Assembly (NCBI GenBank): GCA_035196065.1
Contig: CP136575.1
Location: 1,962,769 to 2,026,768, forward strand
DNA length: 64,000 bases
Reading direction: 5' to 3'
DNA from: Sphingobium sp.
GTDB lineage: Bacteria; Pseudomonadota; Alphaproteobacteria; Sphingomonadales; Sphingomonadaceae
Below, in pieces: positions 1 to 64,000 of the stretch. How positions within the stretch are numbered: position 1 is the first letter of the stretch; every line of letters starts with the position of its first letter. Both the position numbers and the translations under genes were made by a program. Under the pieces are notes generated by a model, which made no database searches, was not told the origin of the DNA, and saw only the letters and a program-made list of their open reading frames with translations.

Positions 1-98
1 TCTTCAATCCGCGAGCGATATTGCCCCATAGTGAGGGCGATTGCATAAGCTGAAAACAGAAATGCTGTGACGAACAGTGAGGCGACGAGCAGCGACAT
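1..98 (-). CDS. Small membrane protein, N-terminal part (runs off the window)
   Basis: Reading leftward from an ATG at 98-96 the frame stays open to the edge of the window and gives 32 complete codons plus a partial one. The protein starts MSLLVASLFVTAFLFSAYAI, a single hydrophobic segment typical of a membrane anchor or uncleaved signal, and then becomes polar and charged. A Shine-Dalgarno-like GGAGA lies 5 bases before the ATG. On this strand a TTGACA -35 hexamer (157-152) and an alphaproteobacterial SOS operator (132-146) lie just upstream, so the gene is probably LexA-controlled. I do not recognise the family. A small SOS-induced membrane protein could be a division inhibitor, but that is only analogy. 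Confidence 0.6.
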   Translation of the reverse strand, partial: MSLLVASLFVTAFLFSAYAIALTMGQYRSRIE

Positions 99-131
99 TA
101 TATTCTCCGAAATCTCTTATCTGGAACCAAT

Positions 132-146
132 GTTCTATATATGTTC
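132..146. promoter_or_regulatory. SOS (LexA) operator GTTC-N7-GTTC
   Basis: GTTC at 132-135 and GTTC at 143-146 are separated by a 7-base all-A/T spacer, the LexA site of alphaproteobacteria. It sits 34 bases upstream of the leftward small membrane protein. It also overlaps the expected spacer and -10 region of a leftward promoter whose -35 TTGACA is at 157-152. The rightward peptidase start is 89 bases away and is the less likely target. Confidence 0.65.
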
Positions 147-234
147 TGTTCTGTCAACAACAAATTTTGTGGTTGTGCAGGCGGGCATGGGTCGATTACG
201 GCCAGTTAAACCAATTCAGAGGGGAAATGGGCTC

Positions 235-1647
235 ATGGGTATCGCTAAATTTATGATTGCGGCAGCGGCGGCTGTCGTTGCAACAGCCAGTGCGCAGGCG
301 CAGGAATTACGCCCCGATCAGGCGGAGTTCCGCGAGTTATATGCCGAACTGGTGAACACCAACACCGCATTTTCGAACGGCAATTGCACCATTGCGGCCG
401 AGCAATTGGCCAAGCGCATGTGGGATGCCGGCTATAGCAAGGATGATGCAAGGGTCATCGTCGTTCCCGGCTTTGAACGCGAAGGCAATCTTGTCGCTAT
501 TCTGCAGGGAACCTCGAAAACGCTGAAGCCGATGCTGTTGCTGGCACATATCGATGTGGTCGAAGCCAGGCGCGAGGATTGGACACGCGATCCCTTCACG
601 CTGGTGGAAGAAGACGGTTTTTTCTACGCCCGTGGCGTGGCTGATGACAAGGCGCAGGCCGCCATGTGGATCGACAGCCTGATCCGCCTGAAAAAAGAAG
701 GTTACAAGCCAAAGCGCACGATCAAACTTGCGGCGACATGTGGTGAGGAGAGTAATGCTGAGGCGCTGAACGGTGCGGAATGGCTGGCGCGGAACATGCC
801 AGATGCGATTTCGGCCGAGTTTGCCCTGAACGAGGGCGGTGGCGGCCGCGTCGACAAAAATGGCAACCGTCAATTTCTGGCCATGCAGGTTGGTGAAAAG
901 GCCACCCGTACCTTCGACCTTCAAACGACCAATCCGGGCGGCCACAGTTCGGTGCCCCGACCTGACAATGCTATCTACGATCTGGCCGAGGCCGTGGTTG
1001 CCATCAAGAATCTCGGTTTCCCGGTTCAACTCAATGCGACCACCCGGGCCTTCCTGCAGCAATATTCGGCCACCGCACCCGCAGCTGCGCAAAAAGCCAT
1101 CGCTGATCTGCTGGCAGATGAGAGCAATGTTGCAGCGGGTGGCATTTTGTCAGCCGAGCCGGTGATGAATGCCACTTTGCGCACGACCTGCGTCACGACA
1201 ATGTTGGAGGCCGGCCATGCCGCCAACGCCCTTCCGCAACGCGCGAAGGCGGTGGTCAACTGCCGTATCGTTCCGGGTATGTCGACCGAGGAGACCCAGG
1301 CTGCGATCGAAAAGGCCATTGCCAATCCGCGCGTCAAGGTAACGCTTCGCAAGCCGCATCGCCCGATGGCGGTGGCACCGCCACTCGACAAGCGCATCAT
1401 GGACCCAGCGATGAAGGTGGCAGGCGAAATGTTCCCGGGCGTGCCGCTGATTCCGATCATGGCTACTGGTGCGACCGATGCAACGATGACAGCACTGATC
1501 GGCATTCCGACCTATGGCATCCCCGGCATTTTCTATGAAGCCGATGGCGGCGGTGTGCATGGTCTCAATGAACGGATCCGGACGAAATCAGTCTATGACG
1601 GCCGCGATTATCTGCACCGGTTGGTGAAGCTTTACGCGGAGAAATGA
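235..1647 (+). CDS. M20 family metallopeptidase, exported
   Basis: This is a 470-residue zinc-dependent exopeptidase of the M20/M28 type. The ATG at 235 is preferred over upstream starts in the same frame because it follows GAGGGGAAATG and opens directly on a signal peptide (hydrophobic core, then ASAQAQ-E as a likely cleavage site), so the enzyme is probably periplasmic. The metal-site pattern of the family is visible: LLLAHIDVVE with its His and Asp early in the protein, GRxxADDKA-like GVADDKA, CGEESN with the catalytic and metal-binding glutamates, and a C-terminal ATGATDAT followed by GVHGLNE carrying the last His. The middle (about residues 215-340) is the dimerisation domain containing NPGGHSSVP. 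Substrate is not predictable; annotated relatives are carboxypeptidases and dipeptidases. A terminator follows at 1656. Confidence 0.85.
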   Translation: MGIAKFMIAAAAAVVATASAQAQELRPDQAEFRELYAELVNTNTAFSNGNCTIAAEQLAKRMWDAGYSKDDARVIVVPGFEREGNLVAILQGTSKTLKPMLLLAHIDVVEARREDWTRDPFTLVEEDGFFYARGVADDKAQAAMWIDSLIRLKKEGYKPKRTIKLAATCGEESNAEALNGAEWLARNMPDAISAEFALNEGGGGRVDKNGNRQFLAMQVGEKATRTFDLQTTNPGGHSSVPRPDNAIYDLAEAVVAIKNLGFPVQLNATTRAFLQQYSATAPAAAQKAIADLLADESNVAAGGILSAEPVMNATLRTTCVTTMLEAGHAANALPQRAKAVVNCRIVPGMSTEETQAAIEKAIANPRVKVTLRKPHRPMAVAPPLDKRIMDPAMKVAGEMFPGVPLIPIMATGATDATMTALIGIPTYGIPGIFYEADGGGVHGLNERIRTKSVYDGRDYLHRLVKLYAEK

Positions 1648-1655
1648 TTGCGTGC

Positions 1656-1690
1656 CCCGGCAGGCTTGGTTTCAGGCGTGCCGGGTTTTC
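1656..1690 (+). terminator. Rho-independent terminator after the M20 peptidase
   Basis: A 7-bp stem CCCGGCA (1656-1662) / TGCCGGG (1679-1685) is followed by TTTTC. It lies 9 bases after the peptidase stop codon. The 16-base loop is large, so strength is uncertain. Confidence 0.5.
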
Positions 1691-1935
1691 GCCATTAGCG
1701 GAAAGCCAGTTGTTTCCCGCCCAGATGTTAGTGACCTTGGTCGCCGGGCCGATTTTGGCTGTTCCGCAAGCAATATCGGCAGGGCAGTATTGACGTCGAT
1801 ACTTGACCTTTTGGTCGACTCCCGCTAACCGCGCGGCCATTCCACATGGAAGGCGCACATACCGGTGCCTGACGCAGTCTTAGGGCCAGTGTCGGGTTCT
1901 TGCCTTTCAGAGGACAAACCGGAAGGAGAAAGACT

Positions 1936-2718
1936 ATGGCGGCACCTGTCGTCACCATGCACCAATTGCTTGAGGCCGGAGCACATTTCGGCCACCAGAC
2001 CCATCGTTGGAACCCGCGCATGAAGCCGTATATTTTCGGCGCACGCAACGGTGTCCACATTCTTGACCTGTCGCAGACGGTTCCGCTTTTTGCACGTGCG
2101 CTCGATTTCGTATCGGCCACAGTTGCTCATGGCGGCAAGGTTCTGTTCGTCGGCACCAAGCGCCAGGCGCAGAGCCCGATTGCAGACGCAGCCCGCGCTT
2201 CGGGCCAGCATTTCGTCAACCATCGCTGGTTGGGCGGCATGCTCACCAACTGGAAGACGGTTTCGAACTCGATCAAGAAGCTGAAGACGCTTGAAGAGCA
2301 GCTCTCGGGCGATACTTCTGGCTTCACCAAGAAGGAAATCCTTCAGATGACGCGCGAGCGCGACAAGCTGGAGATGAGCCTTGGCGGTATCCGCGATATG
2401 GGCGGCGTTCCCGACGTGATGTTCGTGATCGACGCCAACAAGGAAGAGCTGGCGATCAAGGAAGCCAATGTTCTGGGTATCCCAGTCGTTGCAATCCTCG
2501 ATTCGAACGTTTCGCCCGATGGTATCGCATTCCCCGTTCCCGCTAATGACGATGCGGCGCGTGCGATCCGACTTTACTGCGATGCCATTGCCACTGCGGC
2601 AACGCGCGGCAATGTCAGTGCAAAACAGGCTGCTGGTGTTGACCTCGGTGCCGAGGTTGAGCCTGTTGCCGAACCGGCGCTGGCTGAAGCAACTGAAGAA
2701 GCTTCGCCGGAAGCCTAA
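1936..2718 (+). CDS. rpsB: 30S ribosomal protein S2
   Basis: A 260-residue ribosomal protein S2. The body from [20 protein letters not shown] through [25 protein letters not shown] and VPDVMFVID is the diagnostic S2 core, with a short acidic C-terminal tail rich in Ala and Glu. S2 assembles late into the small subunit and helps hold S1. The start at 1936 is chosen because GGAAGGAGA lies 5 bases before it; the frame is open to 1900 but the extension has no S2 similarity. It heads the classical rpsB-tsf-pyrH-frr series. The 245-base stretch between the upstream terminator and this start holds no gene I can support; it is the natural place for an S2-autoregulated leader, but I could not identify a defined structure. 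Confidence 0.97.
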
Positions 2719-2731
2719 TTCCATTGCGTCT

Positions 2732-2753
2732 CACCCCTGCGAAAGCGGGGGTG
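2732..2753. repeat. Small palindromic repeat with GAAA loop
   Basis: The 22-base element is a hairpin: CACCCCTGC, loop GAAA, GCGGGGGTG (9 pairs including one G-T). It lies in the rpsB-tsf gap. It matches the dispersed short palindromes of sphingomonads and other proteobacteria that, when read through, encode IPAKAGI-like peptides. A second, inverted copy lies at 3793. Confidence 0.6.
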
Positions 2754-2856
2754 CATGGCCCGGTTAGTTCAAATCTACTGGCTGGCCATCAAGGGATAAA
2801 TTAGTCGCCGGGCTGTGTAACCGCACCCGGCGCAATCACATTCGAAAGGACACAAA

Positions 2857-3783
2857 ATGTCTGCAGTAACAGCCTCTGCCGTCAAGGAACTGCGTGAGCG
2901 TTCAGGCGCCGGCATGATGGATGCCAAAAAGGCTCTCGAAGAAACCAACGGCGATATGGAAGCCGCAGTCGATCTGCTGCGCGCCAAGGGCCTTGCCACC
3001 GCTGCCAAGAAATCGAGCCGCACTGCGGCCGAAGGTCTTGTCGGCGTAGCCGTCGACGGTACCAAGGGCACCGCGGTCGAAGTCAACAGCCAGACCGACT
3101 TTGTTGCCAAGAACGAACAGTTCCAGGATTTCGTCCGCAAGGTTACTTCGGTTGCGCTGGGCCTTGGTGCCAATGACGCCGAAACCATCCTCGCCGCAGC
3201 CTATCCCGAGGGTGGCAGCGTTCAGGAAGTTCTGACCAACAACATCGCCACCATCGGTGAAAACCAGGTAATCCGCCGTGCAAAGACCGTTTCGGTTTCG
3301 CAGGGCCGCGTGGTTTCCTATGTTCACAATGCAGCAACGCCCGGCATGGGTGCAATCGGCGTTCTCGTCGCGCTTGAAAGCAATGCCGACACAGCGACGC
3401 TCGACGGCCTTGGCAAGCAGATTGCAATGCACATTGCCGCTGCCTTCCCGCTGTCGCTCGACGAAAGCGGCCTTGATGCCGACACGCTGAAGCGCGAAGC
3501 TGCGATCGCCCGTGAAAAGGCAGCTGAGAGCGGCAAGCCTGCCGACATCGTTGAAAAGATGGTCGAAGGCGCGATGAAGAAGTTCGCGAAAGAAAACGCG
3601 CTTCTGTCACAGCTGTTCGTGATCGACAACAAGACTCCCATCGCCGACGTTATCGCGCAGGCGGCAAAGGGTGCCGGTGCCGACATCAAGCTGGTCGACT
3701 ATGTCCGCTTCCAGCTTGGCGAGGGCATTGAAAAGGAAGTGTCTGACTTTGCTGCCGAAGTGGCAGCTGCGGTCGGCGCATAA
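2857..3783 (+). CDS. tsf: Elongation factor Ts
   Basis: A 308-residue EF-Ts, the guanine-nucleotide exchange factor for EF-Tu. The N-terminal UBA-like module (about residues 1-55) has the signature [16 protein letters not shown], followed by the core domain with TDFVAKN, the Tu-contacting motif found in all EF-Ts proteins. Length matches the alphaproteobacterial form. The ATG follows GAAAGGACACAAA. It is separated from rpsB by 138 bases containing a small palindromic repeat, and from pyrH by 158 bases with an inverted copy of the same repeat. Assignment is unambiguous. Confidence 0.97.
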
Positions 3784-3792
3784 AATTCGGGC

Positions 3793-3814
3793 TATCCCTG
3801 CTTTCGCAGGGATA
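3793..3814. repeat. Small palindromic repeat, inverted copy
   Basis: TATCCCTGC, TTTC, GCAGGGATA form a perfect 9-bp stem with a 4-base loop. In the reverse direction the loop reads GAAA and the element matches the copy at 2732 in arrangement. The leftward shadow frame across it reads IPAKAGI, a known mark of this repeat class. It lies 10 bases after the tsf stop and could affect 3' end stability, but no T-run follows. Confidence 0.6.
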
Positions 3815-3941
3815 AGCTCTTGGCGATATGGCGCTCCGCTCCTATAGCTGGGCGCCATAATTGCATCTGAAACTGCTTTGATGCACCAGCATGCCGGTGT
3901 TCAGCGCAAAGCCACATGCTGCGAACGGGATGAGGGATCAT

Positions 3942-4667
3942 ATGACCAAAGCCGGCTATCGCCGTGTTCTGCTGAAGCTCTCGGGCGAAGTGTTGATGGG
4001 GGATCAGCCATTCGGTATCGACCCTGATACCGTCGCCCGCGTTGCCGCCGAAGTGAAGGCTGCAAAGGACACGGGCCTTGAAATCTGCCTTGTCATCGGT
4101 GGCGGCAACATCTTTCGTGGCATGGCGGGGGCGGCCAAGGGCATGGACCGGGCGCAGGCCGACTATATGGGCATGCTCGCCACCGTGATGAATGCACTGG
4201 CGATGCAGAATGCGCTGGAACAGCTTGGCGTGCAGACACGCGTCCAATCGGCAATCGAAATGGATAAGGTATGCGAACCTGTGATCCGCCGCCGTGCTGA
4301 AAGGCATCTGGAAAAGGGTCGGGTCGTCATTTTTGCTGCCGGCGTCGGTGCGCCTTATTTCACAACCGATAGCGGCGCGGCACTACGCGCAGCAGAAATG
4401 AAATGCGACGCGTTGCTGAAAGGCACTTCGGTCGATGGTGTTTATGACGCTGATCCGAAAAAAGTTGCCACTGCAAAACGTTATCAAACATTATCTTATG
4501 ATCGGGTATTGTCGGACAATCTGAAGGTAATGGATGCCAGCGCAGTGGCCTTGTGCCGCGATAACAGCATTCCGATCCTCGTATTTTCGATCCGCGAAAG
4601 CGGCAATATTTTGAAGGTGCTCGACGGAAGCGGCACCTATACCGTTGTATCAAGTGAAGGGAATTGA
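3942..4667 (+). CDS. pyrH: UMP kinase
   Basis: A 241-residue bacterial UMP kinase of the amino-acid-kinase fold, which makes UDP from UMP and ATP. Landmarks are the N-terminal [11 protein letters not shown], the glycine-rich [10 protein letters not shown], the UMP-site region around [15 protein letters not shown], and YDADPKK near the C-terminal third. I place the start at the ATG at 3942 (MTKAGYRR), which fits known family N-termini; an ATG 51 bases upstream in the same frame adds an unconserved extension. A purine-rich GAGGGA lies upstream. frr follows after 3 bases, so the two are cotranscribed and probably translationally coupled. Confidence 0.96.
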
Positions 4668-4670
4668 ACC

Positions 4671-5228
4671 ATGCCGCAATATGACAAGGCCGATGTCGAA
4701 CGCCGCATGAAAGGTGCACTCGAATCGCTGAAAGGCGATCTTTCGGGCCTGCGCACCGGTCGCGCGAATGTGACGTTGCTCGATCCTGTGGTGGTTGAGG
4801 TTTATGGCGCGAATATGCCGTTGAACCAGGTGGCAACTGTCAGCGCGCCCGAACCGCGGATGCTCTCCGTGCAGATATGGGATCGTTCGAATGTGACGCC
4901 GGTTGAAAAGGCGATTCGTTCGGCCGGGCTGGGCCTCAACCCTATCACCGATGGCCAGACCATCCGTCTCCCTATTCCTGATCTGACCGCTGAACGCCGC
5001 AAGGAACTTGCAAAGCTTGCCGGCCAATATGCAGAAAAGGCGAAAATCGCCGTTCGCAACGTGCGCCGCGACGCCAATGACGCGCTGAAGACTGACGAGA
5101 ACAAGAAGGAAATCAGCGAAGACGATCGCAAGCGCCTCGAAACCGAGGTGCAAAAGATGACCGACGATCAAATAAAGGCCATCGATGAGGCAACCGCTGC
5201 CAAGGAAAAGGAAATCCTGAGCCAGTGA
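4671..5228 (+). CDS. frr: Ribosome recycling factor
   Basis: A 185-residue ribosome recycling factor, which with EF-G splits post-termination ribosomes. Family features include [20 protein letters not shown] near residues 26-45, [16 protein letters not shown], and the conserved C-terminal coiled region RNVRRDAND...KEISEDD. Length is exactly that of the family. The ribosome-binding site (GAAGGGAA) lies inside the end of pyrH. The stop overlaps a GTG start of uppS by four bases (GTGA), an arrangement repeated through the next genes. Confidence 0.97.
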
Positions 5229-5968
5229 TCGGTTTCCGGTCCTCAAAGGCGAGGGCCGTTAAGGCCGCCGATCCCCAAACCAGCGGGGGCGGTGCTCATG
5301 GCGCGCGCCATGTTGCCATCATCATGGACGGAAATGGCCGCTGGGCGAAGAAAAAGCATCTTCCCCGTGCACTGGGCCACAAAAAGGGTGTAGAGACCGT
5401 CCGTGATATCGTGCGTCATGCGGCAACTACAGGCCTTGAGGCGCTGTCGCTTTACGCCTTTTCCAGCGAGAATTGGAAGCGGCCGGAGGACGAGATCAAT
5501 GATCTGATGGGGCTGCTGCGCGGCTTTATCAAATCGGACATTGATGAATTCGCGGCCAATGATGTGCGGCTGAAAATCATTGGCAATTACAAAGCGCTGG
5601 CGCCCGACATTGTCGACATGATCGATGATGCACTGGCGCGCACCGCGCACAATCGGCGCACCACTCTTGCGGTGGCACTGAATTATGGCGCGCAGGATGA
5701 ACTTGTCCGCGCGGCGCAGGCTGCTGCGGCAGAAGGCGTAATCAGCGCAGAGGCAATCGAACGGCATCTCGATACCGCGGATCTGCCGCCGCTTGATTTG
5801 CTGATCCGCACATCAGGCGAGCAGCGGCTATCCAATTTCATGCTCTGGCAGGCGGCCTATGCGGAACTGTGGTTTACCGGTACGCTTTGGCCGGATTTCT
5901 CTACAGCCGAATTTGATGCCGCGATTGCCGAGTTCGCACAGCGCGAAAGGCGTTTTGGCGGGCGATGA
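5225..5968 (+). CDS. uppS: Isoprenyl transferase (undecaprenyl diphosphate synthase)
   Basis: A 247-residue cis-prenyltransferase that condenses isopentenyl diphosphate onto farnesyl diphosphate to make the C55 lipid carrier for peptidoglycan and other envelope polymers. The catalytic Asp is in [10 protein letters not shown], followed by LGHKKG, the SSENWKRP motif, and the C-terminal [15 protein letters not shown] with the conserved arginines. The GTG start at 5225 overlaps the frr stop by 4 bases. The first 25 residues are poorly conserved, so an internal start is possible. The gene overlaps cdsA by 4 bases (ATGA). dxr just downstream provides the isoprenoid precursor path. Confidence 0.95.
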
Positions 5969-6657
5969 TCGACGAGGTTAAACCGCGTTCCGACCTTGGG
6001 GTCCGCACACTTTCGGGTGTCGTGATGATGGGTGTGGCAGCGCTTGCGATCTGGATAGGGGGATGGGCTTTTCGCCTGTTCATCCTTCTTGTTGCTGTTG
6101 GGCTTTTGCGCGAATGGTTGCGCCTTGCCTGGAAGCTGCGCTCCGATATTGCAGGCCGCCTGGTCTGGGCATTTGGCGGGGTGCTCTATATTGGTCTTGC
6201 GACCGCAATCCTCGCCTTTTTGCGGGAGACGAGTGAACTTTACATGGTGTTGACCATCATCGGCGTCGTCATTGCAACGGATACTGGCGCCTATTTTGCG
6301 GGTCGCGCGATCGGCGGACCGAAAATTGCACCGAGGATCAGCCCGTCAAAGACTTGGGCAGGCCTTGCCGGCGGCATGGCAGCGTCGGCCGGGCTGATTA
6401 CAGGTGTCGGCAGCTATGTCGAAAGCTTCGCGCTGTGGCAGCCCCTGCTTGGTGCGGCGCTCGCGATGATCGCTCAGGCAGGCGATTTTTTCGAAAGCTG
6501 GATGAAACGTAGGGCAGGCGTCAAAGATTCGGGCAGTCTGATACCGGGGCATGGCGGCTTGTTTGATCGGGCAGACGGTCTTTTGGCGGTTCTTTTCGCG
6601 GTCGCGTTAATCCTCGGCTTTGTGCATTTCGACCTTTTGTGGACTTCACTGGCGTGA
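5965..6657 (+). CDS. cdsA: Phosphatidate cytidylyltransferase
   Basis: A 230-residue multi-pass membrane enzyme making CDP-diacylglycerol from phosphatidate and CTP, the branch point of phospholipid synthesis. The C-terminal CDS signature is clear: SWMKRRAGVKDSG, LIPGHGG and FDRADG. Several hydrophobic stretches precede it, with DTGAYFAGRAIGG in the middle. It is shorter than the Escherichia coli enzyme (about 285), which is common in alphaproteobacteria. It overlaps uppS by 4 bases and ends in a 4-base overlap (GTGA) with the preferred dxr start. Confidence 0.94.
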   Translation: MIDEVKPRSDLGVRTLSGVVMMGVAALAIWIGGWAFRLFILLVAVGLLREWLRLAWKLRSDIAGRLVWAFGGVLYIGLATAILAFLRETSELYMVLTIIGVVIATDTGAYFAGRAIGGPKIAPRISPSKTWAGLAGGMAASAGLITGVGSYVESFALWQPLLGAALAMIAQAGDFFESWMKRRAGVKDSGSLIPGHGGLFDRADGLLAVLFAVALILGFVHFDLLWTSLA

Positions 6658-7820
6658 CGCGTTCGCTTTCCATTTTCGGCGCGACCGGTTCGGTCGGTCT
6701 TTCGACGCTTGATCTGGTGCGCCAGCATCGTGACAAATATCGCATTGTCGCACTGACGGCCAATGGCAACGCCGCCGATCTCGCCAAGCTTGCGCGTGAA
6801 TTTGATGCTGAAATTGCGGTGGTCGCCGATGAAACGGCCTATGCCGCATTGGTTGAGGCCTTGGCGGGCAGTTCCACCAAGGCAGCAGCCGGCCCTGCCG
6901 CTCTCGTCGAAGCGGCGCAAATGGGCGCTGATTGGACGATGGCGGCGATTGTCGGCTGCGCAGGCTTGCCGCCCACCATGGCCGCGATCGAGGCCGGCAA
7001 GACGGTTGCTCTCGCCAATAAGGAAGCCCTGGTTTCTGCGGGCGATCTGATGATGGCCGCGGTCGAACGGTCGGGTGCAACTTTGCTCCCGGTCGATTCA
7101 GAGCATAACGCAATCTTCCAATGCCTTGCTGGCGGCCATATCGATCAGGTGCGAAAGATCACGCTGACCGCAAGTGGCGGTCCGTTCCGCACCTTCAGTC
7201 TGGACCAGATGCGTGCCGTCACGCCGGCCCAAGCCGTTGCCCACCCCAATTGGGATATGGGTGCGAAGATTAGCGTAGATAGCGCCACGATGATGAACAA
7301 AGGCCTCGAATTGATCGAGGCCCACCACCTGTTCCCGGTTGGCCTCGACCGGCTCGATATTGTCGTTCATCCGCAATCGGTCATCCATTCGATGGTGGAA
7401 TATGTTGACCGATCGACGCTGGCGCAGCTTGGATCGCCGGACATGCGCATCCCGATTGCGAGCACGCTTGCCTGGCCGGCGCGGATAGAGACAAATAGCG
7501 AGCCGCTTGATCTGGCGCGCATTTCAAAACTCGAATTTGAAGTGCCTGATCTTGTGCGTTTCCCGGCCTTGCAGCTGGCGCGAACCTCCGCCGAACAAGG
7601 CGGGGCGGCCCCCGCCATTCTGAATGCCGCCAATGAAGTGGCTGTCGCGGCTTTCCTCAATGGCCAAATCGGTTTTCTCGACATTGCCAATGTGGTTTCG
7701 TCGACGCTCGACGGCTATTCGCCGAACGCCCCCCATTCGCTCGAACATTTGTTCAGCATTGATGCAGCAGCCCGCAGCTATGCGAAAAGCCTGATGGAAA
7801 AATTACCACATGCAGCTTGA
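6654..7820 (+). CDS. dxr: 1-deoxy-D-xylulose 5-phosphate reductoisomerase
   Basis: A 388-residue NADPH-dependent enzyme of the methylerythritol phosphate pathway that converts DXP to MEP. The N-terminal Rossmann motif FGATGSVG, the metal-site motif LLPVDSEHNAIFQ, the substrate loop TASGGPFR, and HPNWDMGAKI.VDSATMMNKGLE are all present. The GTG at 6654 is chosen because it gives the 4-base overlap with cdsA and the short N-terminus usual for the family; another GTG at 6639 would add five residues. It overlaps rseP by 11 bases. ispE, another gene of the same pathway, is at 62715. Confidence 0.95.
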   Translation: MTRSLSIFGATGSVGLSTLDLVRQHRDKYRIVALTANGNAADLAKLAREFDAEIAVVADETAYAALVEALAGSSTKAAAGPAALVEAAQMGADWTMAAIVGCAGLPPTMAAIEAGKTVALANKEALVSAGDLMMAAVERSGATLLPVDSEHNAIFQCLAGGHIDQVRKITLTASGGPFRTFSLDQMRAVTPAQAVAHPNWDMGAKISVDSATMMNKGLELIEAHHLFPVGLDRLDIVVHPQSVIHSMVEYVDRSTLAQLGSPDMRIPIASTLAWPARIETNSEPLDLARISKLEFEVPDLVRFPALQLARTSAEQGGAAPAILNAANEVAVAAFLNGQIGFLDIANVVSSTLDGYSPNAPHSLEHLFSIDAAARSYAKSLMEKLPHAA

Positions 7821-8928
7821 ATCGCCGAGCCTTCTCGTCACCATTTTCGCATTCATGATCCTGCTGGGAACGCTCGTCGTGGTCCATGAACTGGGCCATT
7901 ATTGGGTGGGCCGCTGGTTCGGCGTGAAGGCAGATAAATTCTCGATCGGTTTTGGCCCGCAACTGTGGGGCCGCGTTGACAAGCGTGGCACGCTCTGGCG
8001 GATCGGCGCGCTGCCCCTTGGCGGATATGTGCAATTTGCAGGCGACATGAACCCGGCGAGCCAGCCCGACGCTCAATGGGCCGAATTGCCGCAGTCAGAA
8101 CGCGACCAGACATTCCAGTCAAAGGCGCTGTGGAAGCGTGCACTGATCGTTTTTGCCGGGCCTGCGGTCAATTTCATTCTGGCGATCCTGATCTTGGCAG
8201 GCTTTGTCTATGTTTATGGTCAGGCCGTGAACCCGCCGGTGGTTGAATCTGTTGCTGAAGGAAGCGCCGCCGAGAAGATCGGCCTGCAACCGGGGGACCG
8301 TATTCTAGCTGTGAACGGCGTTGCCGTTGATAACTTCCCCGAACTGGCAACCGAAATTTCGGTCCATCCGGGTGAGACAATTCCGCTGCGAATTGAACGT
8401 GATGGTGCCGCCCGTACCGAACTGGCTGAAATCGGGACGCTGCGAGAAGTCGACCGTTTCGGCAATGAATATCGACGCGGCGTGCTTGGTTTGCCGATAC
8501 CGCCGCCGGTGATCCGTGAAGTCAGCTTGATCGAGGCACCGTTTATCGCAACTCGAGAAACCGCCAACATCGTGCGTTTGACCGTAAAGACGCTTGGTCA
8601 GATCATCTCCGGCCGGCGGCCGATTACCGAACTGGGCGGCCCGTTAAAGATCGCAAAGGTATCGGGTGAACAGTTTGTTTTGGGGCTCAGCGCCTTTTTG
8701 TGGCTGACTGCGATGATATCAATTAACTTGGGGTTCATCAATCTGTTGCCAATCCCGATGCTCGACGGTGGTCACCTGCTGCTTTATGCCATTGAAGGCA
8801 TAAGGCGGCGTCCCACGACTCCCGTCGTCCAGGAATGGGCTTTCCGCGCGGGTTTTGCTGTGCTGGTCAGTTTTATGCTGGTGGTCACGTTCAATGATCT
8901 CGCCTCATTCGGCCTGTTCGGCAAATGA
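7810..8928 (+). CDS. rseP: RseP-type site-2 zinc metalloprotease
   Basis: A 372-residue intramembrane metalloprotease that cuts anti-sigma factors or remnant signal peptides in the inner membrane. The first transmembrane helix carries the zinc motif HELGH (residues 26-30). A second helix (about residues 112-135) leads into one PDZ domain (about 140-210, with AEKIGLQPGDRI). The C-terminal membrane part holds NLLPIPMLDGGHLL with the third zinc ligand Asp. One PDZ is visible rather than the tandem pair of E. coli RseP, as in other alphaproteobacterial (MmpA-like) members. It sits between dxr and bamA as in most proteobacteria. Confidence 0.93.
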   Translation: MQLESPSLLVTIFAFMILLGTLVVVHELGHYWVGRWFGVKADKFSIGFGPQLWGRVDKRGTLWRIGALPLGGYVQFAGDMNPASQPDAQWAELPQSERDQTFQSKALWKRALIVFAGPAVNFILAILILAGFVYVYGQAVNPPVVESVAEGSAAEKIGLQPGDRILAVNGVAVDNFPELATEISVHPGETIPLRIERDGAARTELAEIGTLREVDRFGNEYRRGVLGLPIPPPVIREVSLIEAPFIATRETANIVRLTVKTLGQIISGRRPITELGGPLKIAKVSGEQFVLGLSAFLWLTAMISINLGFINLLPIPMLDGGHLLLYAIEGIRRRPTTPVVQEWAFRAGFAVLVSFMLVVTFNDLASFGLFGK

Positions 8929-9029
8929 GGCGTGGATAGAATATACAGATTGCTTGATTGCGAGCGGCGCTTGGGGCAATGCCCCAGAATATTTACCGTA
9001 TGCGGGGCCAGAGGGAAGGTCGTCTTTCT

Positions 9030-11687
9030 ATGAATAAATCTACGGTTACCGGCGCCAGGATGACTGCGTCGATCCTGGCGATCATGGTGGCAATGCCGAT
9101 CTCCGTCGCATCAGCGCAGACCTCTGCGCCTGCACCTGCGCCCGCGGCACAGAATGAAACCATCCGTTCGATCAACATCGTCGGTACTCAGCGGCTCGAG
9201 GCGGATACAGTCCGGTCGTATATCCGTTTGCGCACCGGTCAGGTGTGGACGCAGGCGGCCGGCGACCAAGCGCTGAAAGATCTATACGCGACGGAATTGT
9301 TCGCTGACGTGAGTGTTCGCAACAGTGGCGGCGACGTGACGATCGAGGTGCGCGAAAATCCGGTAATCAACCGCATCATTCTTGAAGGCAATAAGCGGAT
9401 CAAGAATGACAAGATCGAGCCCGAGATCAAGCTGGCACCGCGCCAGATCTATTCCCGGTCGAAAGTGCGCGCTGACGTTGCCCGCATTGTCGAACTGTAC
9501 AAGCGGCAGGGCCGCTTTGCCGCACAGGTCGAACCGAAACTGGTCCAATTGGATCAGAACCGCGTCGATATCGTGTTTGAAATCACCGAAGGGCCGAAGT
9601 CGAAGGTTCGCCAGATCAACATCATCGGCAACGATCAGTTTTCCGATAATGATCTGCGCGGCGAAATGGTCACCAAGCAAGCGCGGCTGACGAGCATTTT
9701 TAGCTCGGGCACCAGCTATGATCCTGATCGCCTTGCCTTTGACCAGCAGAAATTGCGCCAATTCTATCTGACGCAGGGTTATGCCGATTTCCGTGTTGTT
9801 TCGGCTGTCGCGGAACTGACGCCTGACAAGCGGGACTTCATCATTACTTATGTGGTGGAGGAAGGGCAGCGTTACAAATTTGGTGACGTCAAGGTCGACA
9901 GCAAGATCCGCGATTTCAACTCGGACGCGCTGACGAAGAACCTGCGGATCAAAAAGGGCAGCTGGTATAACGCCAAAGAGGTGGAAGATACCGTTGAGGG
10001 GCTGACCGAGAGCGCTGGCCTGTTCGGCTATGCTTTTGCCGATGTGAGCCCGAATTTCCAGCGCGACAAGGACGCGCTGACGATGAGCATCACCTTTGAG
10101 ATCGCGGAAGCGGAACGTGTGTTTGTCGAGCGGATCGACATCAACGGCAACACCGTGACGCAGGACAAGGTGATCCGCCGCGAATTCCGCCTTAACGAAG
10201 GCGACGCGTTCAACAGTATCCAGGTGAAGCGCACAACCGACCGCATCAAGTCGCTTGGCTATTTCCAGGAAGACCTTGAGGTTGAGCAGGAGCAGGGCAG
10301 CGGCCCGGATCGCATCGTGCTGACCACCAATGTCGAGGAAAAGGCCACCGGCGAATTGTCGCTTTCGGCTGGTTTCTCGTCGATCGAGAATTTCATCTTC
10401 CAAGGTGCGATCACGCAGCGCAACTTCCGCGGGAAGGGGCAGGAGCTGCGCGCGAACGTATCCTATTCCAGCTATTCAAAGTCCGTCGAACTGGGCTTCA
10501 CCGAGCCTTATCTTTTCGATCGCTCAATCGCGCTGTCGGGCGATATCTTCCGCCGCGACCTGTCTAGCTTCAACTTCTTCAACAATGATCGCAACACGAC
10601 TTACAAACAGGCGACGACCGGTTTCCAGATCCGCACGGGTGTGCCGGTTACCGAATATCTGTTCTTCCAGGCGCGTTATGGCATCAACTATGATGATATC
10701 TCGCTCGACCGGAACCTGTTCTTCAGCGATCCGGATGGCACCGGGCCATTGCCGCTCACCTGCGATCCTATTCTTGCAGGCCGCTTCTTGTGCGATGCCA
10801 TCGGTAATCGCCTGACTTCTTCAATCGGCTACACGCTGGTCTATGATACCCGCGACAGCCGTTTGCGCCCGACGCGCGGTCACAGCGTTAGCCTGAGCCA
10901 GGATTTTGCCGGCCTTGGCGGCGATGTGAAATATATTCGGTCGCGTCTGTCGGCGAATAAATATTGGCGCGTGACCGACGGCGGCTTCATCTTCTCGATT
11001 TCGGGTGAGGGTGGATATATCCATCCGCTGGAAAATCGGGGATCTGCCGTGCAGGGCATTGATGATGTTCGTCTGACCGACCGTTTCTATCTGGGTGAAC
11101 CCCAGATCAGAGGCTTTGACATTCGCGGCGTCGGTCCGCGGGTGCAGCGTATTTTCTTTGATGGCGCGATTGAGAATGGCGTCGCTGCGAACGTGCCGCG
11201 TTTGCAACGCAACCAGATCCAGGATGATTCCATTGGCGGCAGGGTTTATTATCTCGCCCGCGCTGAACTGGAAATCCCGCTGGGCAGCGGGGCCAAGGAA
11301 CTGGGCTTGAGGCCATCGCTCTTCGTTGATGCCGGCGCGGTGTTCGATGTGACCCGTCCGCTGCTGCAATCGGTGCAGCGGCGCACTCAGGCGACTCTAA
11401 CCGACCCCGGTCAGCCGCTTTACTATTTTGTAGATGCTACCGGCACGACGCCGGTGCTTCGCGAGTCGACGGACCGGCTCAACGCGGATGGTTCAGCCCG
11501 CTTGCCGGCGCTGCAATTTGAAGAACGCTTTTTCGGTGACAGCTGGAAGCCGCGCGTTTCGGTTGGTGTTGGCGTGAACTGGAATTCTCCCTTCGGTCCG
11601 TTCAGGATCGATCTCGCCAAGGCTCTCGTAAAGGAGCCGGGTGATGACACCAAGCTATTCACATTCAATGTAGGAACCCAATTCTAA
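9030..11687 (+). CDS. bamA: Outer membrane protein assembly factor BamA
   Basis: An 885-residue Omp85 protein, the core of the machine that folds beta-barrel proteins into the outer membrane. The start at 9030 follows GAGGGAAGG and gives a signal peptide ending around ISVASAQT, then an Ala/Pro linker. Five POTRA repeats follow (roughly residues 45-430), beginning with IRSINIVGTQRLE; the barrel occupies the rest, with the family signature RGFDIRGVGPR and a terminal Phe (NVGTQF) as expected of an outer membrane barrel. A frame extension to 8958 is open but lacks a signal peptide. skp follows with its ATG overlapping the stop codon by one base. Confidence 0.97.
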   Translation: MNKSTVTGARMTASILAIMVAMPISVASAQTSAPAPAPAAQNETIRSINIVGTQRLEADTVRSYIRLRTGQVWTQAAGDQALKDLYATELFADVSVRNSGGDVTIEVRENPVINRIILEGNKRIKNDKIEPEIKLAPRQIYSRSKVRADVARIVELYKRQGRFAAQVEPKLVQLDQNRVDIVFEITEGPKSKVRQINIIGNDQFSDNDLRGEMVTKQARLTSIFSSGTSYDPDRLAFDQQKLRQFYLTQGYADFRVVSAVAELTPDKRDFIITYVVEEGQRYKFGDVKVDSKIRDFNSDALTKNLRIKKGSWYNAKEVEDTVEGLTESAGLFGYAFADVSPNFQRDKDALTMSITFEIAEAERVFVERIDINGNTVTQDKVIRREFRLNEGDAFNSIQVKRTTDRIKSLGYFQEDLEVEQEQGSGPDRIVLTTNVEEKATGELSLSAGFSSIENFIFQGAITQRNFRGKGQELRANVSYSSYSKSVELGFTEPYLFDRSIALSGDIFRRDLSSFNFFNNDRNTTYKQATTGFQIRTGVPVTEYLFFQARYGINYDDISLDRNLFFSDPDGTGPLPLTCDPILAGRFLCDAIGNRLTSSIGYTLVYDTRDSRLRPTRGHSVSLSQDFAGLGGDVKYIRSRLSANKYWRVTDGGFIFSISGEGGYIHPLENRGSAVQGIDDVRLTDRFYLGEPQIRGFDIRGVGPRVQRIFFDGAIENGVAANVPRLQRNQIQDDSIGGRVYYLARAELEIPLGSGAKELGLRPSLFVDAGAVFDVTRPLLQSVQRRTQATLTDPGQPLYYFVDATGTTPVLRESTDRLNADGSARLPALQFEERFFGDSWKPRVSVGVGVNWNSPFGPFRIDLAKALVKEPGDDTKLFTFNVGTQF

Positions 11688-12433
11688 TGAACTTCAAATC
11701 AAAAAAGGTCGCCCTGTTGCTGGCTTTGTCGTCGGCTGCCACTCCTTTTGCTGCCAATGCCCAGGTTGCCGGTATCGGCGTTACTGAGCCCGTTGCTGTG
11801 ATTACCAGTGCCAAGGCGTTGCAGCAGGGTTACAAGCAGATCGAGACGACCTTTGCATCGAACCTCGACCTGATCGACGCCCGCACGGCCGAATCCCAGC
11901 AGTTGCAGCAGCAGCTTGCAGTGCAGTTTGATGCCAATAAGGATAATCAGCTTTCGCCCGAAGAGCAGCAGAAGATGCAGGCTTCGAACAGCCCGTTGAT
12001 CGCGCAGATCAATGCAAAGCAGGAAGAAATCGCAAAGCTGGTCCAGCCGATCCGCGCTGCGCAGATTTTTGTCGTCGATTCTGTCGATAAAAGCTATTTG
12101 CAGGCGCTGAAAGATGTTGTTGCCGCGAACAAGATCAATGTTGTTCTGGCGCCTGACGCGGTGCTGTGGGCCCCTGACGCGATCAATATCACGTCAAAAG
12201 TAACGCAACGTCTGGATGTGCTTGTTCCTGCGGTCTCGATTACGCCACCCGAAGAATATTCGGTCTCGCGCCGGGTGATGGCTTTGTATGAATCGGTGAC
12301 ACAGGTGCTGCAGGCCCGCGCGATGCGTGCAATGCAGCAGGCCCAAGCTCAGCAGGCTGCACAGCCTCAGGCACCCGCTGGAACGGCTGCGCCCGCACCT
12401 GCGCCGCAGGCCCCGCAGCCCGAGAGCCGCTAA
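11687..12433 (+). CDS. skp: Periplasmic chaperone Skp/OmpH
   Basis: A 248-residue OmpH/Skp family protein that binds unfolded outer membrane proteins in the periplasm. A signal peptide ends near FAANAQV. The body is helical and Gln/Lys rich with DSVDKSYLQALKDVVAANKINVVLAPDAV as the recognisable end of the Skp domain. Unlike enteric Skp (about 160 residues) it has a C-terminal low-complexity tail of Gln, Ala and Pro (about residues 205-248). Its start overlaps the bamA stop, so the two are coupled, consistent with their joint role in barrel assembly. Confidence 0.88.
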   Translation: MNFKSKKVALLLALSSAATPFAANAQVAGIGVTEPVAVITSAKALQQGYKQIETTFASNLDLIDARTAESQQLQQQLAVQFDANKDNQLSPEEQQKMQASNSPLIAQINAKQEEIAKLVQPIRAAQIFVVDSVDKSYLQALKDVVAANKINVVLAPDAVLWAPDAINITSKVTQRLDVLVPAVSITPPEEYSVSRRVMALYESVTQVLQARAMRAMQQAQAQQAAQPQAPAGTAAPAPAPQAPQPESR

Positions 12434-12439
12434 TCCAAT

Positions 12440-12895
12440 ATGGCCGGGTTCGAAAATTACGACGTCCGCCGGGTGATGGCGGTGCTGCCGCACCGCTATC
12501 CGATGCTTTTGGTGGACAGGGTAGAGCGGCTGGAAAAGGATGAACGCATCGTCGCGGTTAAGGCTGTGACGATGAATGAAGGCTTTTTTCAGGGGCATTT
12601 CCCCGGTCGTCCGATCATGCCTGGTGTGATGATCGTTGAGGCACTGGCACAAGCCGCCGGCGTGCTGGCGATGGAAAGCTTTGACCTCGCTGGTTCAGGA
12701 AAGCTGGTCTATTTCATGGCGATTGACAACGCCAAGTTCCGTGCGCCCGTTGAACCAGGCTGTCTGCTGCACCTTCATGTTGAATTCACTCAGAAGCGCC
12801 CGCGTGTCTGCAAATTTGCTGGTAAAGCAATGATCGGTGATCAGGTGGCTGCAGAAGCGGAATTCATGGCGATGATTGCCGATCCGCCTGCCTGA
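12440..12895 (+). CDS. fabZ: 3-hydroxyacyl-ACP dehydratase FabZ
   Basis: A 151-residue hot-dog-fold dehydratase of fatty acid synthesis. It starts with [20 protein letters not shown] and has the catalytic His in [20 protein letters not shown] (residues 53-72), with the acid/base Glu at EALAQ. It lies 6 bases after skp. In most Gram-negative bacteria lpxD sits between skp and fabZ, and lpxA follows fabZ. Neither is here: the next gene is rpmE. This fits a sphingomonad that makes no lipid A. Confidence 0.95.
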
Positions 12896-12932
12896 TCAAT
12901 AGGTTTTTCAGAAAACTTGCAATATCCGGCGA

Positions 12933-12981
12933 CCGCCGTTAAGGGCGGCGCTTTCCATATCCTGGTCCGGTCGGAAACCGG
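12933..12981 (+). other. Two short hairpins in the fabZ-rpmE gap
   Basis: CCGCC (12933-12937) pairs with GGCGG (12944-12948) and is followed by a pyrimidine-rich CTTTCC, a weak terminator-like arrangement after fabZ. CCGGT (12967-12971) pairs with ACCGG (12977-12981) in the presumed rpmE leader, about 20 bases before the start codon. Both are short stems, so functional roles are tentative. Confidence 0.3.
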
Positions 12982-13001
12982 GCCGCAACGGAGCCAAAGA
13001 C

Positions 13002-13229
13002 ATGAAAAGCGATATCCATCCCGACTATCACATGATCAAGGTGCAGATGACTGACGGCACCGTGTTCGAAACCCGCTCCACCTGGGGCAAGGAAGGCGAC
13101 ACGCTGCAACTTGACATCGATCCGACGTCGCACCCGGCATGGACCGGCGGCAACCAGCGCCTTTTGGACGCAGGTGGTCGCGTCGCTCAGTTCAACAAGC
13201 GTTTTGGCGGCCTTACGCTCAAGAAATAA
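13002..13229 (+). CDS. rpmE: 50S ribosomal protein L31
   Basis: A 75-residue L31. It starts [19 protein letters not shown] and contains [19 protein letters not shown] and SHPAWTGG, the family signature. The zinc-binding CxxC pattern of some L31 proteins is absent, so this is the cysteine-less form, which does not need zinc. ATG is preceded by CGGAGCC. A GC-rich hairpin follows at 13256. Confidence 0.94.
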
Positions 13230-13255
13230 GCTTGATTGCTACACTTTCGAACGGT

Positions 13256-13273
13256 GCCGGGTTGACGCCCGGC
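13256..13273 (+). terminator. Possible terminator hairpin after rpmE
   Basis: GCCGGG (13256-13261), six-base loop, CCCGGC (13268-13273), then CTCGTTCC. The stem is strong but the following tract is only moderately T-rich. It lies between rpmE and tRNA-His. Confidence 0.4.
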
Positions 13274-13318
13274 CTCGTTCCTACCTAAGGACGCGTCTGC
13301 CTTTCTTCAGGCGCTATG

Positions 13319-13395
13319 GCGACCGTAGCTCAGTTGGTTAGAGCGCTGGTTTGTGGTACCAGAGGTCGCGGGTTCGGATCCCGTCGGTCGCCCCA
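13319..13395 (+). tRNA. tRNA-His (anticodon GTG)
   Basis: The 77-base cloverleaf closes fully: acceptor GCGACCG with CGGTCGC, D-arm GCTC..GAGC, anticodon stem CTGGT/ACCAG around loop TTGTGGT with GTG at 13353-13355, and T-arm GCGGG-TTCGGAT-CCCGT. The discriminator is C73, as required for tRNA-His, and a G at 13318 encodes the extra G-1 recognised by histidyl-tRNA synthetase. CCA (13393-13395) is encoded. Confidence 0.97.
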
Positions 13396-13481
13396 TCATT
13401 CCCATTTTTAAGCTGACAAAGGCGCTGCGTAACTTTATTGCGCCGCCTTGTAATTTGACGCGACTCGCGAAGGAAAGCGAC

Positions 13482-14513
13482 ATGCCAGCGCTTTGGGACC
13501 TCCCCGATTTCGATGCCCATGAATCGGTGCATCTGTTCGATGACCTGAAAACGGGGCTCCGCGCCGTTATTGCAATCCATTCGACCCATTTGGGCCCCGC
13601 TGCCGGCGGAACCCGTTTCTGGCATTATGCAGACACGCAACTGGCTTTGACCGATGCGCTGCGTCTGTCGCGCGGTATGAGCTATAAGAACGCCATGGCA
13701 GGTTTGGCTGCTGGCGGCGGCAAGGCTGTGATTCTTGCCAATCCTGCCAAAACCAAGGCGCAGGACATGCTTGATGCCTTTGCCCGCGCAGTCGATTCGC
13801 TGGGTGGCCGCTATATCACTGCGCAGGATGTCGGCATGTCAGAGGCGGACATGGTCGCGCTGTCCGCCAATACCCGCCATGTTGCGGGGCTTCCGGGGCA
13901 GGGTGGCGATCCCGGCCCTTATACTGCGCGTGGTGTTTATCTGGGCATCAAGGCGGCGGCAAAACGTGCCTTTGGAAGTGACGATGTCACCGGGCTGCAC
14001 ATTGCGATTCAGGGTGTTGGAAGCGTCGGTGGCGGCGCCGCTCGCTATCTTGCAGTTGATGGCGCGAAATTGACGCTGGCAGATGTTGATACGGCACGTG
14101 CGGTGGCTCTTGCTGATGAGCTGGGCGCGCAAACCGTCGCCAGCGATACCGTGATGGCGGTCGAGGCCGATATACTCAGCCCGTGCGCGCTTGGCGCGAT
14201 CCTGACTGAGGCAAGCGTTTCAGCGCTTCGTGTGAAGGCGGTCGCTGGTGGTGCAAATAATCAGTTGGCAACGATTGCTCAGGGCCGCCAGCTTGCCGAA
14301 CGCGGAATTGTCTACGCGCCCGATTATGTGATCAACGCGGGCGGCATCATCAATGTGCTGCGGAATATTGACGGCGCAGACGATACCGCGATCAACGCCC
14401 GGATTGATAGCATTCCGGGGCGTCTGCATCAGATCTGGGACGAGAGCGAAGCCACTGGTGCCACGCCCGCTGAGGTGGCGGACCGGATTGCACAAAGACT
14501 TATCGGTCGTTGA
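13482..14513 (+). CDS. Leu/Phe/Val dehydrogenase (Glu/Leu/Phe/Val dehydrogenase family)
   Basis: A 343-residue NAD-dependent amino acid dehydrogenase. It contains the dimerisation and catalytic part with LGPAAGGTRFW, MSYKNAMAGLAAGGGKAVI (the GGGK lysine binds substrate) and TAQDVGMSEADM, then a Rossmann domain with IQGVGSVGGGAARYL. Branched-chain leucine dehydrogenases start close to FDAHESVHLFDD as here. The start at 13482 follows GAAGGAAAG; the open frame further upstream runs into the tRNA gene and cannot be coding. The reaction is reversible oxidative deamination of Leu, Val or Phe; exact specificity cannot be read from sequence. It is 86 bases from tRNA-His and 58 from ccmC. Confidence 0.88.
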   Translation: MPALWDLPDFDAHESVHLFDDLKTGLRAVIAIHSTHLGPAAGGTRFWHYADTQLALTDALRLSRGMSYKNAMAGLAAGGGKAVILANPAKTKAQDMLDAFARAVDSLGGRYITAQDVGMSEADMVALSANTRHVAGLPGQGGDPGPYTARGVYLGIKAAAKRAFGSDDVTGLHIAIQGVGSVGGGAARYLAVDGAKLTLADVDTARAVALADELGAQTVASDTVMAVEADILSPCALGAILTEASVSALRVKAVAGGANNQLATIAQGRQLAERGIVYAPDYVINAGGIINVLRNIDGADDTAINARIDSIPGRLHQIWDESEATGATPAEVADRIAQRLIGR

Positions 14514-14571
14514 GTCAAATCAATTGGCGACGGGTGCGGGCAATGCTAGAGGCTCACTCCGAGACATAAAC

Positions 14572-15288
14572 ATGCACCGCTTCGCAAATCCTGCTCGCTT
14601 TCTCGGCATCGCCAAGCCCCTGACTCCCCTGCTTTTGTGGGCGGGACTGGTGCTTGCTATTGGTGCCTGCGCCTGGGGTTTGACTATGGTTCCTGCCGAA
14701 CGGCTTCAGGGGCATAGCGTCAAGATCATATTCGTCCATGTGCCTGCCGCCTGGCTCGGCATGGCGGGCTGGACGGGAATTGCCATTGCCAGCATCATTC
14801 AGCTTGTCTGGCGTCATCCGCTGGCAGGGGTTTCCGCGCGGGCCATCGCCGTGCCGGGTGCCATGTTCGCTGCGCTTTGCCTGATTACCGGTTCGATCTG
14901 GGGACGACCGACATGGGGCGTCTGGTGGGTATGGGATGGCCGATTGACGTCGATGCTCGTCCTCTTTTTCCTCTATCTCGGCTATATCGCGCTTGCCAAT
15001 GCATCGAGCGAAAAAGGCAGTGTCAGCCGCACGGCTGCCGTTTTCGGGATCATCGGTGCCGTTAACATCCCGATCATCAACCGCTCGGTGGTCTGGTGGG
15101 AAAGCCAGCACCAAAAAGCGAGCATCACGCTTTCCGGTTCGACCATCGATGCCACCTATCTTTGGCCGCTGTTCGCCAGCGCGCTGGGCTTTTCACTATT
15201 GTTCGGTGCAATAACGTTGATGCGGATGCGCGCACAATTGGCCGAAATCCGGATCGAGGCGCGGATGCGCCGTCTGGCGGAGGATTGA
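14572..15288 (+). CDS. ccmC: Heme exporter/handling protein CcmC
   Basis: A 238-residue six-helix membrane protein that loads heme onto CcmE in the cytochrome c maturation pathway. The tryptophan-rich WWD heme motif is present as GRPTWGVWWVWDGRLTSML (about residues 103-121), and conserved His residues lie in IIFVHVPAAW and near the C-terminal loop. The ATG at 14572 is chosen because it gives the family N-terminus; earlier ATGs lie within the dehydrogenase gene. It opens a ccmCDEFGHI run. ccmA and ccmB, which usually sit just upstream, are not in this window. Confidence 0.94.
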   Translation: MHRFANPARFLGIAKPLTPLLLWAGLVLAIGACAWGLTMVPAERLQGHSVKIIFVHVPAAWLGMAGWTGIAIASIIQLVWRHPLAGVSARAIAVPGAMFAALCLITGSIWGRPTWGVWWVWDGRLTSMLVLFFLYLGYIALANASSEKGSVSRTAAVFGIIGAVNIPIINRSVVWWESQHQKASITLSGSTIDATYLWPLFASALGFSLLFGAITLMRMRAQLAEIRIEARMRRLAED

Positions 15289-15289
15289 T

Positions 15290-15421
15290 ATGGCTCATGG
15301 ACCCTTCATTGCCGCTGCGTTTTTGATTACCGCAATCGGCGTTCTCGGGCTTTTGGCGCAGAGCTGGCTTGCGATGCGCAAAGCCGAGGCGTTGGCCGAC
15401 GATTTGAAGAAATCCCGATGA
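15290..15421 (+). CDS. ccmD: Heme exporter protein CcmD
   Basis: A 43-residue membrane protein. ATG at 15290 is one base past the ccmC stop and the TGA at 15419-15421 overlaps the ccmE ATG (ATGA). The sequence begins MAHGPFIAAAFLITAIGVLG, a single transmembrane helix followed by a charged tail (KAEALADDLKKSR), which is the CcmD pattern. CcmD helps release holo-CcmE from CcmC. Position between ccmC and ccmE makes the identity secure despite its size. Confidence 0.9.
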   Translation: MAHGPFIAAAFLITAIGVLGLLAQSWLAMRKAEALADDLKKSR

Positions 15422-15867
15422 AACCCAAGCATCAAAGGCTGCTTTTGGCGGTAATCGCCTTGCTGGCGTTGATCGGGGCAGGGCTGCTGGCGGCGTCTGC
15501 CCTTCGTGAAGAAGCGAGCTATTTTTACACGCCAACCACGCTTGCCGAGGCGGATGTTCCGGCAGGCCGTGCGATCCGGCTCGGTGGCATGGTGCAGCAG
15601 GGCTCGATCAAGCGTGAAGCCGATGGCGTGACCGTTTCCTTTGTCGTTCAGGATCGCGACAAGACACAGAATGTCCGGTACCGCGGCATTACGCCCGATC
15701 TTTTTGTTGAAGGATCCGGGGTGGTCGCCGATGGCAGGTTGGCCAGCGATGGCGTGTTTGTCGCGGACAGTTTGCTGGCACGCCATGATGAAAATTACGT
15801 ACCGAGAGAGCTGGAAGATATCGACATGAGTGCGGCCCAGCATAGCAAGGATAGTCTAGCAGAATGA
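15418..15867 (+). CDS. ccmE: Heme chaperone CcmE
   Basis: A 149-residue periplasmic heme chaperone anchored by one N-terminal helix (LLLAVIALLALIGAGLLA). The OB-fold body includes VPAGRAIRLGGMVQQGSI and the C-terminal HDENYVPRE motif, whose His forms the covalent bond to heme and whose Tyr follows. Overlaps ccmD and ccmF by 4 bases each (ATGA), giving strong coupling in the operon. Confidence 0.95.
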   Translation: MKPKHQRLLLAVIALLALIGAGLLAASALREEASYFYTPTTLAEADVPAGRAIRLGGMVQQGSIKREADGVTVSFVVQDRDKTQNVRYRGITPDLFVEGSGVVADGRLASDGVFVADSLLARHDENYVPRELEDIDMSAAQHSKDSLAE

Positions 15868-17804
15868 TTGCCGAACTCGGTCTGGCCGCCCTTTGGCTTG
15901 CCGCGGCTTTTGCCGTGCTTCAGGCATTTGCAGGGATCGGGCATTGGCGCGGGCTATCGCCTGCGCTGGCGTCGCTGACCAAACCCGTTGCGGTTGTGCA
16001 AGGTGCGCTTTGCCTGTTGTCTTTCGGATGTCTGGTTTGGCTTTTCGCGATCACCGATCTTTCGGTCCTGCTCGTTGCAACCAACAGCCATGTCGATAAA
16101 CCGATGATCTTCAAGCTGGCGGGCACATGGGGCAATCATGAAGGCTCTATGCTGCTTTGGGTCAGCGTATTGTCGCTTTCCGGCGCCGCTATCGCATTGT
16201 TCGAACGGCGCCTTGATCAGCAGACATTGGGAGCGGCACTTTTCGCGCAGGCCCTTGTTGCGCTAGGCTTCTTCGCATTCCTTTTGTTTTCGTCGAACCC
16301 GTTTGAGCGGCTCGACCCCGCACCTGCCAGTGGAGCAGGTCTGAACCCGTTATTGCAGGATATCGGTTTGGCGTTCCATCCGCCGACGCTCTATATCGGC
16401 TATGTTGGCCTTTCAGTCGCCTTTTCCTTTGCTGTCGCTGCATTAATGACAGGTCGGATTGGCCCTGCATTTGCGCGCGCGATGCGGCCTTGGGTGCTTC
16501 TAGCCTGGATTTTCCTGACCATCGGAATCGCTGCCGGCAGTTATTGGGCCTATTATGAACTGGGCTGGGGCGGATGGTGGTTCTGGGACCCTGTTGAAAA
16601 TGCCTCGCTTATGCCCTGGCTTGCCGCAACTGCGCTGCTGCATTCGGTGGCCGTTCTGGCGACCCGGGATGCGTTGCGGGCATGGACGATCATGCTGGCG
16701 CTGGTTGCCTTTGCCATGGCAATGGCTGGAACCTTCCTCGTGCGTTCGGGGATATTGACCAGTGTCCACGCTTTTGCGGTTGATCCGGAACGCGGTGCCT
16801 TCATTCTTGGCTTGCTGCTGATCTATGTTGGTGGTGCCCTCGCGCTCTTTGCATTGCGTATCGGTGTCGTGCGTGAAGGCAAGACTTTCACCCTGTTGAG
16901 CCGCGAAGGCGCGATTGTGGGCAATAACATCCTGCTTAGCGTCATTCTCGCGATCGTATTGGTAGGAACGCTCTGGCCGCTCGCAGCAGAGGCGATGGGC
17001 GACCGTATTTCGGTAGGGCCGCCCTATTTCAACCGCACGACCGTGCCGATCGGTCTTGCGCTGATGGTCTTGTTGATAATCGGCCCGATGCTGCGCTGGC
17101 GCGGGGATGAGGCCCGCAGACTAAAAACGCTCGCGCTTCCTGCTCTGGCCTTTGGTTTGTTGACTGCCGGCCTGTTTGTAACGTCGCCCAGTGCCGGTTT
17201 CTGGTCGGTGTTGGCCCTTGCAGTGGCCATCGCGACCGCAGTCGGATCCTTATTGCCGCTTTATGGCAGAAACCTTCTGCGTACCCCGATCACCATGTGG
17301 GGCATGATCATTGCGCATCTGGGGATGGCGGTCAGCATTACCGGGATGGCAACCGAATCAGGCTGGAGCAGCGAAAAGCTGGCAGCAATGCGGCCCGGAG
17401 AAACGGTGACGATTTCGGGATGGCAGGCGCGGCTTGATGAAGTCCGCCCTGTCGTTGGCGAAAACTGGGTCGCACTTGAAGGCGTGTTGCGTGTCGAGCG
17501 GGATGGCAAAACGTTGATCATGAGGCCGCAATCGCGCCAGTTCATCGATCCTGAACAGCAGACGACTGAAGCCGCACTGCTCACACGTTGGGACGGGCAG
17601 CTTTATGCGGTGATAGCGGCGCCGGCAGAGGGTGAAATCCCTGATCGCTGGCAAATCCGGCTGTGGTGGAAGCCTTATGTGACCTTGATCTGGTATGGCG
17701 GGATATTGATTGCGCTGGGTGGAGCAATGGCTCTGGTCGGCCGATCGGGGCTGTTCGCCCGTTTGCGCCGCCGCCGCAAAAGCAATCCATGGAGCAATGC
17801 ATGA
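15864..17804 (+). CDS. ccmF: Cytochrome c heme lyase subunit CcmF
   Basis: A 646-residue polytopic membrane protein of the heme lyase complex (CcmFHI), which attaches heme to apocytochrome c outside the inner membrane. The WWD domain is visible as LGWGGWWFWDPVENASLMPW (about residues 233-252), preceded by HPPTLYIGYVG and HEGSMLLWVS, and followed by many hydrophobic helices and a soluble loop (about 510-600). Length is normal for the family. It overlaps both neighbours by 4 bases. Confidence 0.95.
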   Translation: MIAELGLAALWLAAAFAVLQAFAGIGHWRGLSPALASLTKPVAVVQGALCLLSFGCLVWLFAITDLSVLLVATNSHVDKPMIFKLAGTWGNHEGSMLLWVSVLSLSGAAIALFERRLDQQTLGAALFAQALVALGFFAFLLFSSNPFERLDPAPASGAGLNPLLQDIGLAFHPPTLYIGYVGLSVAFSFAVAALMTGRIGPAFARAMRPWVLLAWIFLTIGIAAGSYWAYYELGWGGWWFWDPVENASLMPWLAATALLHSVAVLATRDALRAWTIMLALVAFAMAMAGTFLVRSGILTSVHAFAVDPERGAFILGLLLIYVGGALALFALRIGVVREGKTFTLLSREGAIVGNNILLSVILAIVLVGTLWPLAAEAMGDRISVGPPYFNRTTVPIGLALMVLLIIGPMLRWRGDEARRLKTLALPALAFGLLTAGLFVTSPSAGFWSVLALAVAIATAVGSLLPLYGRNLLRTPITMWGMIIAHLGMAVSITGMATESGWSSEKLAAMRPGETVTISGWQARLDEVRPVVGENWVALEGVLRVERDGKTLIMRPQSRQFIDPEQQTTEAALLTRWDGQLYAVIAAPAEGEIPDRWQIRLWWKPYVTLIWYGGILIALGGAMALVGRSGLFARLRRRRKSNPWSNA

Positions 17805-18331
17805 AGCGCAACTGGCTGTTATGGGCGCCGTTCGCCGTTTTCGCCTTTCTGGGCGGGATTTTTCTGTTCGGCCTCGTCGAACCGAAGGATGAATATGTCC
17901 GGTCGCAACTGGTTGGAAAACCTTTACCGGAATTTGTGCTGCCCGCAGCGCTTGAGGGGGTACAAGGCCTGACGCATACCGATTTCGCCGATGGCAAGCC
18001 TCGGATGCTGAACATTTTTGCCAGCTGGTGTTTGCCGTGCCAAGCAGAAGCGCCGTTTCTGGAACAGATAAAGGAAGCTGGCGTCGAAATCCACGGCATC
18101 GCGGTGAAGGATAAGCCCGAAGATGTCAGCGCGTTTCTGGTTGAACATGGCAATCCCTTTGTCCGCATCGGTGCCGATATGGACATGCTGATGCAGTTGA
18201 AACTTGGATCGTCGGGTGTACCGGAAACTTATTTGATCGACGGTAAAGGGCGGATTATCCACCAGCATATCGGCGATATTCGCGCCGAGCATGTCGCGCC
18301 GCTTATTGAAAAGCTGAAGGCCGCAAAATGA
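17801..18331 (+). CDS. ccmG: Thiol:disulfide interchange protein CcmG/DsbE
   Basis: A 176-residue membrane-anchored periplasmic thioredoxin-like protein that keeps apocytochrome CxxCH cysteines reduced. One N-terminal helix (about residues 5-26) is followed by a thioredoxin fold with active site NIFASWCLPCQAEAP and the cis-Pro region GVPETYLIDGKG. The start at 17801 overlaps the ccmF stop (ATGA); upstream starts would lie within ccmF. Confidence 0.93.
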   Translation: MKRNWLLWAPFAVFAFLGGIFLFGLVEPKDEYVRSQLVGKPLPEFVLPAALEGVQGLTHTDFADGKPRMLNIFASWCLPCQAEAPFLEQIKEAGVEIHGIAVKDKPEDVSAFLVEHGNPFVRIGADMDMLMQLKLGSSGVPETYLIDGKGRIIHQHIGDIRAEHVAPLIEKLKAAK

Positions 18332-18735
18332 AGCGGGGCATCGTCATCGGTGGCCTTATACTGTTGACGGCCCCGCTTGCCGCGCAGCAGGGTGCGCCGC
18401 CACCAAAGGCGAATGTGCAGCTTGAAGATCCGGTGCAAGAAGCACGCGCCCTTGAACTGATGGAACGACTGCGTTGCATCCAGTGCCAAGGCCAATCGAT
18501 TCATGACAGCGACGCGCCGATCGCAGGCGCAATGCGCCATGAGGTGCGCGTGCAGATCGAAGCGGGCAGGAGCGATGCTGAAATCGAATCCTGGCTGGTG
18601 CAGCGTTATGGCGAATGGATAAGTTTCGTCCCACCAACGCATGGCAGCGGTCTGTTCCTGTGGATTATGCCTCTTCTTCTTCTGGCTGCGGCGTTGCTGG
18701 TGGCGCGCGGCCGTTTCCGGAAAGAAAAAAAATGA
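18328..18735 (+). CDS. ccmH: Cytochrome c-type biogenesis protein CcmH (CcmL-type)
   Basis: A 135-residue exported, C-terminally anchored thiol protein of the heme lyase. The redox motif LRCIQCQGQSI (cysteines at about residues 50 and 53) is that of CcmH/CycL, followed by AMRHEVRVQIEAG and RYGEWISFVPP. A cleavable signal lies at the start and a single helix near residues 107-127. In this genome the TPR part is a separate gene (next entry), as in other alphaproteobacteria. Overlaps ccmG and ccmI by four bases each. Confidence 0.93.
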   Translation: MKRGIVIGGLILLTAPLAAQQGAPPPKANVQLEDPVQEARALELMERLRCIQCQGQSIHDSDAPIAGAMRHEVRVQIEAGRSDAEIESWLVQRYGEWISFVPPTHGSGLFLWIMPLLLLAAALLVARGRFRKEKK

Positions 18736-19385
18736 GTGGTTGGATCGCCATGGTACTGCTTGCCGCAATGGCCGGTGGGCTTGTATTGTTTGCGTCCAAG
18801 GCTCGGAAGCTGGTCTGGCAGCCATTGCTTGCGACTTTGTGCCTCGCGATGGCGGGTTTTGCCTGGCAAGCACGCCCGGCCTTGCCTTCGGTGCCAGCGA
18901 AATCCATCGAAGCAGAACGCGGCGCTGCCGATGCACTGTTGAAAATCCGCAGCGACATGGATGTTGGATTTGGTGTTGCGAAAATGTGGCTCGTCACTGC
19001 CGACGGCTTTGCGCGGAACGGCAATTACCGTGCGGCTGCAGGTTATCTTCAGGCAGGACTACGCGAGCATCCCGAGAATCCGGACCTATGGTCTGGCCTT
19101 GGGGTGGTGCTGCTTCTGGCAAGCGATGGCGAACTGACACCACCCGCGCAATTTGCCTTTGCTCGTGCGCGGGCGCTGGGCCCAGCCTATCCTGCGCCTG
19201 ACTATTTTGAGGGTCTGGCGGCGCTTTTTGCACGCAAACCCGATGAGACGCTGACGAAATGGAGGGCCGTACTGGAGCGCGCGACTCCGAAAGCCAAGTA
19301 TCGCACTGCTCTGGAGTCGCAGATTAGGGGGCTTGAAGCCATGCTGACGGCCTCCAACAATGCAGATTCTATGAATAGACCTTAA
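18732..19385 (+). CDS. ccmI: CcmI-like TPR protein (heme lyase apocytochrome chaperone)
   Basis: A 217-residue protein with two N-terminal membrane helices (about residues 3-20 and 31-46) and a periplasmic TPR-like helical region (about 85-205: ADGFARNGNYRAAAGYLQAG, LREHPENPDLWSGLG). This is the layout of CcmI/CycH, which holds apocytochrome c C-termini for the lyase. The ATG at 18732 overlaps the ccmH stop by 4 bases and is preferred over an upstream start inside ccmH. Assignment leans on position as much as sequence. It closes the ccm operon; 137 bases of AT-richer DNA follow before kup. Confidence 0.8.
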   Translation: MSGWIAMVLLAAMAGGLVLFASKARKLVWQPLLATLCLAMAGFAWQARPALPSVPAKSIEAERGAADALLKIRSDMDVGFGVAKMWLVTADGFARNGNYRAAAGYLQAGLREHPENPDLWSGLGVVLLLASDGELTPPAQFAFARARALGPAYPAPDYFEGLAALFARKPDETLTKWRAVLERATPKAKYRTALESQIRGLEAMLTASNNADSMNRP

Positions 19386-19522
19386 ATAATTCAGATATTT
19401 AAGTGGAATTTATGGCCGCTTGCTTTCGTTTGTAAGTGTGGTGGAGAAGTGCTATTCGCCCGCGCTCGCTGACTTCTTATTGAATTTGGCGGTTGGACCA
19501 TTGGTATCGCCTCGGGGGGCGC

Positions 19523-21466
19523 ATGGCAGAAACACAGATCGAAACCGCCGATAATGGAAATGGTCAGCAAGGCCATGGCGGGCATGGCCAGAAAAAAGCT
19601 TCGATACTGACGCTTTGTGTCGGCACGGTCGGTGTTGTTTTCGGCGATATCGGCACCAGCCCGATCTACGCTTTTCGCGAAACCTTTGCCGGGCATCACC
19701 CGATCAATCCGGATCCCGTACATATTGTCGGCGTTCTCAGCTTGGTCTTCTGGTCGATGATGCTGGTGGTGACGTTCAAATATGTTTTCACGATCATGAA
19801 AGCTGGCAACAAGGGCGAGGGAGGTAGTCTGGCCTTGCTCGCGCTTATCAGTCGAAAGACCGAGGGCGAGAAATGGACCGCGCCGATCATCATGCTCGGC
19901 GTGTTCGCGACCGCCTTGTTCTACGGCGACTCCATGATTACGCCCGCAATGTCGGTGCTCTCCGCGACTGAAGGGCTAAGCTATGTCCATCCCGGGTTCC
20001 GCGAATGGGTGCTGCCGATCGCCATTGCCATATTGGTGAGCCTGTTTCTCATCCAGGCCCGCGGCACGGCCAAGGTTGGCGCCTTATTCGGCCCGATCAT
20101 GCTGGTCTATTTTGCGACGCTGGCCGCGCTGGGGCTGGTCTACATCGTTCACATGCCTTCCATCATTTTGGAAACGCTGAACCCGCTCAACGCCATCTAC
20201 TTCTTCTATATTGATGGCTTCCGCGCCTTTGTGGCGCTTGGCGCTGTCGTGCTCGCTATCACCGGCGCCGAGGCTTTATATGCCGATATGGGCCATTTCG
20301 GGCGCCGTCCGATCAAGATTTCCTGGCTGTGGTTCGTTCTGCCGGCACTGATGCTGAACTATATGGGGCAGGGTGCGATGGTGCTGTCACTCAGCCCTGC
20401 CGAAGCGCAGCAGGTGATCAAGGACCCGTTCTTCCTGATGCTGCCCGATGCACTGCGTCTGCCGATCGTTCTGCTGGCAATCATGGCGACGATCATTGCC
20501 AGCCAAGCGGTCATCTCGGGGGCATTCTCCCTGACGCAGCAGGCGATCCAGCTTGGCTTCATGCCCCGCCTTAGTATCCGCCACACCAGCGAGAGCGAGG
20601 CAGGGCAAATTTACATTCCGACGATCAACTGGGCGTTGATGGTTATGGTCCTCATGCTTGTGCTGGTATTCCAGTCGTCGAGCAATCTTGCCGCCGCTTA
20701 TGGCATCGCAGTGACCGGGGCGATGTTCATCGACACCTGCCTGATTTCGGTCGTGCTGTTGTCGTTGTGGAAATGGCCGAAGTGGAAGGCACTCCCAGTG
20801 CTGGCGATTTTCTTCATCGTCGACATCGCCTATTTCGGGTCTAACTTGATGAAGGTGCCCAGCGGCGGATATTTCCCGCTCGTCGTAGGCCTTATCATTT
20901 TCACATTGCTGACGACTTGGTCGCGCGGTCGGCAATTGATGCGCGAGCGCATGGCAGAAGCGACCATGCCGATGGAAATTTTCATCAAGTCTGCTGCAGG
21001 AAGCGCACAGCGCGTGCCGGGTACCGCGATCTTCATGGCATCAGCCAGTTCGGGTGTTCCGTCGGCCTTGCTGCACAATATCAAGCATAACCGCATCTTG
21101 CACGAAAGGGTGATCATCCTGACTGTGGAAATTGCCGAAGTGCCTTTTGTAGACCCTGCCAACCGGACGAGTTGCAAGACCTTGGGTGAAGGCTTCTATC
21201 GTGTGATCATGCGCTTTGGTTTCCTTGAGGAAACCGATGTTCCAGCCACGCTGTCGACCGTCGATCTGTGCGGGCCACCATTTGACATGATGCACACCAG
21301 TTTCTTCCTATCGCGGCAGACTCTTATCTCTTCCAAGGTGCCGGGAATGGCGATCTGGCGTGAAAAAGTCTTTGCATGGATGCTACGCAACGCTGCCAAT
21401 GCGATGGAATTTTTCAAATTGCCTACGAATCGTGTCGTTGAATTGGGCAGTCAGGTAGAGATTTGA
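19523..21466 (+). CDS. kup: Low-affinity potassium transporter Kup
   Basis: A 647-residue Kup/HAK/KT family K+ uptake protein driven by proton symport. A hydrophilic Gly/His/Gln-rich leader (about 24 residues) is followed by the first helix with [18 protein letters not shown], the family hallmark, then about twelve transmembrane helices (to about residue 450) with [18 protein letters not shown] and a cytoplasmic C-terminal domain. The ATG at 19523 follows a G-run; a same-frame start 30 bases upstream is less likely. Confidence 0.93.
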
Positions 21467-21522
21467 TCCATTTTGGATTGAACAGCGCCAAGCCGGTTGC
21501 AATAGATATATGCCAGCGATAA

Positions 21523-21537
21523 GAACAAAGATAGAAC
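21523..21537. promoter_or_regulatory. Candidate SOS (LexA) operator
   Basis: GAAC (21523-21526), AAAGATA, GAAC (21534-21537) is the complement of GTTC-N7-GTTC with an A/T-rich spacer like the other sites of this window. It ends 13 bases before the ATG of the gene at 21551, a normal operator position. A chance match is possible for eight fixed bases, but the placement between genes raises its likelihood. Confidence 0.5.
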
Positions 21538-21550
21538 TATCGCTTGGATT

Positions 21551-22288
21551 ATGACAGTGACATCTGCACCTCTCCTCAGTCTTTGCTTTGGCAAGTCCGA
21601 AGAGGAAGTGAGAAAAACTATATTGGCTGCTGTTGCCCGCAATCCTCTGCTGTTTCTGGATGAACATGCAGGGCGCGCTGGTCGCGATCAGACAGTCATA
21701 TTTGAGGGTCTATCGTTCAAGCTGCAAATCGCGCGATCTCGCAAGCCAGCTTCGGCTCCCAAGACAATATTCATCTCGACCCAGCCCGATATGATCGCAA
21801 CCAGTGTCGCTATCGAGCTCGGTCCCAATCTCGCTGGTGGCCTTCGCATCCCTGCGATTGTGAAGGCATATCTTGAGTTTGCCTCGATCCTGGCGTCGGA
21901 AATTGATGCTGCCGCTGTTCGTGTTCATGCTGCCAACCTGATCTGTGGCGTTGATTATTTTCTAGAGGCGGTAACCTCTTATGTTGCCGGCGGACCGTTT
22001 CCGGCACTGGCGCTCATTGCTTTTGATCCATTGGAAAGCGGTAAAGGGTTTCAAACCACCGGGCTTGCGGCTTTTTCTGGTCAGGAGCTTGCATTTGAGG
22101 CCGACACCATGCCCAAAAGCGAGATGATGCGCAGGGTTGTCCGGTTGGTGCATGATATCGCTGCCAATGGTCCAATTGCCCATGCTGAGACATTGCCCGA
22201 TATCGACGAGGGTGCCTATATTGACGTGGTACCTCCTGATGCAGGCAGTTTGATGGTGTCGGCTTATCTCCGTTTTGGAGCAAAATAG
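21551..22288 (+). CDS. Hypothetical protein, DUF4261-like
   Basis: A 245-residue soluble protein that I cannot assign a function. The C-terminal half, with GGPFPALALIAFDP, TTGLAAFSGQELAFEA and a final IDVVPPDAGSL, resembles the DUF4261 pattern (TxGL..F.G.E.E); that is memory of the family rather than a search. No signal peptide, membrane helix or catalytic motif is evident. The ATG at 21551 has only a weak ribosome-binding site (GGA) and lies 13 bases after a candidate SOS operator. The next gene, an AHH nuclease, starts within about 32 bases on the same strand, so both may be transcribed together. Confidence 0.55.
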   Translation: MTVTSAPLLSLCFGKSEEEVRKTILAAVARNPLLFLDEHAGRAGRDQTVIFEGLSFKLQIARSRKPASAPKTIFISTQPDMIATSVAIELGPNLAGGLRIPAIVKAYLEFASILASEIDAAAVRVHAANLICGVDYFLEAVTSYVAGGPFPALALIAFDPLESGKGFQTTGLAAFSGQELAFEADTMPKSEMMRRVVRLVHDIAANGPIAHAETLPDIDEGAYIDVVPPDAGSLMVSAYLRFGAK

Positions 22289-22320
22289 GGATTCATCGCG
22301 GGACTGTTAACGCGCACAAG

Positions 22321-22854
22321 TTGGTTGTGAGCAACCAACACGTCCGTTCGCCAACAGCGATTTCCTTCCGCGAAGTGCGGGGGCGTTTTCCGGTTAGCGG
22401 GTTTCATTGCCATCACATCATTCCGATCGAGATTGTCGAGCGGCGCAGCCTTGCTGTTTTTTTCGGCCATGTCCGCGCCCACGGCTTTGATCCCAATGAT
22501 TTCAGCATAAACGGCACGCATCTGCCCAGCACCGAACTGCAGGCGGCGGCTTTCGGGCTGCCGCTCCACAGGGGCGGGCACCCCCGCTACAATGAAATGG
22601 TCGGTGATATGATTGCGCCTTTGACGCGCATGGATCCGATGCTTGCCAGTGCTGGACTGCGGCAATTGCAATTCAGGCTGCGCACGGCACTCCGCCCGAA
22701 TCGTGCAACACCCGTCATCAGGAGCAGGGGATGCTTCCCCGCAAATGCGGACTTCCGTCGCCTAGATGCCGCAGTGGACATGTTGTGGGGGACAGCAGCG
22801 CCAGTATTGGGTGCGCCTGACCCCGCAGTACTTTCCCGCTTGGCGATGCCTTAG
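22321..22854 (+). CDS. AHH-type HNH/endonuclease VII-fold nuclease
   Basis: A protein of about 177 residues whose N-terminal half carries the AHH nuclease pattern: FHCHHIIP (paired His), then DFSINGTHLP with the conserved Asn-Gly, and LHRGGHPRYNEMV with the later His pair. These are the metal and catalytic residues of the treble-clef HNH superfamily. The start is uncertain: TTG at 22321 or GTG at 22327 are the first usable codons and the frame is open further upstream. No toxin-delivery domain is attached, so it is a stand-alone nuclease. It ends convergently with the next leftward gene, overlapping by 4 bases. Target and role are unknown. Confidence 0.7.
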   Translation: MVVSNQHVRSPTAISFREVRGRFPVSGFHCHHIIPIEIVERRSLAVFFGHVRAHGFDPNDFSINGTHLPSTELQAAAFGLPLHRGGHPRYNEMVGDMIAPLTRMDPMLASAGLRQLQFRLRTALRPNRATPVIRSRGCFPANADFRRLDAAVDMLWGTAAPVLGAPDPAVLSRLAMP

Positions 22855-25157
22855 CTGCGCAACCGCTCGATCGCTTGGGCGAGCGCGACGTAGAGTTTGC
22901 CAACATCCGAGGACAGGATGGTAACGCCAATGGCATTGCCGTCCCTTGTGCTCAACAAAACGCGCATCATGGCTTCAAAATCATGGATATAGCGGTTCAC
23001 ATTCTCGCGAAACTCGGCGTCATCATCATAATGGGCGCCGACCGCCTTTACTTCACCGCTATCGAGCAGACGCACCGCGCGGCGGGTGAACACTCCGCGA
23101 TCACCTTTCAGATAGGCCGCCCATGACGTATCGGTGACATCGTTCGAGAGGATCTTGGCGACATCAATTGCCGCTGAATTTAGAGACTCTGTCAGCAGAG
23201 CCATACGCCGGGTAAAGCCTTCATCGTCGATCCCGGCAAAGCTGCCATGGGCCTGAGCAATGCGCTGTTCAAGATTGCCGACCATTTCCTGAAGCTGGGC
23301 AAGCTGGTCATGAATGCGTGTATCAATGGCATCAGAGAGCGTCAGATTGCGCTGCAACGCATCCTGCATAGCCGAATCCATCGCCTGCACTTGTTCGGCG
23401 ACCGCCGCGGCGAGGGCGTCTTTATTGCGCTCACTGATCGAGCCTGCAATTTCATTGAGCTCATCCTCAACAATCTTGCGACTGGATTCGGCTGCCTGCC
23501 GCGTCGTTTCGCGCACACGCAACAGAGATGCGACAAGCTGGCCATTGGCAGTTTCGACCATGTCGTCGATGACCGTGCTTGTATGGCCAAGTGCGGCCGA
23601 CAATGCATCAAGCTGCTCATGCCGCTGCCCCAATGCGGTATCGGTGGCCACTGACAGGTTTTCCACCGCGCTTTGCTGCTCAGCAACAAGCCCTTCGATG
23701 GCCGCAATGCGTTCCGACAGGGTAATGGTTCCTTGGTCGGCTGCCTCTATCTCGTCAGTCAGGGCGGCGAGGATGGAGCGGTTGGCATCAAATTGTTCGG
23801 CAATTTTCTCGATGGCTAATGGCACGACGCCGCCTGCATCCGCAGCAATGCGTTCCAATAGATCGATCAGGTTTTGCGAGGTCTTGATCAACTCACTGCT
23901 ATGCAGCCGGTTACCTTCCAGCGCGCCGGACAGTTCGGTATTTTTCTCAACGAGCGCGCTGACCGCAAAGGCCAGTTTGGCAATGCGATCGGTGGCGTCA
24001 CTATCCAGATCAGACAGGCTTTCGCGGCTTTGATCGATGAGTTCCGAAAGCCTTGCGGCTGCCTGGATCGACGCTTCATCTTGTTGAACGACCGTCGCGG
24101 TCAACCGTTCGCAAGCCGCCTGCATCGACGCCAATATGGCATCAAGTTGCTTTTCACTTTCTTCGAGGCGCCGGTCGACATTCCGCGTCGCATCGGAAAG
24201 CCGGCGCTCGATACTGGTGATATTCTTGTCAAAACCGTCGAATAGTGGCTTGGCCGCTGTCCGGCTGTTATCGACACTTGCCTGCAAACGTGCCGCAGCA
24301 ATGGTCAAACGGCTTTCCAGGTCGACCGCAGACTTTGAAATATGGCTGCCAAGTGCCGTCATGGCGTCATTCGTTGTCGCTGTCTGACTGGCAACCTGCT
24401 GAAGCGTCGTCAATATCGCCTGAATTTGGGTATGGGCACTGTTGCCCGCGATGCCGATCTGATTGGTCGCGTCTTTCGCGGCGCTGGAAACAACCGGCAA
24501 ATGGTTGCGCAATTGCTCCAGATTGGTGACCGCAGCATTGCTGGTAGCCTCAAGAATTCGGGCCTTCTCGTCGGCATCGCCAAGCGCGTGGCTCAATGTC
24601 TCAGCCGCTTCGGTCAGCCGCTGTGCAGAGACGCGGCCGACGCTTTCAAGTTCACGGGCATTTTCGGCAAGGAAGGACCGGGCGAGCGAAATCTCTCCGT
24701 TGATACGCTGCATGCGTTGTTCAAGCTGTTCGCTCTCAATCCGCAATTGCAACGCCGCATCTCCAAAACGGCGAACCTCGCGCCTACTCATGCGCATGGC
24801 AATCAACCAGCACACGCCAACCAGCGCCGCCGGCACCGACCATGATACGATCAGTTCGGATATCCGCGCCGGCGCGGGTATCGCACGCAATTCGGGAAAA
24901 TGTGCCCAGATGAAGAAGCCGGTCCAGCCTAAAGCGGCGACGGTCAGCACTGTAATCAATAAGATCGTCGGCCAGTTGCGCGGCTGCGGTTCATCGACAG
25001 CCTCCCAGTCGATCGCATCCAGATCGGTCGTGAAAGCCTCGTCCCGATCGAGGTTCTCGATGCTTTGATCAGCTTCACTGGCGATCAATGCTGCGTCGTG
25101 CGAAGCAGTTCCATTGCCGGAACGGCTGAGATCGATGATTTTTGACCGAGCTGCCAT
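22851..25157 (-). CDS. Large two-TM coiled-coil protein, TipN-like layout
   Basis: A 768-residue protein with an acidic cytoplasmic N-terminus (about 60 residues), two transmembrane helices (about residues 63-88 and 105-123), and a long alanine- and serine-rich region of predicted coiled coil from about 130 to 655. It ends in a compact domain with SNDVTDTSWAAYLKGDRGVF, TRRAVRLLDSGE and NRYIHDFEAMMRVLLSTRDG. This order, two N-terminal helices then a long coiled coil, is that of the Caulobacter polarity factor TipN, and proteins like this in sphingomonads are often left as hypothetical or ATPase. No Walker motif is present, so ATPase is not supported. The C-terminal domain looks like the conserved functional part. 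Polarity or division-site organiser is an inference. Confidence 0.5.
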   Translation of the reverse strand: MAARSKIIDLSRSGNGTASHDAALIASEADQSIENLDRDEAFTTDLDAIDWEAVDEPQPRNWPTILLITVLTVAALGWTGFFIWAHFPELRAIPAPARISELIVSWSVPAALVGVCWLIAMRMSRREVRRFGDAALQLRIESEQLEQRMQRINGEISLARSFLAENARELESVGRVSAQRLTEAAETLSHALGDADEKARILEATSNAAVTNLEQLRNHLPVVSSAAKDATNQIGIAGNSAHTQIQAILTTLQQVASQTATTNDAMTALGSHISKSAVDLESRLTIAAARLQASVDNSRTAAKPLFDGFDKNITSIERRLSDATRNVDRRLEESEKQLDAILASMQAACERLTATVVQQDEASIQAAARLSELIDQSRESLSDLDSDATDRIAKLAFAVSALVEKNTELSGALEGNRLHSSELIKTSQNLIDLLERIAADAGGVVPLAIEKIAEQFDANRSILAALTDEIEAADQGTITLSERIAAIEGLVAEQQSAVENLSVATDTALGQRHEQLDALSAALGHTSTVIDDMVETANGQLVASLLRVRETTRQAAESSRKIVEDELNEIAGSISERNKDALAAAVAEQVQAMDSAMQDALQRNLTLSDAIDTRIHDQLAQLQEMVGNLEQRIAQAHGSFAGIDDEGFTRRMALLTESLNSAAIDVAKILSNDVTDTSWAAYLKGDRGVFTRRAVRLLDSGEVKAVGAHYDDDAEFRENVNRYIHDFEAMMRVLLSTRDGNAIGVTILSSDVGKLYVALAQAIERLRS

Positions 25158-25227
25158 GGTTGGTCATTTACCATATTTTTGGCGTATCGAAACGCAAAGT
25201 TAACGGCATGGGCGATATTGATCGATT

Positions 25228-25545
25228 ATGTCGATGGATTATGGCGCTTTTGACACAGCCTTGAATCAGGCTTCGGGTAATGACCCGGCGCTTGCCGATG
25301 AATTGCGGCAGGTGTTTCTGGAAAGCGCATGGCGGCAGCTAGATCTTCTCGGCAGGGCGCGGTGCGATGCCAATTGGCAATATAGTTGCTATCGCCTGAA
25401 GGGGCTGGCGGCGAGTTTTGGTGCCATTGAGTTAATGCGGCTTGCCGATGCAGGCGGGGCGGGAGCGCCCGGCGATCCGGTTGTTATTCGCAGAATTGGA
25501 AAATGCATCACGGAAATTGAGGACTGCATGCCGGCTGGCCGCTGA
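25228..25545 (+). CDS. Hpt-like protein lacking the phospho-histidine
   Basis: A 105-residue, all-helical protein aligning with histidine phosphotransfer domains. The motif that is normally A-H-x-L-K-G-x-A-A-S-x-G-A reads CYRLKGLAASFGA here, so the phosphorylated His is Tyr55 (codon TAT at 25390-25392, one base from CAT). The rest of the motif, including the Lys and Gly that follow, is intact, and the N-terminal DPALADELRQVFLESAWRQL matches helix A of Hpt proteins. It cannot act as an ordinary His phosphotransfer protein. It may be a binding decoy or structural partner. It starts a rightward run of four genes including a kinase-like protein that also lacks its His. Confidence 0.6.
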   Translation: MSMDYGAFDTALNQASGNDPALADELRQVFLESAWRQLDLLGRARCDANWQYSCYRLKGLAASFGAIELMRLADAGGAGAPGDPVVIRRIGKCITEIEDCMPAGR

Positions 25546-25611
25546 CGTCGTTGCGAAGTCCATCCATCGGATTTCGCTTGGCATTTCCGACTGTGTCGCC
25601 ATATCGGGCGA

Positions 25612-26778
25612 ATGTTTGACGAAATCGTCTCGACGTCCAAAATTGAAAAGGCATTGCTCTGCGTTGATGCAGCAACCGCGCAGGAACTGGCCGGTCGCAC
25701 GGTGTTAGGACAGTCCGTTCTGTTCCATCAGATCAAGTTACTTGAACGCATTGGCGTCGAGGAAATTGCAATTGCAGTAGAGACGATACCTGCCGAATAT
25801 CCGGGGTTGGTAGACCGACTGCGCGCCGAAGGGATGCATGTGTCGTTGCTGCGCAGTGGGGCAGAGGTTGCAGCCTATGGCCAGTCTGCGGGGCTTTATC
25901 TTGTTCAGGATGCCGCGATTTGGGCGAGCGCAGATATTCTTTCGGGATTCATGCAATGTAGTGCGCCTGTGGTCGCTGTTCTGCAGGAGGAGCCGGGTTG
26001 GGCCGCCTTCGAGCGAATCGACCTAAACCGTCGTTGGGCAGGCATCGCGGTCGTTGATGCGACATTGCTGAAGAACAGCAGCGCATTGCCTGATGGCTGG
26101 AGCCTTGGCTCCTTCCTGATGCGCAGCGCTTTGCAGGCTGGCTATCATGATACGATGATATCAGGCCAGGCCGGCACTATCTTGCTGTATCGGGCTTCGG
26201 CAGCCACGCAATCCGATCTGGAAATGCTCGCGCGTCCGAAACGCGCAACCAGCGGAATGGTTGAAGCTGCACTGGGCCAAGTTGCCGACAAGGGGCTATC
26301 GGTTCTGGGGCACCATGGCTGGTATCGCCCGCTTGCCCAATGGACAGGTGCCACAACTGCAGTTCTGGCGTTGGTTGCTAGTATATTTCACTATGTAACA
26401 ATAAGTTATATTCTTGCCCTCATATCTGTTGTCGGGCTTTATTGGCGACGGCATTTGCAATCGTCGGAATACCGCAAGGAAGAGCCTTTGTGGCAAAGCG
26501 TCGCTGTGATCGCTATCTTGCTCGCAACCTTCGCTGTCCTTCTGTCCGCGGAAACTTACATCGGCGATGCCATTTTCCACTGCGCAGTCGCCGCCGGTCT
26601 GCTCTGGTTGCATCAGCGCAGCGTGCAATCGCGCCTCGGCGCTGAACTGTCGCCATTGGTGATCGTAGTTCTGCTGTTAGGCGGCCATCTTGCGGGTTTT
26701 GGTCTGTGGTCGGTGAAACTGGTAATTGCAGCCATGCTGGCGGCATTGTTGGTGTCGCAGAAGTTAAATCCAAATTAA
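25612..26778 (+). CDS. Membrane protein with degenerate nucleotidyltransferase-like domain
   Basis: A 388-residue protein of unknown function. The first about 200 residues look like a nucleotidyltransferase fold, with VLGQSVLFHQIKLLERIGVEEIAI recalling the lid region of sugar-phosphate nucleotidyltransferases, but the glycine-rich GGxGTR loop is absent. The rest holds about five or six transmembrane helices (from about residue 243). The fusion resembles in outline bifunctional enzymes with a nucleotidyltransferase plus a CDP-alcohol phosphotransferase, yet the DG..AR....G...D...D signature of the latter is missing. It is therefore either a pseudo-enzyme or another family. ATG at 25612 is 66 bases after the Hpt-like gene. 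Confidence 0.45.
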   Translation: MFDEIVSTSKIEKALLCVDAATAQELAGRTVLGQSVLFHQIKLLERIGVEEIAIAVETIPAEYPGLVDRLRAEGMHVSLLRSGAEVAAYGQSAGLYLVQDAAIWASADILSGFMQCSAPVVAVLQEEPGWAAFERIDLNRRWAGIAVVDATLLKNSSALPDGWSLGSFLMRSALQAGYHDTMISGQAGTILLYRASAATQSDLEMLARPKRATSGMVEAALGQVADKGLSVLGHHGWYRPLAQWTGATTAVLALVASIFHYVTISYILALISVVGLYWRRHLQSSEYRKEEPLWQSVAVIAILLATFAVLLSAETYIGDAIFHCAVAAGLLWLHQRSVQSRLGAELSPLVIVVLLLGGHLAGFGLWSVKLVIAAMLAALLVSQKLNPN

Positions 26779-26827
26779 CTGTAAACCGCTAACGAGCACC
26801 AACGAAGATGCGGAAACGGAATCTGCC

Positions 26828-27787
26828 TTGATCCATTCCGAAGACAGGAATTGGCTGGCCGCGGGGCTAAGCGGTGCTGCGGCGATTCGGCTGCAGGCTG
26901 GCGATGTCGGCTGCGCACTGTTTCCGCAAAGCGGCACTGCACCCAATGAGGCGCTACTCGCGACCGTCAGGTTGACGCTCTACAGGTTGGTGGCGGGTGT
27001 GGAAACGCAGCTTATCGATGCTTCGGCGGCCGAGTATCTGCCCGCGAGTTGGGAGCCTTTGTGCACGGCAGGGTTGCTGCGCGACAATGGACTGATCGAT
27101 TTTTGCCTCGCGCGGCATGCAGAGCGCCAGATCCGCCTGCGATTGGGCGAGGTGGCTTGGGGTTTTGAACGGCAACTGGCGGCAACCTTGCTACACGATG
27201 CCGACCCGATACTTTCGGAAGCCGCGGCGAATGTGTTGCGCGGCGAAAATCTGGAGTTGCAGGAAAGCCCGGAGGCGCTGACTTCACAATTACCAATCGA
27301 TCTTGCCCACGCGCTTGCATGGAAAGTCGTAGCAGGTCTCCAATTTACAGATAGTCCGGTTTCGGCAACGCGCGGCGAACTTGTTAAATCCTGTCAGAAA
27401 TTCCTGGCGGGCCATAATGAAGGCGCAACATTGCAGAATGCTGCTGCAAAACTTGTCTTTTTCCTGCCCGAAACACGCTTGCCCGATCTGCTTGATCCGT
27501 GCCGCTCTGGGCTTGCCATATTTGTAGCATCACTTTCCCGCACGACAGGCCTGCCGCAAGATCGGCTCTACCGCCTGTTGGATCATGATCATCCGGCAGC
27601 TGCAATGCTGGCATTGCGGGCATCCGGCCTGTCTGCCGATGCAGCGATTCATGCTCTTCAAGCACTTCGACACGGCCGCTTTGGCGATGATCGCTATGCC
27701 GTCAGCTATGATGAGCTTGCCGGAATAGCGCAGGCTGATGCGTCGGCTGCACTTTCCCAATTCATGTCTGGCGGATCGGATATCTGA
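26828..27787 (+). CDS. DUF2336-like protein
   Basis: A 319-residue protein, rich in Ala and Leu and likely a helical repeat fold (ILSEAAANVLRGENLELQE, FVASLSRTTGLPQDRLYRLL, AMLALRASGLSADAAI). The pattern fits DUF2336, a family of alphaproteobacterial proteins without known activity. The start at 26828 is probably a TTG within the AT-rich gap (gap of 49 bases after the previous gene). Its stop overlaps the ATG of the kinase-like gene by one base (TGATG), so the two are translationally coupled and may act together. Confidence 0.55.
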   Translation: MIHSEDRNWLAAGLSGAAAIRLQAGDVGCALFPQSGTAPNEALLATVRLTLYRLVAGVETQLIDASAAEYLPASWEPLCTAGLLRDNGLIDFCLARHAERQIRLRLGEVAWGFERQLAATLLHDADPILSEAAANVLRGENLELQESPEALTSQLPIDLAHALAWKVVAGLQFTDSPVSATRGELVKSCQKFLAGHNEGATLQNAAAKLVFFLPETRLPDLLDPCRSGLAIFVASLSRTTGLPQDRLYRLLDHDHPAAAMLALRASGLSADAAIHALQALRHGRFGDDRYAVSYDELAGIAQADASAALSQFMSGGSDI

Positions 27788-29127
27788 TGCGTCGGCCAGG
27801 CTTTCTCGCTTTCAGTATTGAGGCGCAAGTAGACGCCCACGGCAAGTTGTTGTCGGCTGATCCGCACCTTGCAAGGTTGCATCTGGCCAATGGCGGCATT
27901 GAGGGCGGCAAGCTTGCCATTCCGGGGCTCTTCAATCTTACTCAGCTCAGCTGGCGAACCGGGTCAACGCTGGAACGGCCGGTGCGTGCCGCAGACGGCG
28001 AACGTGACTTGATGCTTTGGACCAAAGCTGTTCGGAAAGACGACATCGTCCTGCTTTCGATTTCAGGCTGGCAGGAACAGGCCCCGTCTGCTGCCGTCCC
28101 ATCTATGTCACATCAGGCGCACATTCGCGAACCAGCCGAGAGGCAGCGCGCCGACATGGCGCTAGATCAAAAGGGATATGTTCTTCAGGCGGCACCTTGG
28201 CTGACCAGGCAGTTCGGCGTCGCGATGGTTGCGCGCGAACTAGCGGATAGTTTCGAACGCGTTGATGGCGAGGCCAAACCGATCTGGGAAGCGGTGGCAG
28301 ATCCGGTCCGCATTCGCTCTCGCCATACAGGCGAGGTCTATGATGTTTCGGCTTCACCGATCGAGACGGCTGATGGACGTGTGACAGGCTATGGGCTTAC
28401 TTTTGCCGACATTCCCCATCAGGCCGAAGGTCAGGACTCGCCCGCTGCGCCAAAGCAGATCGGGTTTGGACGACATTTCGCAAACGCCGTGCGCCAGCCA
28501 CTCAGCCGGATCATCGCGAACGCCGAAACCATCCGTTCGGTATCTGACGGACGGCTTCAGGAGAATTACCTCGCTTATGCGCAGGATATTTCGGCTGCAG
28601 CAACGCACCTAAACGAGTTGATTGGCGATCTGGAAGATCTGGACGCCATCGATCGCGAGGATTTTCGCGTCGCATCCGAACGGGTTGAATTGGGCGATAT
28701 TGCCCGGCGTGTGGCAGGACTGCTGGCACTAAAGGCGGCGGATCATCATATCCACCTCGTCCTGCCTGATCCGGTTGCAAAGGTTGAAACAGTTGGCGAG
28801 TTTCGCCGAGTTTTACAGATTGTGCTAAATCTTGTCGGCAACGCAATCCGTTACGCGCCGGGAGGAAGCAGCGTTCATATCCGTTTGAGTAATCAGCCGC
28901 CGTCCATATCGGTTTGTGACGAGGGCAGGGGCGTTCCCATGGACGACCGGGAGCGGATTTTCGGGAAGTTCGAGCGTCTCGGCCGCAGCGGCGATGGCGG
29001 AAGCGGGCTTGGCCTTTATATTTCGCGGCGGCTTGCGCGCGCGATGAAAGGCGATATCGAGATCGCCGAGGCTCCGGAAGGCGGAGCGATGTTTACGCTC
29101 CACCTTCCGGCTTATTCGGCAAATTAG
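27787..29127 (+). CDS. Histidine-kinase-like protein with Asn in place of the H-box His
   Basis: A 446-residue soluble protein: a PAS-like N-terminal part (to about 80), a second PAS-like domain (about 120-210, ending in [16 protein letters not shown]), a dimerisation helix pair (about 225-290) and a C-terminal GHKL ATPase domain with N-box [12 protein letters not shown]1 DEGRGVP, F-box IFGKFERLG and G2 [11 protein letters not shown]. All ATP-site motifs look intact. The H-box, normally SHELRTPL, reads ANAVRQPL, so the autophosphorylated residue is Asn233 (AAC, one base from CAC). It should bind ATP but not autophosphorylate by the usual route. There is no membrane segment. It ends convergently with gltA, sharing 4 bases. 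Confidence 0.7.
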
Positions 29128-30410
29128 CGGCTTTCGACCGGGATATAGCTGCGCGGGGCAGGGCCGGTATAAAGCTGGCGTGGACGGCCGATCTTCTGAC
29201 CGGGGTCCGAAATCATTTCATTCCACTGGGCCACCCAGCCGACGGTGCGGGCGAGGGCGAACAGAACGGTGAACATCGTGGTCGGGAAGCCGATCGCCGA
29301 CAGGATGATTCCCGAATAGAAGTCGACATTCGGGAACAGCTTTTTCTCGATGAAGTAGGGATCGTTGAGAGCCATTTCCTCAAGCTGGAGCGCCACGTCG
29401 AAGATCGGATCACTGACCTTAAGGGCAGTCAGCACTTCGCGGACGGTTTTCTGCATCACAGTCGCGCGGGGATCATAGTTTTTGTAAACACGGTGGCCAA
29501 AGCCCATCAGGCGGAACGGATCATTCTTGTCCTTGGCGCGCTCGATATAATGCGGAATCTTGTCAGGTGTGCCGATTTCACGAAGCATATTCAGGGCCGC
29601 TTCGTTTGCACCACCATGGGCCGGGCCCCAAAGGCAGGCGATGCCGGCAGCGATGCAGGCAAAGGGATTCGCACCCGACGAGCCGGCAAGACGCACGGTC
29701 GAGGTTGAAGCGTTCTGCTCATGGTCTGCATGGAGGATGAAAATGCGGTCTAGCGCCTGTTCGACCGCCGGATGCACTTCGTAGGGCTCCGCTGGAACGC
29801 CGAACGTCATGCGCAGGAAGTTGCCGGTGTAGGACAGGCTGTTGTCAGGATACATGAACGGCTGACCAACCGAATATTTATAGGCCATGGCGGCGATGGT
29901 CGGCATCTTTGCGATCAAACGGTGGCTGGCGATCTTGCGCTGCACCGGATCGGCAATGTCGGTGGAGTCATGATAAAATGCTGAGAGCGCGCCGACTACG
30001 CCGCACATGATAGCCATCGGGTGCGCATCACGGCGGAACCCGCGATAAAATGTCGCCAGTTGTTCGTGCAACATCGTATGGCGCGAAATAGTATGGCTGA
30101 ATTCGTCCAGCTCCGATTTCGAAGGCAGTTCGCCGTTCAGAAGAAGATAAGAAACTTCCATGAAGTTCGACTCTTCGGACAGCTCCTCAATCGAATAGCC
30201 GCGGTGAAGCAGCACGCCTTCGTCGCCATCGATATAGGTCAATTGGCTTTCGCAGCTTGCAGTCGAAGTGAAGCCCGGGTCGAAGGTGAAGCAATCGGAT
30301 TGTGCATACAGCTTGCGGATATCGAGCACATCCGGCCCGACAGTACCCGAAATAACCGGCAGATCGATATTGGTGTTACCGATGCTGAGAGTTGCAGCCT
30401 TTTCAGTCAT
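29124..30410 (-). CDS. gltA: Citrate synthase
   Basis: A 428-residue hexameric-type citrate synthase, entry enzyme of the TCA cycle. Recognisable are [24 protein letters not shown] near the N-terminus, [15 protein letters not shown] and the catalytic His in [13 protein letters not shown] (about residue 310), and the terminal [20 protein letters not shown] choose the second ATG at 30410, which has GGA seven bases upstream; an ATG two codons earlier (30416) is possible. The gene is leftward and its stop overlaps that of the kinase-like gene. Confidence 0.96.
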
Positions 30411-30680
30411 TATCATTCCATTCGCGAACCCGGCCGGGGAAAGCCGATAACCAAATCTGGCCAGTGGTGCAGTGCGATTCTATTTGCTTTTCATCGACTT
30501 GCATTCGCCACAGGCGGTGGGAGACGAAGACCGCATCATGCCCGGTTGATACCTGTCAAAAAGCGGTTGTCGGCGCTTCCATTGCGCAGTTTTGTGCGGC
30601 GCGTCAAGGGCGTCTGAAAGCGCTTGTTTATCGTTGAAAGACAAGGATAATGGGCGGGGTGGTGGCGTTTCGGTTTCCGG

Positions 30681-32918
30681 ATGGATCGCGCCATGCCCAG
30701 CATCAATGAGACGGTTGAATTGGAGGCAGTGGGCATAAAGCCCTCGTCCTTCGGTCAACCGTTTCCAGCGGTGGATGATTGGCTCGATAGCGAGCGAGAG
30801 CAATTGCCGCTTTTCATTCCGGTGGCACTCGGCCTTGGCATGGCGCTTTGGCAGGTTCAGGGCGCAGCCGCCGCGCTCCCCCTGTTTCTGGTATGCGCAG
30901 GTTGCCTGTTTTTTGCAGCGTCAGCCGGCCACGAAACCCGCTTCGGATACTGCCTCGCCGTAGCTGCACTGCTGGTCGGCCTCGGCTTTGCGATAATCTC
31001 AGGAAAAGCGCACATGGTTGGTGCAACGCCGCTACAAAAACCATGGGTCGGCACCGTCATCGGAAAGGTCGAAAATGTTGAGGAAGTCTCGGCACGGGAG
31101 ATGGTTCGTTTCCGGTTGCGCTTGAGTGAACATGGCGATTTGCCGGAGGTGGTGCGCGTCAATGTTCAAGAGGATGCGATAGGTTCAGATTTTGCGCCTG
31201 GAACGATCATCAAAGTGAAAGTCCGTTTGATGCCGCCGCCTGGCCCGCAACTGCCCGGCAGTTATGATTTTGCACGCACCGCCTGGTTTGCGCAGATCGG
31301 AGCGACCGGACGGGCTATCGGACCAATCACGCTTGTTGCCTTGCCCGAACGGGTTAGCAATTTCTGGAATGTTGCACGCAATGCCACGGCGGCGCGGATT
31401 GAACGCTCGCTTGGCCCCGAATCGGGTCCGGTCGGAGCGGCGCTGCTTGTCGGTGCCCGCGGGAGCATCAGCGAAGCCGACGCTGAGGCCTTGCGCAATT
31501 CTGGAATGGCGCACCTGCTATCAGTAAGCGGACTGCATGTAACGGCGGTTGTGGGCGCTGTCTTCATTCTGCTGTCCGGGCTGCTGGCGCTTTGGCCATG
31601 GCTCGCGTTGCGGTTGCCGGTGCCATTATTGGCCGCTGGTGGATCAGCATTGGTGGCAGTGCTTTACACGCTTTTGACCGGTGCGGAGGTTCCTACTGTG
31701 CGGGCCTGCATCGCCGCACTGCTAATCCTTATTGCCATGGCGCTTGGCAGAGAGGCGTTATCGATGCGCCTGCTCGCTGCGGGCGCAACCTTTGTTCTGC
31801 TCTTTTGGCCTGAATCGCTCGCTGGGCCGAGTTTCCAGCTGAGTTTCGCTGCGGTCGGCACGATCATCATGCTTCACAACAGCGGTTTTGCGCAGCGGTT
31901 TTTGGCCGGACGGGACGAAGCGATGCTGTTAAAACTTGGGCGCGGGCTTGTGGCGCTTTTGCTCACTGGATTGGCAATAGAGGCAGTGCTCGCCCCGATC
32001 GCGCTGTTCCATTTTCATAAGAGCGGTCTTTATGGGGCACTTGCGAACATCATTGCGATACCTGCGACGACATTTGTCGTGATGCCGGCAGAACTGCTGG
32101 GGCTGTTGCTCGATGCGATCGTGCCGGGGGCGGGTTCCCCATTCTGGTGGGTTGCATCGCAGGGAATCCAATTGATTCTGTGGATCGCCCATAGCGTCAG
32201 CGCTGCGCCAGGCGCGGTTGCGCTGCTGCCTGAAATGCCGCTTTGGTCCTTTGGTGTTGCCGCGATCTGTTTGCTGGTAATGGCGCTGCTCAAGACCCGG
32301 TGGCGTTGGGTGATGCTGATACCATGCAGCGTGGCGATTGTGGCGATGGTTTCGGCGCCGCGACCCGATCTGTTGCTCACCGGAGATGGCCAACATTTGG
32401 CAGTAAAAACCGACAAAGGCCAATTGGCGCTGCTGCGTGCGGGGGCAGGGGACTATGCGCGCTCAATTTTGGGTGAGACCGCGGCGATCGCAGGCGACGC
32501 TGTTCCACTTGATGACATGCCGGGTGCGCGCTGCAATGGCGACGGTTGCAGCTTCGTCCTAGAACGCGGGGGACGAAGCTGGCGCATCATCGCCATCCGA
32601 TCTCGCTATATGCTGCCGGCAATGGAACTGGCGGCGGCGTGTCGGCGCGCAGATATTGTCATTAGCAGCCGGCGTTTGCCGTGGAGTTGCAAACCGCTTT
32701 GGCTGAAGGCTGATCGTGCAATGCTCGAACAAACGGGTGGTCTCGCCTTTTATCTTTCCCAAGGTCGAGTCACCACCGTCGCATCCGAAAATGCACACCA
32801 CCCATGGTCGGCTTATGCGCCAGTCCGTATCGCGGAACGGGAAGCGGCGCGCAAAAAAGAAAGGGCGGCGAGAAATATCCCGCCGCCCAAAAGCTCACTC
32901 GAGATTATTGATCAGTGA
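30681..32918 (+). CDS. comEC: ComEC/Rec2 family DNA-uptake channel protein
   Basis: A 745-residue membrane protein. An N-terminal DUF4131-type OB-like region (about 100-240) is followed by the competence domain, starting with [32 protein letters not shown] (quoted in two parts: [13 protein letters not shown] and [10 protein letters not shown]) and about eight to ten helices. The C-terminal part, which in many ComEC proteins is a metallo-beta-lactamase-like domain, is reduced here and shows no HxHxDH, so it is probably a non-catalytic remnant. The gene converges on lexA and overlaps it by 7 bases; its 3' end contains the terminator of lexA. Whether the strain is transformable cannot be said. 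Confidence 0.9.
32852..32888 (-). terminator. Rho-independent terminator of lexA inside the end of comEC
   Basis: Reading leftward, GGGCGGCG (32888-32881), a ten-base loop, CGCCGCCC (32870-32863) is followed by TTTCTTTTTT (32862 to about 32853). The 8-bp GC stem with a T-run is a convincing terminator about 24 bases after the lexA stop. It lies completely within the coding sequence of comEC on the other strand. Confidence 0.8.
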
Positions 32919-33622
32919 TAGCGGCGCAGCAGGCCGGCGAGACGTCCCTGAACCTCAACTTCATGCGGATCATAATATTGCGGATCATAGCTGCTATTTG
33001 CAGGATCAAGACGGATTTTCTGACCTTCGCGGCGCAGATATTTGAGCGTTGCTTCTTCGCCGCGGACAAGGGCGACTACGATTTCACCATCACGCGCAGT
33101 CTGGGTTTTGCGGATGAGCGCATAGTCGCCGTCGAGAATGCCAGCCTCGACCATGGAATCACCGGATACCTCAAGAGCATAATGCTCTCCGCTGCCGAGC
33201 AATGCCATCGGAACTGAGAGCGAATTCTGACCTTCCAACGCTTCAATCGGAACGCCGGCAGCAATTTTGCCATGCAGGGGAATTTCAATGACGTCGTTGG
33301 CGGCAACCGGAATGTGGCGCGCAGGTTGTGAATTGGCACGACGGTCTGCCAGACTGACAATCTTGCTGTTGACCGCCTCATCCTTGGGAAGAGGTCTGCT
33401 GCTTCCGCCTTCGGGCATTTTCACCACTTCAAGTGCGCGGGCGCGATTGGGAAGGCGGCGCAGAAAACCGCGTTCTTCAAGTGCGCCGATCAAACGGTGG
33501 ACACCGGATTTGCTCTTGAGATCGAGCGCCTCTTTCATCTCTTCGAATGAAGGCGAAACGCCTGACGCCTCTAGCCTTTCGTGGATGAATGTAAGGAGGG
33601 CATGCTGTTTCGAGGTCAACAT
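32912..33622 (-). CDS. lexA: SOS repressor LexA
   Basis: A 236-residue LexA. The winged-helix N-terminus reads [21 protein letters not shown] and the specificity helix region [15 protein letters not shown] is the alphaproteobacterial form that binds GTTC-N7-GTTC. The cleavage bond Ala-Gly is in [11 protein letters not shown], the catalytic Ser in [11 protein letters not shown] and the Lys in [12 protein letters not shown] choose the second of two tandem ATGs (33622) because AGGA lies 7 bases upstream; the first (33625) would add a Met. An SOS operator (33642-33656) and a promoter lie directly upstream, so it is autoregulated. Confidence 0.97.
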
Positions 33623-33641
33623 CATTTGTTCCTGCGCTGTT

Positions 33642-33656
33642 GAACAGATGTGGAAC
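33642..33656. promoter_or_regulatory. SOS operator of lexA
   Basis: On the minus strand this reads GTTC-CACATCT-GTTC, a perfect alphaproteobacterial LexA site, 19 bases upstream of the nearest lexA ATG (33625). It abuts the -10 hexamer of the lexA promoter and would cover the transcription start. Confidence 0.9.
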
Positions 33657-33685
33657 GATTAGGAAACAAAAGGGGTGGCTGTCAA
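33656..33685 (-). promoter_or_regulatory. lexA promoter
   Basis: Leftward TTGACA (33685-33680) is an ideal -35 hexamer, followed by an 18-base spacer and TAATCG (33661-33656) as -10. The SOS operator begins directly downstream. Confidence 0.65.
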
Positions 33686-33709
33686 GCCTTTCATCCAGAA
33701 GAACCAGAG

Positions 33710-34888
33710 CTATATTATCGGGTAATAGCCGACCTTCTGACCCGCTTGCACGGCGGGCGCAGAAATATCTCTTATTATCAGTGCATTAGATAAAGATAGC
33801 GCGGCCAGCATGGCGCTGTCATTTGCACCGACAGGCAGCAACTGCCCATCGACCAGACAGGCGCGCAAATGGTCCGTTCGCGGCCCGTTTGCGGGCAAAT
33901 CCACACCCACAGGCGCGCTGAGTCGGAGTGGAAGCGGTGCAGCGCTGCCAGCCAGATGACGCACCAATGGCAGCAGCAGCAGGAATGCGGTGACAAAGGC
34001 TGATACCGGATTGCCCGGCAGGCCCAGCATGATGGCATCGCTCAACCGACCTGCAATGACCGGCTTTCCCGGACGCATCGCAATTTTCCAGAAATCGATA
34101 TTGCCGCCTGCAGCCTTGAGAGCGGGAACGATCAGATCATAATCGCCCACCGACGCCCCGCCGGTGGTGACAATGATGTCATGGCCGGCAAGCACGGCAA
34201 AATGCCGGGTGAGCACCGCAAGATCATCGGGCACGGACGAAAATTCGGTGATATCAACCGGAAGGTCACGCAACATCGCGGCCAGCATGACGCCATTGGA
34301 AGAGGGTATCTGGTCATCGGCGCAGGGCAAGCCGGGCGCGATCAGTTCATCGCCTGTTGAAAGCAGCGCAATCTTCAGTCGCCGCCTAACCAGCAATTCC
34401 CCATGCCCCGCCATAGCCGCCAGCGCTAGGTGGCGGGCGTGCAACTCCGCCCCGCCAGGCACCAGGACCGCACCTTTTTGAAAATCACCGCCGGCGTGGC
34501 GCACATTATGCCCCGCCTTTTTGGAGGGTTCGCCAGTCAGCAGCACTTTATCGCCGTCGCGCGTGACATTTTCCTGAATGATAACTGTGTCGCAGTCATC
34601 GGGCATCACCGCGCCTGTGAAGATGCGCACAGCATCGCCTTGCCCGATCAAACCGGTAAAGCGCCGACCGGCGGCACTTTCACCGATCACCCGCCATGGG
34701 CCGTCGCCATCGGCAAAGCGTACTGCATAACCATCCATTGCCGAAAGATCGCAGGCTGGCTGGGTACGCAGCGCCAGCACATCCTCCGCCGCCCACCGCC
34801 CCGCGGCCTCTGCAAGGGGAACGCGCTCGGTTTCGACCGGGTCTTTCAGCGCAAAAATCCGCGCCTGCGCCTCTTCCAGCGCAATCAT
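33710..34888 (-). CDS. moeA: Molybdopterin molybdotransferase MoeA
   Basis: A 392-residue MoeA, which inserts molybdate into adenylylated molybdopterin. It shows [18 protein letters not shown] at the start, [12 protein letters not shown] in the substrate region, and [36 protein letters not shown] and ALPGNPVS-like [12 protein letters not shown] in the central MoaB/MogA-like domain. It overlaps moaC by 4 bases and is the last gene of the leftward ppiD-trp-moa run; lexA follows behind its own promoter. Confidence 0.94.
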
Positions 34889-35355
34889 TCCGCGCGCCAG
34901 TCGCCCGATTTGCCGCCGCTTTTCGAAAGCAACCGTACATCTGAAATCACCATGGCTTTGTCGATCGCCTTGGCCATGTCATAAATGGTGAGGAGCGCGA
35001 TCGAAGCTGCTGTCAGCGCCTCCATTTCCACTCCGGTCTGGCCGGTCAGCCGGGCAAGGGCGGTGACGCGGATGCCAGCTGCCTCAAATTCGAAATCGAC
35101 CGCAACTTTGGACAGTGCGAGCGGATGGCATAGCGGGATCAACTCGCTCGTCTTTTTAGCCGCCATGATGCCCGCGATTCGCGCTGTCGCCAGCACATCG
35201 CCTTTCTTCACCGCGCCGTCACGGATAGCCGCCAAAGCCTCTGCCGACATGGTGATGCGTCCTTCGGCAATCGCTTCGCGCATCGTGGCATTTTTGGCGG
35301 AGATATCGACCATCGCGGCATTGCCGGCATCATCAAGATGGGTCAATTTGGTCAT
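34885..35355 (-). CDS. moaC: Cyclic pyranopterin monophosphate synthase MoaC
   Basis: A 156-residue MoaC for the second step of molybdenum cofactor synthesis. Diagnostic parts are [20 protein letters not shown] near the N-terminus, [19 protein letters not shown] (catalytic Lys and His region) and [19 protein letters not shown] with the metal-binding acidic residues. It overlaps both trpC and moeA by four bases. A further Moco gene (moaB) lies at 56291. Confidence 0.96.
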
Positions 35356-36131
35356 GCGCCGTTCAATAGCATATGGGTCGCATATTCAACATCATCTTGC
35401 CGCATCAGGCTTTCGCCGACAAGGAAGGTCCGCACCCCGCTTTGGGCCATGCGCATACAGTCGGCATGATTTGAAATGCCGCTCTCGCATACCAGCAGCA
35501 CATCGTCCGACACCATGCCTGCCAAGCGCTCCGTGGTAGCCAGATCGACCTCAAAGGTCTTGAGATTGCGGTTGTTCACCCCGATCAGACGCGATTGGAG
35601 CCGCGTTAGCGCGCGCTCCATCTCTGCCTCGTCATGCACCTCCACCAGCACGTCTAGGCCCTGATCGCGCGCTGCCGCCTCGATCTCCGACATTTCAGCA
35701 TCTTCCAGCGCAGCGACGATGATCAATATGGCATCGGCCCCCATCGCACGCGCTTCGGCGCATTGCCATGGATCGACCATGAAGTCTTTGCGGATCACGG
35801 GCAGGTCGCACGCCGCACGCGCCGCGATCAGATAATCCTCATGCCCTTGAAAATAGGGCGCATCGGTGAGCACTGAAAGACAAGCCGCCCCACCAGCCTG
35901 ATAAGCGCGGGCATGGGCGGGCGGATCAAAATCGGCACGGATAAGGCCCTTGCTGGGGGAGGCTTTCTTGATCTCCGCGATCAGGGCGAAGCCGCTGGCG
36001 GATTTTGCGCGCAAGGCGGCCTCAAAGTTGCGCACAGGCATGGGCACAGACCAATGCGCCAAGCCCTGCAGCTTCCGCTGGGCAACTTCAAGGCGCTTTG
36101 TCGCGCAGATTTCGCTTAGCTTATCGGTCAT
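35352..36131 (-). CDS. trpC: Indole-3-glycerol phosphate synthase
   Basis: A 259-residue single-domain TIM-barrel enzyme of tryptophan synthesis. [18 protein letters not shown] holds the catalytic Lys pair, followed by [26 protein letters not shown] and [15 protein letters not shown]. It is not fused to trpF. In the leftward operon it is separated from trpD by a GNAT gene and a YhhN-like gene, all with short overlaps. Confidence 0.96.
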
Positions 36132-36832
36132 TCAGTTTCGTCTGCCCATAGAATGATGCCGCGCACCACAAGTGCAAGGCCACTGAAAAAGCTAAGCCAT
36201 GTCAGCCAGTTCAATTCGAGTCCCTGCGGCATATTGATACTGACAACACCGGCAATGTCAGAAATGGTGAAGATTATCGCACCAACAACCAAGGGCCAGA
36301 ACGGGAATCTGCTCAGCATTGCAAGCCCCGCAACCACCAAAGAAAAAAGCGGAAATACCAGCTCAAGGGCAGACATATCCAATCCCTGTGTAGCATAAAA
36401 ATGTATCGCCATCCCGACCAATGGAATGGCCAAGGCCCCTAGAACCGTGGTGAGGGTGCGCTTTTCGACAGACTGGCACTTCAAATAGCCAATAGCCGCG
36501 ATGCAATGTGCAGTGGCGAAGATAAAGCCTGACACGAAAGCATATCCCATGGCCAATACTATGTCCGCAAGCCAAATGACCGCAAGGGAGAGCGTCAACA
36601 GCCGAACCGCCCGAGATTGCGCGACGACCCATGCGCTGATCACCAGTAGGCCAGTTGCGACTGCTTTCAATCCGATGATTATCGGCTTCGACCAGCTTGC
36701 AAATTCGTGCAATGCAACGCCAGATCGTCCTAGCGCTCCAGCCCAATAGATCAGGCCAAAGACGATGGCTGCAAACCAAAGATAAAGAGCGACGCGGTTG
36801 GCCTTACGCAATGGGATAGGGGTGCTGGTCAT
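36128..36832 (-). CDS. YhhN (lysoplasmalogenase-like) membrane protein
   Basis: A 234-residue protein with about seven or eight transmembrane helices. The spacing of [11 protein letters not shown] in the second helix, LADIVLAMG and [12 protein letters not shown] later fits the YhhN/TMEM86 family, whose animal members hydrolyse the vinyl-ether bond of lysoplasmalogens. Bacterial members have mostly untested substrates. It overlaps trpC and the acetyltransferase gene by four bases, so it is part of the trp operon although unrelated to tryptophan. Confidence 0.65.
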
Positions 36833-37353
36833 GCTTCGCCGTAGAATAGCGGATGAAAACTGACAATCGTCGCTGGCTCGGCTACGCCAAGCGGCAAAAT
36901 CTGGTAAAATTCGGGAGGCTCTCCCTCGGGGGCAATGTCAGGGAAGCCCAACCAACCGAAACGGCTGTAGTAGGTGGGGTTGCCAACCAAGACGCAGCCA
37001 GCGGCGCTTTTCTCGCGCATCCATGCTTTGGCGGCTTCGATCATTTTTGTGCCAATGCCCTGTTTCTGTGTCTCTGGGGCAACCGATATTGGCCCAAGTG
37101 CAAACCAGCCTGGCGACTCGTCCGCTGCAAAGGCAGGCGTCAAAGTAAGCTGGCCGACGATTTTGCCATCCAGCTCTGCCACCAATGAAAGCGCCAGGGC
37201 CCCTGCTTTCCGGAAACGTGCAGGCAACAGTTGCTCGTCACCCCCCGCATAGGACATTGTCGCAAATGCGCGCTTTGTAACGTCGTGAATTGCCTGAATA
37301 TCTTCCGGGCGCTCAGAGCGAATGAGGACGTCGGTCAAAACCGCACCCAGCAA
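36829..37353 (-). CDS. GNAT family N-acetyltransferase
   Basis: A 174-residue acetyltransferase. The acetyl-CoA motif A is KQGIGTKMIEAAKAWM (Q-x-x-G-x-G/A type) and the C-terminal FGWLGFPDIAPEGEPP is typical of the COG3153 subgroup. The ATG at 37353 overlaps trpD by 19 bases; a TTG at 37338 that gives a 4-base TTGA overlap with the trpD stop and protein start MTDVLIRSERPED is a good alternative. Acceptor substrate unknown. Confidence 0.82.
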   Translation of the reverse strand: MLGAVLTDVLIRSERPEDIQAIHDVTKRAFATMSYAGGDEQLLPARFRKAGALALSLVAELDGKIVGQLTLTPAFAADESPGWFALGPISVAPETQKQGIGTKMIEAAKAWMREKSAAGCVLVGNPTYYSRFGWLGFPDIAPEGEPPEFYQILPLGVAEPATIVSFHPLFYGEA

Positions 37354-38303
37354 TCGAGCAAAGCTTTGGCCAAACCCTTGTCTATCACTTCCCGCGCTTC
37401 TTCTACACCCGAATGCCAGTCATCTGCATGGCCGGCGACCATCAGCGCCGCGGCGCTGTTGAGGAGGACGGCATCGCGATAGGCGGCATCTTGCGCAGTT
37501 TCCTGCATGCCGGCCAGCAGGCGGCGGAGAGCTAAGGCATTATATTGTGCATCCCCGCCCTTCAGCGCTTCGGCTTCATGGCGGTTCAGACCTGCGTCTT
37601 CCGGGCTTATCCTTGCTGCCATTTGGCCTAGCCGCACGACAGTGCTGGGCCCCGATATGGAGATTTCGTCCAGCGGTTCGTCGCCGGCCACAAGCATGGC
37701 ATCCTCATAGCCCAGAAGTTCCAGCGCCCCGGCATAGACCGGCAGGAAATCGGGTCGGGCAACGCCGATCAACTGGCGTTTGACGCCAGCAGGATTGCAG
37801 GCGGGACCGCAGAGGTTGAAGATGGTACGTCGCCCGATGTCTTTGCGGATCGGGGCAAGGCGACCAAGGGCAGGGTGGTATTTCTGCGCAAAAAGGAAGG
37901 CGATGCCAAGGTCGGCAAGTGTTGCCTCGGCCGTTTCAGCAGCGCGGTCGAGATTCAGGCCCAAGGCCTCCAGCGTATCCGCGCCGCCCGCCTTGCTCGA
38001 TGCCGCCCGGTTGCCATGCTTGGCAACTGGCACGTCGCAGGCGGCCACAACGATGGCGACTGCGGTCGAGACATTCAGACTATGCGCCCCGTCACCGCCC
38101 GTACCACAGACATCGATTGCACCTTCGGGTGCGGTGACACGGATCATCCGCGCACGCATCGCCCGGATTGCCCCTGCAATCTCTTCGGGCGTCTCGTTCC
38201 GATCTGCCATTTCGATCAAGACGTCCTTGATCTCTGCATCGGGCATTGCGCCGTCGAGCATCTGTCCGAACAGCGTTTCGGATTGGGTAAGGGAAAGGGT
38301 CAT
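37335..38303 (-). CDS. trpD: Anthranilate phosphoribosyltransferase
   Basis: A 322-residue enzyme joining anthranilate and PRPP. Key motifs are DVCGTGGDGAHSLNVSTA (PRPP binding), KHGNRAASSKAGGADTLEALG, and FLFAQKYHPALGRLAPIRKDIG with GRRTIFNLCGP. It lies 4 bases after trpG on the leftward strand. Confidence 0.96.
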   Translation of the reverse strand: MTLSLTQSETLFGQMLDGAMPDAEIKDVLIEMADRNETPEEIAGAIRAMRARMIRVTAPEGAIDVCGTGGDGAHSLNVSTAVAIVVAACDVPVAKHGNRAASSKAGGADTLEALGLNLDRAAETAEATLADLGIAFLFAQKYHPALGRLAPIRKDIGRRTIFNLCGPACNPAGVKRQLIGVARPDFLPVYAGALELLGYEDAMLVAGDEPLDEISISGPSTVVRLGQMAARISPEDAGLNRHEAEALKGGDAQYNALALRRLLAGMQETAQDAAYRDAVLLNSAAALMVAGHADDWHSGVEEAREVIDKGLAKALLDCWVRF

Positions 38304-38307
38304 GCCG

Positions 38308-38901
38308 TCACACCCGTTCCTTTGGCGTCATTCCGGCGGCGCGCATGAAATTGGCCAACATCGCATGGCCATGTTCGGTGGCGATACTTTCGGGATGGAA
38401 TTGCACACTGTGGATGGGAAGGTCGCGGTGGCGGAAACCCATGACATGGCCGTCGTCACTGGTCGCATTGACGATCAGACATTCAGGCACATCCTCTACA
38501 ATCAGCGAATGATAGCGGGTGGCAATGAAGGGTGAGGGCAGGCCGGTGAAAAGCCCGCTGCCATCATGGCTGACGGGGCTGGTCTTGCCGTGCATCAACC
38601 CGCCGCGAACGACCTTGCCGCCAAAATGCTGGCCGATCGTCTGATGGCCAAGGCAGACGCCGAGCAACGGCATTTCCGCCTCGGCACAGGCGGCGACCAT
38701 ATCGAGGCAAATGCCTGCTTCATTGGGTGTGCAGGGGCCGGGGGACAAAAGAAAGGCCTGCGCGCCACTGGCAAGCGCCTCGGCAGCCGAAATCGCGTCA
38801 TTGCGTACCACTTCCACCTCGGCGCCCAATTCGATCAGATAATGGACAAGGTTCCAGGTGAAGCTGTCATAATTGTCGATGACGAGGATTTTGTTGTTCA
38901 T
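38308..38901 (-). CDS. trpG: Anthranilate synthase component II (glutamine amidotransferase)
   Basis: A 197-residue class I glutamine amidotransferase that supplies ammonia to TrpE. It begins [20 protein letters not shown], has the nucleophile in [12 protein letters not shown], and the His-Glu pair in [15 protein letters not shown]. The ATG at 38901 overlaps the trpE stop by 4 bases; upstream starts in this frame lie inside trpE. Confidence 0.96.
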
Positions 38902-40418
38902 TGTCCGAAACCCGATTCTCCGGCGACGCGCACAGCTTCGCGCGCGGCGGCCATCAGAGCGCCTGCCTTGGCTTCGCATTCGCGTTGTTCATATTCGGGG
39001 TCGCTATCGGCGACGATGCCCGCGCCAGCCTGTACATGCAGCATGCCGTCCTTGACGATTCCGGTGCGCAAGACGATGCAACTGTCCATGTTACCGTCGG
39101 GGCTGAAATAGCCGACGCCGCCGGCATAGGCGCCGCGGGTTTCGGGCTCCAGTTCGGCAATGATCTCACAGGCGCGCACCTTGGGCGCGCCGCTGACCGT
39201 GCCTGCAGGGAAGCCTGCGAACAGCGCGTCGAGCGCGTCTTTGCCCTTGGCGAGCTTGCCGACTACGTTCGAAACAATGTGCATCACATGGCTGTAAAAT
39301 TCGACCATATAGCTATCTGTAACAGTCACGCTGCCGCCTTCGGTGACACGGCCGACATCGTTGCGGCCGAGATCGAGCAACATCAGATGCTCGGCCCGTT
39401 CCTTTGGATCGGCGAGCAGGCTGTCGCGATTTTCGGCATCTTCCAGCGCAGTCTTACCGCGCGGGCGCGTTCCGGCGATTGGGCGGATGGTGACTTCATC
39501 ATCGCGGACGCGGACAAGGATTTCCGGGCTCGAACCGATAAGGGCAAAGCCCGGCATATCCAGGAAATAGAGAAAGGGCGACGGGTTGATACGGCGTAGC
39601 GCGCGGTAAAGATCAACCGGCGGCAAGGTGAAGGGTAGCGAGAAACGCTGCGCCAGCACGACCTGAAAGATATCGCCTGCGGCAATATAGTCCTTTGCCT
39701 TCAGCACCATGTCGCGATAGCGCCCCGCGCCTAAAGCAGGCCGCGGCTCGGGCAGCGATGCAAGGCTTGCCTGTCTTTGGCTTGCGGGAACGGGCTGCGC
39801 CAGTTTCGCGGCGGTCGCATCGATCCGGTCATAGGCCGCCGCAATCGCACGATCCGGTTCACCGCTCTCGGGCCAGATCGGCGCTGCGATGTAAAGCCGG
39901 TCTGCAAGCCGATCGAACACCAGCACCACGGTCGGCCGCACAAACATCATGTCGGGCACGTCAATGGGATTGGCAGGCGGGCGAGGCAGTTTTTCAACGA
40001 GCCCGATCGTTTCATAGCCGAAATGGCCGACAAGGCAGGCAAAGGCCGGCGGCAGCCCTGCAGGCATGTCGATACGGCAGGAAGCAACAAGTGCACGCAG
40101 GCTGGCCAGCGCGCCTTCGCCGGTTGCTGTGAAACTGGCGCGATCGGTCTGCCAGTCGCGGTTGATTTCTGCCTTGTCGCCCTCGGCCCGAAACACAAGG
40201 TCGGGTGCCAGACCGATCAGGCTGTAACGGCCGCGCACCGCGCCGCCTTCGACCGATTCCAGGATGAAATCACCGCGTCCGGCTTCGAACAATTTGAGCG
40301 CTGCGGATACCGGAGTTTCGGTATCTGCGATCAATTCGCGCCAGACGATCGCGGCCTTGCCGCTGACAAGCTGTCTGCGGGCGTGGTCGATCGGGCGGTC
40401 AGGCTGAATATCGGTCAT
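38898..40418 (-). CDS. trpE: Anthranilate synthase component I
   Basis: A 506-residue chorismate-using enzyme. It has the N-terminal feedback-binding [16 protein letters not shown], the central [21 protein letters not shown], and the C-terminal catalytic motifs [29 protein letters not shown] and [15 protein letters not shown]. Not fused to trpG. It begins 15 bases after ppiD with no visible leader peptide of tandem Trp codons in that gap, so attenuation of the classical kind would have to be located upstream of ppiD, where I also see none. Confidence 0.96.
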
Positions 40419-40433
40419 GCCCGCCCGTCAGCC

Positions 40434-42377
40434 TTACTGCACCGCGTCGCGATTGGTGAGGCGATTGCGCAGATCCTTGAGCGCATCGTCATTCTTGCTG
40501 ACGCCGACTTCGGCGCGCGCGGCATTGATCAGCTGTGCGGCATATTCCTGTTGCAACAGGTCGAGCAGCTCCTGCTGGCGTGCGGCAAGCAGTTCCTTAT
40601 TGCCGCTTGCATCGCCCTTGATCACCTCGTTCAGCTTGACAACGAACCAGCCACGATCACCACCGGCGTCGAGCGTTTTGGCCGTGCCCTTCTTCATCGC
40701 GAACATCATCGCGAGCGGCGGCGGCATTTGCTGGCCTTGGCGGTTAAGATCAGCGCGGCTGCCTGCAACCGATTCGACCTTGGGCAGCGCCACACCAACG
40801 GCCTGCATCGCCTCGGCAAGACCCTTGCCCGACAGCACGGCTTTTTGAACCTGTTCAGCCACCGACTTTGCCTTTTTCGCGCCTTCAGCCAGCGCCCATT
40901 GCTGCACGATGATATCGCGAACATCCTTGAGCGGCGGCGGTGCAGCTTCCTGGAAATCGGCAATGGAAATCATCGCAAACTTCTCGCCGGGCACGATCTC
41001 GATCAGCTGCGCTTCGCCATCGCTGTCCATTTCGAACGCGGCGGGAAGGATGCGCGCCATTTCGGCAATGGGCTTGTAACCGGGGGCAGCCGGGTTCTGG
41101 CCATTGGCAAAGAGCAAAGGTGTTGTTTCCACCTTCAGGCCATTGGCCTTGGCCATATCGGCAATGGTAGATCCGCCGGCAAATTCATCCTCGATTTCCG
41201 ATGTCAGGTCAGAAAGCACCTCAACCCGCTTTTCCGCAGCGATGGTGCGCGCAATTTCCGCGCTGACCGAGGCCAGCGTGCGCGCCGGGATTTCCTTCAC
41301 GGCATTGACGCGGACGACATACCAGCCAAGCCCGCCGCGAACCGGGGCCGCAGTCTTGCCGGCGGATGTGGCGAACACGGTGTCGGCGACGGCCTTGGAG
41401 GCGTTCGACGTCAAGGTTTCGCGGTCAATCCCATTGCTGACCGTAACGCTAAGGCCAAGCTCACGGGCGACGGCGTCCATTGACTGGCCAGCATTGATCT
41501 TGGCGAGCGCAGCCTTTGCCGCCGCTTCGGTCGGGAATACCAATTGGCTAAGATCGCGGGTCTGCGAAGCGGCATATTGCTTGGCATTGGCCTTGTAATA
41601 ATCGGCAATTTCCTTGGTCGTGGCATCAGCCTTGTCGCCGATGATCGACGCGTCGAACAGAGCGTAACTCACGGCACGCTTTTCAGGAATGGTGAAGCGC
41701 GCGCTGTTCGCTGTGTAATAAGTCTGAAGCTGGGCGTCGGCAGGTGCGGTCCTGGGCAGGAATGCCTGTGCCGGAATTAGCGCCACATCGCCCGCCCGCT
41801 TTTCGAGGAGCAGCGAGGCATAAGGCAGGACATAGCTTTGCGAAACCGGTGCACCTGCACCTGCTGCGGGCAGGATTTGTTGGGCAAACAGATTTTGGCG
41901 GAAATCGTCACGAATCATTTCCTCGGTCAGATCAAGACCTTGCAGAAACGACGTGAAGGCTTGCTGGCTGAAACGGCCATCCGGGCCGTTGACGCCGGGC
42001 AGCTGGCGGATTTCGGAATCGACCAGTCGCTTGCTGACTGAAATGCCATGTTCTTCACCAAAGATTGAAAGTGCATAACGGTTGATCAGCCGGTCAAGCG
42101 TTGCATCCAAACCGCCGCTTTCGACAAATTGTGTCATGTCGAGCGTCGGATTTTCACGCCGCTCGGCGCGCAGTGCGTTCTGCAGCATATCGTCAAATTC
42201 GCCGAGGCCGATCTTGCGGTCGCCCACTTTGGCAACATGGCCGCCGCCAAGTCCGCCAAAGCTGCCCGAACCGGTGACATCGCTCAGCGCAAAGGCAAAA
42301 CCCATCAAGACGACAAAGGCAAGCGCGATCGCTGCACCCCAACGCGAGGCCAACATTCTGCGGAAGGAACTGATCAT
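40434..42377 (-). CDS. ppiD: PpiD-like periplasmic folding factor (SurA_N/rotamase)
   Basis: A 647-residue inner-membrane-anchored peptidyl-prolyl isomerase/chaperone. One N-terminal helix (about residues 13-32) is followed by a SurA-type helical N-domain with GDRKIGLGEFDDMLQNALRAERR, then parvulin-like domains including DRGWFVVKLNEVI near the C-terminus. The start at 42377 gives a short cytoplasmic MISSFRRMLASRWG before the helix; an upstream ATG at 42440 would add an Arg-rich stretch and is less likely. PpiD works near the Sec exit. It leads the leftward trp operon. Confidence 0.85.
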   Translation of the reverse strand: MISSFRRMLASRWGAAIALAFVVLMGFAFALSDVTGSGSFGGLGGGHVAKVGDRKIGLGEFDDMLQNALRAERRENPTLDMTQFVESGGLDATLDRLINRYALSIFGEEHGISVSKRLVDSEIRQLPGVNGPDGRFSQQAFTSFLQGLDLTEEMIRDDFRQNLFAQQILPAAGAGAPVSQSYVLPYASLLLEKRAGDVALIPAQAFLPRTAPADAQLQTYYTANSARFTIPEKRAVSYALFDASIIGDKADATTKEIADYYKANAKQYAASQTRDLSQLVFPTEAAAKAALAKINAGQSMDAVARELGLSVTVSNGIDRETLTSNASKAVADTVFATSAGKTAAPVRGGLGWYVVRVNAVKEIPARTLASVSAEIARTIAAEKRVEVLSDLTSEIEDEFAGGSTIADMAKANGLKVETTPLLFANGQNPAAPGYKPIAEMARILPAAFEMDSDGEAQLIEIVPGEKFAMISIADFQEAAPPPLKDVRDIIVQQWALAEGAKKAKSVAEQVQKAVLSGKGLAEAMQAVGVALPKVESVAGSRADLNRQGQQMPPPLAMMFAMKKGTAKTLDAGGDRGWFVVKLNEVIKGDASGNKELLAARQQELLDLLQQEYAAQLINAARAEVGVSKNDDALKDLRNRLTNRDAVQ

Positions 42378-42539
42378 GTCTGTCCTGACATTCTGGTTAA
42401 GGCGGAAACCGCGACGCTTTAGGCGGCGCGCGCGGGTCAATCAAGCGGAGAAGGGCAGAAGCAGAACAGCATTTGGTATCGGCGCGCCAATTTGCTAGCG
42501 CCACAGAATCAAATGAACGAAGCTGCTGGAGAGCTTGAA

Positions 42540-43289
42540 ATGCGCAAATTGATCGCCGGAAACTGGAAAATGAACGGGTTGATGGCGGATGTCGCCCAAA
42601 TCGAAGCCATTGCTGCGGCAGTCGCGCCGCATTCGGGAGTCGATACTGCGCTGTGCCTGCCTGCAACTTTGATCGGTCCTGCGGCGCAGAAGGTGCCATC
42701 CATGGTTATTGGCGGTCAGGACTGCCATATGTCGGTATCGGGCGCACACACTGGCTGCGTCTCGGCTGCCATGCTCAAGGATGCAGGCGCGGCGGTTACC
42801 ATTGTCGGCCATAGCGAGCGCCGCGCAGCCCAGCACGAAAGCGACGCCGATATTCGCGGCAAGGCATTGGCGGCCAAGGCAGCAGGGCTATCGGCCATTG
42901 TCTGCGTTGGCGAGACAGAGGCAGAGCGCGATGCCGGATCGGCCGTTTCCGTGGTATTGAGCCAACTGGACGGTTCGCTTCCCGATGAGGCTGCATCGGC
43001 CTGGCTCGCGGTTGCCTATGAACCTGTATGGGCCATCGGCACCGGTCGAATCCCCTCGGCTGAGGATGTCGCCGAAATGCACGGCGCGATCCGTGCCAAT
43101 CTCGAGGCACGTTTTGGCGCAGACGGTTCGGCCGTCCGCATTCTCTATGGTGGTTCGATGAATGGTGATAATGCTGCCGGGCTGCTTGCGATCCCCAATG
43201 TTGACGGCGGCCTTATCGGCGGCGCCAGCCTTGGCGCTGAAAAGTTTCTGCCGATCGTTGCTGCTGCTGCTGCTGCGGTTGGGGGCTGA
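42540..43289 (+). CDS. tpiA: Triosephosphate isomerase
   Basis: A 249-residue glycolytic enzyme. It starts MRKLIAGNWKMNG with the active-site Asn and Lys, then IVGHSERR (electrophile His), VAYEPVWAIGTGR (catalytic Glu) and ILYGGSMNGDNA. The ATG at 42540 has GGAGA 7 bases upstream and gives the usual N-terminus; the open frame to 42492 is not needed. Divergent from ppiD. Confidence 0.96.
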   Translation: MRKLIAGNWKMNGLMADVAQIEAIAAAVAPHSGVDTALCLPATLIGPAAQKVPSMVIGGQDCHMSVSGAHTGCVSAAMLKDAGAAVTIVGHSERRAAQHESDADIRGKALAAKAAGLSAIVCVGETEAERDAGSAVSVVLSQLDGSLPDEAASAWLAVAYEPVWAIGTGRIPSAEDVAEMHGAIRANLEARFGADGSAVRILYGGSMNGDNAAGLLAIPNVDGGLIGGASLGAEKFLPIVAAAAAAVGG

Positions 43290-43398
43290 CTATGTCGAGC
43301 GGCGGCGGCAAGGGATGATAATGTTTGAAAATAGGTGCTGCCGCCCCTATGTGCGCTTCAACCGGGGCGTTTCCCCAGCTTAACATTCGGACAGGTTC

Positions 43399-43779
43399 AT
43401 GGGTCTTTTTCACTTCCTACTCGTCGTTTTCGCCATCAACGCCGCCGCACTGGTGGGCGTGATCCTGATGCAGCGTTCAGAAGGCGGCGGTCTTGGAATG
43501 GGCGGTAGCCCTGCAGGCCTGCTGTCCGCGCGTGGCGCGGGCGATTTCTTGACAAGGACAACAGCGATCCTCGCGACGACGTTCATCCTGCTTGCGATTG
43601 CACTGGCTTTTGTTTCTGCAAAGCGTGGCACGCCCGGTGAGATTGACGAAAGCCTGCAGCGCGCGCCGGTGACCCAGCAGGCACCTGCGGGTCAAAACAC
43701 ACCGGCACAGGCTGCTCCTGGCCAGGCGGCACCCGCCGCTGCCCCGGCTGCACCGACCGAGGTCCCCCTCGACAAATAA
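43399..43779 (+). CDS. secG: Preprotein translocase subunit SecG
   Basis: A 126-residue SecG with two transmembrane helices (about residues 3-23 and 52-70). The loop between carries GGGLGMGGSPAGLLSARGAGDFLTR (seen as GGGLGMGG and ARGAGDFLTR), which is the family core. The C-terminal third is low complexity, rich in Ala, Pro and Gln. A strong terminator follows. Confidence 0.92.
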   Translation: MGLFHFLLVVFAINAAALVGVILMQRSEGGGLGMGGSPAGLLSARGAGDFLTRTTAILATTFILLAIALAFVSAKRGTPGEIDESLQRAPVTQQAPAGQNTPAQAAPGQAAPAAAPAAPTEVPLDK

Positions 43780-43787
43780 GCGGGATA

Positions 43788-43807
43788 GGCGGAGCCCTCC
43801 GCCTTTT
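43788..43807 (+). terminator. Rho-independent terminator after secG
   Basis: GGCGGA, loop GCCC, TCCGCC, then TTTT. It starts 9 bases after the secG stop codon and separates secG from pyrG. Confidence 0.75.
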
Positions 43808-43869
43808 CCCCAGATTAATTGGGCAAATGCAGATTCATGCACTTGCCTAATCCCTGAAACACGTCTTAG

Positions 43870-45516
<1,647 letters not shown>

Positions 45517-45532
45517 TCCCGTAAAGATTTAG

Positions 45533-45572
45533 CGCCATGGTCCTTCCCTTTGGCGGGTTCAGGACCATGGCG
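45533..45572. terminator. Long inverted repeat between convergent pyrG and hsp20
   Basis: CGCCATGGTCCT (45533-45544) and AGGACCATGGCG (45561-45572) pair perfectly over 12 bp around a 16-base loop. It stands 17 bases after the pyrG stop and 31 bases after the hsp20 stop, as expected for a bidirectional terminator, although T-runs on either side are weak. Confidence 0.55.
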
Positions 45573-45602
45573 TCATGCTGTTTTGCGAAATTTGTTGGCT
45601 GC

Positions 45603-46076
45603 TCAGGCAGCTTCGCCAGCTTGCTTGTCACTGCCTTGCTCGACAAGCGTTGGCGTTGAAGATCCGATGGAGATTTTGCGCGGCTTAAGCTGCTCGGGAA
45701 CTTCGCGCTCAAGGTGAACTGTCAACAGCCCGTCGGCAAGGTCTGCCGCTTTCACAAAAACATGATCTGCCAGCTGGAAACGGCGCTCGAAATTGCGGTT
45801 GGCAATGCCAAGGTGCAGGAAATCGCGGTTGTCATTGCCATCCAGCTGTTTCTTGCCGGCAACGACCAGCAGATTTTCCTGCGCAGTGATGTCGATCTCG
45901 TCGGGCTTGAAGCCGGCAACGGCAATCGTGACCAGATATTCGGTATCGGAGGTCCGCTCGATGTTGAACGGCGGGTAATTATCGCCCTGCGCGGCGCGCG
46001 TATTTTCCAAAAGATCGAACAGGCGGTCGAAGCCGACGGTTGTGCGGCGATAGGGCGTGAAGTCAAAACGTGTCAT
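45603..46076 (-). CDS. Hsp20/IbpA-type small heat shock protein
   Basis: A 157-residue alpha-crystallin-domain chaperone that holds unfolding proteins. It starts MTRFDFTPYRRTTVGFDRLF, the class A (IbpA/HspH-like) opening, and the alpha-crystallin domain (about residues 35-130) has YLVTIAVAGFKPDEIDI, NRDFLHLGIANRNFERRFQL and the beta9 region GLLTVHLEREVPE. A V-L-V-type C-terminal motif is less clear (TPTLVEQG). The ATG at 46076 is fixed by GGAG eight bases upstream, which is buried in a ROSE-like hairpin. The leader also carries two further hairpins and a sigma-32-type promoter, so both transcription and translation are likely heat-controlled. Confidence 0.93.
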   Translation of the reverse strand: MTRFDFTPYRRTTVGFDRLFDLLENTRAAQGDNYPPFNIERTSDTEYLVTIAVAGFKPDEIDITAQENLLVVAGKKQLDGNDNRDFLHLGIANRNFERRFQLADHVFVKAADLADGLLTVHLEREVPEQLKPRKISIGSSTPTLVEQGSDKQAGEAA

Positions 46077-46078
46077 TC

Positions 46079-46169
46079 CAAATTCTCCAATCTGAGCAAT
46101 TTGCGGTTTGAAAGCCTGCCTGTGCAGCGCTTTCTGGGTTGGTATTGAGGGACCGATTGGCTCCCTCAA
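46079..46169 (-). ncRNA. ROSE-like RNA thermometer in the hsp20 leader
   Basis: Three consecutive hairpins on the minus strand. I: TTGAGGGA/TCCCTCAA (46169-46145). II: GAAAGC, bulged G, CTGC, loop ACAG, GCAG, GCTTTC (46134-46110). III: CAAATT, bulged G, CTC, loop AGATTG, GAG, AATTTG (46103-46079). Hairpin III contains UUGCU (46099-46095) opposite the Shine-Dalgarno GGAG (46088-46085), with a single unpaired G, which is the defining feature of ROSE elements. Melting of III would free the ribosome site of hsp20. Call rests on direct pairing; no covariance model was run. Confidence 0.8.
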
Positions 46170-46175
46170 ACCGGG

Positions 46176-46204
46176 AAATGGGTTGGTGCCGCAAAAAAAT
46201 CAAG
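46176..46204 (-). promoter_or_regulatory. Sigma-32 (RpoH) type promoter of hsp20
   Basis: Leftward CTTGATT (46204-46198) and ACCCATTT (46183-46176) are separated by 14 bases, close to the heat-shock consensus CTTGAAA-N13-17-CCCCATNT. The predicted start, 6-8 bases further on, falls near 46169, exactly at the first base of hairpin I of the thermometer. Confidence 0.7.
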
Positions 46205-46229
46205 GCCGCCCAACTGAAATTGGACGGCC
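46198..46229 (-). other. Terminator-like hairpin overlapping the hsp20 promoter
   Basis: Leftward GGCCG (46229-46225) pairs with CGGCC (46208-46204), with inner CCAA/TTGG pairing, and is followed by TTGATTTTTTT. It looks like a rho-independent terminator, but no gene upstream on the minus strand needs one; the T-run is also the spacer and -35 of the heat-shock promoter. The rest of this 434-base gap (46230-46511) holds no gene I can support and should contain the lolC promoter. Confidence 0.35.
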
Positions 46230-46511
46230 CGATCGACGAAAACTCGTCTGGATCCTGCTGCCTCGCATCATGGCAAGGTCGTTGCGGGATCTATCCCCCT
46301 GAACCACGGCCATTCAGCGATGAAACCTTAGTCAGCGAGGTGAAAATGCCGGAAACTGGGGTATCCGCAACGATTCTCTGGATCGGATCAACGCTTTTTT
46401 GCCGACTGTGGCGTGGCTGCAACAATAGTGTAACAGGCGCGCGCCCCTTGCCTCGCCGACGGGGGCCGCCTAAAGACAGGGTCCTCATCCTGATGCCGGA
46501 ACCGGACCGAC

Positions 46512-47762
46512 ATGATCCTCAATCGTTATGAACGCATGATTGCAAGGCGTTATGTGCTGCCGGGCAAGGGCGAAGGCTTCATCTTCCTCGTCGCCACGAT
46601 CAGCCTTGTCGCTGTCGCACTCGGCGTTGCCGCGCTCATTATCGTGATGAGCGTGATGAACGGTTTTCGCGCCGAATTGTTTGACAAGATCGTCGGGCTA
46701 AACGGCCATGCCGTGGTCCAGGGCTATGGCGGTCGGCTGAACGATTGGCGCGACGTGTTGAAAGAGGTTCGGGCAACGCCGGGCGTGACCGAAGCCTCGC
46801 CGCTGATCGAACAGCCACTATTGGCGACGCATGAGGGGCGGGTCGAGGCCATTCTTGCCCGCGGCATGCAGGTTTCGGATATACGCTCCAATCCCACGTT
46901 GAAGGGCAAGACAGTGGCAGGCGACATGCGGCTGTTGCAACCGGGCAGCGAACGTGTCGCCATTGGCTCCCGGTTGGCGCAGAATCTTGGTGCGCGCGTC
47001 GGGCAAAGGCTGACGATCATCAATCCTGCAGGCCGAACAACGCCCTTTGGCACGGTTCCGCGCGAGATATCCTATGAAATTGCCGCTGTCTTTGAGGTCG
47101 GCGTCTATGACTATGACAAAGCCTTTGTCATCATGCCGATCGAGGATGCGCAGATATTGATGTTGATGGGTGACCAGATCGGGATGATCGAACTGACGAC
47201 CACCGATGCCGATAGGGTGAATGATATATTGGCGCCGTTGCAGCCCAAGATAGCCGACCGGGCGTTGATCGTCGATTGGAAGAGCATGAACGCCTCCCTG
47301 TTCGAGGCATTGGCGATTGAGCGGGTAGCGATGTTCATTGTGCTGTCGATCATCGTGCTGGTTGCGGTGTTCAACATCCTGTCGTCGCTGATCATGCTGG
47401 TGCGTGCCAAGACCCGCGATATTGCAATCCTACGCACCATGGGTGCCTCACGTCAGTCGCTGCTCAAGATTTTCGTGACCGTTGGCCTGCTCATCGGTGC
47501 AGCGGGAACGGCAGCGGGCATGGCCCTTGGTTTTATTTTCCTGTTTTTCCGCCAGTCGATCGTGGCTGCAATCCAGTTTGTGACGGGGCTGGAATTATGG
47601 GATCCGTCGATCCGTTTCCTCACCGAACTGCCATCGCGCACCGACCCGTTTGAGGTGCTGGCGATTTGTGGCCTCGCGCTTTTCTTTAGCTTCCTTGCAA
47701 CGCTCTATCCTGCGTTTAAGGCCGCCGGAACCGATCCTGTGCAGGTGCTTCGTTATGAATAA
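46512..47762 (+). CDS. lolC: Lipoprotein-releasing ABC transporter permease LolC/LolE
   Basis: A 416-residue MacB/FtsX-type permease of the Lol system that pulls lipoproteins out of the inner membrane. It starts [20 protein letters not shown], with the first helix and [18 protein letters not shown], a large periplasmic domain (about residues 48-265), and three C-terminal helices with [20 protein letters not shown]. One permease gene is seen, so as in other alphaproteobacteria it may act as a homodimer (LolF-like), although a second gene elsewhere is not excluded. Its last 8 bases overlap lolD. Confidence 0.92.
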
Positions 47763-48429
47763 GACTGTCGCAGAAATGCGCGATGTCCGGCGCAGTTTCA
47801 CCCAGGGCGAGGTGACGATCGAGGTGCTGCGCGGCGTCAATCTGTCGATCCGGGAGGGCGAATTGGTCGCCTTGCTCGGGCCTTCGGGGACAGGCAAATC
47901 GACACTTTTGCAAGCATTGGGGCTGCTCGAGGGCGGCTTTACCGGGTCGATCATGATTGACGGAGAGGAAATGCGCGACGCAGGCCCCGACCGGGCGACC
48001 ATCGTGCGCCGGGAAAAGTTGGGCTTTGTTTATCAGTTCCACCATTTGCTGCCCGATTTCGATGCCTTCGAAAATGTCCTGCTGCCGCAACTGATTGCAG
48101 GCGTTGATCCGGAAGAAGCCGGCACCCGTGCTCGAGAACTATTGTCGACATTGGGGCTTGGAGCGCGGCTGGAGCATCGGCCTTCGAAACTTTCCGGCGG
48201 TGAGCAACAGCGCGTGGCCGTGGCTCGCGCCCTTGCCAACAAGCCCCGGCTTGTGCTGGCGGATGAACCGACCGGAAATCTGGACGAACATACCGCCGAT
48301 ATCGTGCTGGGTGAATTTATGGGTCTTGTGCGGGAACAGGGCTCAGCCGCGCTGGTCGCGACGCACAATGAACGGCTGGCAGCCAAGATGGACCGGATCG
48401 TCCGGTTGCATGACGGCATTCTGGCATAA
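47755..48429 (+). CDS. lolD: Lipoprotein-releasing ABC transporter ATPase LolD
   Basis: A 224-residue ATPase with Walker [11 protein letters not shown]-loop [10 protein letters not shown], signature [15 protein letters not shown], Walker [13 protein letters not shown] and H-loop ATHNE. The LolD-specific [14 protein letters not shown] stretch is present. The ATG at 47755 overlaps lolC by 8 bases and gives the normal short N-terminus; the longer frame to 47650 lies in lolC. Confidence 0.94.
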
Positions 48430-48450
48430 AATTGCGGAGAGGAAGAGCAG

Positions 48451-48930
48451 ATGAACGTTCATGATTTCACGGTCGATATGCCCGGCGGGGGCAAGCAGGA
48501 TATGTCCGCCTATAAGGGCAAGGTTCTTCTGCTGGTAAACACGGCATCTAAATGCGGCTTCACCCCGCAATATAAGGGGCTGGAAGAACTGCACCGCAAA
48601 TATGCCGATAAGGGGTTGGTCGTCATGGCCTTTCCCTGCAACCAGTTTGGTGCGCAGGAACCCGGCGATGAAGAAGAGATTAAGAATTTCTGCTCGCTCA
48701 CTTATGATGTCAGCTTTCCGCTCGCCAAAAAGGTTGACGTCAATGGCGATGCTGCCGACCCGTTGTGGAAACATCTGAAAGACCAGCAGGCGGGGCTGTT
48801 GGGCACCCGCGCGATCAAGTGGAATTTCACCAAATTCCTTGTCGATGCCGATGGCAAAGTAGTGGGCCGCTATGGTCCGCAGGTTGCGCCGACTGCACTT
48901 GAAAAGGATATCCAGCGCTTGCTGGGCTGA
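48451..48930 (+). CDS. Glutathione peroxidase family protein
   Basis: A 159-residue thiol peroxidase of the GPx/BtuE family that reduces hydroperoxides. Active site NTASKCGFTPQYKGLE has Cys where animal enzymes have selenocysteine; VVMAFPCNQFGAQEPG supplies Gln and a second conserved Cys; WNFTKFLVDADG holds Trp and Asn of the catalytic tetrad. ATG at 48451 follows GGAAGAGCAG. It is 21 bases after lolD. Confidence 0.94.
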   Translation: MNVHDFTVDMPGGGKQDMSAYKGKVLLLVNTASKCGFTPQYKGLEELHRKYADKGLVVMAFPCNQFGAQEPGDEEEIKNFCSLTYDVSFPLAKKVDVNGDAADPLWKHLKDQQAGLLGTRAIKWNFTKFLVDADGKVVGRYGPQVAPTALEKDIQRLLG

Positions 48931-49013
48931 TACCGCTGTCGACCCCTGCTTTGTCCACAAAATAGCCGCGCCTTTTGATTGCAGAATCGGCGGCGCTGCA
49001 CCACCTTGCCACC

Positions 49014-52000
49014 ATGGCTTTCGCACCCTTCGTCCCGTTGCGGGTTTTTTCCGCTTACACCATGCTCGAAGGTGCGATTGAACCAAAGGCAATCGGCAAA
49101 TATGCCAAGGGTCTAGGCTTTCCCGCTGTTGCGGTCACCGATCGTAACGGTCTTTACGGGGTGATGCCTTTTGAGGATGGCTGCCGCGGGGTTGGCGTGC
49201 AGCCGATCATGGGCTTGATGCTCGGCGTGGCCCGCCCGCCCGAATATAGCGGCGGTCAGGCGGTGCGCGATTGGATCGCGCTTTATGCGCAGAATGAGGT
49301 CGGATACCAGAATCTGTGCAGACTTACGTCGTTCGCGCATCTTGAAAGCCCGACCGACGGCGAAGCCCAGATCCGTTTTTCACAGCTGGAAGACCATGTT
49401 GATGGGCTGATCGCGTTGACCGCTGGCGGCGAAGGTGCGCTCGCCCGGCTGTTCGCCGATGGCCAGCTGGATAGCGCAGCCGAATATTGTACCCGGCTTG
49501 AACAACTGTTCCCCGGGCGGCTTTATATCGAGATTGCACGGCGCGGTAATGCGGTTGAAGACGCGGCCGAAGAGGCATTGATCGCGCTGGCCTATGAACG
49601 CGGCCTCCCTTTGGTTGCGACCAACCCTGCATGTTTTGCAGAGCCTGATTTCTACCCTGCGCATGACGCCATGCTCTGCATTTCCGACGGCGAATATGTT
49701 GAAAATAGCGATCGCCGCAAAAGCTGCCCCCACGCCTGGATAAAGACTTGGCAGCAAATGTCGGAATTGTTCGCCGACGTGCCAGAGGCGTTGGCCAATA
49801 CATTGGTCGTGGCGCAGCGATGCGGAGTCGGCGCGCCGAAGCGCAAACCTATTTTGCCCAGCCTTGCCGGTGATCGCGCGGCGGAGGATGCGCAGTTGCG
49901 CCGGGATGCGCGTGAAGGGCTGATTGCTCGACTGGATCACGCCGGCATAGCCGCGGAGGATGCCCGAAAGCCTTATTTTGAACGGCTCGATTTCGAATGC
50001 GACGTCATCTGTTCGATGGGCTTTCCGGGCTATTTTCTGATTGTTGCCGATTTCATCAAATGGGCCAAGGCACATGATATTGCTGTGGGTCCGGGGCGCG
50101 GTTCAGGCGCAGGTTCGGTGGTGGCATGGGCGCTGACGATCACTGATCTTGATCCGCTGCAACTGGGATTGCTGTTCGAACGCTTTCTCAATCCCGAACG
50201 TGTGTCGATGCCCGACTTCGATATCGACTTTTGTGAAACGCGGCGCGGCGAAGTGATCCGTTATGTGCAGGAAAAATATGGCACGGGGCAGGTCGCGCAG
50301 ATCATCACCTTCGGTAAGCTGAAGGCGCGTGCCGTGCTGCGCGATACTGGCCGCGTATTGCAGATGAGCTATGGCCAGGTCGACCGGTTGTGCAAATTGG
50401 TGCCAAACCACCCGACCGATCCGTGGGATCTGGAACGCGCCTTGGGCGGCGTTCCGGAACTTCGTGAAGAATATCGCCGCGATGAGCAGGTGAAGCGTCT
50501 GTTCGACCTTGCGATGAAATTGGAAGGGCTGCCGCGGCACAGTTCCACCCATGCTGCAGGCGTGGTGATCGGTGACCGCCCCTTGTCAGAACTGGTGCCG
50601 CTCTATCGCGATCCGCGGTCCGATATGCCGGTGACGCAGTTTGACATGAAATTTGTAGAGGCGGCGGGGCTCGTAAAGTTCGACTTTCTTGGGCTCAAGA
50701 CGCTGTCGGTGCTGCAAAAGGCGGCACAGATGCTGGCGAAACGCGGCATCATCATAGAATATGACAAGCTGACGCTCGACGATACCGCGACCTATGAATT
50801 GCTGCAATCGGGCGATACCGTCGGTGTGTTCCAGCTTGAATCCGAGGGTATGCGGCGCACGCTGGCGGCGGTACGGCCGACCAATTTCGGGGACATTATT
50901 GCGCTCGTCTCCCTTTATCGTCCGGGTCCGATGGACAATATCCCGATGTTCGGCCGTCGCAAAAATGGCGAGGAGAAGATCGAATATCCGCATCCGCTTC
51001 TCGAAGGCATATTAGCGGAAACCTATGGCATCTTTGTTTATCAGGAACAGGTGATGCAGGCCGCGCAGATCCTTGCCGGCTATTCGCTGGGCGGTGCAGA
51101 TTTGCTGCGCCGCGCGATGGGCAAGAAGATCAAGTCCGAGATGGACGAGCAGCGTACGATCTTCGTCAAAGGCTGCGCCGAGCATAATGATATCGATGCG
51201 ACCAAAGCGAACGAGCTTTTTGACTTGATCGACAAGTTTGCAGGCTATGGTTTCAACAAGTCGCACGCGGCGGCCTATGCGCTATTATCTTATCACACCG
51301 GTTGGTTGAAACGGCATCATCCAGAAGCATTTTACGCAGCCTCAATGTGTTTCGATATGCACCAGACTGACAAGCTGGCGATATTTGTCGACGACATGCG
51401 CCGGTTGGGAACTGCGTGCCTGCCACCCTCGCTCAACCATAGCGAGGCGGAATTCAGCATAGAGGAAAGTGATGCCGGGCTTGCTGTGCGCTATGCGCTG
51501 GCCGGCCTCAAAAATGTCGGCGAAAAGGCGATGGAGGGTTTGGCGGCTGAGCGCGTGGCCAACGGACCCTATCGTGATCTTGATGATTTTGCCAACCGGA
51601 CCGACCCTTCGCAGATCAACCGGCGAAGCCTTGAAAACCTTGTATCAGCCGGCACCTTTGATGCGTTTGAATCCAACCGTGCATCACTTTTCACGGGGAT
51701 CGACACAATCCTTGCGACCGCACAGGCGGCTCGGGACCAGCGCGAAAGCGGGCAGGGCGGTCTGTTTGGCGGCGATGCTTCTGTTGGTGTAGGGCAGATG
51801 CGGTTTTCCAATGCCGAAAAATGGAGCGTCGCAGAAACTATGGAGCATGAGCGCGAGGCGTTCGGCTTTTACTTTGCGGCCCACCCGATCTCTCAGTTCA
51901 CCCAGATTGCCAACAGTCATGGTGCGCAAAGCTATCTTGAAATTATCGACTGCGGCCCGATCCCGGAAGGCAGCCGCAAATCTGGAACAATGGCTGCGAT

Positions 52001-52499
52001 GGTACAAGCGGTAAAATGGCGCGAATCGCGCCGCGGCAACCGCTTTGTTCAGGCCGAATTTTCAGATAGCAGCGGCCAGTTTCAGGCGAGCTGTTTCGAT
52101 GAGGGCGTATGCGCCAGCCTTGCCGAATGGGCAAAGAGCGGTGAATGCATTTTGCTGACGGTTGAAATGGACCTGCCTTCAGGTGAGGAAATTCCTCGCA
52201 TTGCCGTGCGCAGCGCAAAGCCGCTGGCGGGTCTTGTCGCCAACACCCAGTTCAAGATGTTGCTGGAGGTTGAGCATGTCGATGTCTTTGCCCGGCTGCA
52301 GCAATTGATCCTGCCTTTGAACGGCGGGCGCGGCGAAGTGGTGGCGCGGACGAAATTGCCGGATGGGGTGACCGCCGATATTGTGCTTGGCCGCAAATTC
52401 CGTCTTGACGTGGAACTGGTCGACAAGGTGAAAGGGATTGAGGGAGTCAGCCATGTCGAGCTGGCGCCGATCAAGCCGCATTTAATGAGTGTTCGCTAA
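49014..52499 (+). CDS. dnaE: DNA polymerase III alpha subunit
   Basis: A 1161-residue replicative polymerase. It has an N-terminal PHP domain, the palm with GPGRGSGAGSVVAW, LNPERVSMPDFDIDFCE (catalytic aspartates) and HSSTHAAGVVIG, FAGYGFNKSHAAAYA in the fingers, an internal clamp motif QGGLF (about residue 920) and a C-terminal OB fold. The ATG at 49014 is chosen for its MAFAPFVPLRVFSAY start; a TTG at 48975 is also open. In the PHP domain the first metal-binding His-x-His (usually HLRVHS) reads PLRVFS, so PHP metal binding is probably lost. Error-prone DnaE2 is excluded by length and motifs. Confidence 0.95.
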   Translation: MAFAPFVPLRVFSAYTMLEGAIEPKAIGKYAKGLGFPAVAVTDRNGLYGVMPFEDGCRGVGVQPIMGLMLGVARPPEYSGGQAVRDWIALYAQNEVGYQNLCRLTSFAHLESPTDGEAQIRFSQLEDHVDGLIALTAGGEGALARLFADGQLDSAAEYCTRLEQLFPGRLYIEIARRGNAVEDAAEEALIALAYERGLPLVATNPACFAEPDFYPAHDAMLCISDGEYVENSDRRKSCPHAWIKTWQQMSELFADVPEALANTLVVAQRCGVGAPKRKPILPSLAGDRAAEDAQLRRDAREGLIARLDHAGIAAEDARKPYFERLDFECDVICSMGFPGYFLIVADFIKWAKAHDIAVGPGRGSGAGSVVAWALTITDLDPLQLGLLFERFLNPERVSMPDFDIDFCETRRGEVIRYVQEKYGTGQVAQIITFGKLKARAVLRDTGRVLQMSYGQVDRLCKLVPNHPTDPWDLERALGGVPELREEYRRDEQVKRLFDLAMKLEGLPRHSSTHAAGVVIGDRPLSELVPLYRDPRSDMPVTQFDMKFVEAAGLVKFDFLGLKTLSVLQKAAQMLAKRGIIIEYDKLTLDDTATYELLQSGDTVGVFQLESEGMRRTLAAVRPTNFGDIIALVSLYRPGPMDNIPMFGRRKNGEEKIEYPHPLLEGILAETYGIFVYQEQVMQAAQILAGYSLGGADLLRRAMGKKIKSEMDEQRTIFVKGCAEHNDIDATKANELFDLIDKFAGYGFNKSHAAAYALLSYHTGWLKRHHPEAFYAASMCFDMHQTDKLAIFVDDMRRLGTACLPPSLNHSEAEFSIEESDAGLAVRYALAGLKNVGEKAMEGLAAERVANGPYRDLDDFANRTDPSQINRRSLENLVSAGTFDAFESNRASLFTGIDTILATAQAARDQRESGQGGLFGGDASVGVGQMRFSNAEKWSVAETMEHEREAFGFYFAAHPISQFTQIANSHGAQSYLEIIDCGPIPEGSRKSGTMAAMVQAVKWRESRRGNRFVQAEFSDSSGQFQASCFDEGVCASLAEWAKSGECILLTVEMDLPSGEEIPRIAVRSAKPLAGLVANTQFKMLLEVEHVDVFARLQQLILPLNGGRGEVVARTKLPDGVTADIVLGRKFRLDVELVDKVKGIEGVSHVELAPIKPHLMSVR

Positions 52500-52524
52500 G
52501 CAAAGCGAAACAGGGAGAGTGACT

Positions 52525-54129
52525 ATGTTAGGTGGAATGCAGGACTGGGATCTTAGGGTCTCCCATCTGATAGATTATGCCGCGCGGGAGCATGGCACGC
52601 GCGAGATTGTGACGCGCTGGTCGGACGGCCGGATCGAACGTACCAATTGGGCAGGCGTCGCTGGCGAAGCGCGGCGCATGGCGCAGGCCTTTGTTGCCAT
52701 GGGCATCAAGCCGGCTGACCGGATCGCTACTTTTGCCATGAACCACCATCGCCATCTGGCTGCATGGTATGGCGCGATCGGGTGCGGCGGCGTCATCCAC
52801 ACGGTCAATGTCCGCCTGTTCGACGAAGACCTGATCTACATCATGAACCATGCCGAAGACCGGGTGCTGATGTATGATGCCATGTTCCAGCCGATCATCG
52901 ACCGTCTGAAACCGCATCTGAAGACGGTTGAACATTATATCGTTTTTGACAGCCCTGAATATGAGGCGTTGATTGCCGCGCAGGACGGCAATTTCGACTG
53001 GGTGTGGGGCGATGAGCGCGATCCGTGCATGCTCTGTTATACCAGCGGCACGACGGGCAATCCCAAGGGTGTGCTTTACCAGCATCGTTCGACGATGCTG
53101 CACGCAATGGCAGAGGTTGCGCCGACCATCTTCAGCCTGGCTATGACATCGGCCTTGCTTCCGATCGTGCCGATGTTCCATGCGGCAAGTTGGGGTCTGC
53201 CTTTTGCAGGGGCACTGGCCGGTGTGAAGTTCGTCTTTTCGACTACCAATGAAGCCGCCGTGCTGCACCAACTCATGCTCGAAGAAGGCATCACCCACAG
53301 TGCGGGCGTGCCGACCGTCTGGCTGGCGATGTTCCAGCATCTGGATGCAGAACAGGCGGCAGGACGTCGTTCCGATTTGGGCAAGCTGCAATTGGTCACC
53401 ATTGGTGGCACAGCTGCGCCGCGTATGATGATCGAGCGGCTGATGAAGCAAGGTGTGCGCGTTTCCCATGCCTGGGGCATGACGGAAACCTCGCCCATCG
53501 GAACCATGGGTGCGCCCATTCCGGGCTGGGACGAGATGAACCTCGATCAGCAGATCGACGTTGTTTCCAAGCAAGGCAAGATTCCCTTTGGCGTCGAATT
53601 GCGCGTGATCGACAAGGACGGCAATGTCGCCCCGCGCGATGGCAAGACCGAGGGCGCGTTGCAGATTCGTGGGCCTTGGGTGATCAAGCGCTATTTCAAG
53701 GCAGAGGCGGATGCGACCGATGCCGACCAATGGTTTGATACCGGCGATGTCTCGGTGATCCACCCGGATGGCACGATGCAGATCACCGACCGCGTCAAGG
53801 ATGTGATTAAATCGGGCGGCGAATGGATCAGCTCGGTTGAGCTGGAAAATGCCGCAGTGGGTTGCCCCGGTGTGGCACAGGCGGCTGCTATTGGCGTCTA
53901 TCACCCGAAATGGGACGAGCGGCCGATCATCGTTGCCGTGAAAAAGCCCGGATCGGATTCACTGACCGAAGGTGATGTGATCGACTATTTGAAAGAACGG
54001 ATTGCCAAATGGTGGCTGCCTGACGAGGTGCATTTCGTCGACAGCATGCCGATCACCGGGACAGGCAAGATCCAGAAGGCTGAATTGCGCAAGCTGTATA
54101 AGGATTATAAGCTGCGGAGCCTTGGCTGA
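52525..54129 (+). CDS. Acyl-CoA synthetase (AMP-forming, long/medium-chain fatty acid type)
   Basis: A 534-residue member of the ANL superfamily that activates a carboxylic acid through an acyl-AMP. The P-loop-like motif is [19 protein letters not shown] (about residues 170-188), with [23 protein letters not shown] and [16 protein letters not shown], and the catalytic Lys near the end in [11 protein letters not shown]. The sequence is of the AlkK/FadD3-like group that includes medium-chain fatty acid CoA ligases. ATG at 52525 follows AGGGAGAG. The DUF1330 gene overlaps its stop by 1 base. Substrate uncertain. Confidence 0.9.
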
Positions 54130-54569
54130 TGGCGGCCGAGGCTCATGTCGATCCAACGCGCGCGGCGTTCGATGCCTTCAAGGCGTTGCCGCGTGACGTG
54201 CCGATCAACATGCTGAACCTCATCCGCTATCGCGATCTTGCCGCCTATCCTGACGGCCATGACCATGCGGGGAAGGGCTGGAGCGGCGAACGCGCTTATC
54301 AGGAATATGGCAAGACAAGCGGGCCGATTTTTACCCGGGTGGGCGGTCATGTGGTCTGGCGCGGCGCGTTCCAGACCGTGTTGACGGGGCCGGCTGACGA
54401 ACATTGGGATGCGGCCTTCATTGCCTTTTATCCGAATGCGGGTGCTTTCCTGGAAATGGTGACCGACCCGGATTACCGCCTTGCAGTCGTCAACCGTCAG
54501 GCGGCGGTGCAGACAAGCCGTCTCATCCGCTTTGCCCCGCTGGAAGGCGATCCAGACAGTTTTGCCTGA
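54129..54569 (+). CDS. DUF1330 domain protein
   Basis: A 146-residue protein with a dimeric ferredoxin-like fold predicted from DUF1330 similarity: VPINMLNLIRYRDLAAYPDG near the start, ERAYQEYGKTSGPIFTRVGG and WDAAFIAFYPNAGAFLEMV. No catalytic function is known for the family. TGATG overlap with the acyl-CoA synthetase stop indicates coupling, so it may act on or near the same pathway. It ends directly against the stop of the convergent radical SAM gene (no intergenic base). Confidence 0.8.
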   Translation: MAAEAHVDPTRAAFDAFKALPRDVPINMLNLIRYRDLAAYPDGHDHAGKGWSGERAYQEYGKTSGPIFTRVGGHVVWRGAFQTVLTGPADEHWDAAFIAFYPNAGAFLEMVTDPDYRLAVVNRQAAVQTSRLIRFAPLEGDPDSFA

Positions 54570-55658
54570 TCAAAAGAGGGCCAACTGACCGTCGCTGCGC
54601 GGCGGCACGAACTGATCGCTGCGAAGCTGTATCTTAGTCTGATTGAGCCCATATTTGCGTGCGGCGATCCTGAAACGGGTCTGGATAAGATCTGCCCATG
54701 GCCCGCTGCCGCGCATCCGGCTGAAGAAGTTGGGGTCATTGTTCCGCCCTTCGCGGATTGAGCGGACGATCGCCATCACCTTGGCCGCACGATCGGGGAA
54801 ATGGCATATCAGCCAGTCCTGGAACAGTGGCGCGACCTCATGCGGCAGGCGAAGGGGAATCCAGCTTGCGGTTTGTGCGCCCGCCTCTGCCGCGCGCTCA
54901 AGGATCGCTTCGATTTCATGATCGTTGATTGCGGGGATAACTGGCGCGACATTGACATGGGCAGGGATGCCCGCCTCGGCGAGCGCCCTTAACGCCGCCA
55001 ACCGCTTTTCGGGTCGAGCGGTGCGCGGTTCCAATTTGCGATGCAGTGCCGGATCGAGCATCGTCACCGATATGGCGACCGTCACCAGACGCTTGGCCGC
55101 CATCGGGGCGAGTAGATCCAAATCGCGCAAGACGCGGTCGGATTTGGTGGTGATCGTCAACGGATGGTTCGCCTCTGCCAGCACTTCAAGGCATTGCCGC
55201 ATGATCCGCCAATCCCGCTCGATTGGTTGATAGGCATCGGTGTTGGTGCCAAAGGCTATGGGCGTAGGGACATGGCCCTTTTTGCCTATTTCGATGCGCA
55301 ACAGCCGGGCCGCATCCGGTTTCGCAAATAAACGGCTTTCGAAATCGAGTCCCGGCGACAGATCATGATAGGCATGGGAGGCGCGCGCATAGCAATAGAT
55401 GCAGCCATGTTCGCAGCCGCGATAGGGGTTGACCGACTTGTCGAACGGAATGTCGGGTGAAGTGTTCCGGGCAATGATGGTCTTTGGCCGTTCTGTCGTA
55501 ACCTCGGTTTTCAGAGGTTGGATATCCTCGTCAATCTGCGATCGTTCATCCAGCCAGTCGCCGTCATCTGTGCGTTGTTGCAGGTTGAAGCGGCGTGAAA
55601 GGCCGTTGACGGGCGCTCCGCGTCCAGCGACGAAATCGGGATAGCAGCTTTTTGACAT
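54570..55658 (-). CDS. PA0069-type radical SAM protein (spore photoproduct lyase-like)
   Basis: A 362-residue radical SAM protein. The cluster motif is CEHGCIYC (C-x3-C-x2-C) followed by YARASHAYHDLSPGLDFESR, the signature of the SplB-related group (COG1533), with TKSDRVLRDLDLL and HVNVAPVIPAINDHE later. True spore photoproduct lyases repair DNA in spore formers; the role of these non-spore homologs is unknown. The ATG at 55658 is chosen over one at 55688 because the latter lies inside an SOS operator (55683-55697). The operator suggests a DNA-damage function. Confidence 0.85.
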   Translation of the reverse strand: MSKSCYPDFVAGRGAPVNGLSRRFNLQQRTDDGDWLDERSQIDEDIQPLKTEVTTERPKTIIARNTSPDIPFDKSVNPYRGCEHGCIYCYARASHAYHDLSPGLDFESRLFAKPDAARLLRIEIGKKGHVPTPIAFGTNTDAYQPIERDWRIMRQCLEVLAEANHPLTITTKSDRVLRDLDLLAPMAAKRLVTVAISVTMLDPALHRKLEPRTARPEKRLAALRALAEAGIPAHVNVAPVIPAINDHEIEAILERAAEAGAQTASWIPLRLPHEVAPLFQDWLICHFPDRAAKVMAIVRSIREGRNNDPNFFSRMRGSGPWADLIQTRFRIAARKYGLNQTKIQLRSDQFVPPRSDGQLALF

Positions 55659-55682
55659 GCCATGAGAATAGCAATCAAAAGA

Positions 55683-55697
55683 GAACATATAAAGAAC
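55683..55697. promoter_or_regulatory. SOS (LexA) operator before the radical SAM gene
   Basis: On the minus strand GTTC-TTTATAT-GTTC, a perfect alphaproteobacterial LexA site with an A/T spacer, ends 24 bases upstream of the ATG at 55658. The divergent YbjN-like gene starts 71 bases the other way, so either or both could be controlled, with the leftward gene more likely. Confidence 0.7.
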
Positions 55698-55767
55698 ATA
55701 TTTCCCGACCTAGGCTATTGCGATTTCATATTCGCTGGGTGATATCCAAGGCAGAAAAGGGGGCACT

Positions 55768-56271
55768 ATGTACAAACTAATTCTGGCCGCTGCGGCATCG
55801 ATCAGCGTTTCAGGCGCCGCATATTCCAATGATGACAATATTTGCGAAAAAGGCCTGATCTGCGCTTCCGAGCCGGCAACGATCGTCGCTGCGATGCAGG
55901 AAGAGGGCTATCGCGCCAAGCTGGAAAAGGACAAGCGCGGTGATCCGATCATCCGCAGCGAAGTGAGCGGATATGAATTTGAGGTTTATTTCTACGGTTG
56001 CGTAGAGGGCAAAAACTGCAACACGATTCAATTCTACACCGGCTTTAGTGCAGAGGACGACAATACGCCTGACTATGCGAACAAGTGGAACACCGAAAAA
56101 CGGTTCATAAAGGCTTATACGAACGAGAAAAAAGAACTGTTGCTAGAATATGATATTTCGACCGTGGGCGGAGTGAACAAACGCAATTTTGCCGATACAC
56201 TCGACTGGTGGGCAACAATGCTGGGCGAGTTTTCCCAATTTGTTAAAGCGCAGAAGTCCAATACGAAATAA
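55768..56271 (+). CDS. Exported YbjN-domain-like protein
   Basis: A 167-residue secreted protein. A signal peptide (MYKLILAAAASISVSGAAYS) precedes a domain with ICASEPATIVAAMQEEGYRA, GDPIIRSEVSGYEFEVYFYGC and FADTLDWWATMLGEF, which resembles the YbjN/type-III-chaperone-like family common in sphingomonad exported proteins. Four cysteines (in ICEKGLIC and YGCVEGKNC) could form two disulfides. ATG follows AAAGGGGGCAC. Function unknown. Confidence 0.7.
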   Translation: MYKLILAAAASISVSGAAYSNDDNICEKGLICASEPATIVAAMQEEGYRAKLEKDKRGDPIIRSEVSGYEFEVYFYGCVEGKNCNTIQFYTGFSAEDDNTPDYANKWNTEKRFIKAYTNEKKELLLEYDISTVGGVNKRNFADTLDWWATMLGEFSQFVKAQKSNTK

Positions 56272-56290
56272 GGTGGCCGACCGGGCCGGC

Positions 56291-56818
56291 TCAGATTTCG
56301 CGCAGGCGCGGCATCAGTTCGACAAAGTTGCAAGGCCGGTGGCGGCTGTCGAGTTGGTGAACCAGGATTTTCTCCCATCCGTCGCGCACTGCGCCATTTG
56401 ATCCGGGGAGTGCGAAGATATAGGTCCCGCGCGCCAGCACAGCACAGGCGCGGCTCTGGATCGTCGATGTACCAATGGTCTCGTAGCTGAGCATTCGGAA
56501 CAACTCGCCGAAACCCGGAATATCCTTGCTCTTCACGCGGTCTAGCGCTTCTGGCGTGATATCCCGCCCGGTCAGCCCGGTGCCACCGGTAAGGATCACG
56601 CAATCGACATTTTCGTCATCGATATGCACGTGCAGGCGTGCCACCAGTTGCGATGTTTCGTCACGTTCGATCGCGCGATCGACAAGAATATGGCCTGCTG
56701 CGCTGATGTAATTGGCCAACAGATCGCCGCTGGTGTCGGTTTCAAAGTTGCGCGTGTCGGATACAGTGATCAGCGCGATGTTGATCGGCTTGAACGGGCG
56801 GCTTTCATCGAGCGGCAT
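56291..56818 (-). CDS. moaB: Molybdenum cofactor biosynthesis protein B
   Basis: A 175-residue MoaB/MogA-fold protein, involved in molybdopterin adenylylation. It has ALITVSDTRNFETDTSGD, VILTGGTGLTGRDITPEAL and FALPGSNGAVRDGWEKIL. The ATG at 56818 follows GGAGG and gives the usual N-terminus (an ATG 132 bases upstream in frame lies inside slt). Its start overlaps the slt stop by 14 bases. Together with moaC and moeA it shows that the organism makes Moco. Confidence 0.93.
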   Translation of the reverse strand: MPLDESRPFKPINIALITVSDTRNFETDTSGDLLANYISAAGHILVDRAIERDETSQLVARLHVHIDDENVDCVILTGGTGLTGRDITPEALDRVKSKDIPGFGELFRMLSYETIGTSTIQSRACAVLARGTYIFALPGSNGAVRDGWEKILVHQLDSRHRPCNFVELMPRLREI

Positions 56819-58589
56819 TGCTGCCTCCTGAAATACTGGCGGTACGGGGGATTCGAACCGAGGCGACGCGGCCATTTTGTGGCACTTTCGGCCAGAGATA
56901 TTGGGCAAGCCCGGTCTTGCTGCCACCATTCTTGCCTGTCTGGATTTCATACATCCAATAATTGCGTAGGATCACCGACACATAGCCACGGGTTTCCCAG
57001 AATGGGATGGATTCGATGAACAATAGTGGATCACCATTGTCGCGAATTTCGCTGTTCCACCGCGTCACTGGCGTCGGCCCCGCATTATAGGCTGCGATCA
57101 CCTTGGGCAGCAGTCCGCCGGTTGCGCTCATGTCACGCAGCCGTTCGATATAGCTTTGCCCATATTCAAGATTGACCGTCGGCCGGTCGAGATCGGAGGC
57201 GTTGAAAAAAGCGCCACGCGCGCGCGCCATTTCCTGCGCCGTTCCCGGCTTTACCTGCATCAGGCCGCGGGCACCTGCGCTGCTGATGACCGAGGTGCGG
57301 AACGCCGATTCCTGCAATGCGTGGGCATAGACCAGCGTCGGTTCAATCCGCCATCCCCCGGTCGGCGTCCAGCTTGGCATCGGATAGCGCGCCATCGGAT
57401 CCAGATTTTCGCCCCGCGGGCCATAATGGCCTAGCCACAATTGCGTCGCGGGCAGATTAAGCGCACCGGCGAGCCGGGCGAGGGGGGCATGTTGGCCGGC
57501 ATCGGCAATTCGGGCCTGATGGCGCAAGGCTTGATCGGAAAGGTCGGTCTTGCCGATAGCGGCAAGCGCGATGGCGCTGCGCACATTTTCTTTTGCGGTC
57601 AGCGCCTTCCAATCGGGTGCCACACGCTTCTGGACCTTGGCGGCAACCGCCTCCATGCCCAATGCTTCGGCAGCTAGAAGGCCGTAAAAGCTCTCCTGAA
57701 AGCGGGCTGCAGCCTGAAGCCGCGGTTGCACTTGCTGCGGCTGGCGCGCCGCCATGGCTGCGCGGCTGCTCCAGAACAGTGCAGCAGCACGCAGTTCGTC
57801 ATTGTCGGCAATGCGCGATACGCGGTCAAAACCGGCAAAGGCTTCGCGATGATCGCCCAGCCGCCAGTTGGCGAGGGCGTGGACCCATTCGGCCTGCGTG
57901 CCCCATTCGCCGGCGATTGCGCGGGCAAGGCCGGCAACACGGCGAGCATTCACATCGTCATTTTCGATATAATAGGACCAGGCGACCCGGTAGCGCAGTT
58001 CGGCGATAGCTGCCTCATCAAGCAGTGCGACCTGTTCGTTCAGCAGGGCTTCTGCACCGGCAGGATTGTCCACCTTGATTTCCGCCTGCAGTTTTTCGCG
58101 TAAACCAGCAGCTGTGGCAACGCCATCAGGCAGGCCGCGCTTGGGTGCGCTGCCAAGGAAGGAAAAACGCCGCGTGCCGGGGCGCAACGGCAGGTCGGTC
58201 GCACCGCGCTTTGTCGCCATCCGTTCCAGCTGTTCGGCCTGGGGCAACCAAGGCGCATCGTTGAGTAAAGACTGAAGCTGTGCAGCCTCCACCTTGGGCG
58301 AACCTGCGGCGAGATATAGTTCCGCACGCGCCACATGCTGCATCGGACCGCGCGGGGCAGTATCGATCAAGCGCACCGCATCGGCCCATTTCTTGGCATC
58401 GATAGCGGCGAAAATGGCGGCAAAGCTCTCCCGCTCCTGCGCGCTCGGTTGACCACCAATATTGGCAAGTAAGTCGGGAGATACCGTTTGGCGGAAACTG
58501 TCGGTCGTTCCCGCGATTGCCGGCGTTGTGCACAACAGCGCAACAGCGGTAAGCGCGCAGCGGAAGGAGGCAGATTTGGTACCGATCAC
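56805..58589 (-). CDS. slt: Soluble lytic murein transglycosylase (Slt-type)
   Basis: A 594-residue periplasmic enzyme cleaving peptidoglycan to 1,6-anhydro products. The GTG at 58589 overlaps the upstream glycosylase stop by 4 bases (GTGA) and gives a signal peptide ending near PAIAG. A long helical superhelix region (about 25-400) precedes the SLT domain, with the catalytic Glu in YAHALQESAFRTSVISSAGARGLMQV (seen as LQESAF and SAGARGLMQ), NLEYGQSYI and VIAAYNAGPTPV. Typical of Slt70-like proteins. Confidence 0.9.
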   Translation of the reverse strand: MIGTKSASFRCALTAVALLCTTPAIAGTTDSFRQTVSPDLLANIGGQPSAQERESFAAIFAAIDAKKWADAVRLIDTAPRGPMQHVARAELYLAAGSPKVEAAQLQSLLNDAPWLPQAEQLERMATKRGATDLPLRPGTRRFSFLGSAPKRGLPDGVATAAGLREKLQAEIKVDNPAGAEALLNEQVALLDEAAIAELRYRVAWSYYIENDDVNARRVAGLARAIAGEWGTQAEWVHALANWRLGDHREAFAGFDRVSRIADNDELRAAALFWSSRAAMAARQPQQVQPRLQAAARFQESFYGLLAAEALGMEAVAAKVQKRVAPDWKALTAKENVRSAIALAAIGKTDLSDQALRHQARIADAGQHAPLARLAGALNLPATQLWLGHYGPRGENLDPMARYPMPSWTPTGGWRIEPTLVYAHALQESAFRTSVISSAGARGLMQVKPGTAQEMARARGAFFNASDLDRPTVNLEYGQSYIERLRDMSATGGLLPKVIAAYNAGPTPVTRWNSEIRDNGDPLLFIESIPFWETRGYVSVILRNYWMYEIQTGKNGGSKTGLAQYLWPKVPQNGRVASVRIPRTASISGGSNAAR

Positions 58590-59359
58590 GGACGATCTTT
58601 CTTCACTATCGCCTGCAAATCCTGCCATGCTTGCGCTTTCAAGACAGGGCGCGCCAGCAGGGTCCGCGGGTGGAATGTCGCGACTGTCGCCATAGTGCGG
58701 CCATCTTGGTTAAAATCGGGTAAACCTGCACGCGCCGCCATCAATTCCTGACCCGTAAGCGCCGTGCTCACCGCAGTGCCGAGCAACAGCATGCGTTGCG
58801 GGCGCACGAGCGAAATCTGGTGCTGCGCGAATTTGGCGAGCAGGGGTAGGTCGGCAGGCGGCAACGCTCCGCTTGCAGGGCGGCTATGCGCCAGTGCCGT
58901 GATGTGCACTTGTCCGGAAAGATAGCCGCAGGCGGCAAACATTGCCTTCAATAATTTTCCTGTGGGGCCGTTACCCAATTGACCGGCAGCGATATCGGCC
59001 TCCTCCGGCAGATCGTAAATCACCATCAATTCCGGCTGAGCGATGGAAATGGGCGCGGCGATTTGCCGCCCATAGGCATTTCCGGGTAGCGCGGAATCAC
59101 TGGATATTGCCGCCATCAACCCTTCAAATTCTGCGGGCCAAGCAATGGTCGGTGCTGGTATAGCGGGTGCAGCAGGAGGCGTTTTGGTCGATGCGGTTGC
59201 GCGAGCCACCTGCGCGGGTGCTGGCTCGCTTACTTCGGCAGCGTCATCCAGCCAGGACATCGGGTCATCGCCGCACAGATAATCAACCCCGGCGTCGCGC
59301 CACCAGGCGATGATCGAATCTGCAAGGATTTTTTCCCTATTGGGCTTTGCGACCTGCAT
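58586..59359 (-). CDS. Family 4-like uracil-DNA glycosylase
   Basis: A 257-residue base-excision repair enzyme. It contains the family 4/5 type sequence LMVIYDLPEEADIAAGQL, SGQVHITALAHSRPASGALPP, RPQRMLLLGTAVSTALTG and the final TFHPRTLLARPVLKAQAWQD (compare HP.yLLR.P..K...W.D). The iron-sulfur cysteines of classical family 4 enzymes are not obvious: the GepGe.Ed and Cys-rich motifs are altered, so activity may differ. A long Ala/Pro linker follows the N-terminus. No SOS box is visible upstream. Divergent from the ETF-QO gene. Confidence 0.75.
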   Translation of the reverse strand: MQVAKPNREKILADSIIAWWRDAGVDYLCGDDPMSWLDDAAEVSEPAPAQVARATASTKTPPAAPAIPAPTIAWPAEFEGLMAAISSDSALPGNAYGRQIAAPISIAQPELMVIYDLPEEADIAAGQLGNGPTGKLLKAMFAACGYLSGQVHITALAHSRPASGALPPADLPLLAKFAQHQISLVRPQRMLLLGTAVSTALTGQELMAARAGLPDFNQDGRTMATVATFHPRTLLARPVLKAQAWQDLQAIVKKDRP

Positions 59360-59474
59360 ATCGTTTTACAGTCACTGGTTGACGCGAAGGTCAATTGCTT
59401 GGCATGGCGAATCCTGCCAGTTGAGGCATATTCGAGACAGCCCGAAAGCAACGGGCAGAGAAGGAAGATCGGAC

Positions 59475-61121
59475 ATGAGCGAGCGGGAGTCGATGCCCTA
59501 TGATGTGGTGATTGTCGGTGGCGGGCCGGCGGGCCTTTCAGCGGCCATTCGCCTGAAACAGATCAATCCCGATATCGCGGTCTGTATTCTTGAAAAAGGA
59601 TCGGAAGTAGGCGCGCATATCCTTTCGGGTGCGGTCTTTGATCCCAAGGCCATTGATGAATTGCTGCCTGACTGGAAGGAACAAGGCTGCCCGATGGCCG
59701 ATGTTCCTGTGACCGAGAACCATCACTGGGTGATGACCCGCACCGGCAAATATGCGATCCCGCACATCGCGACGCCGGGCTGGATGCACAATAAGGGCAC
59801 CTATACCGGTTCGCTTGGCAATTTGTGCCGTTGGCTTGCTGGCCAAGCCGAAAATCTTGGCGTTGAAATCTTCCCGGGCTTTCCGGCTGCCGAAATCCTT
59901 TACAATGACGACGGGTCGGTAAAGGGCGTTGCGACCGGTGATATGGGTATCGCGCGCGATGGCAGCCACAAGGGCGACTATCAACCGGGCATGGAACTGC
60001 ACGCAAAATATACCCTGTTTGCAGAGGGTGCGCGCGGACATCTTACAAAACAGCTGAAGTCCAAATTTGATCTTGAGCGTGATTGCCAGCCGCAGGTGTA
60101 TGGTCTTGGCATGAAGGAATTGTGGGATATCGATCCCGACAAGCATGTTCCTGGCCGCGTAATCCACAGCCAGGGCTGGCCGCTTTCGGAAAGCGAAAGC
60201 TGGGGCGGCGGTTTTCTGTATCACCAGGCGAATAATCAGGTTGCCCTCGGCTTTGTCGTTGCGCTCGATTATCAGAACCCACACGTTTTTCCGTTCGAGG
60301 AATTTCAGCGCTGGAAGCAGCACCCCGAGGTCCGCAAGATCCTCGAAGGCGGAAAGCGTGTTTCTTATGGGGCGCGTGCCATTAACGAAGGTGGCTGGCA
60401 GTCGGTTCCGAAGCTTGCATTCCCGGGCGGCGCGCTGATTGGTTGCTCTGCCGGTTTCGTCAACGTGCCGCGCATCAAGGGCAGCCATACTGCGATGAAA
60501 TCGGGCATGCTGGCAGCGGAAAGCATCGCAGTGGCGCTTTCGGCCGATCGTGCGCATGACGAATTGTCGGATTATCAGGCCAATCTCAACGAAAGCTGGA
60601 TCGCCACCGAACTGAAACTGGTCAAGAACGCTCAGCCGGCGGTTGCCAAATATGGCGAAGCTTATGGCACGATGCTTGCCGGTGTCGATATGTGGATGCG
60701 TACCTTGAAAATCGGCCTGCCGATCGAGATGAAGCACCATGCCGATTATCAGGCGACTGGCCGCGCGGATATTTATCGCCCGATCAACTATCCCAAGCCT
60801 GATGGCGTGATCAGCTTTGATCGCCTGTCGTCGGTGTTCTTGTCGAACACCAACCATGAAGAAGATCAACCGGTGCATCTGCAAGTCCGCGATCTGGAAT
60901 TGCAAAAGGTGAGCGAGTTGGGTGTGTTTGGCGGGCCTTCCACCCGTTATTGCCCCGCCGGCGTCTATGAATGGGTGACCGAAGCCAATGGCGATGCGCG
61001 TTATCAGATCAACGCGCAGAACTGTGTCCATTGCAAGACATGCGACATCAAGGATCCCAACCAGAACATCAACTGGGTGACGCCGGAGGGCGGGGGTGGC
61101 CCCAACTATCCCAACATGTAG
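59475..61121 (+). CDS. Electron transfer flavoprotein-ubiquinone oxidoreductase
   Basis: A 548-residue membrane-associated flavoprotein that passes electrons from ETF (fatty acid and amino acid oxidation) to ubiquinone. The FAD motif is VVIVGGGPAGLSAAIRLKQ, with GAHILSGAVFDP and AEGARGHLTKQL; the C-terminal 4Fe-4S site is CPAGVYEWV...NCVHCKTCDIKDP with the four cysteines. The ATG at 59475 follows AGAAGGAAGATC; earlier starts give no similarity. It overlaps the next gene by 26 bases. Confidence 0.95.
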   Translation: MSERESMPYDVVIVGGGPAGLSAAIRLKQINPDIAVCILEKGSEVGAHILSGAVFDPKAIDELLPDWKEQGCPMADVPVTENHHWVMTRTGKYAIPHIATPGWMHNKGTYTGSLGNLCRWLAGQAENLGVEIFPGFPAAEILYNDDGSVKGVATGDMGIARDGSHKGDYQPGMELHAKYTLFAEGARGHLTKQLKSKFDLERDCQPQVYGLGMKELWDIDPDKHVPGRVIHSQGWPLSESESWGGGFLYHQANNQVALGFVVALDYQNPHVFPFEEFQRWKQHPEVRKILEGGKRVSYGARAINEGGWQSVPKLAFPGGALIGCSAGFVNVPRIKGSHTAMKSGMLAAESIAVALSADRAHDELSDYQANLNESWIATELKLVKNAQPAVAKYGEAYGTMLAGVDMWMRTLKIGLPIEMKHHADYQATGRADIYRPINYPKPDGVISFDRLSSVFLSNTNHEEDQPVHLQVRDLELQKVSELGVFGGPSTRYCPAGVYEWVTEANGDARYQINAQNCVHCKTCDIKDPNQNINWVTPEGGGGPNYPNM

Positions 61122-62718
61122 GCTGCTGCTTGGCATCGCCGCCTTGGCGCTTTCGGGCGCGGCGGCGCATGCCGCGGCTGAAGCGCCCACCGACCTTTAC
61201 TGGCATGGACAAAGGGCCGAAATTGCGCGACAGGATGAGAAGGCAATAGCCGCGTATCGGCGGCTGCTTTCCCGTTTGCCTGACAGCGCGGTGGCGTCTA
61301 GCCGCTTGTTCGATGCGGCGCTGCGCACCGGCAATATCGCTGAAGCCTTGCGTGCCCAGCGCGCTGCGGTCTTGGCCGGCAGCGCCGATGGGGACGCCCA
61401 GTTGCTGTTTTTTGTCGAGGCTTTTCGTGGTCGCAAATGGGATGTGGCCTCCAACGTGATCACCCAGTTGGAACGCGAAGGCGATTTTGCCTTCATGGTT
61501 CCGGTGATGAAGGGCTTGCTGGAACAACGACAGACGCGCAGCGGCGGGCTGGACCTTGATGATTTGCGAGAATCGCCTCTCGCCGCCTTTTATGCAGATG
61601 ATCAGCTCATTTATGCCGATTTGGTGGCCGGTCGGCTGAAGCAGGCGCAGATGCGGCTACGTGCGTTTCGCGGATTTGACGAACCGCATGGCCGCGCGCT
61701 TGCGCTTTATGCGATAGCGGCGATGAAAAAAGGCGGTGAGGACGATTTTGCAGCCGCGCTGGAACGGCAGATCGGCGTTGAACCCGATCATCCGCAGGCA
61801 GGGCCTGTGACCCCCGAAATTGGCCTGGCTGCGCAATTTTCCCGTTTGGCACATGCGCTGGCTGAACAGAAACAGCCGGAAAAGGGCCTCTATTTCGCGC
61901 GCCTTGCCTATTGGGTCGCGCCCACCGATGACGCCGCGAAGCTAGTGTTGGCAGAAATGCTGGCAAAGCAGGGTGCGGTTGATGCGGCGCAGGCGATGCT
62001 TGCGTCGATAACTGAAAGCTCAGCTTTCTGGATGGCTGCGGTCGGCGTGAAGTTAGAGATAACGGCTGATCCCGCAAAGGCATTGGCGGTTGCGACTGCG
62101 GCAAGCACAGCCCGTCCGGCGGCGCAAAACCTCAAACTGTTTCGGGCACGCGCTCTGGAGCAAGCCGGTGACCGTAGCGCTGCGATCGCCATCTACCGCG
62201 AACTGACGGCACCTGCCGGCAATGGGGGTGGTTTGCGGCCGCGCGCTTATGTCTATCTGATGCTCGCCTCGGCGCTTGATGCGCAGGGGCAATGGCCAGA
62301 CGCGCGCGCCGCATTGGAACAGGCGTTGCAGATTGAGCCGGTTAATCCGCAGACGCTGAATTATCTTGGGTATAGCCTGTTGGAAAGGCGCGAGGATATA
62401 GCGCGAGGTTTTGCGCTGGTTTCGCGCGCACACCAACTGGCCCCGCAATCTGCAGCGATCGCGGATTCGCTCGGATGGGCCTATTTCCTGACCGGAGACA
62501 TAGAAAAGGCGATTCCGCTGCTTGAGGCTGCCGCCCAAGCTGAAGGTGGTGACGTCGCGATCAACGAACATCTGGGCGACGCCTATTGGCGCGTCGGTCG
62601 GCGGATCGAGGCGCGCTTTGCCTGGCGCGCTGCGGTCGTGCAGGCAAGTGGCGCAGCGAGTGATAGGCTGACCCGCAAAATTGACCTTGGCTGGAGTGAA
62701 GAGGTCGCCGCGCCTTGA
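61096..62718 (+). CDS. Exported tetratricopeptide repeat protein
   Basis: A 540-residue protein with a signal peptide (hydrophobic LLLGIAALALSGAAAHAAA) and a helical TPR array. TPR units are clearest near residues 30-75 and 385-515 (ALDAQGQWPDARAALEQALQ, NPQTLNYLGYSLLERREDIA, AIADSLGWAYFLTGDIEKAI). The start is probably GTG at 61096, with AGGGCGGGG upstream, inside the end of the ETF-QO gene. It ends in a 4-base TTGA overlap with ispE. Similar proteins sit before ispE in other sphingomonads as far as I recall. Likely a periplasmic or lipid-associated scaffold; function unknown. Confidence 0.75.
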   Translation: MAPTIPTCRLLLGIAALALSGAAAHAAAEAPTDLYWHGQRAEIARQDEKAIAAYRRLLSRLPDSAVASSRLFDAALRTGNIAEALRAQRAAVLAGSADGDAQLLFFVEAFRGRKWDVASNVITQLEREGDFAFMVPVMKGLLEQRQTRSGGLDLDDLRESPLAAFYADDQLIYADLVAGRLKQAQMRLRAFRGFDEPHGRALALYAIAAMKKGGEDDFAAALERQIGVEPDHPQAGPVTPEIGLAAQFSRLAHALAEQKQPEKGLYFARLAYWVAPTDDAAKLVLAEMLAKQGAVDAAQAMLASITESSAFWMAAVGVKLEITADPAKALAVATAASTARPAAQNLKLFRARALEQAGDRSAAIAIYRELTAPAGNGGGLRPRAYVYLMLASALDAQGQWPDARAALEQALQIEPVNPQTLNYLGYSLLERREDIARGFALVSRAHQLAPQSAAIADSLGWAYFLTGDIEKAIPLLEAAAQAEGGDVAINEHLGDAYWRVGRRIEARFAWRAAVVQASGAASDRLTRKIDLGWSEEVAAP

Positions 62719-63548
62719 CCCCATCGCATGCGAGCGAAACGGCCTATGCCAAGATCAATCTGGCGTTGCATGTGCGCATGCGCCGGGCCGACGGTTATCA
62801 TGAGTTGGAGACAGTCTTTGCCTTTGCCGAAGATGGCGACCGGCTGACCGTTGCCCCCGCCGAGGGCCTGTCACTGACGATCACTGGCCGCTTTGCCACA
62901 GGGCTGTCTGCCGATGCCGATAATCTGGTGTTGCGTGCCGCGCGCTTGCTGCAGCAACGCTGCGGTATAGGGCAGGGGGCAGCCTTCACCTTGGATAAGC
63001 AGCTTCCAGTTGCTGCTGGCATAGGTGGTGGCTCGGCCGATGCGGCGGCCGCGTTGCGGCTAGCGGCCCGCCTGTGGGGCCTTGATGCCACGCAGCTATT
63101 GACCGCCGATCTTGGCGCGGAACTGGGGGCGGATGTGCCCGCATGCATCGCGTCACAAACCTGCATTGGGACAGGGGTGGGCGAACAACTTCTGCCTTTC
63201 GCCGATGCCGCAATTTCGGGGCGTGCCGTCCTTCTCGTCAACCCGTTGATTGCCTGCCCGACAGGGCCTGTGTTTCGCCAATGGGACGGCATGGATCGCG
63301 GGCCTTTGGATTTTGCTTGCTGGCTTCATGGACGCAATGACCTGGAAAAGCCGGCGATAGCGCTCCACCCCGAAATTGCAGAAGTGCTGCGTCAGCTGGA
63401 TATGACTAAGCCTGATCTGGCGCGCATGTCCGGCTCGGGCGCGACCTGCTTTGCACTTTATGCAAGTGTAGAGGCGCGTAATGATGCTCAACAGGCGATT
63501 GCGGCGGCTTGCCCGCAGTGGTGGACAATGGCATCATCGCTGAGATGA
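62715..63548 (+). CDS. ispE: 4-diphosphocytidyl-2-C-methyl-D-erythritol kinase
   Basis: A 277-residue GHMP kinase of the MEP isoprenoid pathway. It has AYAKINLALHVRMRRADGYHELE with the active-site Lys-Ile-Asn, the ATP loop LPVAAGIGGGSADAAAALR, and RMSGSGATCFALY near the C-terminus. The start is TTG at 62715 overlapping the previous stop (TTGA); no ATG or GTG is in frame close by. It overlaps the next gene by four bases. Pathway partner of dxr at 6654. Confidence 0.94.
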   Translation: MTPSHASETAYAKINLALHVRMRRADGYHELETVFAFAEDGDRLTVAPAEGLSLTITGRFATGLSADADNLVLRAARLLQQRCGIGQGAAFTLDKQLPVAAGIGGGSADAAAALRLAARLWGLDATQLLTADLGAELGADVPACIASQTCIGTGVGEQLLPFADAAISGRAVLLVNPLIACPTGPVFRQWDGMDRGPLDFACWLHGRNDLEKPAIALHPEIAEVLRQLDMTKPDLARMSGSGATCFALYASVEARNDAQQAIAAACPQWWTMASSLR

Positions 63549-64000
63549 GCGAACCTTGGAATATCGTTGGAACGCCCCAGTCCGGCGGCATATTGATCAT
63601 ATGCGACCATGCGTCAAACCATGTGCCGCAGGATGTCGCGCTTGGCATCGATCCGGCTTTGCTGGAACAGCATATTGCCTATGACATTGGCGTTGCTGGC
63701 GTAGCCCGCTATCTGGTCGAACTTGTAGGGCATGCTGCCTTTCTGGCAGTCCATTCCCGTCTGGTTGTCGATCTGAACCGCTATCCGGGCGATGCGAGTG
63801 CGGTGCCCGCGTCAAGTGACGGACACATCATTCCCGGCAATGATCTGTCCGCCGAAGAACGGCAGCGGCGGCTTGATCATTATTTCCATCCCTATCACCA
63901 CCGGCTTGAACATATTTTGGGAGAGGCGCGACCCCGGCTGATCCTATCGGTACACAGCTTCACCCCGCGTCTGGAAACCGATCCGCTTGCGGAACGGCCT
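63545..64000 (+). CDS. N-formylglutamate amidohydrolase, N-terminal part (runs off the window)
   Basis: 152 codons of an open frame from an ATG that overlaps the ispE stop (ATGA). It begins MSEPWNIVGTPQSGGILIIC and has DHASNHVP, VHSRLVVDLNR, HPYHHRLE and SVHSFTPRLE, all marks of the N-formylglutamate amidohydrolase/FGase family. These enzymes release formate and glutamate at the end of one histidine degradation route, but many homologs have no proven substrate. The C-terminal half lies beyond the window. Confidence 0.85.
   Translation, partial: MSEPWNIVGTPQSGGILIICDHASNHVPQDVALGIDPALLEQHIAYDIGVAGVARYLVELVGHAAFLAVHSRLVVDLNRYPGDASAVPASSDGHIIPGNDLSAEERQRRLDHYFHPYHHRLEHILGEARPRLILSVHSFTPRLETDPLAERP

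Follow-up and report, generated by a model that had tools for sequence, protein, structure and literature searches.

Relation to described ROSE elements

More than 40 ROSE elements, from diverse alpha- and gammaproteobacteria, are counted in the accessible part of one survey (PMC4166951), and Caulobacter is named among their bearers in that of another (PMC3669281), so that the sequence-only reading of this locus, which placed such elements mainly in the Rhizobiales and some ibpA genes, was too narrow. The core of the element, a Y-[G]-C-Y stretch with a bulged G opposite R-G-G/A, is usually taken as an anti-Shine-Dalgarno box. The Rfam family RF00435, which we take to be the rhizobial hspA-type ROSE, resembles the hsp20 leader of the 64,000-nucleotide stretch of Sphingobium sp. 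DNA analyzed here (the window) in several respects: it is the leader of a small heat shock protein gene, it has upstream hairpins, its last hairpin sets a UYGCU box and a bulged G over the Shine-Dalgarno (SD) sequence, and its consensus hairpin I has an unpaired G before CC. However, hairpin II carries a bulged G in the window and none in RF00435, the last stem of RF00435 includes the start codon whereas that of the window ends before it, and the window copy is not matched by the family's model.

The ibpA leader of Escherichia coli K-12 is likewise built of three hairpins, all of them with a bulged G on the 5' side, and is preceded by a sigma-32-like sequence. Its hairpin I core (CGCC/GGG) resembles that of the window, whereas its hairpin II has U[G]U/AA in place of Y[G]C/GG, its hairpin I lies in a larger stem, and the whole stretch, unlike that of the window, folds little better than its shuffles (z, −0.96). 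The short ROSE-like ibpA thermometers of Pseudomonas, as the available text of PMC3669281 presents them, share the U(U/C)GCU box over the SD sequence and a temperature-insensitive hairpin I with the window but consist of only two hairpins in about 60 nt. The ROSE-G elements, in the portion of PMC12857270 at hand, also have an anti-SD box with a bulged G; they differ from the window in their CUGCU box, in a second bulged G in the opposite SD sequence, and in their position 5' of ABC transporter genes.

The hsp20 leader and its probable promoter

The leader of hsp20 spans positions 46172 to 46074 of the minus strand. Read on that strand from 46204 to 46074, the DNA presents CTTGATT, 15 bases, CCCATTT, three hairpins, and the ATG of hsp20 (Table 1). 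The gene immediately 3' of the leader belongs to PF00011, which places the leader where members of the ROSE-like class are found, in front of a small heat shock gene. A perfect 12-base inverted repeat at 45533 to 45572 lies between hsp20 and the CTP synthase gene convergent with it and is perhaps a terminator common to both.

Table 1. Features of the hsp20 locus, in coordinates of the window
Feature	Positions	Strand	Basis and remarks
hsp20 coding sequence	45603..46076	-	ATG 46076-46074; 157 aa; Pfam PF00011, E 1.2e-18
Shine-Dalgarno GGAG	46085..46088	-	Within hairpin III; read from sequence
Hairpin III	46079..46103	-	Fold; UUGCU box, bulged G46097, pairs with ribosome-binding site
Hairpin II, 10 bp	46110..46134	-	Fold; bulged G46128; pair changes in relatives
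Hairpin I, 13 bp	46141..46172	-	Fold; recurs in relatives; bulged G46161, then CC paired to GG
Predicted transcription start	46168..46172	-	Spacing from -10 box; inference
-10-like box CCCATTT	46176..46182	-	Sequence; column profile of relatives C C Y A n n T
-35-like box CTTGATT, sigma-32 type	46198..46204	-	Sequence; CTTGA kept in relatives

Sigma-32 promoters have the consensus CTTGAAA, a spacer of about 13 to 15 bases, and CCCATNT. The sequence upstream of hsp20 agrees with it in its spacer and −10-like box and, imperfectly, in its −35-like box (5 of 7 bases). The sigma-32-like promoter claimed from the sequence was borne out by the relatives, in which both boxes are conserved in register. 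CTTGA occurs between −165 and −85 in 130 of 150 leaders, that of the window included, against an expectation of 0.08 per interval searched; the other 20 leaders lack it in the expected range. Its reverse complement occurs there in 8 of the 150. The −10 profile of the relatives lies at +21 to +27 from CTTGA, and the −10 box of the window sits one base farther from the −35 box than in most of them. This is likely a heat shock promoter of the sigma-32 type, presumably in use, and spacing would put the transcription start near 46168 to 46170, 2 to 4 nt inside hairpin I and not at its first base, where it had initially been placed.

Fold of the leader

The 119 nt from 46180 to 46062 of the minus strand fold at −39.7 kcal/mol (z, −3.32), with 2 of 200 shuffles folding equally well. 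The fold recovers the three consecutive hairpins of the sequence-only reading, including the proposed 10-bp hairpin II with its bulged G, and every hairpin has one bulged G in its 5' arm, that of hairpin I (G46161) being an addition to the sequence-only reading. For hairpin III, the UUGCU box had been described as lying opposite GGAG with one bulged G. The pairing and the bulge held, whereas the first G of GGAG (46088) proved to lie in the loop, so that three of the four SD bases are paired: the partners of UU (46099-46098) and CUC are AA and GAG, respectively. The 3'-most hairpin thus contains a U(U/C)GCU box imperfectly paired with the SD sequence, as in ROSE-like elements, and the three hairpins in 94 nt fit the range of that class (two to four hairpins in 60 to just over 100 nt).

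A short closing stem in the same fold uses −10 bases and the start codon; it would be absent from the predicted transcript. When bases of the promoter region were included, an alternative minimum-energy fold appeared in which −118 to −113 pair with CCGCAA from the base of hairpin III, which consequently does not form. Global folding of 127-nt leaders (58 of the 150 were folded) also often mixed in promoter bases and was replaced by local folding of hairpins.

Conservation in homologous leaders

The comparison covered the 150 hsp20 leaders of the same order that were among the matches listed, paralogues and the window's own leader included. Of these leaders, 147 have UYGCU in their final 45 nt, compared with 32 of 450 control intervals taken from the same stretches (7%) and 232 of 3,000 shuffles. 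In three leaders of one genus (code g20; L034, L038, and L042), ACGCU or CUGCU replaces UYGCU before the SD sequence, possibly as a shifted box.

Pairing was assessed in an alignment (A2) of 68 of the 150 leaders, picked by the N terminus of the gene and by place in the list and aligned by sequence only. With the structure of hairpins II and III imposed, 92.8% of its cells make standard pairs, a share that falls to 57% or less when the partner is slid by one column, and 147 cells are changed on both sides, compared with 50 in shuffles, none of 500 of which scored as high. Compensatory changes, the lack of which in sphingomonad orthologs had been named as counting against the element, are plentiful in hairpin II, where 9 of 10 pairs show changes on both sides. 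In hairpin III, only 2 of 9 pairs do; covariation is weak there because the sequence is nearly invariant, and the pairing of this hairpin therefore rests on its conserved box and on the known ROSE elements. The number of pairs changed on both sides (11, of which 9 come from hairpin II) is the weak one among five covariation measures, being reached by 23 of 500 shuffles, and the shuffles ignore relatedness. The RNAalifold consensus of A2 contains hairpin II only. An earlier MAFFT alignment of 32 leaders across all three hairpins (A1) misaligned hairpin I and was excluded from the counts, which is why pair changes were counted for hairpins II and III only.

Covariance models

A search with the Rfam ROSE model, the check that had been proposed for the window copy, came out negative: RF00435 gave no match there up to an E value of 10, and hence none reaching its curated threshold. 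Over the order, it matched 41 of 196 genomes at E values of ≤0.1, 13 of them over its cut-off, with none in the genome of the window. Among the listed places, 44 of 45 adjoin an hsp20 homologue (the 45th is in genome G001, for which the place of the gene is not listed), and one genome of the window's own genus is matched in its hsp20 leader (E ≤ 0.1). Over a sample of the class, 26 of 190 genomes were matched, none over the cut-off, and an hsp20-type frame lies downstream in 17 of the 20 places translated (28 were listed). Taken alone as a test for ROSE, Rfam is misleading at this locus, being negative at the window despite the comparative evidence.

Model R1 was trained on the 68 leaders, including that of the window, and its sole strong match in the window's whole genome is the hsp20 leader (E, 3.1e-8). 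The next matches (E values of 3.2 and 4.3) are followed by no more than short frames (47 and 46 aa) and were dismissed as chance. Over the order, R1 matched 80 of 196 genomes at E values of ≤0.01, many of which had supplied training leaders; over the class sample, it matched 27 of 190 genomes at E values of ≤0.05, 24 of which belong to other orders. In these 24 genomes, 23 of 25 places lie directly 5' of hsp20-type genes; the other two comprise one place 5' of an RpoH gene and one with no detected frame. Model R2, run on the window and 91 loci, was built from 33 leaders hand-picked from the 68 (alignment A3), with the window's genus excluded and its family kept. It scores the element of the window at 49.2 bits (E, 2.1e-8); elsewhere in the 64 kb, its best matches have E values of 7.4 and 8.9.

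The place before the RpoH gene (L197:1501-1566; G312:C12:26606-26671) has a ROSE-like TATTGCTC..GGAGGATGT stretch directly 5' of the gene, with an R1 E value of 0.0146. The gene itself scores over the cut-off of TIGR02392, and the upstream hairpins have no G bulge.

A probable ROSE-like thermometer

Sequence, conservation, covariation, and model matches together make the hsp20 leader very probably an RNA thermometer of the ROSE-like type, with transcription from a sigma-32-type promoter; use of the promoter, the transcription start, melting, and translational control are inferred. The thermometer had already been proposed from the sequence, and the UYGCU box, the pair changes in hairpin II, the conserved promoter, and the Rfam matches in the leaders of homologues support it. 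The series of hairpins probably keeps hsp20 off in the cold and on in the heat. In the cold, the UUGCU box of hairpin III would pair with the SD sequence, imperfectly owing to the bulged G, and translation would be blocked; in the heat, hairpin III would loosen and ribosomes could bind, while hairpins I and II would remain folded. In nearest-neighbor folding, the mean unpaired probability of the SD sequence rises from 0.25 at 25°C to 0.38 at 42°C, and the 3' arms of hairpins I and II are unpaired at 0.03 or less. The calculated effect of temperature on the SD sequence is small and agrees with a thermometer in direction. That small and gradual opening would suit an ordinary sigma-32 leader that senses no temperature and whose hairpin over the ribosome-binding site is accidental, but the conservation of the box throughout the order, the pair changes in hairpin II, and the agreement with Rfam ROSE matches in sister leaders make such an explanation very improbable. 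The leader belongs to an already known type of element: judged by its features and, via its relatives, by descent, it is ROSE-like and lies outside the present RF00435 model.

A bulged-G core repeated in the upstream hairpins

In the window's leader, the 5' bulged G of each hairpin is followed by a paired C-Y, yet only hairpin III masks the ribosome-binding site. The core seen in hairpin III (Y-[G]-C-Y facing R-G-G/A) recurs in hairpin II, which in the 68 aligned leaders has G at the bulge in 67, C next to it in 67, G as partner in 68, and G after that in 65, within an outer stem that is variable. In local folding, 127 of the 150 leaders show a bulged G followed by C in at least one of hairpins I and II, compared with 15 of 450 shuffles; 51 leaders show it in both, compared with none of the 450. 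A test that uses no energies, seeking Y[G]CY/RG above a stem of four or more pairs 5' of the masking hairpin, succeeds in 135 of 150 leaders; it does so in 5 of 149 stretches farther upstream, which may differ in base composition, and in 147 of 3,000 shuffles, which keep composition only. When any bases were allowed after the bulge, a bulged G was found in 143 of the 150 leaders, C in 41, A in 29, and T in 25, the corresponding figures for the 149 control stretches being 46, 45, 23, and 29. Single-base 5' bulges are G in 92 of 105 cases in hairpin I and 93 of 112 in hairpin II, whereas the shuffles give 10 of 82 and 12 of 100, respectively. C follows the bulged G in all 92 of the hairpin I cases and in 86 of the 93 hairpin II cases. 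The window's hairpin I is the sole one among those 92 with an A-U pair below the bulge.

Such single-base bulges, mostly of G, also recur in leaders of other orders. In 38 leaders (of 45 loci, with the repeats L185, L191, L201, and L203 as well as L164, L165, and L194 omitted), 50 of 54 such bulges are G, partly by selection, since the loci were found by models already holding one bulged-G hairpin. Counted only in the hairpin that has no bulge in the model that found the locus, the bulge is present in hairpin I of 12 of 20 leaders from the R1 set and in hairpin II of 8 of 18 from the Rfam set; the totals with a bulge are 26 of 38 for hairpin I and 23 of 38 for hairpin II. Among 78 distinct enterobacterial ibpA leaders (from 80 close genes), folding gives a bulged G in hairpin I in 52 and in hairpin II in 77, and conservation is 95% or more for GCC..GGG of hairpin I and lower for the bases next to it. 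The Rfam ROSE consensus already implies the repeated core in its hairpin I. No description of a repeated core was found in the titles and abstract openings of the papers listed, a search whose coverage did not extend to the founding primary ROSE papers, and in a paper on Sphingomonas Hsp17 (PMC10434288), ROSE appears solely in the reference list.

Hairpins I and II neither mask the ribosome-binding site nor melt in the calculation, so their conserved bulged G needs another reason. The simpler one, to which we give not quite an even chance, is that the bulged Gs of these hairpins only tune stability or cotranscriptional folding, sparing hairpin III from traps, with no binding partner involved. 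The failure of hairpins I and II to melt is in keeping with this, as is the report, in the accessible text of PMC3669281, that removal of the first three hairpins of Bradyrhizobium japonicum ROSE1 lowers responsiveness. However, tuning should allow other bulges or mismatches, and the near-uniform choice of G at the bulge and of C after it, at several times the rate of G in shuffles, is difficult to reconcile with it.

It is also possible, although unlikely on balance, that the thermometer is combined with feedback, in which Hsp20 would bind the leader and repress its own translation until aggregates titrate it away, the bulged-G core being the recognition element or part of it. By analogy, the available part of PMC10474464 reports that IbpA in E. 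coli binds the leader of its own mRNA, whose translation it represses, that R93, R97, K98, and Y34 are needed for repression of ibpA and R93 also for leader binding, and that alphaproteobacteria conserve R93 and, at position 34, an aromatic residue. The Hsp20 of the window has equivalents of R93, R97, K98 (as R), and Y34, and R93, R97, and Y34 are kept in it and in seven aligned relatives. The second Hsp20 of the genome (L001; G000:C1:1425470-1425772) is distant, with 23% identity to E. coli IbpA. Its residues corresponding to R93 and Y34 are G and P, and UYGCU does not occur within the 60 nt that precede its likely ATG. As evidence for recognition by the protein, this pattern in the two Hsp20s is suggestive only, and R93 could be retained for other reasons. 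The presence of the core in hairpins that do not mask the ribosome-binding site, in the folding and energy-free counts alike, and the conservation of GCC..GGG in the enterobacterial leaders would also fit feedback. Against it, IbpB lacks R93 and yet its leader too folds to a bulged-G hairpin, the core of E. coli ibpA hairpin II is a different one, and the literature on IbpA self-repression, in the parts available, does not name the RNA determinant of binding.

Significance

The locus extends a known class within an order in which it is mostly missed by Rfam's model. RF00435 underreports ROSE there, exceeding its cut-off in 13 of 196 genomes, whereas 147 of the 150 leaders sampled have the UYGCU box, and a better covariance model would annotate the element. 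As to the repeated core, we put forward as a doubtful hypothesis, drawn by analogy with IbpA, that the ROSE signature, more than an anti-SD box, is one copy of a module, Y[G]CY/RGG, whose repeats stand in stable upstream hairpins both in this order and, as far away as E. coli, in hairpin I of ibpA, and may provide recognition sites for small heat shock protein oligomers in self-repression. If this is true, a thermometer and an aggregation sensor would have been made from one module.
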